Part shown: in pieces, positions 1-55,750 of the stretch
Position numbering within the stretch: position 1 is the stretch's first letter
Layout: each line of letters begins with the position of its first letter
Origin: an uncultured SAR86 cluster bacterium
GTDB lineage: Bacteria; Pseudomonadota; Gammaproteobacteria; Magnimaribacterales; D2472
Direction of reading: 5' to 3'
NCBI GenBank assembly: GCA_902551185.1
Contig: CACDCN010000006.1
Coordinates: 1-55,750, forward strand
DNA length: 55,750 bases
Translations under genes and position numbers: made by a program
The notes under the pieces: model-generated
Told to the model about the DNA's origin: nothing
Databases searched by the model: none
Seen by the model: the letters and a program-made list of their open reading frames with translations, nothing else

Positions 1-2
1 AT

Positions 3-185
3 ATTCCAAGCAAATACATAAAACAATTTTTATCAGAAGATCATTCGGAGGCTATAGGATTATCAGTTCCTGGCATGCCTCTTGGGTCTCCCGGCATGGA
101 AGTTGAAGATCGTTTTATGCCTTATGATGTACTTATTCTTTTTAAAGATGGTACAAGTAAGATTTATGCTGAAGTAAGACAATAA
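3..185 (+). CDS. DUF411 family protein (C-terminal fragment, 5' truncated by window edge)
   Basis: Frame 3 translates IPSKYIKQFLSEDHSEAIGLSVPGMPLGSPGMEVEDRFMPYDVLILFKDGTSKIYAEVRQ*, with the VPGMPxGSPGME motif typical of DUF411. Confidence 0.85.
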   Translation: MPSKYIKQFLSEDHSEAIGLSVPGMPLGSPGMEVEDRFMPYDVLILFKDGTSKIYAEVRQ

Positions 186-292
186 ATATTTTATTTTTCA
201 TTTAATTAAACCTATTTAAAACATTGTTGCCTTTATCTTAAGGTATTGACAACTATGTTATCTTTATATGACACACTTTTAGGAATACCAAA

Positions 293-1507
293 ATGAATAT
301 TAATGTTTCAAACAGACTGCCCGTAACAGTGCTATCTGGTTTTTTAGGAGCAGGCAAGACTACGGTGCTTAGCCATATTTTAAATAATCGTCAAAATAGA
401 AAAGTTGCAGTTATCGTTAATGATATGAGTGAAATCAATATTGATGCTTCTCTTGTTAAAAATGAAGTTTCTTTAAATCGTAGTGAAGAAAAACTAGTTG
501 AAATGAGTAATGGTTGCATCTGTTGCACGCTAAGAGAAGACTTATTAGTTGAGATTAATAAATTAGCTGAAGAGAAAAAGTTTGATTATCTTGTTATTGA
601 ATCAACTGGTATATCAGAACCATTACCTGTTGCTGAAACTTTTACATTTGAAGATGAAAATGGAGTCTCACTATCTAATGCTGCAAAATTAGACACAATG
701 GTAACTGTTGTTGATGCTGTAAATTTTATGAAAGATTATGAGGAAGCAAAATATTTGCAAGAAACAGGTGAATCTTTAGGTGAAGATGACGATAGGAGTG
801 TTGCTGATTTGCTTGTAGATCAAATTGAATTTGCAGATGTAATTCTAGTAAGTAAGACTGATTTAGTTAAAAAAGAGGATATCAAAAAACTTAAAGCTAT
901 CATAAAAACTCTTAATACTCAGGCAGAAATTATTCCAATAACGGAAGGTCGAATTGAAATTGGTAAAGTCCTTAATACAGGACTGTTTAACTTCGATAAG
1001 GCTAAGGAGGCTCCTGGATGGCTTAAAGAAATGAGAGGTGACCATATACCAGAAACAGAAGAATATGGTATTAGCAGTTTTACTTATAAAGCTAGAAGGC
1101 CTTTTTATCCAGAAAAATTTTATACCTTTCTTCATAGTACTGAGCAATATGGCAAATTAATAAGGTCAAAAGGTTTCTTTTGGTTAGGTTCTCGACTTGA
1201 ATATGCAGGACAATGGAGTCAGGCAGGAGGAATTGCAAGATATGGTTATGCAGGTTTATTTTGGAGATCTGTTCCAAGAAAAGATTGGCCAACTGATGAA
1301 CAGGCCCTTGCTTCGATAAAAGAAAACTGGATCGAACCTTTTGGTGATATGAGACAAGAATTGGTATTTATTGGTCAAAGTCTTGATGAAAAAGCTATAA
1401 CAAATGCATTAGATAATTGTCTTGTAACTGAAGACGATATGTTAAAAGGTGAAGAGTTCTGGACCAATCTTAATGATCCCTTTCCTCCCTGGCAAGAAAT
1501 TCAATAA
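293..1507 (+). CDS. zigA: CobW/COG0523 GTPase, ZigA-like zinc metallochaperone
   Basis: GFLGAGKTT Walker [14 protein letters not shown] CxCC motif, C-terminal CobW_C-like region. Confidence 0.85.
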
Positions 1508-1584
1508 TGGTGGGCCCGGGAGGACTCGAACCTCCGACCAATGGATTATGAGTCCACTGCTCTAACCAACTGAGCTACAGGCCC
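1508..1584 (-). tRNA. tRNA with CAT anticodon (elongator Met or Ile2/lysidine type)
   Basis: Reverse complement GGGCCTGTAGCTCAGTTGGTTAGAGCAGTGGACTCATAATCCATTGGTCGGAGGTTCGAGTCCTCCCGGGCCCACCA folds as a cloverleaf: 7-bp acceptor stem, GGTTCGAGTCC T-arm, encoded CCA. Confidence 0.95.
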
Positions 1585-1683
1585 AATGTTCATATGAACA
1601 AAAGAGCGATAATTATATAAGAATTAATTTTTTAAGGAAGTCTTTAAACTTTCCATCTAAACCTGATAGGCTATTATCTTATA

Positions 1684-2319
1684 ATGATTAATCTTAGTGA
1701 TGCTACTCCATTTGCTGAAGGAGGCAATAGGAAATGCTATGTGCATCCAAATAATCCTAATAGATGCCTTAAAGTAGTTCATCCTGGGCTGCTTCAAGAA
1801 ATTAAAAAGAATAAGCCTTGGTATAAAAGATTTAGATCAATAGATAGTTTTGATGATAACTTAAGAGAAGAACAAGCCTATAAACAAAAAGCTCTTATTA
1901 AAGATAATCCAAATCTATGGAAACATTTAGCTAAGTGGTATGGAATGACTAAAACAGATATTGGAATGGCCTCTGAGACTGAACTAATAAAAAATGACAA
2001 TCAGATTGCTGAAACTCTTGAAAATTATTTATTCACTTATGGGGTTACTGAAGAAATAAAAAAATCTATAGAAGAATTTCAAATGTGGTTAAGAGAAAAT
2101 TTAATCTTAACTAAAAATCTTATTCCCCATAATCTTGTTCTTAAGGAACAGGATGGAAAAATAATTATTAAAATTATAGATGGTCTCGGGCCACAAGCAT
2201 TCATCCCTCTACATGACTATTCAACTTATTTTGCTAAACGATATGTCGAAAAGAGAATTAAGTTAATGTGGAGTAGGATTAATTGGGATCTGTCTGGGAG
2301 AAAAGGTAATTGGAAATAA
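1684..2319 (+). CDS. yrbL: YrbL family (PhoP-regulated kinase-like) protein
   Basis: [29 protein letters not shown] start and overall length typical of YrbL. Confidence 0.75.
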
Positions 2320-4138
2320 ACTTTATTCGTCCAAGAAGCTTTTTTAAGTGACTTGATCTACTAGGATGTCTTAATTTTCTTAAAGCTTTTGCTTCAATCT
2401 GTCTTATTCTTTCTCTAGTAACATCAAACTGCTTACCCACTTCTTCAAGCGTATGATCAGTATTCATACCTATGCCAAATCTCATTCTTAAAACCTTTGC
2501 TTCTCTTGCGGTAAGTGAAGCAAGAACATCATCGGTTGCAAAATGTAAGCTTTCTTCAGTTGCATTCTCTAAAGGAGACTCAATTACAGTATCTTCAATG
2601 AAATCACCTAAGCTTGAATCCTCATCATCCCCAATAGGCGTTTCAGTTGAAATGGGTTCTTTTGCAATTTTAAGCACTTTTCTAACCTTGTCTTCAGGCA
2701 TATCAAGCTCTTGACTTAACTCTTCTGGAGTTGGTTCTCTTCCCATATCTTGCATCATCTGACGAGAGACTCTATTTAATTTATTTATAGTTTCAATCAT
2801 ATGGACTGGGATTCTAATTGTTCTTGCTTGGTCTGCAATAGATCTTGTAATAGCTTGTCTTATCCACCATGTTGCATAAGTAGAGAATTTATAACCCCTT
2901 CTATACTCAAATTTATCAACCGCCTTCATTAGGCCAATATTACCTTCTTGAATTAAATCTAAAAATTGTAGCCCTCTATTGGTGTATTTTTTTGCAATGG
3001 AAATAACTAATCTAAGGTTAGCCTCAACCATATCCTTTTTAGCCCGTCGCATTTTGGTTTCTCCCATAGACATATTTCTATTAATTTCTTTAATTTCCTT
3101 AATAGATAAGCCAATTTTTTCTTCAAGAGCTAGAATGTCTTTTTGAGCAATAACAACATCTTGTTTAACCGCTTCTAGTAAATCCTTTTTATATTTTTTT
3201 TCTTTCATTAGGCTATCAACCCATCTAACTTTCGTTAAATTATCTTGATATAAAGCTAAAAAATCTTTTCTAGGTATGCGAGCTTTTTTAACTAGCTCAT
3301 TTTGAATAAATCTTTCTTTCTCTCTCAAGCTATTTAATCCGTGTCTTGCAATAGCTGCAATATCATCGAACATTCTTGGGCTAAATTTTAAAAACTGGAA
3401 AATTTCCCCAAGTTTTTTGTATTCTGCATTGGCTTCTTTTGAGTGCCTTCCTTTTTTCTCAATAACTTTAGTAGTTTTATTAAATTGTCTTTTGAGGCTA
3501 GTCATTCGTCTTTTAACTTCTTTCATATCAGGACCAGAAGAAGTTTCTTCATCTGATGATTCAGCAGCCTCTGCTTCTTCTTTAGCTCTTTGGCTTCCAG
3601 GTCCTGCCGAAGGAACTTCCTCCATTTCTTCTAAGAAGCCTGTCAAAAAATCATTAATCTTCTTTTCACCATCTTTTACAAGCTGAAAATAATGTAAAAC
3701 ATATTCAACCGTTTTTGGATAATAAACACTGGCATCTAAAAGATCTCTCATTCCCTCTTCTATTCTCTTAGCTATCTCTATCTCGCCTTCTCTTGTTAAA
3801 AGATCAACGGTTCCCATTTCTCTCATATACATTCGAACCGGATCAGTAGTTCTTCCAGTTTCATTCTCTACAGCAGCAAGAGCTTCTGCAGCTTGTTCTA
3901 GAGCAATATCATCAGAATTTTCAGATTCAGCAAGCATCAAAGTATCAGCATCAGGTGCAGTTTCATGAACTTGCAAACCCAAGTCGTTAATCATTCCAAT
4001 GATTTCATCTACCTGATCTGGATCAGATATATCATCTGGCAAATGATCATTGACATCGGCATAAGTTAAATAGCCTTGTTCTCTGCCTTTTTCTATGAGC
4101 TCTGCAATTCTTGAGCCCTTTTGGTTTAATTTATCCAC
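2279..4138 (-). CDS. rpoD: RNA polymerase sigma factor RpoD (sigma70)
   Basis: Regions 1.1, 2 ([59 protein letters not shown]) and 4.2 ([33 protein letters not shown]). Confidence 0.98.
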
Positions 4139-4197
4139 AGATTAGTTCTACCTCGAGTATATCCCCTATATGTATGGATTGATTACTAAAAATCAAT

Positions 4198-5973
4198 CTA
4201 ATTTGAGCTTAAATCTTTTATTAAAGCTGCTTCTTCCTGCGACATTTTATCTTTTTTTAGAATAATTTGTTGTAATTCTCTTTTTTCAGAAGAAGTAAGT
4301 TCTTGCATATTATACTTTTCTTTTAAAATTTCTTCTCTTTCAGCTTCAGATTGAGCAATTAACTCCAAGCAATCTTTTATCATAGACAAAGCATCTTCTT
4401 TAGATAATTTTATTTCTGATACCAATGCTTCACCAAAAATATTTTTAACATTTTCATTTGCTATCTTTTCTAAAATAATTGAAGCTGAAGATTCAGGGTT
4501 GTCTATATAAAAACCTTTAATATCTTTTAGAAAAGAAAATTTAGAATCTGTTTTAACTAAATCAAACTCCTGCATAGTTGCTAATTTAGGGTATTGGATT
4601 AGTGCCATAAAAATACCTAAAACAGATTTCCTTAAAACAGAACTGGAATTTTTTTTAACTTCTTCTTTTTTTGAGATATTTGATTTTACTGAATTTGAAG
4701 TATTTTGAGTAAGCTTGGATAAATCTAGATCACAAATATTAGATATTTCTTTGATGTATGCTTGTTTTAAAGTATCGTTCGAAATTTTATTAATTAGTGG
4801 TAATGCAAAACGAGCAACCATTGATCTTCCCTCTACAGAAGATAAATCATCCTGTTCTTTTATAGTTTCTATAAAAAATTCAGAAAATGATTTTGATTCT
4901 TTTGCTAGTTTTATGAATGCATCTTTGCCATTTTTTCTAATATAACTGTCTGGATCTTCTTCTGGATCAAGAAATATAAAACTAATTCTAGTATCTTCGC
5001 GAAGAAGTGGTAAAGCATTCTCAACAGCTCTCCAAGATGCTTTATGGCCAGCCTCGTCACCATCAAAAACTATATAAATTGTATTTGTATAGCTTAAAAT
5101 CTTCCTCAGCTGTTCTTGAGTAAAGGCAGTCCCAGATGAGGCAACAGCATTTTTTACATCGTATTGAAATAAACCTATCACATCCATATATCCCTCAACG
5201 AGAAAAATAGAATCAGGCCTCTTATTAACTTGTCTAGTTTCAAAGAGGCCATAAAGCTCATACTTCTTTTTGTAAGTTTTGGTTTCTGGTGAATTAAGAT
5301 ATTTTGCTTGGTCATTTTTATCTTCAATTAGCCTGCCGCCAAATGCAATACATTCCCCTTTTATATTTCTTATCGGAAACATCAGCCTGTCCCTAAACCT
5401 ATCATAAAATTCTCCATCATCATTATTTCCAAACAAACCAGATTCTTTAATATCTGTTTCTTCAAATTCTTTTGTTAGTTTTTCATGTAATGTAGGTTTT
5501 TTGTTTGTTGAATACCCTAATTGAAAAAACTTGGCGATCTCTCCAGAAATACCTCTATTTTTTAAATATGCAACAGTATTAATACCATCTTTTGATTTAA
5601 GTTGTTCATAGAATATTTCTGCAGCACGATTATTTATTTTTGTAGCATTAGAGGTATCGATCGGCGCTTCTTGTTTAGGAACCTCCATTCCAACTTGAGA
5701 GGCCAGCATTTCAACTGCTTCAATAAAATCAAGCCCATCATATTTTCTTAAAAAATGTATGGCATTGCCAGATTCTTTACAACCAAAACAGTGATATGTT
5801 CCAGTCTCTTCATAGACTTTAAAAGATGCAGTCCTTTCTTCTCCCGAACCATGAAATGGACATTTTGCCCAATATCCACCACCCTTTCTTTCAAGAGTCA
5901 CTCTTCTTCCAATTACATCAACAATATTTACAGAAGCTAGTAAACGTTCAATAAATGATGATGATATCGACAT
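4198..5973 (-). CDS. dnaG: DNA primase DnaG
   Basis: N-terminal zinc finger CPFHGSGEERTASFKV...CFGC and TOPRIM region FLVEGYMDVIGLFQ. Confidence 0.97.
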   Translation of the reverse strand: MSISSSFIERLLASVNIVDVIGRRVTLERKGGGYWAKCPFHGSGEERTASFKVYEETGTYHCFGCKESGNAIHFLRKYDGLDFIEAVEMLASQVGMEVPKQEAPIDTSNATKINNRAAEIFYEQLKSKDGINTVAYLKNRGISGEIAKFFQLGYSTNKKPTLHEKLTKEFEETDIKESGLFGNNDDGEFYDRFRDRLMFPIRNIKGECIAFGGRLIEDKNDQAKYLNSPETKTYKKKYELYGLFETRQVNKRPDSIFLVEGYMDVIGLFQYDVKNAVASSGTAFTQEQLRKILSYTNTIYIVFDGDEAGHKASWRAVENALPLLREDTRISFIFLDPEEDPDSYIRKNGKDAFIKLAKESKSFSEFFIETIKEQDDLSSVEGRSMVARFALPLINKISNDTLKQAYIKEISNICDLDLSKLTQNTSNSVKSNISKKEEVKKNSSSVLRKSVLGIFMALIQYPKLATMQEFDLVKTDSKFSFLKDIKGFYIDNPESSASIILEKIANENVKNIFGEALVSEIKLSKEDALSMIKDCLELIAQSEAEREEILKEKYNMQELTSSEKRELQQIILKKDKMSQEEAALIKDLSSN

Positions 5974-5975
5974 AA

Positions 5976-6368
5976 TTATTTATTTATATTAAACCAATTA
6001 TCTATTAATATCTTTGCAGCATTGGCATCTACAGTTTCTACATTATTTTCTTTAAGAATATCTTTTGCTTCAAATGTTGTGAGTCTTTCATCAACATATT
6101 CAAACTTTGCGTCGTATAAACTTTCCAGTTTTTTATAAAAGGCATCTACTTTCATCATAATTTCACTATCTGTTCCATCCATATTTAAGGGTTTCCCAAC
6201 AAGAATAAGTTCAGGCTTCCATTCTTCTAACAATATACTAATATCATTCCAATTCACTTTATCATGATTATTAAAAATTACTTGGAGTGGAGAAGATGTA
6301 TAGGTTGAAGTCTGACCTACAGCAACACCTATCTTTTTTTCTCCAAAGTCAAAAGCAACTATTTGCAT
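5976..6368 (-). CDS. ruvX: Holliday junction resolvase RuvX/YqgF
   Basis: AFDFGEKKIGVAVG, VGKPLNMDGT, YVDERLTT motifs. Confidence 0.93.
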   Translation of the reverse strand: MQIVAFDFGEKKIGVAVGQTSTYTSSPLQVIFNNHDKVNWNDISILLEEWKPELILVGKPLNMDGTDSEIMMKVDAFYKKLESLYDAKFEYVDERLTTFEAKDILKENNVETVDANAAKILIDNWFNINK

Positions 6369-6995
6369 CTAATTAGAGGAAAAATTCCAATCTCTTACTA
6401 TCTCAAGAACACTGTATTCATTTGACATGCTTATATTAAATGGTGCGAAAGGTGATGATTCTTTGAGAATATTAATCGCCATATCATCAATCAACCTATT
6501 ACCTGAAGATATGAGTATCTCAGAATTAACTAAATTACCGTATACATCTATCGTTGCCATAATTTGCACCTTACCATTCAAGTAATTCCTATTATTCGAA
6601 ATGATCTTGTCTCCTGTCATTTCAATCTTCCTCTGCCAAAGATTTAAATAAACCGCCTCTTCATTATTTACTTCAGAGTTAGCTTGGAGCTTTTTAACTT
6701 TAAGAGGTTTATATGTATTTTTTGAAGCTTGGATATTGCCGCTTTTTTGTGAAGGTAGGTCTTTTATATAATCTTCTTCAGAGCTGAAAGCTGCATCTAC
6801 TAGGTAGTCTTGATTAGAATTTGCTAGCTTTACGTTAATAATTGGTGATTCATTAAAAATTGGAAGTTTGTAATAGGTTGTAATAGAAATTCCAAAAATT
6901 AATATGGAATGAATAGCAATAGAAATAATAAAAGACTTATTAAATGTTAAAGAGCGTTTACTAGCTTTTTGCTTTGAAGATAATAATGAATTCAT
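6369..6995 (-). CDS. TonB family protein (energy transducer C-terminal domain)
   Basis: N-terminal TM segment and TonB_C-like GKVQIMATIDVYGNLVNSEILISSGNRLIDDMAINILKESSPFAPF. Confidence 0.8.
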   Translation of the reverse strand: MNSLLSSKQKASKRSLTFNKSFIISIAIHSILIFGISITTYYKLPIFNESPIINVKLANSNQDYLVDAAFSSEEDYIKDLPSQKSGNIQASKNTYKPLKVKKLQANSEVNNEEAVYLNLWQRKIEMTGDKIISNNRNYLNGKVQIMATIDVYGNLVNSEILISSGNRLIDDMAINILKESSPFAPFNISMSNEYSVLEIVRDWNFSSN

Positions 6996-7918
6996 AGGCC
7001 TTTAAAATATTCTGCAATTGGATTCAATCCTGTTTGATCAAAAATCTCTCTTGCGCAAGTTGGGCTAGTTATATTAATTTCAGTTAAGTGTTTACCAATC
7101 ACATCTATCCCAGCAAAATTAATATGCTTTTCTATCAAGAATTCTCCAACCTTTTCACCTATCATTTTTTGATAATCTGAAATGTCTCTAGCCTCACCCC
7201 TTCCTCCAGCGGCAAGATTGCCTTTAAAACTATTACCTTGAGGTATCCTAGCTAATGTCTTTTGGAAGGGTTTTCCATGGATAATAAGTATTCTAAAATC
7301 GCCATCGTATATATCTTCTATGAATTCTTGGCAAATAATATGGGTTCGTTGGGAATTTGTCATTTTCATTAATAGGTCTTTATTTTCCTCATTTAATTCA
7401 TCAATTTTATATATTGAAGCCCCGCCCATTCCATCTATAGGTTTAATTATTATTGTCTTATGGAGTTCAAAAAAATTTTCTATTTTATTTATATCAGAAG
7501 TTACTATAGTCTTCGGAATAAATTCTTTGAAATGTAACGCAAAAATTTTTTCATTAAATTCTTTAATTGCTGTTGGTTTGTTGAATACAGCAGCTCCTTG
7601 TTTTTCTGCCAATCCAAGCAAATGGAGGGCATTGATATAATTTTCATTTACAGGGGGGTCTTTACGCATAAAAGAAAATTTAAAATCAGATAATCTTATT
7701 TCTTGTTTTGAAATTCCTTCAATCTGTGTAGAGCCGGCAGAAAGTATTTCTCTAGAGGTGCTATAAACAATACCTTCATCAACATATAAATCGTTAATCT
7801 CACACTGAAATGTATTAAAACCCAGGCTTATTGCCTCCTCCATCATCAATATTGAAGTATCTTTCTTTGTATTTAGATCTTTATAAGCATCGGTTATAAA
7901 TAAAACTTTATCTGTCAT
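6992..7918 (-). CDS. gshB: Glutathione synthetase
   Basis: FMRKDPPVNENYINALHLL, IIKPIDGMGGASIYKI, ATP-grasp C-terminus NITSPTCAREI. Confidence 0.96.
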   Translation of the reverse strand: MTDKVLFITDAYKDLNTKKDTSILMMEEAISLGFNTFQCEINDLYVDEGIVYSTSREILSAGSTQIEGISKQEIRLSDFKFSFMRKDPPVNENYINALHLLGLAEKQGAAVFNKPTAIKEFNEKIFALHFKEFIPKTIVTSDINKIENFFELHKTIIIKPIDGMGGASIYKIDELNEENKDLLMKMTNSQRTHIICQEFIEDIYDGDFRILIIHGKPFQKTLARIPQGNSFKGNLAAGGRGEARDISDYQKMIGEKVGEFLIEKHINFAGIDVIGKHLTEINITSPTCAREIFDQTGLNPIAEYFKGL

Positions 7919-7920
7919 AA

Positions 7921-8655
7921 CTAAATTTTACCAAAATGATTCTTAATTAAAGTAGAAATATATATTGCTGCTGTTTCTGATCTTAAAATATTCCTACCTA
8001 AATATCTTTTCTTTATTTTAGATTTATTCATTAATTCTAATTCGGTCTCTGAAAAACCTGATTCTGGACCTGTTATAAAAGCAATCGAAGAACTTTTATC
8101 TAATTCTTCTTGATTAAAATATTCCTCAGCATCAGTATCAAAAAAATATACTCTATGGCCTGTGCTTATCAAAGCTAATGCATTTTCAAGATTTTTTGAT
8201 TCAAATATTTCTGGTAGAAAATTATTTCCACATTGCTTGCATACGCTTATGATAATCTCAAAAGTTTTCGCAATAATTAATCTTAAATCTTTTTTTGCAA
8301 CACTTTGATCAACAAGATCTGGTTTATAAATAATAAATCTATTAACGCCTATTTCAGTCAGTTTTTGTATCATAAAATTAAAATTATTTTTTTTTATAAA
8401 AGGGATAATTGCTGTAAGCACCCTTTTTGGGCCAACATCATTATTTAATTTACTTATCTTTTCTAGCTGACAATTTTTTTTCGTTATTTGAAGAATCTTA
8501 CATTTAGCCGACCTGCCATTTCCATCAAAAACCTCCACTAGATCATCTTCTTTTAGCCTTAATGCTTTTATTAAATGCTTAGATTGAGGCTCATCTATAT
8601 AAAATATGTTATTAGGCTCAGATAAGGATTTACAATATACTCTATGTATTCTCAC
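7921..8655 (-). CDS. rsmE: 16S rRNA (uracil1498-N3)-methyltransferase
   Basis: FITGPESGFSETELELM and LGRNILRSETAAIYI motifs. Confidence 0.93.
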   Translation of the reverse strand: MRIHRVYCKSLSEPNNIFYIDEPQSKHLIKALRLKEDDLVEVFDGNGRSAKCKILQITKKNCQLEKISKLNNDVGPKRVLTAIIPFIKKNNFNFMIQKLTEIGVNRFIIYKPDLVDQSVAKKDLRLIIAKTFEIIISVCKQCGNNFLPEIFESKNLENALALISTGHRVYFFDTDAEEYFNQEELDKSSSIAFITGPESGFSETELELMNKSKIKKRYLGRNILRSETAAIYISTLIKNHFGKI

Positions 8656-8685
8656 ACTATTATTATAGCTATAGCTAAGGAATAA

Positions 8686-9249
8686 ATGTCACAGATTGAA
8701 CTTATATTTATTAGGCATGGGGAAGCGTCTGATGCTTGGGACAATCACCCAGATCCTGGCTTAAGTAAAACTGGAATTTTTCAATCTAATAATCTATTGA
8801 ATAATAAAGATCTTGGATCACTTGAAAATTATTCTTTCATATCAAGTCCAAAGTTGCGAGCAATTGAGACTGCAAAACCATTAGTAAAAAAATTTAACAA
8901 GGAATTAAAAATAGACAATACTTTTATTGAAATACCATCAGAAAATATAGATCTTAACGATAGACAAGATTGGATTAAGAAAATCATAAAGACCAATAAA
9001 AAAGATCTCCCAGATTATGTAAAATTATGGAGCGAAAATATTTATAAAAAAACAATATCTTTTAAAAAGAACTCAATTATTTTTACTCATTTTATGGTCA
9101 TTAATGCACTTATGAGTGAGATAACTAGTTCTGATACTCTCTTATATTTTCATCCTGGCTATACATCGATAATTAAAATTAAAATAGCTGAAAATAAAAT
9201 TCAGTCTTTTTTAATACAAGAAAGTAAAAAAACACACATAAATATTTAA
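8686..9249 (+). CDS. Histidine phosphatase (phosphoglycerate mutase-like) family protein
   Basis: IFIRHGEASDAWDNHPDPGLSKTG RHG motif; ISSPKLRAIETA; FTHFMVINA. Confidence 0.85.
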   Translation: MSQIELIFIRHGEASDAWDNHPDPGLSKTGIFQSNNLLNNKDLGSLENYSFISSPKLRAIETAKPLVKKFNKELKIDNTFIEIPSENIDLNDRQDWIKKIIKTNKKDLPDYVKLWSENIYKKTISFKKNSIIFTHFMVINALMSEITSSDTLLYFHPGYTSIIKIKIAENKIQSFLIQESKKTHINI

Positions 9250-9311
9250 AAATCTATTGAGCAATTTTTAAACAACTGTAAACTTAATCTTCTTTAACCA
9301 TAATATTTATT

Positions 9312-9578
9312 TTGAAAAGTAAAAAAAAATCATTCGATAGTTATTCAAAAAATCCTCTAAAAGATGAGGTTAGAAAGGCTATGAGAAGATATTTCAATCA
9401 ACTTGATAAAAAAAATATACCTATTGATGTCTATGAACTAGTGCTTAAAGAAGTCGAGCCTCCTCTTTTGATATCAGTTATGAAATTTGCTAACAATAAT
9501 CAGTCTAAAGCAGCTAGGATTCTTGGAATTAATAGAACGACCTTAAGAACAAAATTAAAAAAATATAACATTAACTAA
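9312..9578 (+). CDS. fis: DNA-binding protein Fis (TTG start)
   Basis: C-terminal HTH NNQSKAARILGINRTTLRTKLKKYNIN; upstream of purH. Confidence 0.9.
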   Translation: MKSKKKSFDSYSKNPLKDEVRKAMRRYFNQLDKKNIPIDVYELVLKEVEPPLLISVMKFANNNQSKAARILGINRTTLRTKLKKYNIN

Positions 9579-11116
9579 TGAGTTTGGTAAAACCAAAAAT
9601 AGCTTTAATAAGTCTTTCTGATAAAACTAATATAGAAAAGATAGTAAATTTTTTAATCGAAAAAAATGTAAAGATAATATCAACCGGTGGAACCTATAAA
9701 TCTATTAAAGAAATTACAGATAATGTTATTGAAGTGTCTGAATTTACCGGTTTTGAAGAAATGATGGATGGAAGAGTTAAGACACTTCATCCAAAAATTC
9801 ATGCCGGCATCCTTTCAAGGAGAGACTCAGATATGGAAGAGCTGAAAGATAGTGGTTATGAAGCCATTGATCTTGTTATTGTAAATTTATATCCATTCAA
9901 GGAAACAATTCAACAAGACTGTTCTTTTGAAGAAGCTATAGAAAAAATTGATATTGGTGGCCCCACAATGATCAGAGCGGCTGCAAAGAATTTTAAAGAT
10001 GTTGTGGTGATATCGGATCCGGAAGACTATGACAAAATAATGGATGAATGGAATGCTAATGATGGCATTTCTTATGATCTTCGTAAGAATTTGTCACAAA
10101 AAGTTTTTGCTTTAATGTCTGATTACAATAAATCAATATCTGACTATCTAAAAGGCGATGATAAAAAGATACATGATTATATTATTAAAAAAAGTACTTC
10201 ACTAAGATATGGCGAAAATCCTCATCAATCTGCAACGTTATTCACTTTTGATAATTTAGAAAATCGAAATATTGCAAATGCTGAAATTATTCAAGGTAAG
10301 GAACTTTCTTATAATAATATCGTGGATGCGGATGCGGCATGGGAGTGTGTAAGAGAATTTATTAACCCTGCATGTGTAATAGTCAAACATGCGAATCCCT
10401 GTGGTGTTGCCGAAGCTAATTCAATTGACGATGCTTATGATTTAGCTTTTAAAACAGATCCAACATCTGCTTTTGGGGGAATAATTGCTCTTAACAAAAG
10501 AGTTAGTTTGGCTACAGCAAAAGAAATAAACTCAAGGCAGTTTGTCGAAGTTATTATTGCGCCAGAATTTGAAGAAGAAGCAATAAATGAATTTTCGAAT
10601 AAGAAAAATATTAGAATATTGAAAGTAGATATTAAACAAGATAATCCGTATCCAGGAACCATAAAAAAAGTATCTGGTGGAATTTTAGTTCAAGATGATG
10701 ATGAAAAAAGTGTAGGAATTGATGATCTGAAATGTGTCACTAAAAGACAACCGTCAAAAGATGAAATGCAGGATTTAATGTTTGCTTGGAAAGTTGCAAA
10801 GTTTGTTAAAAGTAATGCTATTGTTTATGCGAGGAAGAAAAAAACAATCGGAATTGGTGCAGGCCAAATGAGTCGTGTTGTTAGCGCAGAAATAGCTAAT
10901 CTAAAAGCAAAAGAAGAAGGTCTAGAAGTAGAAGGTGCTGTTATGGCATCGGATGCTTTTTTTCCATTTAGAGATGGCATTGATAAAGCAGCAACAAGTG
11001 GAATTGCAGCAATAATCCAACCTGGTGGATCTATAAAAGATGATGAAGTAATTGCTGCAGCTGATGAGCATAATATAGCAATGGTATTTACTGGAACAAG
11101 GCATTTTAGGCACTAA
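9578..11116 (+). CDS. purH: Bifunctional AICAR formyltransferase/IMP cyclohydrolase
   Basis: ISTGGTYK, DGRVKTLHPKIHAGIL, KHANPCGVA, SDAFFPFRDGID motifs. Confidence 0.98.
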   Translation: MSLVKPKIALISLSDKTNIEKIVNFLIEKNVKIISTGGTYKSIKEITDNVIEVSEFTGFEEMMDGRVKTLHPKIHAGILSRRDSDMEELKDSGYEAIDLVIVNLYPFKETIQQDCSFEEAIEKIDIGGPTMIRAAAKNFKDVVVISDPEDYDKIMDEWNANDGISYDLRKNLSQKVFALMSDYNKSISDYLKGDDKKIHDYIIKKSTSLRYGENPHQSATLFTFDNLENRNIANAEIIQGKELSYNNIVDADAAWECVREFINPACVIVKHANPCGVAEANSIDDAYDLAFKTDPTSAFGGIIALNKRVSLATAKEINSRQFVEVIIAPEFEEEAINEFSNKKNIRILKVDIKQDNPYPGTIKKVSGGILVQDDDEKSVGIDDLKCVTKRQPSKDEMQDLMFAWKVAKFVKSNAIVYARKKKTIGIGAGQMSRVVSAEIANLKAKEEGLEVEGAVMASDAFFPFRDGIDKAATSGIAAIIQPGGSIKDDEVIAAADEHNIAMVFTGTRHFRH

Positions 11117-12384
11117 TGAATATACTAGTAATTGGCTCTGGTGGAAGAGAACATGCTTTAGCATGGAAATGTGCTCAAGATAATTTTGTTAATCATGTTT
11201 ATGTGTGTCCTGGAAATGCTGGAACTTTTCTTGAAGACAAAGTCAGTAATATAAATCTTGATGCTAATGACTTTAAATCCATTGGAGATTTTTCTTTAGA
11301 AAAAGATATTGAACTAGTAATTATTGGTCCTGAACAACCTCTGGTTGAGGGGCTAACTGATTATTTGCATAGCAAGAATATTAAAGCATTTGGCCCCTCA
11401 AAAAATGCTGCTCAACTAGAAGGTTCGAAAACTTTCTCAAAAGATTTTTTTGTAAAATATGACATTCCAACTGCAGGATATAAATCATTTATCGATTTTG
11501 AGAGCTCAGTAAATTATCTCGATGAAATCGATTACCCAACTGTTGTAAAGGCAGATGGTTTGGCTGCTGGCAAAGGAGTAATAATTTGTCAAAATAAAAA
11601 AGAGGCCATAAAAGCATTGAACAGTATTTTTAATGACAAAGCTTTTGGATCTGCAGGCAATAAAGTTGTTATTGAAGAATTTTTAGAAGGTGAGGAAGCG
11701 TCATTCATTGCAGTTGTAAGCAAGGATAAGATTATTCCTTTGGTAACTAGCCAAGATCACAAAGCTGTTGGTGACGGTGATGTTGGTTTAAACACTGGTG
11801 GTATGGGGGCATATTCGCCTGCACCAATAGTTAGTGATGAAATTCATCAAAAAATTCTTGAGCAAGTAATGCAACCGACAATGAAAGGCTTAATTGAAGA
11901 AGGCTCTCCTTATCTAGGCTTTCTTTATGCCGGCTTAATGATTAAAAATAATGAAATTAAAGTATTAGAATTTAATTGTAGATTTGGTGATCCTGAAACT
12001 CAGCCAATTTTACTTAGATTAAAATCAAGTTTAGTTAACTTATGTTTAGCAGCGATTAATAATACTCTTGATTCATATGATATCGAATGGACTCAAGCAC
12101 ATTCTTGCGGAGTAGTTATTGCCTCGAAAGGATACCCCAAGAATTATGAATCAAACAAAGAGATTCAGATTAATATTGATGATGAAAATGATACTAAATT
12201 ATTTCATGCGGGAACTAAGTATGAAAATAATAAAATTCTCACTAGCGGAGGAAGAGTATTTTGTGCAACAGCTTTAGGTGTTGATTTGAAAGAAGCTCAA
12301 CAAAACGCATATAATTTAGTAAATAAAGTTGATTTCGAAGGTGCTTTCTATAGGAAAGATATAGGATATAAAGGTATTAAATGA
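11116..12384 (+). CDS. purD: Phosphoribosylamine-glycine ligase
   Basis: NILVIGSGGREHALAWK, GPEQPLVEGL, LNTGGMGAYSPAP. Confidence 0.98.
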   Translation: MNILVIGSGGREHALAWKCAQDNFVNHVYVCPGNAGTFLEDKVSNINLDANDFKSIGDFSLEKDIELVIIGPEQPLVEGLTDYLHSKNIKAFGPSKNAAQLEGSKTFSKDFFVKYDIPTAGYKSFIDFESSVNYLDEIDYPTVVKADGLAAGKGVIICQNKKEAIKALNSIFNDKAFGSAGNKVVIEEFLEGEEASFIAVVSKDKIIPLVTSQDHKAVGDGDVGLNTGGMGAYSPAPIVSDEIHQKILEQVMQPTMKGLIEEGSPYLGFLYAGLMIKNNEIKVLEFNCRFGDPETQPILLRLKSSLVNLCLAAINNTLDSYDIEWTQAHSCGVVIASKGYPKNYESNKEIQINIDDENDTKLFHAGTKYENNKILTSGGRVFCATALGVDLKEAQQNAYNLVNKVDFEGAFYRKDIGYKGIK

Positions 12385-13016
12385 GCATTCTAAATAATAT
12401 TGTTAACGAGCTAGATATAGCATTAAGAACTTTATCTAATAAGAAAAGTGGTACTGATAGACAATACCCGCCTGACCCTAAAGAAAAAAATTCAGAAGAA
12501 TTGTCAAACAAAGAAAAAGATCTTTCAATTCAAATGATGCGAATTAATCATGCTGGTGAGGTTGCAGCTCAAGCTTTGTACAGAGGTCAAGCATTCGTAT
12601 GTAAAGATCCAAAAATAAAAGAACATTTAATTCAAGCAGGAGAAGAAGAAACTGATCATTTAATATGGTGTAAAAAGAGATTAGATGAACTAGGTGGACA
12701 AAGCTCTATATTAAATCCTTTATGGTACGGTGGTTCTTTTGCAATTGGTTCTATATTTGGATTGCTAGGGGAAAAAACCAGCCTTGGTTTTGTTGAAGAA
12801 ACAGAGAAGCAAGTTGTTATTCATCTTCAAAAACACTTAGATAAAATATCTAGCAAGGATAAGGAAACAATTGAAATACTTAGAACAATGCAAGAAGATG
12901 AGGATCTTCATGCGGGACAAGCCAATGAGTCTGGAGCGGAAGAGCTAGAATCTCCTACAAAAAAAATAATGGAAACAACTGCCAAAATCATGACCTCCTC
13001 GAGTGCTTACATATAA
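12381..13016 (+). CDS. coq7: 2-polyprenyl-3-methyl-6-methoxy-1,4-benzoquinone monooxygenase (Coq7)
   Basis: MRINHAGEVAAQALYRGQA and EEETDHLIWC di-iron motifs. Confidence 0.95.
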   Translation: MSILNNIVNELDIALRTLSNKKSGTDRQYPPDPKEKNSEELSNKEKDLSIQMMRINHAGEVAAQALYRGQAFVCKDPKIKEHLIQAGEEETDHLIWCKKRLDELGGQSSILNPLWYGGSFAIGSIFGLLGEKTSLGFVEETEKQVVIHLQKHLDKISSKDKETIEILRTMQEDEDLHAGQANESGAEELESPTKKIMETTAKIMTSSSAYI

Positions 13017-13028
13017 TATTCAAGCCAA

Positions 13029-14369
13029 ATGAATCAAACTTCTAAAGATACCAATTCAGCATTAAATATGCGAAAAGTTGCTTTAACTGCCCTTGCTGGC
13101 ACTAGCATTGAATGGTATGACTTCTTTCTTTATGGTGCAGCAGCAGCACTAATTTTTCCAACTGCATTCTTTGGCGAAGTTAATCCATCTACCGCATTAA
13201 TATTATCTTTATTAACTTTTGCAGCAGGATTTATTGCTAGGCCAATTGGTGGAATTATATTTGGTCATTTTGGAGACAAAATTGGAAGAAAAAAAACTCT
13301 TGTTATTGCCTTGATACTAATGGGAGTTGCTTCAACTTTAATTGGGCTTCTCCCAACTTATGCAATGATTGGTGTGGCAGCGCCAATAATATTAACGATA
13401 CTAAGATTTGCTCAAGGATTGGCCATTGGTGGTCAATGGGGTGGAGCAATGTTACTTGTCACTGAAAGCGCCCCTTCAAATCAAAGAGGATTTTATGGCG
13501 CTTATGCACAAGCAGGTGTTCCAATCGGAGTGATCTTGGCCAATCTTGCTTATATAATCACGGGTTCTTTAATGTCAGATGAGTCTTTTTATGTTTGGGG
13601 ATGGCGAATTCCTTTCTTAGCTAGCGCAATACTTATAGGTCTTAGTATGTATATTCAATTAACTATGGAAGATACTAAGGCTTTCCAAGAACTTCAGGCT
13701 GCAAGAGAAAATCAACAAAATAATGGCAATCAAAACAGTAATGCAATAAAAAAATCTCCAATCATAGAAGCTATAAAAAAATATCCAGGAAGAATTTCAC
13801 TTGCAGCTGGGGCTTTTTTATCAGTTCAAGTCACTTTTTATATATTAATTGCTTTCATGCTTGCCTATGGTGTCACAAGTGCTGGCATGGAAAGAGATGA
13901 GATGCTATTTGCAGTCTTGATTGGTTCCGCAATTATGACACCAGCCCTTTTCTTTTTCTCCTCATACTCAGATAAAAATGGTCGTAAAGGCATTTTCATA
14001 ATGGGTGCTGTTTTGACTGCTATCTGGTCATTTGCATTATTTCCGCTTGTCGATACTGGAAATTTCTGGCTCTGCGTTCTTGGTATAACTGGCGGATTAG
14101 TATTTTTATCTATGATGTATGGGCCTCAAGCAGCATTCTTTACAGAATTATTTACTACTGAAGTGAGATATTCAGGTGCGAATTTAGGGTATCAAACTGG
14201 GGCAATATTAGGAGGAGCTTTCGCACCTACAATCGCAACAATGTTATGGACAGATTTTGATATATTTTGGGTATCTGTTTATATAGCTTTTGCATCTCTT
14301 TTAACTGTTTTTTCAGTGATGGCACTAACTGAAACATACAAAACAGATCTTAATAGAAAAAATATCTAG
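13029..14369 (+). CDS. MFS transporter, metabolite:H+ symporter (MHS) family
   Basis: GTSIEWYDFFLYGAAAALIFP, GHFGDKIGRKKTL, LAIGGQWGGAMLL typical of MHS. Confidence 0.9.
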   Translation: MNQTSKDTNSALNMRKVALTALAGTSIEWYDFFLYGAAAALIFPTAFFGEVNPSTALILSLLTFAAGFIARPIGGIIFGHFGDKIGRKKTLVIALILMGVASTLIGLLPTYAMIGVAAPIILTILRFAQGLAIGGQWGGAMLLVTESAPSNQRGFYGAYAQAGVPIGVILANLAYIITGSLMSDESFYVWGWRIPFLASAILIGLSMYIQLTMEDTKAFQELQAARENQQNNGNQNSNAIKKSPIIEAIKKYPGRISLAAGAFLSVQVTFYILIAFMLAYGVTSAGMERDEMLFAVLIGSAIMTPALFFFSSYSDKNGRKGIFIMGAVLTAIWSFALFPLVDTGNFWLCVLGITGGLVFLSMMYGPQAAFFTELFTTEVRYSGANLGYQTGAILGGAFAPTIATMLWTDFDIFWVSVYIAFASLLTVFSVMALTETYKTDLNRKNI

Positions 14370-14383
14370 TACTTAATCATATT

Positions 14384-15937
14384 ATGAAAAAAATATTATT
14401 TAGTTTGTTTGTCTCTTGTTTCTTGAATGTTAATGCTCATCAAAATTGGAATGGAAAAAATTTTTCTGAAATGGCTCATTTACCCTCTCCCTTACCAGAT
14501 AGAGTTGTTTTGACGTGGAATGATGATCCAGCTACAACTCAGTCAGTAAATTGGCGAACTGATATTTCAGTAAAAAAAGGTTTTGCTCAAATAGCTATAG
14601 CTAATGCTAATGGAAGAACTTTAAGATCAAAGAAGTTTGATGCAAAAACAACTTACTTTAAAAGTGATATTAATGAGGCGCACTATCATAGTGTTACTTT
14701 TAAAAACCTTGAAGAAGACACTTTGTATGCTTACAGGGTTGGTGATGGAGTCAATTGGACTGAATACTATCACTTTAGAACTGCAAGCTCTAAAGAAAAA
14801 CCATTTAGTTTTATTTATTTTGGAGATGCGCAAAATGAAGTGAAGACACACTGGTCAAGAGTTTTTAGAGAGGCTTTTCGAGATGCTCCTAGAGCAGCAT
14901 TCACTCTTCATGCAGGAGATCTTGTCGATGAGCATGATATGGATGCTCAATGGGGTGAATGGCATCAGGGACCTGACTGGGTAAATGGAACTATTCCAGT
15001 AATAGCGACACCTGGAAATCATGAATATCAATCAGGATCTGATGCAAAGCGAATTTGGAGAACAAAAACTGGTGAAAATATTAATATAGATATTATTTCT
15101 TATAAGAACGATACTCCTTCAACATTTGAAGCTGTAATTCAAGATTCAAATGGTCAAAAAGGAGTTATTAAAATAACCGGTTCTGGCGAAATAGTCGCCG
15201 TTGATGAGGGTATTGAGATAATTACAGGTTTTTCTGATATAGATCTTGTTAATAAGTTTATCTTTGGAGGTAAAGCCCCACTTTACGATCGTTTAAGAAA
15301 TAAAACTGAAATCAAAACTATCAGCAGTCATTGGAGACCTCAATTTTCATTTCCAATTCAAGAAGTGCCAGACAATCGTATGAAGGAAACTGTTTATTAT
15401 TTAGACTACCAAGGTGTACGTTTCATTTCTTTAGACTCAAATATTGAAACTGAAAAACAAGTCTCATGGTTAAGAAAAACTCTTGAAGATAATCCTAATC
15501 GTTGGACAATTATGACTTTTCATCATCCAATGTACTCGCCAGCCTCCACTAGAGACAATAAAGAAATGCGTCAACAATGGAAACCTCTTTTAGATGAATT
15601 TAAGGTTGATTTAGTTTTAAGTGGTCATGATCACGCCTACTCAAGAACCGGTCTTGTTGACTCAAAAGACATTAAGAATATTCCAACTGGCTATCAACAA
15701 GCCTATGATCCGAAAATTGGGACTGTGCATGTTGTTTCAGTAAGCGGTCCTAAGATGTATAAAATTACTAAAGGTAATTACGCAAAAAAACTTGGTGAAA
15801 ATACCCAGCTTTACCAAATAATTGATATAAAGGAAAATGAATTAAGATTCCGTGCATATGATGCTACTGGAGAATTGTATGATGAGTTTCTAATACAAAA
15901 ACAAGCGGGAAAGCCAAATCTATTAGTAGAAAAGTAA
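14384..15937 (+). CDS. Secreted purple acid phosphatase-like metallophosphoesterase
   Basis: Signal peptide; Fn3-like N-domain; FGDAQ, AGDLVD, GNHEY, FHHPMYS, GHDHAYSRT motifs. Confidence 0.88.
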   Translation: MKKILFSLFVSCFLNVNAHQNWNGKNFSEMAHLPSPLPDRVVLTWNDDPATTQSVNWRTDISVKKGFAQIAIANANGRTLRSKKFDAKTTYFKSDINEAHYHSVTFKNLEEDTLYAYRVGDGVNWTEYYHFRTASSKEKPFSFIYFGDAQNEVKTHWSRVFREAFRDAPRAAFTLHAGDLVDEHDMDAQWGEWHQGPDWVNGTIPVIATPGNHEYQSGSDAKRIWRTKTGENINIDIISYKNDTPSTFEAVIQDSNGQKGVIKITGSGEIVAVDEGIEIITGFSDIDLVNKFIFGGKAPLYDRLRNKTEIKTISSHWRPQFSFPIQEVPDNRMKETVYYLDYQGVRFISLDSNIETEKQVSWLRKTLEDNPNRWTIMTFHHPMYSPASTRDNKEMRQQWKPLLDEFKVDLVLSGHDHAYSRTGLVDSKDIKNIPTGYQQAYDPKIGTVHVVSVSGPKMYKITKGNYAKKLGENTQLYQIIDIKENELRFRAYDATGELYDEFLIQKQAGKPNLLVEK

Positions 15938-15952
15938 TCTAATATATCGTAA

Positions 15953-16504
15953 TTACTTCCATTTAATATTGCATCCCATTGATGGAAATTGTTCTAAACT
16001 TATTTCTCTTTCACTAAGTAAGTTTTCTATAGCATCTCTAAGATCCTTGCCAGATGGTAGGATTGCTGAATTGGGAGAACTTTCATCTAATCTTCCACGA
16101 TAAACAAGTTTCCTATTGTTATCAAAAAGATAGAATTCTGGAGTGCATTCAGCTTTATAAGCTTTTGCTACCATCTGAGTTTCATCAAAGAGGTAAGGAA
16201 ATGATAGGCCCAATTCTTTCCATAAATCTTGCATATGTTGGGGGCCATCCTGAGGATAGTTATCTATATCATTTGAACTAATTGCAACCATATTAATTTG
16301 ATCTTTATAATCTTTATCAATCTTTTGTATTTCAGAATGATAATGAATAACGTAAGGACAATGATTGCATATAAACATTATTAAAGTAGGTTTCGAAATC
16401 TCAAGCTCATCTGATGAAAAATTCTTTTCTGAAACTGTATCAATAAGTTCAAATGCTATCAGTTTCGTTCCTAATAGAAGCATACTTGAATAAGTTAAAG
16501 ACAT
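15953..16504 (-). CDS. Thioredoxin-like/AhpC-TSA family redoxin
   Basis: FICNHCPYVIHYHSEI motif of the thioredoxin family. Confidence 0.85.
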   Translation of the reverse strand: MSLTYSSMLLLGTKLIAFELIDTVSEKNFSSDELEISKPTLIMFICNHCPYVIHYHSEIQKIDKDYKDQINMVAISSNDIDNYPQDGPQHMQDLWKELGLSFPYLFDETQMVAKAYKAECTPEFYLFDNNRKLVYRGRLDESSPNSAILPSGKDLRDAIENLLSEREISLEQFPSMGCNIKWK

Positions 16505-16511
16505 AAAAATA

Positions 16512-17681
16512 TTATAAACTCATTTGTTGCCACTTTACTGGCACACCTTCCAATTGATATCTATTGGACTCCTCTCTTAATTTTTCATACTCAGTTTTTG
16601 ATGAATAGACGGTAACTATTAGAGCATTTTCTTTATTTGCAGTAATTCTAAGTACGCGCCCCATTCTTTGGATTCTTTGTCTTTTTGATGATGATGCACT
16701 CAGAATCATTGCCCCATCAGCTTCTGGCATATCAAACCCTTCATCTAATGCAGTGCAACTTACAAGAACATTTAATTTACCAGCCTTAAAACTATCTAAG
16801 TTCTCTTGCCTTTCATTATCTTTTAAATCTGTATTATAAATACCAGATTTGAAACCTTTTTTGTTAATAATTGTATTAAATTCTTTTGCTTGCTTTTTAT
16901 TCTCTGTGAAAACTATCCAGCTATCTCTTTTATACTTTTGAATTAATTCAACACCATATGGAATTCTGTTTTTTGAATTTTTAATTAATCTAGCTCTATT
17001 GAATATCAGCATCTTTAATGGATAATCATCCATATTATTGCCCCCAATTGTCGCGGCCCTTCTTTGGATGCTTTTGGTAAATTTCTTATATTTATCTTCT
17101 TCTTCTGGTAATAGTGCGGCGTAACCATATAAGAGCTTAAAATTAACTATTACCTCATCTTCTCTAGCATCAATATAGTCGTAATCAAAAATAATATCCC
17201 CAAGTATTTTTTTGATAATAATATAAAAATTATCATCATAATCTCTTTCTGGTGTTGCAGATAAGCCTAAAGTTGCATGCCAATTATTAGTTAACATATC
17301 ACCTCTTTTTTCCGTTCCAATCTTATGGCATTCATCAACAATTAAAAGCGTTTCTTTGGCATCGATATCAGCAATAATATTTTTTAATGAGTCTATCGTT
17401 GTTACGCATAGTTTTCTTATTTTTAAGGCTTGTTCTCCCCCTCCATTCAGAGATATTTCTTTATCGCTAAAGTCTTGAGAAAGACTCTCATACCATTGAT
17501 CTAAAAGAGCAATTGATGGAACAACAATTAAAATAAATTTGCTTGGATTTTCTTCTAAATATTTTTTTAAACAATGAATCGCAAAAAATGTCTTTCCACC
17601 CCCAGTAACAACCTTAACAATTCCTTTTTTTTTGGCCCACCATAATGGGAAAGCTTTTTCCTGCCATTCCCTTAATTTCAA
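16512..17681 (-). CDS. SSL2/XPB-like superfamily 2 DEAD/DEAH-box helicase
   Basis: VTGGGKTFFAIH Walker A, DECH box, LGLSATP, QRIQRMGRVLR motif VI. Confidence 0.88.
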   Translation of the reverse strand: MKLREWQEKAFPLWWAKKKGIVKVVTGGGKTFFAIHCLKKYLEENPSKFILIVVPSIALLDQWYESLSQDFSDKEISLNGGGEQALKIRKLCVTTIDSLKNIIADIDAKETLLIVDECHKIGTEKRGDMLTNNWHATLGLSATPERDYDDNFYIIIKKILGDIIFDYDYIDAREDEVIVNFKLLYGYAALLPEEEDKYKKFTKSIQRRAATIGGNNMDDYPLKMLIFNRARLIKNSKNRIPYGVELIQKYKRDSWIVFTENKKQAKEFNTIINKKGFKSGIYNTDLKDNERQENLDSFKAGKLNVLVSCTALDEGFDMPEADGAMILSASSSKRQRIQRMGRVLRITANKENALIVTVYSSKTEYEKLREESNRYQLEGVPVKWQQMSL

Positions 17682-18427
17682 AAAAGATCTCCTTTCATCA
17701 AACTTTCGCCAATTAGAAAGACATTAATGTTATGTTCTTTAAGTTTATCTATATCTTTTTGACTTTTGATCCCAGACTCAGAGACAAAAATATTATCTTC
17801 TTTGAATTCTTTTCTAAGCCTTATCGAATGCTCAATGTCTACTTCAAATGTTTTCAAATTCCTATTATTAACTCCTATAATTGCTTTGGAGAAATTTTTA
17901 ACTCGTAGTAACTCATCTTCATCATGAACTTCTATGATGTAATCTAAACAGAGTTTGTCAGCAATTTGTGAAAATATTTTTAATTCTTCATCATTTAATA
18001 TGCTGGCTATCAATAAAATACAGTCTGCTCCTATAAGTTTGGACTCATAAATTTGATATTCATCAATAATGAAGTCTTTTCTTAGTATTGGCAAATTTGA
18101 AGCATTTTTTACATCAATTAAGTATTGAACATCTCCCTGAAAGTAATCTTCTTCAGTAAGAATTGAAAGTGCAGAGGCACCAAATAATTCATATTCTTTT
18201 GCTTTTGATACTGGATCAAAGTCTTTGCTTATTAATCCTGCGCTAGGTGATGCTTTTTTTATTTCAGCAATGATTGATTCACTTTTTCCTTCTAAACTTT
18301 TTTTAAAGATATTCTTTCCAAGATTATCCATGTCAATTTTTGACAATAAATCATCAAGGGATTCTTTTAGCTTTTTATCCTCAAGTTTGGATCGAGTATT
18401 AGCTACTATTTCATCAAGTATGTTCAT
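17678..18427 (-). CDS. trpC: Indole-3-glycerol phosphate synthase
   Basis: IIAEIKKASPSAGLI, LSILTEEDYFQG, ILRKDFIIDEYQIYE, IIGVNNRNLKTF. Confidence 0.97.
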   Translation of the reverse strand: MNILDEIVANTRSKLEDKKLKESLDDLLSKIDMDNLGKNIFKKSLEGKSESIIAEIKKASPSAGLISKDFDPVSKAKEYELFGASALSILTEEDYFQGDVQYLIDVKNASNLPILRKDFIIDEYQIYESKLIGADCILLIASILNDEELKIFSQIADKLCLDYIIEVHDEDELLRVKNFSKAIIGVNNRNLKTFEVDIEHSIRLRKEFKEDNIFVSESGIKSQKDIDKLKEHNINVFLIGESLMKGDLF

Positions 18428-19434
18428 TTTTTATTAGAAACTCTCACATAGTCCGCTAACTTTTGAGCTGCCTTACCATTATTCATAAGCTCGAATGACA
18501 TCTCGACTCCATCATTTATTGTGTTCGTAATATTCGATATATATAAAGCTGCTCCGCTATTAAGAGCGATCATATCTTGAACTGCAGAGTTTTTTCCATT
18601 AAATGCTTCATTTACTAATCCTAAGCTTTCTTTAGATGAGTTAGCAACAATTTCATCATATGATGCAAGATTTAATCCAAAATCTTTTGGAGAAATTTTA
18701 TATTGATTGATTTCATGTTCTTTAAGCTCAGATACTAAGGTTTCAGAACAAATTGAAATTTCATCAAGTCCGTCATCTCCATGAACAACTAATACATGTT
18801 CCATATCAAGATTTTTAGCAACGTTAGAAAATGTGCTAACTAAATTCTTGTCATAAACACCTAAAACTTGTTTTTTGGCTCCACATGGATTGGTGTGTGG
18901 TCCTAGTAAATTAAAAATTGTTTTTTCTGCAATCTTTTGTCTTACAGGCATTACATATTTCATTGCTTGGTGATGAAGGGGTGCAAACAAAAAAATAAAT
19001 CCAACATCTTCAAAAATTGCCTTTAATTTATTTCTATCATGGCTGATATCAGCACCTGACTCTAAAAGAAAGTCTGCACTTCCAGACTTACTTGATATTG
19101 CCTTGTTACCGTGTTTTGTAATTTTTGCACCGCCAGCTGCAGCAACAAATGATGATGCAGTTGAGCAATTAAAAGTATGTAATCCAGTTCCCCCAGTTCC
19201 ACAAGTATCTATTTGCGATCCATCTCCAATATCAAATTTAAGAGATTTATCTTTCATGACAATTGCTGCTGCAGTAATTTCATCTTCTGTTATGCCTTTC
19301 TTATTTAGACCTAAAAGAAAAGATTCAATATCTTCTTCAACAATCATACCTGTCATAATCTTATTAATTGCTTCTTGCATTTCTTCTAAATTAAGATGTT
19401 TATTACTGTTTAATGCTTTTATAAAATTCTTCAT
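18424..19434 (-). CDS. trpD: Anthranilate phosphoribosyltransferase
   Basis: DTCGTGGTGLHTFNCST, KHGNKAISSKSGSADFLL. Confidence 0.97.
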   Translation of the reverse strand: MKNFIKALNSNKHLNLEEMQEAINKIMTGMIVEEDIESFLLGLNKKGITEDEITAAAIVMKDKSLKFDIGDGSQIDTCGTGGTGLHTFNCSTASSFVAAAGGAKITKHGNKAISSKSGSADFLLESGADISHDRNKLKAIFEDVGFIFLFAPLHHQAMKYVMPVRQKIAEKTIFNLLGPHTNPCGAKKQVLGVYDKNLVSTFSNVAKNLDMEHVLVVHGDDGLDEISICSETLVSELKEHEINQYKISPKDFGLNLASYDEIVANSSKESLGLVNEAFNGKNSAVQDMIALNSGAALYISNITNTINDGVEMSFELMNNGKAAQKLADYVRVSNKK

Positions 19435-19997
19435 GTCATGTTTATGAAATTATCAATCAATTTTTTACCATTTTCAGTATCAATCGACTCTGGATGAAAT
19501 TGAACACCATATATAGGTTTCTCCTTATGCTCAATACCCATAATAATATCTTTATTATTATTTAAAGTAGCGGTTACTTTAAGCTCATCAGGTAAAGAAT
19601 CTGAATCTATAATGAGGCTATGATATCTAACTACTTCATAAGGACTTTCAATGTCTTTAAACAATAAACTATCATTATGATTAATGCTTGAAGTTTTGCC
19701 ATGAAAAACCTCTGGTGCTTTAATAATTTTCCCACCAAAAGCAACTCCAATAGATTGATGTCCCAAACAAACACCAAGAATTGGTGCCGTTGAAGATTGA
19801 ATTAACTCAACTGATACACCAGCTTCATTTGGAGTGCATGGTCCTGGTGATATGACTATTTTGCTAGGCTCCAACTCTAATATTTGATTTACAGACATCT
19901 CATCATTTCTGATTACTTTTATGCCTTCTTTGTGTTCGCCAATATAGTGAACTAAGTTATAAGTAAAACTATCGTAATTATCTAGAACAATGATCAT
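19431..19997 (-). CDS. trpG: Anthranilate synthase component II (glutamine amidotransferase)
   Basis: MIIVLDNYDSFTYNLV internal start is more plausible than the ORF-track start at 20054; SPGPCTPNEAG, GVCLGHQSIG, VQFHPES. Confidence 0.94.
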   Translation of the reverse strand: MIIVLDNYDSFTYNLVHYIGEHKEGIKVIRNDEMSVNQILELEPSKIVISPGPCTPNEAGVSVELIQSSTAPILGVCLGHQSIGVAFGGKIIKAPEVFHGKTSSINHNDSLLFKDIESPYEVVRYHSLIIDSDSLPDELKVTATLNNNKDIIMGIEHKEKPIYGVQFHPESIDTENGKKLIDNFINMT

Positions 19998-21460
19998 GAA
20001 ATCATCTCCACCGCATCTAAAAAAACTTTTGATTTTTGAATGCATTCTTTCCATTCACTCTCTGGGTCAGAGTCTGCAACTATTCCAGCACCAGCCCCAA
20101 CATGAATTAAATTATCTTTTATAACAGCGGTTCTAATTGCTATAGCAGTATCAATATTGCCATTCCAAGATATGTAACCAATAGCGCCTCCGTAAATACC
20201 TCTAGAACTAGGCTCAAGCTCACTAATTATTTCCATAGCACGAATTTTTGGCGCCCCAGACAATGTTCCTGCAGGAAGTGTAGCCTTAAGCGCATCAATA
20301 AAGTTATATTCTTTTGATAATTTTCCAACCACATTTGAAACAATGTGCATTACATGAGAATACCTTTCTATTACCATTTTTTCAGTTAGTTTTACGCTAC
20401 CAATATTAGCAATTCTACTAACATCATTTCTGCCTAAATCTATAAGCATAAGGTGCTCTGCCAATTCTTTAGGATCATTTAATAAGTTTTGCTCATTATG
20501 TTTATCTTCTTCTTCGTTTTCACCTCTTTTCCTGGTCCCAGCAATTGGTCTAAGAGTAATATCATCATCTTCAACCCTTACTAATATTTCAGGAGACGAT
20601 CCCACCACTTCACACCCATCAAGATTTAAATAATACATATATGGTGATGGGTTAAGCTCTCTTAAGGCTGAATATAATTTAAAAGAATCGCCATCAAAGC
20701 GTCTATAAAAATCCTGAGCTAATACAACTTGCATTACATCCCCCTCTTCAATGTAATCTTTAATTCTATTAACGGAGCTTATAAATTGACTTTTGGTAAA
20801 ATTTGATTCAAATTTTAATTGTCCTGAAACTTTTGCAAATGATAAATCGGCATACTCTTCTGATTGATCAATACTATCTTCAATTTTGTTAAGAATCTTT
20901 ACAGCTTCTTTATATGAGGTCTTTGATGGATTTGCATTATAGATGGCCTGTATAGTTTGATTAAAATTATCATAAACAATTAACTTTTCAGATTTAACTA
21001 AATATATGTCTGGCATATGCTCATTAAACTTAGAATCTTTTTTTGGAAGAGATTTAATTTTTTCTTCAGCGTATTGAGCACTCTCATATGCAAAAAAGCC
21101 CACATAACCTCCATAAAATCTTGGCATATCTCGTAAATCTGGCGATTTATGGTTACTTATTAATTTATTTAGTTCTTTTAAAGGGTCGTCTGATTCAATT
21201 AAATTAATATTTGTATCTGTTTTTATTTCAATTTTATTTTCAGATACCTTTATCGTATCTTTACAATCTAATCCTATTATTGAGTATTGAGCCCATTTTT
21301 CTCCACCTTCAATTGATTCTAATAAGAAGGTATTCTCTTTATTCTTAATTTTTGAATAAATTTTTATTGGAGAGTCTGAAACAACATCTATCTTTTTTAT
21401 TAATGGAATTACATTAAATCCATCTATAGCATACTGATCGTATTCTTCCTTAGTTATCAT
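19994..21460 (-). CDS. trpE: Anthranilate synthase component I
   Basis: Chorismate-binding domain: AGTRKRGENEEED, LMLIDLGRNDVSRI, LPAGTLSGAPKIRAMEII. Confidence 0.97.
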   Translation of the reverse strand: MITKEEYDQYAIDGFNVIPLIKKIDVVSDSPIKIYSKIKNKENTFLLESIEGGEKWAQYSIIGLDCKDTIKVSENKIEIKTDTNINLIESDDPLKELNKLISNHKSPDLRDMPRFYGGYVGFFAYESAQYAEEKIKSLPKKDSKFNEHMPDIYLVKSEKLIVYDNFNQTIQAIYNANPSKTSYKEAVKILNKIEDSIDQSEEYADLSFAKVSGQLKFESNFTKSQFISSVNRIKDYIEEGDVMQVVLAQDFYRRFDGDSFKLYSALRELNPSPYMYYLNLDGCEVVGSSPEILVRVEDDDITLRPIAGTRKRGENEEEDKHNEQNLLNDPKELAEHLMLIDLGRNDVSRIANIGSVKLTEKMVIERYSHVMHIVSNVVGKLSKEYNFIDALKATLPAGTLSGAPKIRAMEIISELEPSSRGIYGGAIGYISWNGNIDTAIAIRTAVIKDNLIHVGAGAGIVADSDPESEWKECIQKSKVFLDAVEMIS

Positions 21461-21899
21461 TTGAAATTATCCCTTTAATATTAATTGAATCGCCAATATT
21501 TATATTATTTTTCTTAAACCAGCCTCTGTTTACTTCAAGTGCATATCTTACAGAATTTTTTGAGCATACTGATTTTTTTGAGAATGGAACCAAATCATAA
21601 ATCTCTAATATTTCACCTTTGTTACTTATATATGCAACGCTTAAAGATAAGGAAGTATCTTTCATCCACATGCATTGCTGCCTTTTATAATCCCATACAA
21701 AGAACATTCCATAATTTTTAGGAATAGATTTCCTAAACATTAGACCTTCCCTTCTTTCTTCGAATTTAGATGCTACATCTATATCTGTTAATAGCTCATT
21801 AATATCGATTTGTTCTGATGCATTTAAATCAAAGATTAAAAAAAGAAAAATATAATATTTAAACGATTTTAGAACGAAGCTCAGATATGGTTTGCTCAT
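21450..21899 (-). CDS. DUF192 family protein, secreted/lipoprotein-like
   Basis: [23 protein letters not shown]...[24 protein letters not shown]192 signature; start at internal MSKPYLS gives a plausible signal peptide. Confidence 0.85.
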
Positions 21900-22527
21900 A
21901 GTTTTCTGTATTAAAGATAGCTGAGCCAGCAACAAAGGTATCAGCGCCTGCTGCCGATGCCAAGCCAATAGTATCATTATTTATTCCACCATCAACTTCA
22001 AGACGTATATCTTTGCCTGATTCATCAATCACCTTTCTTACTTGAGTAATCTTATCTAATGAGCTATGAATAAAAGATTGTCCGCCAAAACCCGGATTAA
22101 CACTCATTATCAGCACAAGGTCTATATCATCCAAAGCATTCTCTAGTGTATTTAATGGGGTTGCGGGATTGTATACAAGCCCTGCTTTACATCCCTTGTC
22201 TTTAATTGCATGTATTGATCTATGAACATGGGTCGACGCTTCTGGATGAAAACTTATTAAATCAGCACCTGCTTCAATAAACCTTTGTGCCAACTCATCA
22301 ACTGGATCAATCATTAAATGCACATCTATAAATTCTTTAATTCCATATTCTCTTAGAGCCTTACATACCATGGGTCCAATTGTCAGATTAGGTACATAGT
22401 GATTATCCATAACATCAAAATGAACCCAGTCTGCACCTGCGTCTAGGACATTTCTCACTTCATCTCCTAATCTAGCAAAATCAGATGCCAGAATTGAAGG
22501 AGCTATTATGTACTTTTGATCACTCAT
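21859..22527 (-). CDS. rpe: Ribulose-phosphate 3-epimerase
   Basis: [46 protein letters not shown]. Confidence 0.98.
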
Positions 22528-22532
22528 GATTA

Positions 22533-23201
22533 TTATTTATCATTATAAACACTATTAGCTAGTTTTAAACGCTCGGGCGTCCCTACATCAATCCATAAAC
22601 CTGATGATTCTTCTCCAGTAACAACACCTTCTGCTATATAGCTAGGTAACACGGTATCCCAAATATTAAAACTTTTACTCTCAAAATTTCTCTTATTAAA
22701 AATTATTGGGTTAATTATTGAAATCCCGCACCATGTTAGTGAATTCTTGCCATCTTTAATCTCAATTAAATCTTTTCTAAGACTAAAATCACCATCTTCA
22801 TTGTGTTTAGGGTTTGGTACACCGATTAAATGAGCTGCCTTGGTATCTTGAGGTAAGTCTTTTATATCAATCTTATGGAATATATCTGAATTTATTAATA
22901 AAAATGGTTTACTTCCAATTATTGGAAGAGCATTTAAAATCCCTCCGCCTGTGCCTAATGGCTTATCTTCAATTGAGAATAATATATTTATATTTGGAAA
23001 TATTTCTTTAACATGATTGATAACTTGATCGCTATGATGAGAAACATTTATTATGATTTCTGAAAACCCATTATCAATTAGGTAATTAATATTCCTCTGG
23101 ATTAAAGATTGATCACCAACTTTAATAAGAGGTTTTGGAAGGGTATCTGTTAAAGGCGAAAGCCTTTTCCCAAATCCAGCTGCTAAAACCATGGCTTTCA
23201 T
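22533..23201 (-). CDS. murU: N-acetylmuramate alpha-1-phosphate uridylyltransferase (MurU-like nucleotidyltransferase)
   Basis: [27 protein letters not shown]; adjacent to AmgK-like kinase. Confidence 0.88.
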
Positions 23202-24148
23202 AATTTTGAAATTCTATGATTTAGTAATGATTCTGTTTCTTGTAGAATAAATTCTCTAGATGCATGATTTTCTGGAATCATTGATGTTAGATTTAAAAGA
23301 ATCATTGGTAAGTCTTTTAATCTAAAACTTCTTTGATGCTTAATATATAAATCGGTAAGAGTTCCCAGAATCCTCATATTTCTTTGTATACAACCCCATC
23401 TTAAAAACTCGAATAATTCTTTTCCACTATACTTTGATCCTACTTGTTCTGAAAAATAACCAAGCAAGTCGTGTATGTTCTCAAAATTTATCTCATAGTA
23501 ATGGTCTATTAATATTCCTGATAGATCTATGCCAATAGGCCCTATCTTCATATCCTGATAATCAATTACTTTTATTAGATCTCTGCTAAGAATAAGATTT
23601 CTTCTTTCAAAATCAAAATGACAATTCACCCAAGGCTGTTTGTTTAAATGATCGATTGTTATAGAAATTAAATCATCTATAGATTTGTCTACATTAATAT
23701 TTAAGAATTCTAAACAAAAAACATCTTTAAAAAGATTCATTTGTTGTTCTAATTCATTTTCTGAAAACCTTTCAATGTCCTCGATGTTAGCATTTTGTAT
23801 CTTAATTAATAAATCTAATGATCCTTTCAATAACTCAAACTTATTATCTTCACTAAGGGTCGTAAGTAAATCGTTATCTCCTAGATCTTGCTGAAGAGTT
23901 ACCCCAAGATCAGCATTGTGATGCAAAATATCAACCGAGTTAACATTATTTTCCTTAAGGCTATTGGTTATCTTTATGAAGTCAGAATGATCTCCTTTTG
24001 ATGGATCTAGATAACATAAAACCAGAGAATCATTATCATTGATGACTCTCCAATATTCACGACCGCTAGCTTCTAACTTTAATGGTAATGCTTGATTAGC
24101 ATTAAAGTTACATTGTTTGCTTAGATTTATTACTTCGTCTTCTTTCAA
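23198..24148 (-). CDS. amgK: AmgK-like sugar kinase / aminoglycoside phosphotransferase family
   Basis: ASGREYWRVI..., NCHFDFERRNLIL catalytic loop, IDYQDMKIGPIGIDLSGIL; 4-bp overlap with murU. Confidence 0.85.
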   Translation of the reverse strand: MKEDEVINLSKQCNFNANQALPLKLEASGREYWRVINDNDSLVLCYLDPSKGDHSDFIKITNSLKENNVNSVDILHHNADLGVTLQQDLGDNDLLTTLSEDNKFELLKGSLDLLIKIQNANIEDIERFSENELEQQMNLFKDVFCLEFLNINVDKSIDDLISITIDHLNKQPWVNCHFDFERRNLILSRDLIKVIDYQDMKIGPIGIDLSGILIDHYYEINFENIHDLLGYFSEQVGSKYSGKELFEFLRWGCIQRNMRILGTLTDLYIKHQRSFRLKDLPMILLNLTSMIPENHASREFILQETESLLNHRISKL

Positions 24149-25006
24149 CTAGCTATTCTTAATTTCCTCAGGTAAAGGTGTGTTGTCCGGAACAAAAAAG
24201 TCAGGCATCAATTCATTAAAAGGTACCGATGCATATTTACTAAAGTCTTTTACTCCTGCCTCGTGAAGAATCAAGTCATCAATACAAAAATTACCGGTAA
24301 ATTCTTTTGAGTCTTTCGTCAATATCTCATAAGCAGAATCAGCCATTATGTCTACATTTCTTGAAAGCCTCATTATCTCATCACCGCCAAGGTGGTTTTG
24401 TACTGCAGCAGTAGCAATAGCTGTTCTTGGCCATAATGCATTTACAGCAATGCCGAACTCTTTAAATTCTTCTGCCATTCCAAGCACACACATACTCATC
24501 GTATATTTAGCCATTGTATAGGCGACAGTTCCTGCAAACCATTTAGGTTCCATATCTAAAGGAGGAGATAAATTTAAAATATGTGGATTAGATGATTTTT
24601 TAAGGTGGGGTAAACAGAACTTGCTCACCATATAAGTACCTCTTCCATTTATTTGGTGCATAAGATCATACCTTTTCATTTCTGTGTCAGTGACATTTGT
24701 TAATTGGATAGCCGAAGCATTGTTAATACATATATCTATACCTCCAAAATGCTCAACTGATTTATTTATCGCATCTCTTACGTTATCTTCGCTTCGAATA
24801 TCACAAATAATAGGCAATGCCTCTCCTCCGGCTTCGATAATTTCTTCAGCAGCTGTATATATCGTACCTGGTAATTTTGGATGGGGATCAGCGGTTTTAG
24901 CTGCAACAATAATTTTTGCACCATCTACGGCAGCTTTTTTTGCCATAGCAAGACCAATTCCCCTGCTTCCACCTGAAATAAAAATTACTTTTTCTTTTAA
25001 ACTCAT
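24149..25006 (-). CDS. SDR family oxidoreductase (HSDL2-like)
   Basis: IFISGGSRGIGLAMAKKAA; NNASAIQL; YTMAKYTMSM; ALWPRTAIATAAVQN. Confidence 0.88.
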   Translation of the reverse strand: MSLKEKVIFISGGSRGIGLAMAKKAAVDGAKIIVAAKTADPHPKLPGTIYTAAEEIIEAGGEALPIICDIRSEDNVRDAINKSVEHFGGIDICINNASAIQLTNVTDTEMKRYDLMHQINGRGTYMVSKFCLPHLKKSSNPHILNLSPPLDMEPKWFAGTVAYTMAKYTMSMCVLGMAEEFKEFGIAVNALWPRTAIATAAVQNHLGGDEIMRLSRNVDIMADSAYEILTKDSKEFTGNFCIDDLILHEAGVKDFSKYASVPFNELMPDFFVPDNTPLPEEIKNS

Positions 25007-25021
25007 TTTTTTACCTCTATC

Positions 25022-25762
25022 TTAAAATTTCTCCATATATGGACGAAGATCTAACTCATGTGTCCACGCGCTACGATGTTGAGTATGCACAAACCAATAT
25101 GTATCTGCAATTGCAGCTGGCTGAAGAATGCCGTCTTTTTCTTTAAGGGCATATATATCTGGGAAGGTTTCTTTAATAAAAGCCGTATCAATTGCTCCAT
25201 CAATTATAAAATGTGCGACATGAATCCCTTCTGGTCCCAATTCTCTTGCCATACTTTGACTGACTGCTCTTAGTGCAAATTTAGCGCTAGAAAAAGCTGA
25301 AAAACCTGAGCTACCTCTCATAGATGCAGTTGCACCAGTAAAAAATATAGACCCTTCATTTCTTTTCTTCATATATTTAGCAGCCTCTCTTCCAGTCAAA
25401 AAGCCTGCATATGCTGCCATTTCCCAAACCTTCTTAAAAACTCTTGAAGTGGTTTCTTCAATAGGAAAATACACATTGGCACCAGGATTAAAGATCACTA
25501 CATCTATAGGTGCAATTTCTTCCTCAACCTCTTTAAAGAATTCTTTTATTGCGTCTTCATCTCTAGCATCAACACCAAAACCTTTAGCCCAACCACCTGA
25601 GCTATTAATCTCTTCTGCTAGTTGCTTAACTTTATCAATGCTTCCTGGCCTTCTTGCTGGACATACTTTATATCCATGTTCTGCAAATTTTTTAGTCAAA
25701 GAAGCGCCTGTAGCATCTCCTGCTCCAATAATAATTGCCGAATATTTTGAAAAATCTTTCAT
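25022..25762 (-). CDS. SDR family NAD(P)-dependent oxidoreductase
   Basis: AIIIGAGDATGASLTKKFAEHGY; FNPGAN; FSSAKFALRAVSQSMARELGPEGIHV. Confidence 0.88.
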   Translation of the reverse strand: MKDFSKYSAIIIGAGDATGASLTKKFAEHGYKVCPARRPGSIDKVKQLAEEINSSGGWAKGFGVDARDEDAIKEFFKEVEEEIAPIDVVIFNPGANVYFPIEETTSRVFKKVWEMAAYAGFLTGREAAKYMKKRNEGSIFFTGATASMRGSSGFSAFSSAKFALRAVSQSMARELGPEGIHVAHFIIDGAIDTAFIKETFPDIYALKEKDGILQPAAIADTYWFVHTQHRSAWTHELDLRPYMEKF

Positions 25763-25804
25763 ATCAGTGTTTAATTGCTTTACTTTACAAAATTGTTAAT
25801 AGAA

Positions 25805-26407
25805 ATGATAGTAGACTTTATTTTTGATGTAGCAAGTCCCAACACTTATTTTGCGCATAAGTTGATTCCTGATTTTGAGAAAAGAACTGGAACAAAATTT
25901 AACTATATTCCATGTTTATTAGGAGGAATTCATAAATTATCCAATAATCAACCACCTTTTATTGCATATGCAGATTGTAAAAATAAAAGTGATTATCAAA
26001 TGATTGAGGTAGAGCGCTTTGTAAAACAACATCAATTATCAAAATATAAATTTAACTCCCATTTTCCTCCAGTAACCATCCAAGTCCAAAGAGGAGCGAT
26101 AGCTGCTCAAGAACTTGGAATATTTAATGAATATTTTGAGTGTGTTATCGCCGCAATGTGGGAAAATGATAAAAATATATCCGATATAGACATACTCCAA
26201 GGAATTCTTAAAGAAAATAACTTTGACGTTGCTTCAATAATGAATATCGTCACTTCTCAAGAGTGCAAGGATAAATTAATTGCAAATACAGATAATGCCG
26301 TATCTCGTGGTGCCTTTGGTGCCCCAACTTTCTTTTTTGAAGATCAAATTTTCTTTGGGAAGGATCACTTATATCAATTGGAAGAGTATATAAATTCTAA
26401 AAAATAA
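25805..26407 (+). CDS. 2-hydroxychromene-2-carboxylate isomerase / DsbA-like thioredoxin family
   Basis: MIVDFIFDVASPNTYFAHKLIP and GAFGAPTFFFEDQIFFGKDHLYQLEEYI; start at second Met preferred. Confidence 0.85.
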   Translation: MIVDFIFDVASPNTYFAHKLIPDFEKRTGTKFNYIPCLLGGIHKLSNNQPPFIAYADCKNKSDYQMIEVERFVKQHQLSKYKFNSHFPPVTIQVQRGAIAAQELGIFNEYFECVIAAMWENDKNISDIDILQGILKENNFDVASIMNIVTSQECKDKLIANTDNAVSRGAFGAPTFFFEDQIFFGKDHLYQLEEYINSKK

Positions 26408-26462
26408 TAGAACTTTTCTTTAAATACTCTTTCAAATGAATGATGAGGTATAAAATATAAGA

Positions 26463-28859
26463 ATGCTAAAGATAAAAAGACTATTTTATTTGGCAATATT
26501 CATTGTTTATCAGAATAATCTAACTGGTAACTTATTAGATGAGGGTATTCTTGAAAGGAATACTAGTAATAATTCTTGCTTAGTTTATCAACCATATCTA
26601 GGCGTTGTTGATGATATTGAAAGCCTTGATATTAAATCAGATAAATTTGAGGTTACTGATAATGAGGCTCTAATACTAAATGGAAATGTAGTGCTTGATT
26701 TTCCTGATGGAATCTTAAAAGCAGGAAAAGCAAGAGTTGATAGAAAAAATGGATTGGTTAACTTTAAAAAAGAAGGTGATTTATTTTTAGAAAACTACTT
26801 CTTCAGAGCAAAAGAAGGTTTCTTTGGCAAAGATGATGAATCGATAGAACTTTACTATGGTCAAACATTCTTAAAGGATAGAAATATAGTTCTGACTTTT
26901 GATGAATTAAAAGGAAACTTAAACAATAAAATTCTTCTTAAACAAGTATCAATGACTTCATGTGCTGATCCAAGGGCTGGATGGCAGTTTGTAGCTGAGA
27001 GTATTGAATTAGATGATCAATCTAAAAGAGGCAGTGCAAAAAAAGTAAAGGTCAATATTCTTGATAAAACTATTTTAAGACTTCCTTATGTGCCCTTTGC
27101 AACTTCAAGTGAAAGAATGACTGGTTTTCTTGAACCCTCCTTATCTTATTCATCCGACGGCTTAGATTTTATGATTCCTTATTACAAAGTCATATCAGAT
27201 AAATCTGATATAACCTTAGCAACTAGAAATATTTCAGAACGTGGGCTTGGTTTTGAAGGAAATTTTAGAAGATTGCATGGAGAAATAAATAATCTAAGTA
27301 ATATTGATTTTATATATTTTAAAGAGGACAAAGAATTTAAAAACTTATATCCAAATCAATCTGATAAAAGATGGGCGTATAACTTTAAAAATTCATATGG
27401 TACAAAAAATAAATTTTGGATAAATATTAATTGGGCTAAAGCTTCAGATAGTCTTATTCTTAGAGATATTCCTGGGGATATAACCTCTATTGGAAATCAA
27501 AGAGCGCAAAATCTAAAACAAAATGTTTCTCTTAATGGGGTGATCGGTGATCTTAGAATCAAAGTCAGACATCAAGGATTCCAAACGTTAAATCCCATTC
27601 TTACAAATGGGTATAAAAAAATGCCTTCTTTAGAACTTGAATACCTAAAAAACCTTAAAAACTTCACTATATATGAAAGATTAAATTTTTCTTATTTTAA
27701 AGCGGATGCTATACATGGGTTTTATGGGTATCAAAATAAAAATAATAAATTTATTTATTCTATTAATACTCCTGCTGAAGGCTCAAGGATTTTTTCAGAC
27801 TTTAAAATTTCAAATCAAACATATTTTAATGGCATGAGAATATCTTCGTCATTTGGATTAAAAAGTATTAATTATGATTTAGATGATGGGGTTCAATCAA
27901 ACTCAGTCAGTATTCCAAATTTTAAACTAGATATAAGCACCTTGTTGTTTAAGAAGAATAAAATGGATCTTCATATTTTAAAACCAAGATTTATTTATGG
28001 TTATGTTGAATACGAAGATCAAGATATAAATCCGATCTTTGATACAAATAAAATTTCTATGATGAATCAAATATTTAATAATGAAAGATTTTCTGGAATG
28101 GATAGAATCGGTGACCAAAACTTCTATACATTAAGTATGGAGTATAAAAAAAGACATATGAATATGGAAAAAATATCTATGAGTATTTCTAAAAAATTCT
28201 ACTTAGATGACAGAAATATTTGGTTAGATAATATGCATATGGATATGACACCAATGGATGATGAAATGATAGGAATGAATCCTATGATTATGCCAGCAAT
28301 GAATATGATGCAAATGCCTATGGATGAAGGTCCTTTAATGGTAATGGGAAAATGGATGCCAAATATGAATACTATGATTATGGGATATTCAAGCTATCTT
28401 CAAGAGCAAGAAAAAGTACCTATGGCTGGTATTACAATCAAACAAGATTTTGAAAAAGGTACTCTTGGATATGCTAAAAGATATACTCGAATGGCAGGTG
28501 ATTTTATGACAACTTTAGACTATTCAGAGTTTTATGCAGATCTTAAAATAAGAAGCAATCTAAGTCTTATTGCTAAATTTAAAAGGGATGATGAATCAAC
28601 TTCTAAGATTGAATCTGTATTTGGGCTAGGTTATGAAAATTGTTGCTTTATTTTCAGAGTTACAACTTCAGACAAAAACCTCTCAAAATATCTTCCTATA
28701 CTCGAATCAGATTCTTATATGTATCTTAATGATGCATGGGATAATATAATAATGATTGAAAATAAAAGTAGAGTTAATTTTCAATTCGAATTTAAGGGTT
28801 TAAATTCATCTTTTGAAAAAATTGGTAGATTAATGAATAATTCTATCTTTAATTATTAA
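26463..28859 (+). CDS. lptD: LPS-assembly protein LptD
   Basis: OstA-like N-domain (LILNGNVVLDFPDGILKAGKARVDR), SMTSCADPRAGWQF, conserved C-terminal ENCC motif; upstream of surA. Confidence 0.92.
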   Translation: MLKIKRLFYLAIFIVYQNNLTGNLLDEGILERNTSNNSCLVYQPYLGVVDDIESLDIKSDKFEVTDNEALILNGNVVLDFPDGILKAGKARVDRKNGLVNFKKEGDLFLENYFFRAKEGFFGKDDESIELYYGQTFLKDRNIVLTFDELKGNLNNKILLKQVSMTSCADPRAGWQFVAESIELDDQSKRGSAKKVKVNILDKTILRLPYVPFATSSERMTGFLEPSLSYSSDGLDFMIPYYKVISDKSDITLATRNISERGLGFEGNFRRLHGEINNLSNIDFIYFKEDKEFKNLYPNQSDKRWAYNFKNSYGTKNKFWININWAKASDSLILRDIPGDITSIGNQRAQNLKQNVSLNGVIGDLRIKVRHQGFQTLNPILTNGYKKMPSLELEYLKNLKNFTIYERLNFSYFKADAIHGFYGYQNKNNKFIYSINTPAEGSRIFSDFKISNQTYFNGMRISSSFGLKSINYDLDDGVQSNSVSIPNFKLDISTLLFKKNKMDLHILKPRFIYGYVEYEDQDINPIFDTNKISMMNQIFNNERFSGMDRIGDQNFYTLSMEYKKRHMNMEKISMSISKKFYLDDRNIWLDNMHMDMTPMDDEMIGMNPMIMPAMNMMQMPMDEGPLMVMGKWMPNMNTMIMGYSSYLQEQEKVPMAGITIKQDFEKGTLGYAKRYTRMAGDFMTTLDYSEFYADLKIRSNLSLIAKFKRDDESTSKIESVFGLGYENCCFIFRVTTSDKNLSKYLPILESDSYMYLNDAWDNIIMIENKSRVNFQFEFKGLNSSFEKIGRLMNNSIFNY

Positions 28860-28866
28860 GTAAAAT

Positions 28867-30105
28867 ATGAATAAATTTTTAATAGTATTCTTTATCTTCA
28901 CGTCTGCTATATCTGCAAAAGTTGAGGTGCTGGATAGAATAGCCATCATTGTTGATGATGGTGTGATTATGGAATCACAAATAAAAAGCTCTATTGCTGA
29001 TCTTGAAAGAAGATATGAAGATCAAAATATTCCAAAGCCTCCTGAAGATATTTTCTTAGACCAGATAAGAGAAAAACTTATTATTGAAGAATTACAACTT
29101 CAACTAGCCGATAGAGCAGGCGTTAAAATAAGTGATGCGGAACTAAATCAAACCATGAGTAGGCTGGCTTATAACAATCAAATGAGTTTAGAAGAATTTA
29201 TTAATTTTGTTGAGGCAGATGGCGCCTCATATGAAGACTTAAGAGACTCAATAAGAAAAGAGATGAAAATTCAAAGAGTTCAAAGAGGTAGAGTTAATTC
29301 AAATATTGATATAACAGATAAAGAGTTTGAAGCTTTCTTAAAAACTGATGAATCTCTTGGGATATTAGAGCCTGAGCTTTTAGTTAGACAAATTCTTATT
29401 AAAGATATTAAAACAGCTAATCAAATCATTGAAAAAATAAACAATGGTGAAGATTTTTCAGAGCTTGCAATACAATTTTCAATAAGTGGTAATGCAGCAA
29501 GTGGCGGTCTAATCAATTGGAGAAAGCCAATGGATATGCCTCAATTATTTGAAGAATCTCTAGCCAAAAAATCTGTTGGATTTATTTCAGAGCCTCTAGA
29601 AAGTGGGTCTGGATTTCATATCCTGAAACTTGAAGATAAAAGAGGTGATTTTGTTAAATTCGAAGAACAATGGCAATCGAGACATATATTATTAATGCCT
29701 TCTGCTATTAGGACTGAGGAAGAGACAAAGAATCAACTTAAAGAAATAAGACAAAGAATATTAGATGGTGAAGATTTTGCTTTATTAGCGAATGAATTTT
29801 CTGAAGATCCAGGTTCTGCAAAGTTAGGCGGCGATCTTGGATGGCTTGGCATGGGCGTACTAGCAGATGAATTTGAAAAAACAATGGTAGAGTCTGAAAT
29901 AGGAATTATTTCTGAAGTATTCCAAACTGAGTTTGGTTTTCATTTTTTAGAAGTGCTGGGCAATAGAAATCATGAGCTTACTGATAAACTTATCGAAGAT
30001 AAGGCATATGAAATTCTTTATTCAAGAAAATTTGATGAAGAATTAGAAACTACTTTAAGGACGATGAGAGCAGAAGCCTTTGTAGAATTTAAAGAACTCG
30101 ATTGA
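28867..30105 (+). CDS. surA: Periplasmic chaperone/peptidyl-prolyl isomerase SurA
   Basis: DRIAIIVDDGVIMESQI, two parvulin domains (LVRQILIKD..., SRHILLMPSA...). Confidence 0.96.
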   Translation: MNKFLIVFFIFTSAISAKVEVLDRIAIIVDDGVIMESQIKSSIADLERRYEDQNIPKPPEDIFLDQIREKLIIEELQLQLADRAGVKISDAELNQTMSRLAYNNQMSLEEFINFVEADGASYEDLRDSIRKEMKIQRVQRGRVNSNIDITDKEFEAFLKTDESLGILEPELLVRQILIKDIKTANQIIEKINNGEDFSELAIQFSISGNAASGGLINWRKPMDMPQLFEESLAKKSVGFISEPLESGSGFHILKLEDKRGDFVKFEEQWQSRHILLMPSAIRTEEETKNQLKEIRQRILDGEDFALLANEFSEDPGSAKLGGDLGWLGMGVLADEFEKTMVESEIGIISEVFQTEFGFHFLEVLGNRNHELTDKLIEDKAYEILYSRKFDEELETTLRTMRAEAFVEFKELD

Positions 30106-31085
30106 AAAAAATAATTTACTCACCTGGCGAGCCTGCTGGCATTGGCCCAGATTTAATTATTAAGCTTGCATCAAATAAAGTATTTGAAAATTTTAAAATA
30201 CCAATTCTTGTTGTAGGTGATCCAAGTCTATTTTTGGCTAGATCAAAGTTATTAAAAAAGAAAATAAAAATAATTAATATCGATTCTATTACAGAATTAA
30301 AAAATAATAAAAAAGGTGCCCTACAAGTTATTTCAGTAAGTAAATGTAAAAATATTTTCCCCGGAAAGATACATAAGTCCAACGCAAAGTATGTATTAGA
30401 TAATCTAAATTATGCGATAAAAGAAACGATCTCTAATAAAGATGCTGCATTAGTTACTGGGCCATTAAGCAAAGAAAATATTATTTCAATTAAAAAAGAT
30501 TTTTCTGGCCATACTGAACACATTCAAAAATTAACAAAAAGTAATGATGTGCTAATGATGCTTGCTTCAGATAAGCTAAAGGTAGCTTTAGCGACAACAC
30601 ATATTCCTATTAAAGATGTGCCAAATAAAATTACTAAAAAATTAATAATCAATAAAATTGAAATATTAAACGAAGAACTTAAAGATAAATTCAAGATAAA
30701 CAAGCCAAATATTAAGGTGCTTGGTTTAAACCCACATGCTGGAGAAAATGGCAAAATCGGGAGTGAAGAACTTAAAATAATTAAACCTGCTATTGAAGAG
30801 GTAAAGAAGAAGAATATAAATGTCTCCTTCCCTATTTCAGCTGATACTGCATTTTCTTCAAAATTATTAAAAGAAACGGATGCGTATCTTGGCATGTATC
30901 ATGATCAAGTTTTACCTGTTTTAAAAGCTTTAAGTTTTGGAAGCTCGATAAATATTACTCTTGGAATTCCTATAATAAGGACTTCTGTGGATCATGGTGT
31001 TGCTTTGGATATTGCTGGTACAAATAAATCTAATACATCTTCACTAGAATTAGCAATAAAAACAGCAAGAAAGTTAATTAAATGA
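30102..31085 (+). CDS. pdxA: 4-hydroxythreonine-4-phosphate dehydrogenase
   Basis: SPGEPAGIGPDLII, GHTEHIQKLT, LGLNPHAGENGKIGSEE, GMYHDQVLPVLKAL. Confidence 0.97.
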   Translation: MKKIIYSPGEPAGIGPDLIIKLASNKVFENFKIPILVVGDPSLFLARSKLLKKKIKIINIDSITELKNNKKGALQVISVSKCKNIFPGKIHKSNAKYVLDNLNYAIKETISNKDAALVTGPLSKENIISIKKDFSGHTEHIQKLTKSNDVLMMLASDKLKVALATTHIPIKDVPNKITKKLIINKIEILNEELKDKFKINKPNIKVLGLNPHAGENGKIGSEELKIIKPAIEEVKKKNINVSFPISADTAFSSKLLKETDAYLGMYHDQVLPVLKALSFGSSINITLGIPIIRTSVDHGVALDIAGTNKSNTSSLELAIKTARKLIK

Positions 31086-31849
31086 ATTCTAGAAATATCA
31101 GAAGAAAATATGCGCAGAATTATTTAATAGACCCAGCTATATTATTTGAAATGGCTACGGTCATTACTCCAAAAGAAAACGATACTTTTGTTGAAATTGG
31201 GCCAGGTCATGGCGCCCTTACCAATCAAATTAATAAAGAACATATAAATATTATCTGTATTGATATCGATACAGATAATATTGATCTAATGAATGATAAG
31301 TTTAAGGGGCCAGCAAATTTTAAATTTATAAATCAAGATATCTTAAACTTTGAATTACCCAACATTGATTCGAAATTAAGGATAGTAGGCAACCTGCCAT
31401 ATAACATCTCAACTCAAATTATGATCAAGTTTATTGATGATTTTGAAAAAATTGAAGATATGCACTTTCTTGTTCAAAAAGAAGTCGCTCAAAAAATAAA
31501 TGGAAAAGTTTCAACTAAAAATTGGGGTAAGCTAGCATTAAAAATTTCTGCCTTCTTTGAAACAGAGGTATTATTTGACGTGCCACCAGAAGCATTTGAC
31601 ATTAAACCAAAGGTGAACTCAAGCTTTATTAGGCTAATCCCAAGAAAAAATCTAAATTATGATATTTCTATTAAAGATAACTTATTTAAAATAATAGACT
31701 TAGCATTTAGTTCAAAAAGAAAAAATATTAAAAATAATTTAAAAAGTTTAAATATTTCATGGGATTCGTTTGGGCTGGATCCAACTTTAAGATCTGAGAA
31801 TTTACCTGTAGAAGATTTTATAAAGCTCGCAAAGGAATACGATATTTAA
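31082..31849 (+). CDS. rsmA: 16S rRNA (adenine1518/1519-N6)-dimethyltransferase
   Basis: RRKYAQNYLID, FVEIGPGHGALT, VGNLPYNISTQI. Confidence 0.97.
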   Translation: MNSRNIRRKYAQNYLIDPAILFEMATVITPKENDTFVEIGPGHGALTNQINKEHINIICIDIDTDNIDLMNDKFKGPANFKFINQDILNFELPNIDSKLRIVGNLPYNISTQIMIKFIDDFEKIEDMHFLVQKEVAQKINGKVSTKNWGKLALKISAFFETEVLFDVPPEAFDIKPKVNSSFIRLIPRKNLNYDISIKDNLFKIIDLAFSSKRKNIKNNLKSLNISWDSFGLDPTLRSENLPVEDFIKLAKEYDI

Positions 31850-32656
31850 ATGTCTCACTATGTAATAGGCGATGTTCAAGGCTGTTTTGATGAACTTCAA
31901 TTACTGTGTAAAAAGATTAAATTTAATCCTAACAAAGATAAATTAATATTTGCAGGCGATTATGTTAATAGAGGTCCTAAATCTTTAGAGGTATTAAATT
32001 TTTGCTTAAAAAATAAAAAATCTGTTAAAGGCGTCCTTGGTAATCATGATTTCTATTTGTTATATCTTATAGAATATAAAAAAAGAAATAAGTCTTTAAA
32101 TGCAATTCTTGATGCTAAAAATGTAAATGCAATTTATAAATGGTTGAAAAAACAACCTCTTCTGCAAAAAATAAAAATTAAAGAAACAAAAGATACTTTT
32201 TGGATATCGCATGCAGGCATTCCTTATATCTGGAGTTTTAAAACTGCAAAACAACTTTCTGATGAATTAAATAAAGTCTTTAAGAAAGATTCATATAAGA
32301 TCTTAGGTAATATGTGGGGAGACAAGCCTTCAAAGTGGAAAGCAGATTTAAATGGCTATAAAAGATATAGAACAATAATTAATTACTTCACAAGAATGAG
32401 ATACTTAGATCAAAAAGGCTCTCTTTTACTTAAAAAGAAGGATTTAAAACCTCAGAAAAACCATATTCCATGGTTCAAACAAACTATTTCGAACTTAAAG
32501 CCTAACGAATATATAATTTTCGGTCATTGGGCTGCCCTTGATGGCAAGACTAAATTAGATAATATAATTGGTCTAGATACTGGGTGTGTATGGGGTAACA
32601 AACTTACTGCTATGAGATTAGAAGATAAAAAATTATTTCAGGTAAAGAAAAAATGA
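31850..32656 (+). CDS. apaH: Symmetrical bis(5'-nucleosyl)-tetraphosphatase
   Basis: YVIGDVQGCFDELQLL, FAGDYVNRGPKSLEVL, VLGNHDFYLL, FGHWAALDGK. Confidence 0.96.
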   Translation: MSHYVIGDVQGCFDELQLLCKKIKFNPNKDKLIFAGDYVNRGPKSLEVLNFCLKNKKSVKGVLGNHDFYLLYLIEYKKRNKSLNAILDAKNVNAIYKWLKKQPLLQKIKIKETKDTFWISHAGIPYIWSFKTAKQLSDELNKVFKKDSYKILGNMWGDKPSKWKADLNGYKRYRTIINYFTRMRYLDQKGSLLLKKKDLKPQKNHIPWFKQTISNLKPNEYIIFGHWAALDGKTKLDNIIGLDTGCVWGNKLTAMRLEDKKLFQVKKK

Positions 32657-33672
32657 AGATTTATAAGGTTGGAGGAGCTATAAGAGATTCTTTGCTTGAA
32701 ATAAATGCATCAGATAATGATTGGGTTGTTGTTGGGTCCTCTCCAAAAGAAATGATTGCAGAGGGTTATAAGCCTATAGGAAAAGATTTTCCTGTATTTC
32801 TTCACCCTGAAACAAACGAAGAATATGCTCTCGCAAGAACAGAAAAAAAATCTGGCACCGGCTATCATGGATTTACATTCTATTTTGGAAAGGATGTTAG
32901 TTTAGAAGATGATCTGTCTAGAAGAGATTTCACCATCAATGCAATGGCAGAAGATGAAAGTGGTGAAATTATTGACCCTTTTAATGGGCGAGAGGATTTA
33001 AATAATAAAATCTTTAGGCATGTTTCTGATGCATTTTATGAAGACCCGTTGAGAGCAATCAGATTAGCTAGATTTTATACTTATGACCATTTAAAAGACT
33101 TCACTATTGATGATGAGACTTTGAATAGCATAAAGAAAATTATTTCTTCGGGAGAAATAGCAAAATTATCTCCAGACAGGGTATGGTCTGAAACGTCTAG
33201 AGCCTTAAATAGCTCAAATCCAAATCTTTATTTTGAAAAAATTATTTCATTAAGTCTCTTAGATCCATTTTTTATTAATCTAATAGTGCCTAATTGTGAT
33301 AGTCACTCTGATCAAGAAGTTAGATGGTCTGAGCTTCAAATTAATAATAATTTTAATTTAGGTAAAAATTTACCTATTCCAAATGAATTTAAAAATGCCT
33401 CTAGCGTATTAAAAAATATTTCTAAAATTACAGACAATACTAAAGAGGAAGATTTGATATCAATTATTAAAGGCTCCCATTTCATTAGAAACGAAGAAAT
33501 AATTACAAAATTATGCACATTACCAAATCTAAAAGAAAATAAAGAGTTCGTCTTAAGAATAATAAAAGAAATAAAAAATACTGATTTTTCTTTTCTTTCA
33601 GATACCCCAAATGAGAAAGTTGAGGCAGAAAAGATTAAAATATATGAAGAAATTATTCATAAATGTAAATGA
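32653..33672 (+). CDS. cca: CCA-adding tRNA nucleotidyltransferase
   Basis: YKVGGAIRDSLLEINASDNDWVVVG; LSRRDFTINAMA; EDPLRAIRLARF. Confidence 0.95.
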   Translation: MKIYKVGGAIRDSLLEINASDNDWVVVGSSPKEMIAEGYKPIGKDFPVFLHPETNEEYALARTEKKSGTGYHGFTFYFGKDVSLEDDLSRRDFTINAMAEDESGEIIDPFNGREDLNNKIFRHVSDAFYEDPLRAIRLARFYTYDHLKDFTIDDETLNSIKKIISSGEIAKLSPDRVWSETSRALNSSNPNLYFEKIISLSLLDPFFINLIVPNCDSHSDQEVRWSELQINNNFNLGKNLPIPNEFKNASSVLKNISKITDNTKEEDLISIIKGSHFIRNEEIITKLCTLPNLKENKEFVLRIIKEIKNTDFSFLSDTPNEKVEAEKIKIYEEIIHKCK

Positions 33673-34394
33673 ACAAAACTATATTTATAACTGGAGCAGC
33701 TAAAAGAATTGGTAAAGCTATAGCGCTTACCTTCAAAGATTTAGGTTGGAATATTATTATTCATTACAATTCATCTAAGAAAGAGGCTGATGAACTTGCT
33801 AATAAAATAAATAAAGATAATCCTGATACGGCTAGAGTTGTGCAAGGAAACCTAGATAAAGAAGCGGATATAGCAAAAATATTAAACGATATTGATGGTA
33901 TGTTCCCTTCCCTAGATCTTTTAGTAAATAATGCTTCAACATTTTATCCTACTCCCATAAAAGAAATTTCAGAAAATCATTGGGAGAAACTAATAGGAAG
34001 CAATCTAAAAGGTCCGTTGTTTTTAATACAAGGTTTAAAAGAAAAATTGAAAGCTTCTAATGGTTCAATTATCAATATAACTGATACAAACTTATCTAAG
34101 GGAGTTCCTAATTATTCAATATATTCTGCAGCCAAGGCAGGACTAGAGGCAATCACTAAGGGGTTGGCAAGAGAACTAGCTCCTAAAATAAAAGTAAATG
34201 CAATTGCACCTGGAGCAATGCTTGAACCACCTGATGTAGCTTGGACTGAAGATCAAAAAAATAAATTAATTGAAAGTATACCTCTTAATAGAATGGGTTC
34301 AGAACAAGACATTGCACAGGCTGTAAAATTTCTTGCCCATTCTAAATATATTACTGGTCAGATAATTAAGGTAGATGGAGGGAAATCTTTATAA
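33669..34394 (+). CDS. SDR family oxidoreductase (pteridine reductase-like)
   Basis: FITGAAKRIGKAIALTFKDLGWNIIIHYNSS; NNASTFYPTP; YSIYSAAKAGLEAITKGLARELAP. Confidence 0.88.
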   Translation: MNKTIFITGAAKRIGKAIALTFKDLGWNIIIHYNSSKKEADELANKINKDNPDTARVVQGNLDKEADIAKILNDIDGMFPSLDLLVNNASTFYPTPIKEISENHWEKLIGSNLKGPLFLIQGLKEKLKASNGSIINITDTNLSKGVPNYSIYSAAKAGLEAITKGLARELAPKIKVNAIAPGAMLEPPDVAWTEDQKNKLIESIPLNRMGSEQDIAQAVKFLAHSKYITGQIIKVDGGKSL

Positions 34395-35449
34395 TGGAGC
34401 CACTTGATGATGCAAAGTTCTCTGGTACAAAAGAAGTTGCTGAGCATTTAACAATTGAAGCAGCAAAATTGCAGCCATGGATTGATGAATTCGTTCCAGA
34501 GGCTGGAAAGATTAAGTCTATTGAGCAGTTCAAGGGTGGCCAATCTAATCCAACATATAAAATTACCACCGACTCAAAAAGTCTTGTTTTAAGACGTAAA
34601 CCTCCTGGGAAATTATTGCCATCTGCACATGCTGTAGATAGAGAATATAAGGTCATAACTGCGTTATATCAGACTGATGTTCCAGTTCCAAAAACCTATG
34701 GTCTTTGCGAAGATGATGATGTTGCTGGGACAGCATTTTTTGTTATGGACTTTCTTGATGGAGATCTTTTTTGGGATCCTATGATCCCATCAGTGACCAA
34801 TAAAGATAGAACTGAAATATATAAAAATAAAAATAAAACTTTAGCTAAACTCCATAGCGTTGATTACAAAAAAATAGGATTAGAAGACTACGGTAAGCCT
34901 GGAAATTATGTAGCTAGACAAGTTTCAAGATGGTCAAAACAATATAGAGCATCTGAAACTAATGATATTGAAGCCATGAACAATTTAATTGAATGGCTGC
35001 CTAAAAATATTCCTGATGATGATGAGACATCAATTGTGCATGGAGATTATCGGTTAGATAATATGATATTAAAAGATAATCAGGTTATAGGTATCTTGGA
35101 TTGGGAGCTTTCTACATTAGGTCACCCAATTGCAGATTTCAGTTACCATTGTCTTTCATGGAGAAATCAAGAAGCATTTTGGGATCAAGCTAAATTAAAG
35201 GAACTCGGAGTACCCACTGAGAAAGAATATATGGAAATGTATTCTAAGAACACCGGCAAAGATCTCTCAAAAAATTGGGAATTCTATATGGCTTTTAACA
35301 TGTTCAAGATTGCAGGAATATTACAAGGAATTCTTGGAAGAGTTAGAGATGGCACTGCCGCAAGCAAGCATGCTGAAGATCGAGGAAAGATGGTCTATCC
35401 TCTGTCACAAGCAGCATGGTCTATAATTGAAGAAAATTTTTTAAAGTAA
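34394..35449 (+). CDS. Phosphotransferase family protein (ACAD10/APH-like)
   Basis: FKGGQSNPTYKI, LRRKPPGKLLPSAHAVDREY, SIVHGDYRLDNMIL, GILDWELSTLGHPIADF. Confidence 0.9.
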   Translation: MEPLDDAKFSGTKEVAEHLTIEAAKLQPWIDEFVPEAGKIKSIEQFKGGQSNPTYKITTDSKSLVLRRKPPGKLLPSAHAVDREYKVITALYQTDVPVPKTYGLCEDDDVAGTAFFVMDFLDGDLFWDPMIPSVTNKDRTEIYKNKNKTLAKLHSVDYKKIGLEDYGKPGNYVARQVSRWSKQYRASETNDIEAMNNLIEWLPKNIPDDDETSIVHGDYRLDNMILKDNQVIGILDWELSTLGHPIADFSYHCLSWRNQEAFWDQAKLKELGVPTEKEYMEMYSKNTGKDLSKNWEFYMAFNMFKIAGILQGILGRVRDGTAASKHAEDRGKMVYPLSQAAWSIIEENFLK

Positions 35450-36058
35450 CTACTTTTTAATAAAAAATAATACTATTCCAGAAATCGAAGTCATTAAAGC
35501 TAATATAGAAAGTATTTTTAAAAGAAGATTGTTTATATTGTCCCTGTCTTGATAATCCATTATATGCAAAGCCCAGAAAAGATCCCATAAACGCCAAGAA
35601 TCTGACCTAATAGCACTTATATCACCAGTTAAAGGATTTATATAAATATTAATATTATCTTCTGTATCTGTCTGAACTTTAAATATTGGTAAATCTCTTC
35701 CTCTAAATTCTGCACCTTTATATGTTTCATTAATCAAGATTCCATCTATTGGATTTAAAGAAGTTTTTTTACTTGCAATTAATAAGGCCTCATCTTTAGT
35801 TAATGGCTCGACCTTGGCACCATCAGGATATGTTTCATAAGTTTTATCACCATTATCATTTTTTTCAATTATTGAAACACCTAATCTATCAAAAATTCTA
35901 TATTCAACATCAACTGGTAAACGATATTGCTCTCCTCTGACGAGCTCAATCTTATTATAGGCAAAGTAAATGCCTGATATTGTCCATAATAATAATTGTA
36001 TCGATACAAATATACTTAAATACCTATGGAAGGTTCTTATAAGTTTTTTTGTTTTCAT
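35450..36058 (-). CDS. PepSY domain-containing membrane protein
   Basis: N-terminal RTFHRYLSIFVSIQLLLWTISGIYFAY, PepSY-like mid region, C-terminal TM. Confidence 0.75.
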   Translation of the reverse strand: MKTKKLIRTFHRYLSIFVSIQLLLWTISGIYFAYNKIELVRGEQYRLPVDVEYRIFDRLGVSIIEKNDNGDKTYETYPDGAKVEPLTKDEALLIASKKTSLNPIDGILINETYKGAEFRGRDLPIFKVQTDTEDNINIYINPLTGDISAIRSDSWRLWDLFWALHIMDYQDRDNINNLLLKILSILALMTSISGIVLFFIKK

Positions 36059-36435
36059 TAAATTAATTCTTTTAAAGGATCTGATACAAAATTATATTTT
36101 TGAATTTCATCGCTTTCAAATACAATTTCTTCATTTTTATCAATTTGTAAAATTATATCGATATCTAAAGTTCTTGAGCTAAACTTAGGGGCATCTCTAT
36201 CTCTTCCAGCATCATCTTCTATAGACTTAAGTTTATTATTAATTTCTTCAAAAGAATCGTCCGACTCACCACTAATAACTAAGTTTAAAAAATCATCTCC
36301 ATCAAAACCCTCAGCTTTAGTTGTATGGATTGAAGATAGTCTTATATTGGTAAGAATTTTCTTTAATTCATTTTGAGCAAAATCTAAATTTATCTTAGCA
36401 TCGATGTTGCTTCCAAGTGACAAGAAGTATTTCAT
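36058..36435 (-). CDS. folK: 2-amino-4-hydroxy-6-hydroxymethyldihydropteridine diphosphokinase, short form
   Basis: LSLGSNIDAKINLDFAQNEL; GRDRDAPKFSSRTLDIDIIL; next to folB. Confidence 0.82.
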   Translation of the reverse strand: MKYFLSLGSNIDAKINLDFAQNELKKILTNIRLSSIHTTKAEGFDGDDFLNLVISGESDDSFEEINNKLKSIEDDAGRDRDAPKFSSRTLDIDIILQIDKNEEIVFESDEIQKYNFVSDPLKELI

Positions 36436-36782
36436 TATCTATGAATGATTAAGCCTACATCTTTGGCGCCACGCAACGCACCTGGTTTTGAAAGCCTCAA
36501 CTTCACTGATTCAACATTGAATTCATCCTTGACAAGAGACGCAATCCCTTCAGCCAAAGACTCTTGAAGTTTAAATGAAGATTCTTCAACAAACTTTATA
36601 ATAGCCTTACATATAGTTTTGTAATCAATAGTGTCCTCTATAGAATCTGTTGCTGCGGCCCTCTTGCAATCAAAAGGAAATTCAATATCTATACTCACTT
36701 CTTGTTTGGTCTTTCGCTCCCAATCAAATATTCCTATGATTGTTTTTACTCTTAAATCGTTTATATAAATAATATCTTTCAT
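36435..36782 (-). CDS. folB: Dihydroneopterin aldolase
   Basis: IYINDLRVKTIIGIFDWERKTKQEVSIDI; KLRLSKPGALRGAKDVGLII. Confidence 0.92.
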   Translation of the reverse strand: MKDIIYINDLRVKTIIGIFDWERKTKQEVSIDIEFPFDCKRAAATDSIEDTIDYKTICKAIIKFVEESSFKLQESLAEGIASLVKDEFNVESVKLRLSKPGALRGAKDVGLIIHR

Positions 36783-37783
36783 TCTTTTAACTCATTTAAT
36801 GGCCATCTTGCTCTAACTTTTGATTTAATAGTTGGTTCTTTAGGCGTTATCATCATTGAGCCTACAAAAGCAATCATGGCTGCATTATCTCCACAATATT
36901 TTAAATCAGGATAATAAACTTTTATATCAAGTGAATCTTCAAATTTCTTAAATTCATTTCTTATAAATTTATTTGCAGCAACTCCTCCAGCTATAATCAC
37001 ATCTTTTCTATTTGTTTCTTCAACAGCTTTTTTTATTTTAACAACTAAAAGATCTGTAACTGCTTTTTGAAATGATGCTGCAATATCTGCTTTTTTGGAT
37101 TGATCTAAGTCTTTAATCTTTTGAACCGTATATAAAACTGCAGTTTTTAATCCACTCAAGCTCATATCAAGATTATTGCTGTGAATCATAGGCCTTGGAA
37201 AATCATAGGCATTTGGATTTCCTTCTAAAGCTAATTTTTCTATATGTGGACCCCCTGGATAAGGAAGGTCAAGTAATTTTGCTACCTTATCAAAAGCTTC
37301 TCCAACTGCATCATCTTGTGACTGTCCAATAATTTCATAATTACCCTTCTCTTTTACGTCTACTATCATGCTGTGACCACCAGATACTAATAAACATATA
37401 AAAGGCATTTTAATTTCTGGAAATTCCATCATTGGAGACATTAAATGTCCCTCGAGATGATTAATTGATAGCAAAGGTATATCTAATGCGGTAGATAAGC
37501 CTTGTGCAAAACTTTCTCCTATTAATAAGGCTCCCAGCAATCCAGGGCCCGAGGTATATGCTATTCGATCTATATCATCAATAGAATTATTTCCTAGAGC
37601 GTCTTTTAAAACATTAACAATCTTTAAGCAATGATCTCTAGAGGCTAATTCTGGTACTACCCCGCCATATTCAGCATGCATTTCCATTTGACTATATGTA
37701 GATTCACCCATGATTCCATCTTCAGAATCATAAATTGCTATCGCTGTTTCATCGCATGAAGTTTCTATACCTAAAGTTTTCAT
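36779..37783 (-). CDS. tsaD: tRNA N6-adenosine threonylcarbamoyltransferase
   Basis: LGIETSCDETAIAIYD, INHLEGHLMSP, LLVSGGHSMIV, VIIAGGVAANKFIR. Confidence 0.98.
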   Translation of the reverse strand: MKTLGIETSCDETAIAIYDSEDGIMGESTYSQMEMHAEYGGVVPELASRDHCLKIVNVLKDALGNNSIDDIDRIAYTSGPGLLGALLIGESFAQGLSTALDIPLLSINHLEGHLMSPMMEFPEIKMPFICLLVSGGHSMIVDVKEKGNYEIIGQSQDDAVGEAFDKVAKLLDLPYPGGPHIEKLALEGNPNAYDFPRPMIHSNNLDMSLSGLKTAVLYTVQKIKDLDQSKKADIAASFQKAVTDLLVVKIKKAVEETNRKDVIIAGGVAANKFIRNEFKKFEDSLDIKVYYPDLKYCGDNAAMIAFVGSMMITPKEPTIKSKVRARWPLNELKE

Positions 37784-37832
37784 AAAAAGTTTTGCAAAAA
37801 TGTTAATAAAAGCCTAAACTACGCGACACATT

Positions 37833-38048
37833 ATGCCTTCAATTATTATAAAAGATACAGAACATTTTGATATTGGTTTGAGAAAATTCAAACGTGCATG
37901 CGAAAAAGCTGCAATAGTTCCAGAAATTAGAGCTAGGGAATTCTATGAAAAGCCAACTGAAAAAAGGAAACGCCTTATGGCAGCAGCTGTCAAAAGAGCT
38001 AAGAAATCTAATAGAAAAATCTTTTTTCCAAGACAACGATCTAGATAG
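37833..38048 (+). CDS. rpsU: 30S ribosomal protein S21
   Basis: [47 protein letters not shown]. Confidence 0.98.
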
Positions 38049-38050
38049 TT

Positions 38051-38494
38051 TTGGCGCTGTTATCTGATATCAAAAGCGATCTCAAGCAAGCAATGCTTGA
38101 TAAAAATGATTTAGTTAGAGACACCATACGAATGTTCTTAGCTGAAGTTCAGCGATTTGAAATAGACAATAAAGAAGAAGCAGATGATGCAAAAGCTTTG
38201 CAAATTATTAATAAAATGATTAAGCAGAGAAATGATTCAATCTCACAATTTAAAAGTGGTGGTCGAGAAGATCTAGCAGATAAAGAACAAGAAGAAGTAA
38301 ATATTCTTTCTAAATATAAACCTGAACAATTAAGTGAAGAAGAGGTAACCGCAAAAGTTAAAGATGCTATTCAAGATTCTGGAGCAAGTTCTATGCAAGA
38401 TATTGGCAAGGTAATGGGCGTTTTAAAATCTTCATTAGCAGGATCTGCTGATATGGGTATGGTTAGTAAAATTGTAAAGGATGAGCTTTCTTAA
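38051..38494 (+). CDS. yqeY: GatB/YqeY domain-containing protein (TTG start)
   Basis: [60 protein letters not shown]. Confidence 0.93.
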
Positions 38495-38514
38495 AAAAAA
38501 TAGCTTTAAAAAGC

Positions 38515-39219
38515 ATGAGTAGAAATCAAGATCGAAACCATAATCAATTAAGAGAAGTTACAATTGAGCCCAATGTAAATATTCATTCAGAGGGTTCCGT
38601 TCTAGTCTCATTTGGAAATACAAAAGTAATCTGTAATGCTTCAATTGAAAATAATGTACCACGTTGGATGAAAAATTCTGATGAGGGGTGGGTAACAGGC
38701 GAATATGGTATGTTACCTAGGTCTACAAATGAAAGAATGAGTCGTGAAGCTGCAAGAGGAAAGCAAAGCGGTAGAACTCTTGAAATACAAAGATTAATCG
38801 GGAGATCTTTACGTCAAGCTGTAAATCTTAAATACCTTAAGGGCAAGACTATTAATGTAGATTGTGATGTTATTCAAGCAGATGGTGGAACAAGAACTGC
38901 CTCTATTACAGGTGGATGTGTTGCTCTGTTTCTTGCAATTAAAAATCATCATGATGATCAAAGAGCTATTAATTCATTTATTGCAGCTGTATCTCTTGGA
39001 ATTAAGGATAATAAGATATTACTAGATTTGGATTATGATGAAGATAGCAATGCTGATACTGATCTTAATATTGTTATGAATGAAGATCTTGATTTAATAG
39101 AGATTCAAGGCACTGCAGAAGATACTCCTTTCTCAAAAACTGAACTTAATGATATGCTTGAAATAGGTAGCTCAGCAATTACTGAAATTATTAAAAAACA
39201 AAAAGCTTGTATTGAATAA
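38515..39219 (+). CDS. rph: Ribonuclease PH
   Basis: [52 protein letters not shown]. Confidence 0.97.
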
Positions 39220-39858
39220 GTGAAAGATTATCAAAAATCATTCTTAAATTTAGCAATAGAATCAAAATCACTTCAGTTTGGTGAATTTACTCTTAAATCT
39301 GGAAGAGAAAGTCCCTACTTCTTTAATGCGGCCAATATGCTAGGTGGATGTAATTTATATGAGTTAGCTAAATGTTACGTCGATGCAATCAATGATAAAG
39401 AATTAAATTTTGATTGTATTTATGGTCCTGCATATAAAGGCATATTTCTTGGGTCAATTGTTGCAACTTTGTTTAGCGAGGAAGGTAAAGAGTACCCATT
39501 GTCCTTTAATAGAAAAGAAGAGAAAGGTCATGGCGAGGGTGGAAATATTATTGGCAAAAACCCATATGGGAAAGTATTAATTATTGATGATGTTCTGTCA
39601 GCTGGGACAGCAGGCAGAGAATCTATTGAAGCTATATTAAAACTTTCAGCAACTCCCTCCTCTTTTATAGTTGGTTTGGATAGACAAGAGAGAGGTTTAT
39701 CTGAGATGTCTGCTAGCAAAGAATTAGAAAAAGACTTTAATATAAAAGTTGAATCTATAGTTAATTTAGACTCATTAATAGATTTCGTTAAAGAGAATGG
39801 GGTGTATACGGATCATCTTGATAGATTAAATGAGTATAGAAAAAACTGGGGAGCGTAA
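39220..39858 (+). CDS. pyrE: Orotate phosphoribosyltransferase (GTG start)
   Basis: FTLKSGRESPYFFNA, GPAYKGIFLG, VLIIDDVLSAGTA. Confidence 0.97.
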   Translation: MKDYQKSFLNLAIESKSLQFGEFTLKSGRESPYFFNAANMLGGCNLYELAKCYVDAINDKELNFDCIYGPAYKGIFLGSIVATLFSEEGKEYPLSFNRKEEKGHGEGGNIIGKNPYGKVLIIDDVLSAGTAGRESIEAILKLSATPSSFIVGLDRQERGLSEMSASKELEKDFNIKVESIVNLDSLIDFVKENGVYTDHLDRLNEYRKNWGA

Positions 39859-40470
39859 ATGTTTTCTGGAATTGTTCAAGGCAAGGGTAAAGTTTTAAAA
39901 ATAACAACAAAAAAAGATCATCTTTCTTGTGAAATATCTTTTCCGAAGGGCTTTAATAAGAGCCTAAAAAAAGGCGCTAGTATCTCAGTAAATGGGGTAT
40001 GTCTAACCTCGTTAGATGATGGTAAAAAAAATCTTAATTTTGATATCATTGATGAAACTCTTTCAAGAACAAATCTAGGGTACTTAAAAGAAGGTTCGGT
40101 TGTAAATTTAGAAAGGTCCATAAGCCCTTCTTCAGAAATTGGTGGTCATCTAATGTCTGGTCATATTCATTTCACGGGTAAAGTGAAATCATGCTTGGAT
40201 AAGGATAGTACTAAAGATTTAGCTATATATTTTCCAAATAACTTTAAAAAATATATTTTTGAAAAAGGTTACATAGGTATTAATGGATGTAGTCTAACTA
40301 TAGGTAAAGTATCAAAAAGTTATTTTTTAATTCATTTAATACCTGAAACGCTTGCAATAACGAATTTAAGTGCTTTGATTTCGGAATCTCTAGTTAATGT
40401 GGAGATCGATCAAAATACTATAGCAATTGTTGAGACTGTAGAAAAAACTCTAGCTGCTCAAAAATCTTGA
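39859..40470 (+). CDS. ribE: Riboflavin synthase alpha chain
   Basis: MFSGIVQGKGKV, SVNGVCLT, GGHLMSGHIHFTGKV, GINGCSLTIG duplicated lumazine-binding domains. Confidence 0.96.
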   Translation: MFSGIVQGKGKVLKITTKKDHLSCEISFPKGFNKSLKKGASISVNGVCLTSLDDGKKNLNFDIIDETLSRTNLGYLKEGSVVNLERSISPSSEIGGHLMSGHIHFTGKVKSCLDKDSTKDLAIYFPNNFKKYIFEKGYIGINGCSLTIGKVSKSYFLIHLIPETLAITNLSALISESLVNVEIDQNTIAIVETVEKTLAAQKS

Positions 40471-41355
40471 TAACACTGCCATCCTTATAGCAACTCCATT
40501 TGCTATTTGCTGCCTAATGACTGAATTTTCAGAATCATACACAGCTTCAGTAATTTCAACATAATTAACTGGGCCTGGGTGCATAATGATTGCATCTGCT
40601 TTAGCACAACCAAGCTTTGAAGTTGAGAGTTGATAAGAATTCTTATAAGTCTCCAAATCTAGATCAAGATCCTTTTCAAATCTCTCATATTGAATTCTAA
40701 GCGTCATAACAACATCTGCATCTTGAAGTGCTTTTTCAAAGTCTGGTTCATATTTACCAATTTCTGGATTTTGATACTTTGAACACATTTCAGGATGGCC
40801 GCTAAAAATCAAAGAATCAACATCAAAATTTGAAATACCTTCTACAAAAGATGATGTAACTCTTGAATGGTCAAGATCGCCCACTATTACGATTTTTAAT
40901 CCATCCAATGAATTTTTATGATCAATAATGGTTTTAATATCTAAAAGAGCTTGGGTTGGATGTGATATGGCTCCCTCACCTGCATTTATAAAAACCATCT
41001 TTGGTAGAGATTCTGCTAATTCTCTTATAACAGACTTTGGATGACGTAATACACAAAGATCAACGCCCATTAAATTTAAAGCATCTACAGTTTCAAAAAT
41101 AGACTCGCCTTTTTGGACTGAAGAGTTATCAATATTAAAATCAACTACAGAACAACCTAAATTTCCTGCAGCTATTGCAAAAGAAGACTTTGTTCTTGTA
41201 CTTGGTTCACAAAAAACATTTGCGACTATTTTCTCAGGAAATAAATTTTCTTTTCTAAAATTACCTTCATCATCTATAAAATTATTTGAGAACTTAATAA
41301 GGTCTAATATTTCTTCTTTAGTTAAATCTTTTATGGATAATAGATTTTTAGCCAT
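40450..41355 (-). CDS. pyrB: Aspartate carbamoyltransferase catalytic subunit
   Basis: FCEPSTRTKSSFAIAAGNLG, HPTQALLDIKTI, MHPGPVNYVEI. Confidence 0.95.
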   Translation of the reverse strand: MAKNLLSIKDLTKEEILDLIKFSNNFIDDEGNFRKENLFPEKIVANVFCEPSTRTKSSFAIAAGNLGCSVVDFNIDNSSVQKGESIFETVDALNLMGVDLCVLRHPKSVIRELAESLPKMVFINAGEGAISHPTQALLDIKTIIDHKNSLDGLKIVIVGDLDHSRVTSSFVEGISNFDVDSLIFSGHPEMCSKYQNPEIGKYEPDFEKALQDADVVMTLRIQYERFEKDLDLDLETYKNSYQLSTSKLGCAKADAIIMHPGPVNYVEITEAVYDSENSVIRQQIANGVAIRMAVLSRFLSS

Positions 41356-41734
41356 CTGTTGTTACTATTGCCTCAATTTCTACATCAACCCCAAGCGGTA
41401 AACCAGAAACTTCGATGGTTGCTCTGGCAGGATAAGGTTCAGAAAAATATTTTTTCATTACTTCGTTTACTATCGAAAAATTACCCAAATCAGTGAGAAA
41501 AATTGAGAGTTTGACTATGTCTCCTAAATCACGATCAGCCGCCTCACAAATATTCCTAATATTTTCTATTACTTGATTTGCTTGATCTTCAATTGACCCA
41601 GAAACCACATCTCCTGTTTCTGGATTTATAGGAACTTGACCTGATATAAATATTAAATTCCCAGTCTTGACCGCTTGTGAATAAGGTCCTATAGCTTGCG
41701 GTGCTTTGTTTGTTGAGATTATTTCTTTTGACAT
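41348..41734 (-). CDS. ridA: RidA family enamine/imine deaminase
   Basis: TNKAPQAIGPYSQAVKTGNLIFISGQVPINPETG; YPARATIEVSGLPLGVDVEIEAIV. Confidence 0.95.
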   Translation of the reverse strand: MSKEIISTNKAPQAIGPYSQAVKTGNLIFISGQVPINPETGDVVSGSIEDQANQVIENIRNICEAADRDLGDIVKLSIFLTDLGNFSIVNEVMKKYFSEPYPARATIEVSGLPLGVDVEIEAIVTTDG

Positions 41735-41807
41735 TTTCTAAGGCTCCTTTGAAAAAATAAAATTTGATATTAAAGGGATTGTACATAAAAAAAGTATTAC
41801 TTTTTTA

Positions 41808-43991
41808 CTATTTCTCATTAATATTTCTTTTGCAACTTGTAGTTGATTTCATTGATCTTACTTTTTGCATTACATTTTTTAATTCCTCTTTATTTTCTAC
41901 CTCAATTTGTATTTCAAATCCTGCAAATTTTTTATCAATAGTTTTTGTAATTACTGATCCAATATTAATCCCAGCTCGGGCGAATACAGATCCTAAATCA
42001 GATAAAACCCCTACTTTATCTTCAGTATTTACATCTATATTTACCTTATATAGATGCGCTTTCTTATTTTCTCCCCAGATTGCAGAAATATATCTAGAAT
42101 CTTTATCTAGAAAAGGTTTTACTTGTTTACATCTTTTATGGTGAATAACTATTCCTTTTTCTGTATCTGAATGTGCTACAACGCTATCCCCATGAATTGG
42201 AAAACAACATTTTGCAAAACGAACTGAAACACCTTCAATTCTATTATCAATAATTAAAACTGGATTTGGTTTTTTAATACCTTCTCTTATTTGAAGGCCA
42301 GAATAAAATCTTTCAGCAATAATATTTCCGGTCCTTTTGCCTAAACCAAGTTCAGTAAGAAGAGTATTTAATGAAGTTACGCCAATAGAGTCTAAAATCT
42401 TCTTAAGTGAACTTCCTCTAAATTCAGAAAGGCTTGATCCAGCTCTTTTTAATTCACTTTCTAACATTATTTTTCCAGCCTTACGTGCATCAGATGTTTT
42501 TTGTTTTCTTAATCTTGACCTAATAGCAGTCCTAGCTTTACTTGTTGCTACATAATTAAGCCAAGATGGATCTACCTCTGAATTGGACTTTGAGGTAATA
42601 ATATCGACAGTTTGACCTGTTTCTAGTTCAATATTTAAAGGAACTTCACTTCTATTAACTTTACAACCCACTATGGTATCACCTAAATCAGTATGAACTT
42701 CATATGCGAAGTCTATTGGAGTCGAACCCTTTCTTAATGCATAAATATCACCCTTGGGTGAAAATAAAAATACCTCATCAGAGTCTAAATCTGTTTTTAT
42801 TGATTTTGCAAATTCAGATGGATTATTTGTGTGTTTTTCTAAATTAACAAGCCCGCTTAGCCATTTCGTCGCTCGCAGTTCTGTATTTACATCTTTATCT
42901 TGAGTTTTGTATTGCCAATGAGCTGCAATACCAAAGCTAGCTATTTCGGACATACTTCTTGTTTGAATCTGAACCTCTATTGGGAATGCATTCAGAGCAA
43001 GAAGACTTGTGTGCAATGCTTGATATCCATTACTTTTTGGGATTGCTATGTAATCTTTAAATTTATTTTCTATAGGAGAGAAATAATTATGAATCACTCC
43101 CAAAGATCTATAACATTCATCAACTGAATCGACTAGAATCCTAAAACCATAGACATCAAGAATTTCTGAAAAAGGTTTATGTTTGGATTTAATCTTCCTA
43201 TATATGCTATAAATATTTTTCTCTCTGCCTTTTACTCCTACGGTTGCAATTCCATTAGTTTTAAGGTGTCGCTTAAGCTCCTTTCTTATCTTTGAGACAA
43301 TTCTCTTTCTTCCACCACTTGATTTTTTTATTGCGCTCTCAAGCATTGAGACTCTTAAAGGATAGATGCATCTAAATGCTAGATCTTCAAGTTCAGCTCT
43401 AATATCCTGCATACCTATCCTTAAGGCTAGAGGCCCATATAATTGAATGGTTTCTTTAGACTTCTCTAATTGTTTTGATCTAGGTAAATGCTCTATTGTT
43501 CTCATGTTATGCAAACGATCACAAATTTTTACCAAGACAACTCTTACATCTTTAGATATAGCAAGCATCATTTTCTGTAAGTTATTTGCATCTCTTTCGG
43601 ATCTATTGTTTATATCGAGATTACTCAATTTACTTACCCCATCAACTATTTCTGCTACATCATCTCCAAATAATTTAATTAGATCCTTCTTATTAACATC
43701 GCAATCTTCCAATACATCATGCATTAAAGCAGCGCATATAGAATCTGTATCCATTTTTAGATCTAAAAGAATGTTAGCAACAGCAATTGGATGAGTAATA
43801 TACTTCGAACCATCTCTTCTTTCTTGCCCTTCATGTGCATAAAATGCAAGTGAATAAGCTTTTTGTATCTTCTTTATATCTTTATTGCTTATATAAGACT
43901 TAAGGGATTTATAAAAATTTGGAGGTAACCTTAATAAGGTATCATTAGAAAAATCATTTAGCAAAATGTTTGGGAGTGCATGGCTACTCAA
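41808..43991 (-). CDS. spoT: Bifunctional (p)ppGpp synthetase/hydrolase (TTG start)
   Basis: HD domain HEGQERRDGSKYITHPIAVA, synthetase region YGFRILVDSVDECYRSLGVIH, TGS and C-terminal ACT domains. Confidence 0.95.
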   Translation of the reverse strand: MSSHALPNILLNDFSNDTLLRLPPNFYKSLKSYISNKDIKKIQKAYSLAFYAHEGQERRDGSKYITHPIAVANILLDLKMDTDSICAALMHDVLEDCDVNKKDLIKLFGDDVAEIVDGVSKLSNLDINNRSERDANNLQKMMLAISKDVRVVLVKICDRLHNMRTIEHLPRSKQLEKSKETIQLYGPLALRIGMQDIRAELEDLAFRCIYPLRVSMLESAIKKSSGGRKRIVSKIRKELKRHLKTNGIATVGVKGREKNIYSIYRKIKSKHKPFSEILDVYGFRILVDSVDECYRSLGVIHNYFSPIENKFKDYIAIPKSNGYQALHTSLLALNAFPIEVQIQTRSMSEIASFGIAAHWQYKTQDKDVNTELRATKWLSGLVNLEKHTNNPSEFAKSIKTDLDSDEVFLFSPKGDIYALRKGSTPIDFAYEVHTDLGDTIVGCKVNRSEVPLNIELETGQTVDIITSKSNSEVDPSWLNYVATSKARTAIRSRLRKQKTSDARKAGKIMLESELKRAGSSLSEFRGSSLKKILDSIGVTSLNTLLTELGLGKRTGNIIAERFYSGLQIREGIKKPNPVLIIDNRIEGVSVRFAKCCFPIHGDSVVAHSDTEKGIVIHHKRCKQVKPFLDKDSRYISAIWGENKKAHLYKVNIDVNTEDKVGVLSDLGSVFARAGINIGSVITKTIDKKFAGFEIQIEVENKEELKNVMQKVRSMKSTTSCKRNINEK

Positions 43992-44010
43992 GAGAACCCC
44001 CTATAGTCAT

Positions 44011-44280
44011 TTATCCTTCATTATTGTTTTCCGGGCTGCTGGGAGCGGAAAACTCATCTAATAAAAGATCTTCTTCAAGAGTTTTTTCTAGGGTTTCTGA
44101 ATCTAACAACCCCTCTTCAATTTCTCTTAATGCAACCAATGTAGGCTTATCATTATCCCATTCTACTAATGGATCTCTGCTTGTTGTTGATAGCTGTCTA
44201 GCTCTTTTTGATGCCATAAGTATCAAATCAAATCTACTTGGAATCTTTTCTAAACAATCTTCTACTGTAATTCTGGCCAT
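44011..44280 (-). CDS. rpoZ: DNA-directed RNA polymerase omega subunit
   Basis: [31 protein letters not shown]. Confidence 0.97.
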
Positions 44281-44319
44281 TTAAATTCTCCTAGGACGAG
44301 TATTCTAATTGCAATTAAG

Positions 44320-44946
44320 CTATTTATCCAATAAATCTTGTAATATATTTAAGTTATCTTGTTTATTATATTCATGCTTTATATTAAATATAATAGAGCC
44401 TAGTTCTTTAACGGTTTGATTAAAATTATCATTTAAAACTATATAATCAAATAATTCAGCAGATTCTAATTCTTTTTTTGCATTAACTAGCCTATTCTCA
44501 ATAGCATCATCTGAGTCAGATCCTCTTAAAACAAGTCTATTCTTTAATTCATCAAAAGATGGAGGGATTATAAAAATAGATAAGTTATCTACATTTAACT
44601 TTTTAATTTGATTAAACCCTTGCACGTCTATATCCAAAATTATATTAATGCCGGCTTCTGTCTTTTCATCAATAAAAGATTTTAGAGTGCCATATTGGAA
44701 ACCATGCACATTTGCATTCTCTATAAACGCATCTCTATCTTTAAGATCATTAAATTCTTCATCTGATATAAAGAAATAGTCCTTACCATTCAGTTCACCA
44801 TCACGAGCATCTCTAGTGGTTGCTGATATAGATAATTCTATTTTATTAGGACTTAAATCTATAATTTCTTTAATCAAAGAAGATTTTCCTGCTCCTGAGG
44901 GAGCAGAAAAAATAATTAACCTACCTTTGTTGCTGTTATTCGACAT
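44320..44946 (-). CDS. gmk: Guanylate kinase
   Basis: LIIFSAPSGAGKSSLIKEI; LSISATTRDARDGELNGKDYFFI; start at MSNNSNKGRL preferred over ORF-track start 44997. Confidence 0.96.
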   Translation of the reverse strand: MSNNSNKGRLIIFSAPSGAGKSSLIKEIIDLSPNKIELSISATTRDARDGELNGKDYFFISDEEFNDLKDRDAFIENANVHGFQYGTLKSFIDEKTEAGINIILDIDVQGFNQIKKLNVDNLSIFIIPPSFDELKNRLVLRGSDSDDAIENRLVNAKKELESAELFDYIVLNDNFNQTVKELGSIIFNIKHEYNKQDNLNILQDLLDK

Positions 44947-45784
44947 TTTGTATTTGTTCTCGCATCTCTTCAATAGATAGTTTGATATCAAGAGCATAAT
45001 CTTTCATCTTAGAATCATCTAATTTTACCGTAAGAGTATTAGCTTCTCTAAAAAGCTCTTGCAATATAAAGTCTATCTTCTTCCCGCTACTATCATTCTT
45101 AGCTATTTCTTTTTTCAATGATTTTGTATGAAATAATATTCTATCAATCTCTTCTGATACATCATGCTTTAATGCTAATAAAGCAACCTCTTGATCAATC
45201 CTAGCTTCATCAAAATTATTTAAAATTTCGGAAACTTTTAATTTATAAGATTTTATTCTTTTATTTAGATTTTTATTATTTATCTTAAAAATATTTGCTG
45301 TTATAGATTCAATTTTTAATATTTTTTTTATTAAAACATTTTGTACTTTGAGACCCTCTTCATTTCTAGAATCAATAAAATGATTTAAAGCATTTTTAAA
45401 AGTACCTTTAACTAATTTTTTATTAATACTCTGTGCTATGTTTGCTTTAAAAATACCTGGCACATCTTTAATATCTCTAAATTTTAAATCTTCTGATAAA
45501 GTTAAATTCTTACTTAAAGACTTCTCTAACTTTTTTAAAAGGTTTGAATCTATTGAGTAAGTTGTCTTTGTAGGAGACTTCGATCTAATTCTAATATCAA
45601 CCTTGCCCCTTTTAATCTTCTTAGATATTGAATTTCTAATAAATTTATCTAGATCATTGTTTAAATCATTTGGCTTGATGGATATTTCTAAAAACCTATG
45701 GTTTACGCTCTTAATTTCAATATAAATTTCAGAATCATTTTCAATTGAAGCCCCTTCCCCAAATCCAGTCATGCTACTTAACAT
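44936..45784 (-). CDS. yicC: YicC family endoribonuclease
   Basis: LSSMTGFGEGA; SVNHRFLEISIK; C-terminal DUF1732 LKKEIAKNDSSGKKIDFILQELFREANTL. Confidence 0.93.
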   Translation of the reverse strand: MLSSMTGFGEGASIENDSEIYIEIKSVNHRFLEISIKPNDLNNDLDKFIRNSISKKIKRGKVDIRIRSKSPTKTTYSIDSNLLKKLEKSLSKNLTLSEDLKFRDIKDVPGIFKANIAQSINKKLVKGTFKNALNHFIDSRNEEGLKVQNVLIKKILKIESITANIFKINNKNLNKRIKSYKLKVSEILNNFDEARIDQEVALLALKHDVSEEIDRILFHTKSLKKEIAKNDSSGKKIDFILQELFREANTLTVKLDDSKMKDYALDIKLSIEEMREQIQNVE

Positions 45785-45816
45785 TTAAGTATTGTATTTT
45801 GCAATACATTTTAGTT

Positions 45817-46482
45817 CTAGTGATATTGATCAAAAATAAATCCTAATTCTTTTATTTTTTCATTAGAAATATTACTTAAATTATTAGAATCTTCAGAGCA
45901 GTTAAATATCTCATAAGATGAATTATTAAAATTATTCTCTATGAAAAACTGAATAATCTTTGCAGCATTATTCCTATGAAGATGATTTTTAGAGATTTTT
46001 GTTGAATCTGAATCATAAAGTCCTGAGAATCTTAGAATTAATAACTTATCTCCATAGTTTTGAATTTGATTTTCTTCATATATAGAGATAATTCTACCTC
46101 TATAGTCATTTGGTTTGGGGTCATCTAATTCATTAAAAACCCTATTCTTGTCTTTTCCATAGATTCTAGTTGATGAGATTGATATAAATTTGTTAAATGA
46201 AATTGTACTTAATAGTTTTTGAATATTTTTAATAGAATTTATAAAACCATCTTTATATCCTCTTTCACTTGATGAGCTCGGCTTTGGAATAAATACGATA
46301 GATTCAAAATCGATATTATCTAAACTTGGTAATTCTCTAGAAAGCCAGTCCCATTTTATAAAGTTTTTATTTTCTTTATCCTGCCTAGAAACTCCATATA
46401 TGTTATAGAGATCTTTATTTAAATTATTTGTCAGTCTTTTTGCGATATCACCAAAACCAATTATTAAAATATTTTTTTTCAT
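45817..46482 (-). CDS. NAD-dependent epimerase/dehydratase family protein
   Basis: ILIIGFGDIAKRLTNNL Rossmann motif; SISSTRIYG; LILRFSGLYD. Confidence 0.75.
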   Translation of the reverse strand: MKKNILIIGFGDIAKRLTNNLNKDLYNIYGVSRQDKENKNFIKWDWLSRELPSLDNIDFESIVFIPKPSSSSERGYKDGFINSIKNIQKLLSTISFNKFISISSTRIYGKDKNRVFNELDDPKPNDYRGRIISIYEENQIQNYGDKLLILRFSGLYDSDSTKISKNHLHRNNAAKIIQFFIENNFNNSSYEIFNCSEDSNNLSNISNEKIKELGFIFDQYH

Positions 46483-46495
46483 TGAGTTTATTTAG

Positions 46496-46528
46496 TCAAA
46501 AAAAATCCAGGGATGCAACCCTGGATTT
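46496..46528 (-). terminator. Rho-independent terminator downstream of hppA
   Basis: Perfect 10-bp stem AAATCCAGGG-ATGCAA-CCCTGGATTT (46503-46528) followed on the - strand by a T-tract. Confidence 0.85.
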
Positions 46529-46546
46529 CTAAATATAGAAGATTTA

Positions 46547-48529
46547 TTAAATGCTTAAGAGTGGCGCGATAACCAAACTAACAATTGCCATAACATTAAT
46601 AAGAATATTCATTGATGGTCCTGAGGTATCCTTAAATGGATCTCCAACCGTATCTCCAACTACAGCAGCTGCATGAGTGTCTGAACCTTTACCTCCTAAA
46701 TTACCTTTCTCAACATATTTTTTGGCATTATCCCAAGCTCCTCCAGCATTTGCCATCATTAGCGCTAATGAAACACAACCAAGCAATCCACCAGCAAGCA
46801 TTCCACCCAAAGCCTGTGCACCTAACCCAAAACCAATAATGGTTGGCATTGATACAGCTATTATTCCAGGCAACATCATTTTCTTAAGGGCTGCTGTTGT
46901 AGCAATTTCAACACACTTTTCAGAATCTGGCTCTGCTGTACCCTCCATTAATCCTGGTATTTCTTTAAACTGTCTTCTTATTTCATTAATCATTTCAAAA
47001 GCTGCATCTCCAACTGCTGTCATGGTTATTGAAGAAACTAAGAAAGGTATACATACTCCAATAAACATTCCAACTAAAACAATTGGCTCTGTAAGTGCTA
47101 GTGAAAATTCTGGATTTGCATCTGCAACTACAGCTGAAAATGCTGAAATTATTGCTAGAGCAGCCAATGCTGCAGCCCCAATTGCAAAACCTTTTCCAAT
47201 TGCAGCAGTAGTATTTCCTAATTCATCAAGAGAATCAGTGATTTCTCTTACTTCTTCGCCCATGCTTGACATTTCAGCGATGCCACCGGCATTATCAGCA
47301 ACTGGTCCATATGCATCTATTGCCATTGTTATTCCAACAGTTGCAAGCATGCCAACAGCTGCAATTCCAACTCCATAAATACCTGACAATTGAGTTGAGA
47401 TAAGAATAATCCCAGCTAAAATACCAATAGGTATTACAACTGATTGCATTCCAACTGATAATCCTGAAATCATTACTGTTGCAGAACCAGTTTCTCCTGA
47501 TTCAGCAATTTTTTTAACCGGGCTACCGCCTGTGTAATATTCTGTAATAAGGCCAATCAAGACTCCGCCTACTGCACCAGCAATAACACACCACCATACA
47601 TTCATTTCAACTCCTTCAAAAGAATCAATTATGAAATAGGCCATAGCCACAAATATTACTGGTGCTAAAAGAGTCCCAGATCTTAATGCGCTCGCAGGTG
47701 CTTTTGCAGATTGAAGCTTAACTATAAATATTCCAATTATTGACGCTATTAAACCAGTCGATGCTAAAGCTAAAGGAAGCATCATCATATCTTTGTTACC
47801 TAAGGTGTAAGCTATAGCTATAGATGCAATCATAGAACCACAATATGATTCAAATATATCTGAACCCATTCCAGCAACATCACCAACATTGTCACCAACA
47901 TTATCTGCTATAACACCCGGATTTCTTGGGTCATCTTCAGGTATTCCTGCTTCAATCTTACCAACAAGATCAGCTCCAACATCTGCACTTTTTGTAAAAA
48001 TTCCCCCGCCTACTCTAGAAAAGAGAGCTACTACAGATGCCCCCATAGCAAAACCTTCAAGCTTATGAGGATCAATTTCAGCAGGTATATAGAAAAAATA
48101 TAAGCCTCCCAAACCAATTAAGCCCAATGATGCTACACAAAGACCCATTATTGAGCCGCCATAAAAAGAAACTGTTAAAGCTGCGGCTGAGCCATCTTTT
48201 TGAGCTGCTGTCGCTGTTCTCACATTTGCTTTTGTAGCGGCATACATTCCAATAAATCCTGCAATTGATGAGCATAAAGCACCTACAATAACCGCTATTG
48301 CTGTGTAAGGACCTAAGGCATACCAAGCTAAGACAACGATCACAGCCATAAAAATAAACAGATATTTATATTCTGTTTTCATAAAGGTTAATGCTCCAGT
48401 GTGAATTTGGTCGCCAATTTTCTTTACTTTATCTTCACCATCAGGATATTTCATGACAAGCATATAAACTACAAATGCCATGACCATACCCAATAAACCT
48501 AAAGCTGGTGGAATGATTAAATTATCCAT
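46547..48529 (-). CDS. hppA: Membrane-bound ion-translocating pyrophosphatase
   Basis: [61 protein letters not shown]. Confidence 0.97.
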
Positions 48530-48596
48530 ATAGAAACCCCTTATTTTTTAATAAGGCATTCTAGCAAATAATTTATAATAAAACGTATATTTTATT

Positions 48597-49847
48597 CTAT
48601 TTGTTGAATACTTCTTTATCTAAAAGATTTTCAGAGTTAGCAACTATACAAGCCACTGCAGCATCGCCCGTTACATTTACTGAAGTTCTTATCATGTCTA
48701 AGATCCTATCTACAGCCAAGATAATACCTATAGCTTCTAAAGGAAGTCCAAATTGTTGGAGAATAATGACCAATGTAATTGTTCCAGCAGATGGAACTGC
48801 AGCTGTTCCAATAGATGTAACAACTGCGAGAATCACAACTTGAACATACTGAATTAAAGTTAGATCTATTCCTGACATTTGAGCAATAAAAACTGTTGCC
48901 ATACCTTGCATAATTGCAGTGCCATCCATATTAATTGTTGCTCCAACAGGAACCACAAAAGAAGAAACATTCTTATTAACTCCTAAATCATTTTGAACTG
49001 TTTTAAGCGTAACTGGAATTGTTGCAGCGCTTGAGGAGGTTGAGAATGCAAAAATAGCAACCTCTTTCATTTTTCTATAAAAAGTAGTGATGCTTAAATT
49101 TGTAAACACTTTTAGTATTAGTGAATACGTAATAAAGACATGTAAAAATAATACAGAGATTAATAAAACTACATACTTAAAAGCTTCTTGAAAGATATTT
49201 AATCCATCAGTTATTACAAATTTTCCAATCAAGCAAAATACGCCAATCGGAGCAAAAGAAATAATCATAATAACTAGTTGCATAAAAACAGTATTTAATT
49301 TTTCAAAAGCACTGCTAAAGTTGCCTGTTAAATGATTGGTTTTGTTTAAAGCAATTCCAAATAAAATACTAAAAAATACAACAGCAAGCATTTGATTTTG
49401 TGCCATAGCCTCAAGAATATTTGAGGGAAATATCCCTAATATTGTTTCATACAGTCCCTGCCCCTCTGGGAGTTTATCTGGTGGGGCTATTTCAGATGAG
49501 TATCCCGCTCCTGGTTTAAAAATAGAGGCTATCATCAAAGAAAGACTAACAGCTATAGCCGTAGTGCCAAGATATAAACCAATGGTTTTAACTGTAATAT
49601 TGCCAAGACTTTTCATGCTTGTAAGAGAAGAAATACCAGAAACAAGAGAGAAAAATACTAATGGGATAATTAGCATTTTTAATAGGTTAATAAAAATTGA
49701 ACCGCCTAGATTAAAAATATATGTAGCGAAAAAATCATTAAGTCTTTGGGGTAAAAATTCAAGATAATAAAAGGAAGCTCCAACGATGAAGCCAAATAAC
49801 ATACCTAAAAGAATATTCTTTGTTAAATTCTTTGGTGTTTCAATCAT
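48597..49847 (-). CDS. Dicarboxylate/amino acid:cation symporter (DAACS family)
   Basis: [41 protein letters not shown] motifs. Confidence 0.93.
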
Positions 49848-50017
49848 GTTATCTCTATCATATCAAAATCTTCTTTACCAACACCACATTCAGGACATAA
49901 CCAATCCTCAGGAACATCCTCCCATGCAGTTCCAGGCTCAATTCCATCATCAGGCCATCCAAGTTCTTCATCATATATGAGACCGCATACAATACATTCC
50001 CACTTCTTATATTTCAT
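49844..50017 (-). CDS. Rubredoxin (57 aa; absent from the supplied ORF track)
   Basis: Minus strand reads [57 protein letters not shown], with both CxxC knuckles; 4-bp overlap with the symporter start. Confidence 0.96.
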
Positions 50018-50088
50018 TTGATACTAAAAATTTACTTATTTCGTTTAAAACAACGAGGCTATAATATCAGATTTAAGAATTTAAATTA

Positions 50089-50586
50089 ATGAAGCTTAAA
50101 CAAATATCTAAATGGTTCTCATATGAAGCTATGAATAGCCTGCTAAAAAATAAGGTTATAAAATCATGGCTTTTAGAAGAAGGTCCAATAACTAAGAGAA
50201 TCAAATCAAGTGAAAAATTTGAGCTTAAGTTACTTCAAGATGATTTGGGTGATATTAATAAATCAGAAAGGTCATTCATTGGGCATTTAAGTGGAGATAT
50301 TAAAATTAGAGAAGTAATCCTCTATGGTAATAAAAATCCAAGAGTTTTTGCTCAATCTATTATTCCGGTTGAAACTATAAATCAAGGACTATCAAAACTT
50401 GGTGAACTTGGAACAAAACCATTAGGTGATATTCTTTTTGAAAAAAATATATTTAAAAAAGAGAATACTATGTTTGCTCAATTTAAGGATGAAAAGAATA
50501 TATTTTGGGGAAGGAAAACGAAATACAATGTTAAAAATAAGCCTTTTTCTGTAATGGAAGTTTTTCTTATTGATCAGGATGAATAA
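50089..50586 (+). CDS. ubiC: Chorismate lyase
   Basis: Position upstream of ubiA; WLLEEGPITKRIKSSEKFELKLL; GTKPLGDILFE. Confidence 0.85.
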   Translation: MKLKQISKWFSYEAMNSLLKNKVIKSWLLEEGPITKRIKSSEKFELKLLQDDLGDINKSERSFIGHLSGDIKIREVILYGNKNPRVFAQSIIPVETINQGLSKLGELGTKPLGDILFEKNIFKKENTMFAQFKDEKNIFWGRKTKYNVKNKPFSVMEVFLIDQDE

Positions 50587-51436
50587 AAATAAAATACAAT
50601 CTCTCATTGAGCTGGCCCGTTTAGATAAACCAATAGGGATATATTTATTATTATGGCCTTCTTTGTTAGGACTTCTATTAGCAGGAATTAATTCACAAAT
50701 AAGCTTTAAAAGTATATTAATAGTTATTATTGGCTCTATTCTTGTAAGATCATGCGGCTGCGTTATTAATGATATAAGTGACTACAAATTAGATAAACTG
50801 GTATCAAGAACTGCTGGAAGACCTTTGGCTGTTGGTAATATAAGCATCATAGAAGCGTGGGTTTTCTTTATAGTTCTAGCTTTAATTTCTTTTGCTTTAT
50901 TGTGGTTTACCAACGCCTTAACTATAAAACTATCCATTTTCTTTGGATTTTTAATAGTTTTATACCCGATTACCAAAAGATTTATAAGTGCTCCTCAGTT
51001 TATATTGGGAATAACATTTGGATCAGGCTCTTTAATAGCTTATTCACTAGAAACTAGTGTATTTTCCGCATCAATATTAACCCTATATATTGGAATAGTT
51101 GCCTGGATAGTTAGTTTTGATACATATTATGCTCTTCAAGATAAAAATGATGACTTAGATATAGGTGTTAACTCAACTGCAATCTTGTGGGCTGAAAATG
51201 CGATTATATATTCTAAAGTATTACATCTAGCTTTTTATGCATCATTATTAATAATAGCTATCATTAATTCATTCTCTTATTTCTTCTTCTTAATATTCAT
51301 AGGCTTGTTTTATTTATTTTTACATCAAAATAAACTTTTAAAAAATTCTGATTATTTAGGCGCCTTCAAAATAAATAATTGGATTGGAATAATTTCTGTG
51401 TCTGGTTTTGCTTTGGAAATTATTTTTTTAAACTGA
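50579..51436 (+). CDS. ubiA: 4-hydroxybenzoate octaprenyltransferase
   Basis: ARLDKPIGIYLLLWPSLLGLLLA, NDISDYKLDKLVSRTAGRPLA, YALQDKNDDLDIGVNSTAI. Confidence 0.96.
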   Translation: MNKNKIQSLIELARLDKPIGIYLLLWPSLLGLLLAGINSQISFKSILIVIIGSILVRSCGCVINDISDYKLDKLVSRTAGRPLAVGNISIIEAWVFFIVLALISFALLWFTNALTIKLSIFFGFLIVLYPITKRFISAPQFILGITFGSGSLIAYSLETSVFSASILTLYIGIVAWIVSFDTYYALQDKNDDLDIGVNSTAILWAENAIIYSKVLHLAFYASLLIIAIINSFSYFFFLIFIGLFYLFLHQNKLLKNSDYLGAFKINNWIGIISVSGFALEIIFLN

Positions 51437-51437
51437 T

Positions 51438-52577
51438 ATGAATAAACTAAAATTTATTGAAGATATTTCTTCATTAAAAGAATCTGAATTTGATGATTTA
51501 AATAGTAAAGATGATTCCCCTTTTACTAAATATGGATTTTTAAATTCTTTGGAAGAGTCTAGATGTGTTTCAACAGTTAATGGATGGAAGCCAAATCATC
51601 TAGCAATATTTAATAAAAAAAAATTGAGGGGCTTTATACCCTTGTATTTAAAAAATAATAGTCACGGTGAGTTTGTATTTGATCACCAATGGTCTTATGC
51701 ATTAAATAGGGCTGGAAGAAATTATTATCCAAAATTATTAACAGCTATTCCATTTACTCCCTGTAAGACTAAAAAAATATTCAAAAGCGAAAAATTGGAT
51801 TACGAAATCTTCATAAAGGAAATTAAAGATCTGATGATTAAAGACAATATAGAAACATGGCATATGCTTTTTCCAGATGATGAAGTTCATAAGACACTCA
51901 TCGATAATAATTTTATAAAGAGAAGTGGTTATAAATTTATTTGGAATAATAAAAAATATAATTGTTTTGAAGATTATTTAGAAATTTTTACTTCTAGGCA
52001 AAGAAAGAATATTAAAAATGAAAGAGAGAAAGTTAAAAAAGCAGGAATTACTTTTAAGGTGAAAGATAAAAGTAATTTGACTGATGATCATTGGGAAGAT
52101 TTTTATAACTTTTATAATAATACATATCTTGAAAGATTGCAGGAACCATATCTAAATTTAGATTTTTTTAAAGGGGTTCATGCAAAGCGAATGCAACTAA
52201 ACCCAATTATTATCTTTGCAGAGAAAAATAATAAGAAGATTGCAGCTTCACTATTTTATAACGGCAAATCAGTGCTTTATGGAAGACATTGGGGTGCTTC
52301 TGAAGATGTAGACAGTCTCCATTTTGAATGTTGTTATTATCAAGGGATCGATTATTGTATAAAAAATAAAATAGCCCACTTTGATCCAGGTGTTCAAGGA
52401 GAACATAAGATGAGAAGAGGTTTTGAGGCAACAGAAACTTCCTCTTATCATTACATAATGAAAGAAGATTTTAGAAATGCCATAAAAGATTTTTGTACCA
52501 GAGAAGGAAAAGAAATTAAAAATTATTTAAAGGCCTGTGAAAGATATACACCCTTCAAGAAAGAATATAAAATTTAA
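51438..52577 (+). CDS. GNAT family N-acetyltransferase, COG3146 type
   Basis: SRQRKNIKNEREKVKKAGI, ASLFYNGKSVLYGRHWG, HFECCYYQGIDYCI, FDPGVQGEHKMRRGFEAT. Confidence 0.88.
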   Translation: MNKLKFIEDISSLKESEFDDLNSKDDSPFTKYGFLNSLEESRCVSTVNGWKPNHLAIFNKKKLRGFIPLYLKNNSHGEFVFDHQWSYALNRAGRNYYPKLLTAIPFTPCKTKKIFKSEKLDYEIFIKEIKDLMIKDNIETWHMLFPDDEVHKTLIDNNFIKRSGYKFIWNNKKYNCFEDYLEIFTSRQRKNIKNEREKVKKAGITFKVKDKSNLTDDHWEDFYNFYNNTYLERLQEPYLNLDFFKGVHAKRMQLNPIIIFAEKNNKKIAASLFYNGKSVLYGRHWGASEDVDSLHFECCYYQGIDYCIKNKIAHFDPGVQGEHKMRRGFEATETSSYHYIMKEDFRNAIKDFCTREGKEIKNYLKACERYTPFKKEYKI

Positions 52578-52758
52578 TCATGCTTAAAACTTTACCTAAA
52601 ACATCTCACCAACTTAAACTTTTTGAGGGTAACTTTTTGCTTCTAAAAAAAATGTCTTCAAGAAAGAATTTAAAATTTAACCATGCTTAAAACTTTACCT
52701 AAAACATCTCACCAACTTACAGTTTGTGAGGGTAACTTTTTGCGACTAAAAAGAATGC
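52553..52758 (+). repeat. Tandem direct duplication, 103-bp unit, two copies
   Basis: Copy 1 from 52553 and copy 2 from 52656 align with about 9 mismatches by eye; shared core ATGCTTAAAACTTTACCTAAAACATCTCACCAACTTA. Confidence 0.93.
52580..52690 (+). pseudogene. Truncated duplicate of the 5' end of the downstream DUF1249 gene
   Basis: Reads MLKTLPKTSHQLKLFEGNFLLLKKMSSRKNLKFNHA*; the first ~24 residues parallel MLKTLPKTSHQLTVCEGNFLRLKRM of the intact gene. Confidence 0.8.
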
Positions 52759-53105
52759 TTCAAAAGTTTTCAAAAGAAACATACTTTTTTCAAACTATTA
52801 ATCCTGATGAATCATATAATGAAATATCATTCAAAATTATTCATAGAACAAAACATACTCTAATTGTTGAAGCTAAACAAAATAAAAATAATGATCAAAT
52901 AAATAGCTTTATTTTAAGAATACAGATTTGTCTTGACGCCAATTTAGCAGAAGTTATTTCTTATCAAGGTGAGAAAGCTATCCCTGCTTTTATTAAAATT
53001 TCTAAGAGTCAGTCCAAAGATGAAAAACTTCAACAAAATAGATTCTTAACAGAGTGGCTAGAAAGTATTTTTATATCGGGTATTAATTCAGAAATAAAAT
53101 TTTAA
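52683..53105 (+). CDS. DUF1249 (YqiB-like) protein
   Basis: Start MLKTLPKTSHQLTVCEGNFLRLKRM, length and position directly before yqiA. Confidence 0.82.
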   Translation: MLKTLPKTSHQLTVCEGNFLRLKRMLQKFSKETYFFQTINPDESYNEISFKIIHRTKHTLIVEAKQNKNNDQINSFILRIQICLDANLAEVISYQGEKAIPAFIKISKSQSKDEKLQQNRFLTEWLESIFISGINSEIKF

Positions 53106-53680
53106 TGGTCAAGACGATATTATACTTTCATGGTTTTGCCTCATCATCAGATTCTGAAAAAGCAGATATTTTAAAAAACTATATTTCATCTTTCGCTAAA
53201 AAAACAAGGCTGGTCGTTCCTAATCTAAATGATAATTTCAAAAAAGCTGTTAAAGAAATAAAAGAACTAATTAAATCTAATGGCGAACCGATTGCTTTTA
53301 TGGGTAGTTCTTTGGGAGGATATTACGCAGCATATTTTGCAAGTATATATAACTCAAAAGCTATTTTAATTAACCCCGCTATACCTCCATTAAAAGATTT
53401 TGATATTCATCTTGGAGAGAATGAAAACTACTCGACTGGAAATAAATTTAAACTCACAAAAGAAGATATGAAGTTTATTAGGTCGATTGCTTTTAAGAAA
53501 TATAATAATTCTTCCAATACACTTATTTTGCTTGAGTCTAAAGATGAGGTATTAAATTACATTGAAACATCATCATATTTCAAAAGTTCTTTTATAGATA
53601 TTGAGTTTGGCGGGAATCATTCATACACCTCTCTTATCAAAAAACTCGAAAAAATAAGAAATTTCATAGATATTCAATAA
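53105..53680 (+). CDS. yqiA: YqiA-like esterase (UPF0227)
   Basis: ILYFHGFASSSDSEKADIL; FMGSSLGGYYAAYFA; INPAIPP. Confidence 0.92.
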   Translation: MVKTILYFHGFASSSDSEKADILKNYISSFAKKTRLVVPNLNDNFKKAVKEIKELIKSNGEPIAFMGSSLGGYYAAYFASIYNSKAILINPAIPPLKDFDIHLGENENYSTGNKFKLTKEDMKFIRSIAFKKYNNSSNTLILLESKDEVLNYIETSSYFKSSFIDIEFGGNHSYTSLIKKLEKIRNFIDIQ

Positions 53681-53712
53681 ATTGAACTAAAATTGGGCAA
53701 AAAACTTTATTT

Positions 53713-53751
53713 TGCACAAAAATAATGCATAATATTATCAATGTTTGTGCA
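53713..53751. promoter_or_regulatory. Candidate operator upstream of glnA: inverted repeat TGCACAAA...TTTGTGCA, with a TGCAC-N8-TGCA element
   Basis: Perfect 8-bp inverted repeat (53713-53720 and 53744-53751); the first arm is also part of a 17-bp TGCACAAAAATAATGCA resembling NtrC-type sites. Confidence 0.4.
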
Positions 53752-53821
53752 TTTGCTTGAAAAACATTAAAGCATATTAGATGTAACAAAATTTAAAAAC
53801 TACTATCTTAAGGAGAAATTA

Positions 53822-54790
53822 ATGAAAACTTATGAATATATTTGGCTTGATGGATATCAGCCCGAACCATCAATGAGAAGCAAAGTTAAGGCAACAAAGG
53901 ATGAAACACCGCCTGATTGGTCTTTTGATGGATCTTCAACGGAACAAGCAGAAGGAGGCAGTTCAGACTGTTTGCTTTTACCAGTTCAAACTTATGAAAA
54001 TCCAAATGGGCATGACCTAGTTATGACACAGGTTCAAGCTGCAGACCATACCACTCATCCATCTAATTTTAGAGCTGCTGCTGCAGAAGTCGTTTCTGAT
54101 GAATGGTGGTTTGGATTTGAGCAAGAATACTTTTTTACAGATCCAGAAACGGGCGAACCATTGGGATGGGAAAATGGTGAACCAGGACCTCAAGGCCCAT
54201 ACTATTGTGCAGTTGGTGCTGGAAATGTTTCTGGACGAGAAATTTCTGATGCGCACCTTTTAGCTTGCTTAGATTTAGGAATAGAGTTAACTGGAACTAA
54301 TGCTGAGGTTGCTATTGGCCAATGGGAGTATCAATGTTTTGGCAAAGGAATTAAAGCAGCAGACGATCTTTGGGTCAGTCGATATTTACTATATAAAATT
54401 GCTGAAGAATTTGGAGTTGGTGTAAACATACATCCGAAACCAAAAACTGGAGATTGGAATGGCTCAGGAATGCATACTAATTTCTCTAATGAGGCTATGC
54501 GAACAGCTGGAAGTGAAGAGCTGTTTACATCAATGTGTGACAAGCTAGGTGAAGTTCATGAGGAAGGTATAGCTGCATATGGTTCTGACAATGATATGAG
54601 ATTAACAGGCCTTCATGAAACGCAAAGCATTGACACATTCTCATATGGAGTTAGTGATAGAGGTGCCAGTATACGTATACCAGTATATACAGTTGAACAT
54701 GATTGGAATGGTTATCTAGAAGATAGAAGACCTGCATCAAATGCAGATCCATATAAAATCCTATCTCACATAGTAGGTACTTTAAAGTAG
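53822..54790 (+). CDS. glnA: Glutamine synthetase, GSII-like (eukaryotic-type short form)
   Basis: EYIWLDGYQPEPSMRSK; PPDWSFDGSSTEQAEG; FGFEQEYFF; GVNIHPKPKTGDWNGSGMHTNFS; SDRGASIRIP. Confidence 0.93.
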   Translation: MKTYEYIWLDGYQPEPSMRSKVKATKDETPPDWSFDGSSTEQAEGGSSDCLLLPVQTYENPNGHDLVMTQVQAADHTTHPSNFRAAAAEVVSDEWWFGFEQEYFFTDPETGEPLGWENGEPGPQGPYYCAVGAGNVSGREISDAHLLACLDLGIELTGTNAEVAIGQWEYQCFGKGIKAADDLWVSRYLLYKIAEEFGVGVNIHPKPKTGDWNGSGMHTNFSNEAMRTAGSEELFTSMCDKLGEVHEEGIAAYGSDNDMRLTGLHETQSIDTFSYGVSDRGASIRIPVYTVEHDWNGYLEDRRPASNADPYKILSHIVGTLK

Positions 54791-54806
54791 TTTTTAAATG
54801 TATAAA

Positions 54807-54833
54807 TCTGCCCTATTAATATAATGGGGCAGA
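54807..54833 (+). terminator. Possible weak hairpin terminator/attenuator between glnA and ntrB
   Basis: TCTGCCC (54807-54813) pairs with GGGCAGA (54827-54833), followed by CTTTCT; only a short T-tract. Confidence 0.4.
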
Positions 54834-54842
54834 CTTTCTAAG

Positions 54843-55060
54843 ATGAAAGTAAATATAGAAAATATAAAATTTTTAAATCAATTAACCTCTGAAGTAATAA
54901 TATTAGATAAAGATTTATGTATTGTTTGGTTAAATGACTCGGCCTTGAACAAAGGATGGGTTTTAAATTCAAATAATAAAAATAATATAATTACGGATCA
55001 ATTCTCAGAAGAAACTAATGGAAAGCTTATAGGCTTGTTAAAAAATACTGTTGAAAAAGC
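54843..55060 (+). pseudogene. NtrB/GlnL-type sensor kinase, N-terminal PAS-region fragment, truncated by a rearrangement junction
   Basis: FLNQLTSEVIILDKDLCIVWLNDSALNKG is NtrB PAS-like; homology ends near 55040-55060, after which sequence matches ntrC on the other strand. Confidence 0.8.
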
Positions 55061-55321
55061 GGTCATTACAATCACTGGCAGATCTTCAAAGTTATTATTG
55101 ATATGCTTAAGTATGTCGTAACCTAACATTCCTGGCATTTGGACGTCAGTTATAACCAAGTCAGGTTTTGTATTTTCTAATTCTTTAATTAGTTCTTCGC
55201 CTGAAGAGAAGGTTCTAGTCTTAAATCCAGAGCTAGAAAGACTTTCTTCAAGAACTAACCTAATAGCCTCATCGTCATCAGCGATCCAGACTTTATGCAA
55301 TTTTAGCCTCCCTTTTTTCAT
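55050..55321 (-). pseudogene. NtrC-type response regulator, receiver-domain fragment, truncated at junction
   Basis: KVWIADDDEAIRLVLEESLSSSGFKTRTFSSGEELIKELENTKPDLVITDVQMPGMLGYDILKHINNNFEDLPVIVMTA; homology stops after VIVMTA. Confidence 0.85.
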
Positions 55322-55748
55322 CTCCCAAAGGAACATTAATTGAAAATATTGTACTTCCAGGCTTTGATTTGAATGTTATATTTCCCCCATGAACTCTTAT
55401 TATGTCTTGAGCAATAGTAAGGCCTAATCCAGATCCACTCTCTTTCATCGATACCATGGGAAAGAACAATTGATCATGAAGTTCATCTGGTATTCCTTTC
55501 CCATTATCGCAAATATCAACTGAGCATACAGTTTGTTGAACCACTCCATTTATCGGCTCCCCATATTTAATTCTAGATTTAATCACTATGGCAGGATCTT
55601 TAATATTTTCTATTGCTTGTTGACCATTTTTAACAATATTAAGGATTGCTTGTACAAATAGATTCTCATCTCCATATATCTCTGGAATGCTTGGGTCATA
55701 GTCCCTTATAAAATTTAACTTTTCATTTTTATCAACCTCAACCAGGGC
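55293..55748 (-). CDS. NtrB/GlnL-type nitrogen sensor histidine kinase, C-terminal part (continues beyond window)
   Basis: Open to window edge: ALVEVDKNEKLNFIRDYDPSIPEIYGDENLFVQAILNIVKNGQQAI...VDICDNGKGIPDELHDQLFFPMVSMKESGSGLGLTIAQDIIRVHGG. Confidence 0.9.
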   Translation of the reverse strand, partial: ALVEVDKNEKLNFIRDYDPSIPEIYGDENLFVQAILNIVKNGQQAIENIKDPAIVIKSRIKYGEPINGVVQQTVCSVDICDNGKGIPDELHDQLFFPMVSMKESGSGLGLTIAQDIIRVHGGNITFKSKPGSTIFSINVPLGDEKREAKIA

Positions 55749-55750
55749 AT

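Follow-up and report, generated by a model that had tools for sequence, protein, structure and literature searches.

The closest described counterpart of the junction considered here is the inverted chimera formed during multiple displacement amplification (MDA). Lasken and Stockwell (2007) described 475 chimeras produced by MDA of a single E. coli cell, of which 85% were inverted; 83% of the inversions link points less than 10 kb apart, and among these inverted joins 93.5% have at least 2 bp of complementarity (PMC1855051). In the WGA-X single-cell workflow with SPAdes, reads are normalised to low k-mer depth ahead of assembly, 100 bp are cut off each contig end and contigs longer than 2,000 bp are retained; the benchmark misassembly rate is 1.5 per 100 kb (PMC5519541, PMC9771814). 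The window, that is, the whole 55,750-bp stretch analysed here, is an entire contig (G000:C6) of a SAR86 assembly, and near its end lies a junction of the same kind. The second segment is inverted with respect to its genomic orientation, the joined points are less than 10 kb apart with the intervening sequence lost, and the complementarity at the junction (AAAAG, 5 nt) falls within the 2–21 nt of MDA chimeras. Single-cell amplification is, we infer, also common to both. The present junction differs in being known from an assembled contig rather than from raw reads.

The genes at the junction recall a second described system, the glnA-ntrB-ntrC (glnA-glnL-glnG) cluster. As in that cluster, SAR86 relatives have a glutamine synthetase gene followed by genes for NtrB (NR(II)) and NtrC (NR(I)). 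In contrast to it, the contig has only fragments of ntrB and ntrC, in chimeric order, and the synthetase ahead of ntrB is of the GlnII type (eukaryote-like GSII) and not a type-I GlnA; homologues occupy the same position across the genus. An earlier note on this DNA had called the gene glnA: a glutamine synthetase in the expected order is indeed there, but the top NCBIfam model is gln_syn_GlnII (E = 4e-107, 358 bits, below the cut-off of 500). The gene (53822–54790, + strand, 322 aa, Pfam Gln-synt_N/C) is intact, forms part of the left parent of the junction and has a dN/dS of 0.03 against AG-430-O03.

Where does the order change? The closest named relatives of the source genome (920 kb, 38 contigs, 77% complete) are SAR86 cluster bacteria, and the nearest of these, AG-430-O03, which has a SAG-style name and a SPAdes NODE contig, served as the reference for the locus (locus sequence L054). 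The normal order, glutamine synthetase and then the start of ntrB, holds to 55059, and the strand switch, which the earlier note had placed near 55040–55062, can be fixed at base level to 55055–55059. The left arm (window 52000–55059) is 97.1% identical to L054:1531–4590 on the + strand, and the right arm (window 55055–55750) is 93.4% identical to L054:5694–4999 on the opposite strand. The two alignments overlap at 55055–55059 in a 5-bp microhomology, AAAAG, common to both parents, ntrB (+) and ntrC (−); among random inverted joins in the window, at least 5 bp are shared in 0.9%. On AG-430-O03 the breakpoints are 1,104 bp apart, making this an inverted join with an intervening deletion. The inverted arm is also more divergent from AG-430-O03 than the left arm (dS about 0.3 vs about 0.13). 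A separate template for the inverted arm was considered on account of its lower identity and rejected, since 93.4% is within the genome-wide spread; 22% of 700-bp windows are at or below this identity, so the greater divergence needs no special cause. Also within the left arm, at the 3' end of a 379-aa ORF, 102 nt are duplicated in tandem (52553–52757, copies 92% identical), a duplication that AG-430-O03 shares (L054:2084–2294).

The pieces on either side of the switch can be assigned far beyond chance by their ORFs and domains. On the + strand, an N-terminal ntrB fragment of about 72 codons (54843–55059) lies within the 97% match to L054:1531–4590, collinear with relatives; the ORF containing it is 92 aa long, of which 72 codons are ntrB and the rest is noise. 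On the − strand, inverted relative to the relatives, an N-terminal ntrC fragment (55055–55336) is represented by a 112-aa ORF that encodes the receiver domain through VIVMTAF and then noise, and the Pfam Response_reg match covers profile positions 1–82 of 111. The C-terminal ntrB fragment (55293–55750, − strand), likewise inverted, is a 151-aa ORF with a complete HATPase_c domain and a match to positions 209–347 of 349 of the NCBIfam NR(II) model, and runs off the contig end. The ORFs, the domains and the reversed match to L054 agree with the earlier description of the − strand as the C-terminus of ntrB followed by the start of ntrC as far as the window end, and the overlap of the arms bears out that ntrC is cut just where the N-terminus of ntrB stops. 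The proposed PAS domain, on the other hand, is detected by Pfam neither in the ntrB fragment nor in its intact homologue. The broken fragments have dN/dS values of 0.05–0.17 and contain no internal stops or frameshifts, and thus show purifying selection without decay.

The arrangement in relatives is uniform. In AG-430-O03 the synthetase gene is immediately followed by ntrB (360 aa) and ntrC (470 aa), both intact and collinear, and their products score above the NCBIfam NR(II) and TIGR01818 (NR(I)) cut-offs, respectively. Of the 107 family genomes searched, 65 others had both halves among the matches listed, and in all 65 the halves are collinear, in the ancestral arrangement and less than 3 kb apart, which supplies the synteny comparison that the earlier note had called for. 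With up to three mismatches allowed, the junction pattern itself occurs in one of the 107 genomes, namely the source, and in none of the other 106. It is also the only inverted junction detected in the assembly against AG-430-O03, and the reverse comparison, of AG-430-O03 contigs with the source genome, gave none. Self-comparison revealed no fold-back repeats at other contig ends (contigs C32–C38 and 2.5 kb of C4, which read as N, were left out). No long inverted repeats were found flanking the breakpoints. A site-specific invertase or phase-variable switch was rejected because of this lack of flanking repeats, because the inverted form is found in no relative and because the breakpoints are inside coding domains.

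The window end, to which the earlier note had pointed, is the end of the contig, and the junction lies 691 bp from it, beside a stretch that is absent from the assembly. Two segments are lacking: L054:4591–4998 (408 bp, the middle of ntrB) and L054:5695–7343 (1,649 bp, ntrC and downstream sequence), after which another contig, C15, picks up at L054:7344. A fold-back would start to repeat itself only about 408 bp beyond the contig end and so cannot be seen in the sequence. The assembly contains no uninverted alternative contig of the locus. A matching second junction, such as the earlier note had proposed to look for, was not found in the assembly, which is 77% complete and in which the contig ends, at 55750, before that point. 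A sigma-54 AAA (activator) domain was not found anywhere in the assembly, and apart from the ntrB fragment HATPase_c is matched once, in a 642-aa frame on C1; a second ntrBC copy elsewhere was rejected on these grounds. The gene for the sigma factor partner of NtrC, rpoN, is present (G000:C2:40265–40714). Of 15 genomes of the genus searched, 14 have the RpoN DNA-binding domain, but it was not found in 5 of 10 order-level relatives, all more than 90% complete, which suggests that sigma-54 was lost in some lineages of the SAR86 order.

The assembly as a whole bears the apparent fingerprint of a single-cell workflow, which would fit phi29 MDA of one cell. Six adjoining contig pairs, when placed on AG-430-O03, are separated by gaps of 200, 200, 200, 201, 201 and 205 bp, and the shortest contig is 2,094 bp; both features are accounted for by 100-bp end trimming and a length filter of >2,000 bp. 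At 1.5 misassemblies per 100 kb, up to about 14 would be unsurprising in a genome of this size, and one inverted junction was found. Elsewhere, window 3578–9866 (about 6.3 kb) spans the gap between contigs C4 and C3 of AG-430-O03, where the relative's assembly breaks, and about 5.4 kb of C15 in the source assembly (L064, G000:C15; positions 6917–12281) is without a match in AG-430-O03 and probably represents a strain-specific insertion.

Could the junction be genuine? Inversions mediated by microhomology exist, and a recent inversion in the chromosome, about 1.1 kb long, that broke ntrB and the ntrC receiver and so disrupted both genes, would have one of its two junctions identical to the one observed, with the contig stopping before the second could appear. 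If true, such a very recent event would remove NtrBC control beside the glutamine synthetase gene in one SAR86 cell. However, the reciprocal junction is absent from the assembly, the junction occurs in one of 107 family genomes only, the breakpoints have no long flanking inverted repeats, and the sole such junction found in the genome adjoins a dropout, with the contig ending 691 bp away. The purifying selection on the undecayed fragments and the presence of rpoN also speak against it; all of these points would still fit a very recent event. A genuine inversion is therefore very improbable, and the earlier suggestion of one found no support. Least likely of all, and hardly credible, is a purely bioinformatic misjoin with no physical chimeric molecule behind it. 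The position near a contig end and the normalisation of reads to low k-mer depth ahead of assembly would favor a misjoin, but the shared sequence of 5 bp is far below an assembly k-mer, so the reads must physically contain the join.

It is almost certain, then, that the junction is an artefact of phi29-type whole-genome amplification (MDA/WGA-X) from a single SAR86 cell and not a biological feature, since all the relatives that can be compared are collinear and the join carries the standard marks of MDA chimeras. The alternative in the earlier note, an MDA or assembly chimera, is strongly supported in its amplification form by the order in relatives, the inverted-with-deletion geometry, the 5-bp microhomology, the contig-end position next to a dropout and the fingerprint of the single-cell pipeline. 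Presumably, branch migration displaced the 3' end of a strand growing in ntrB (..GAAAAAG), which then annealed again, via about five bases, to a displaced strand close by that ran in the opposite direction through the ntrC receiver region. Extension back towards ntrB would then have given the inverted join, with the 1,104 bp between the breakpoints deleted; synthesis on the other strand could equally have produced this molecule. The proper continuation through the remainder of ntrB and ntrC would have been poorly amplified and lost from the assembly, the assembler following the chimeric molecule until coverage ended.

The locus thus illustrates neatly how a chimera can persist in a single-cell-type assembly, and the contig ends of such assemblies may carry false gene truncations far beyond the usual 100-bp trim. 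The rewired nitrogen control once proposed is without support: the true locus of this cell probably has the ordinary glnII-ntrB-ntrC order, and annotation of the junction should not record nitrogen control as lost or rewired in SAR86.
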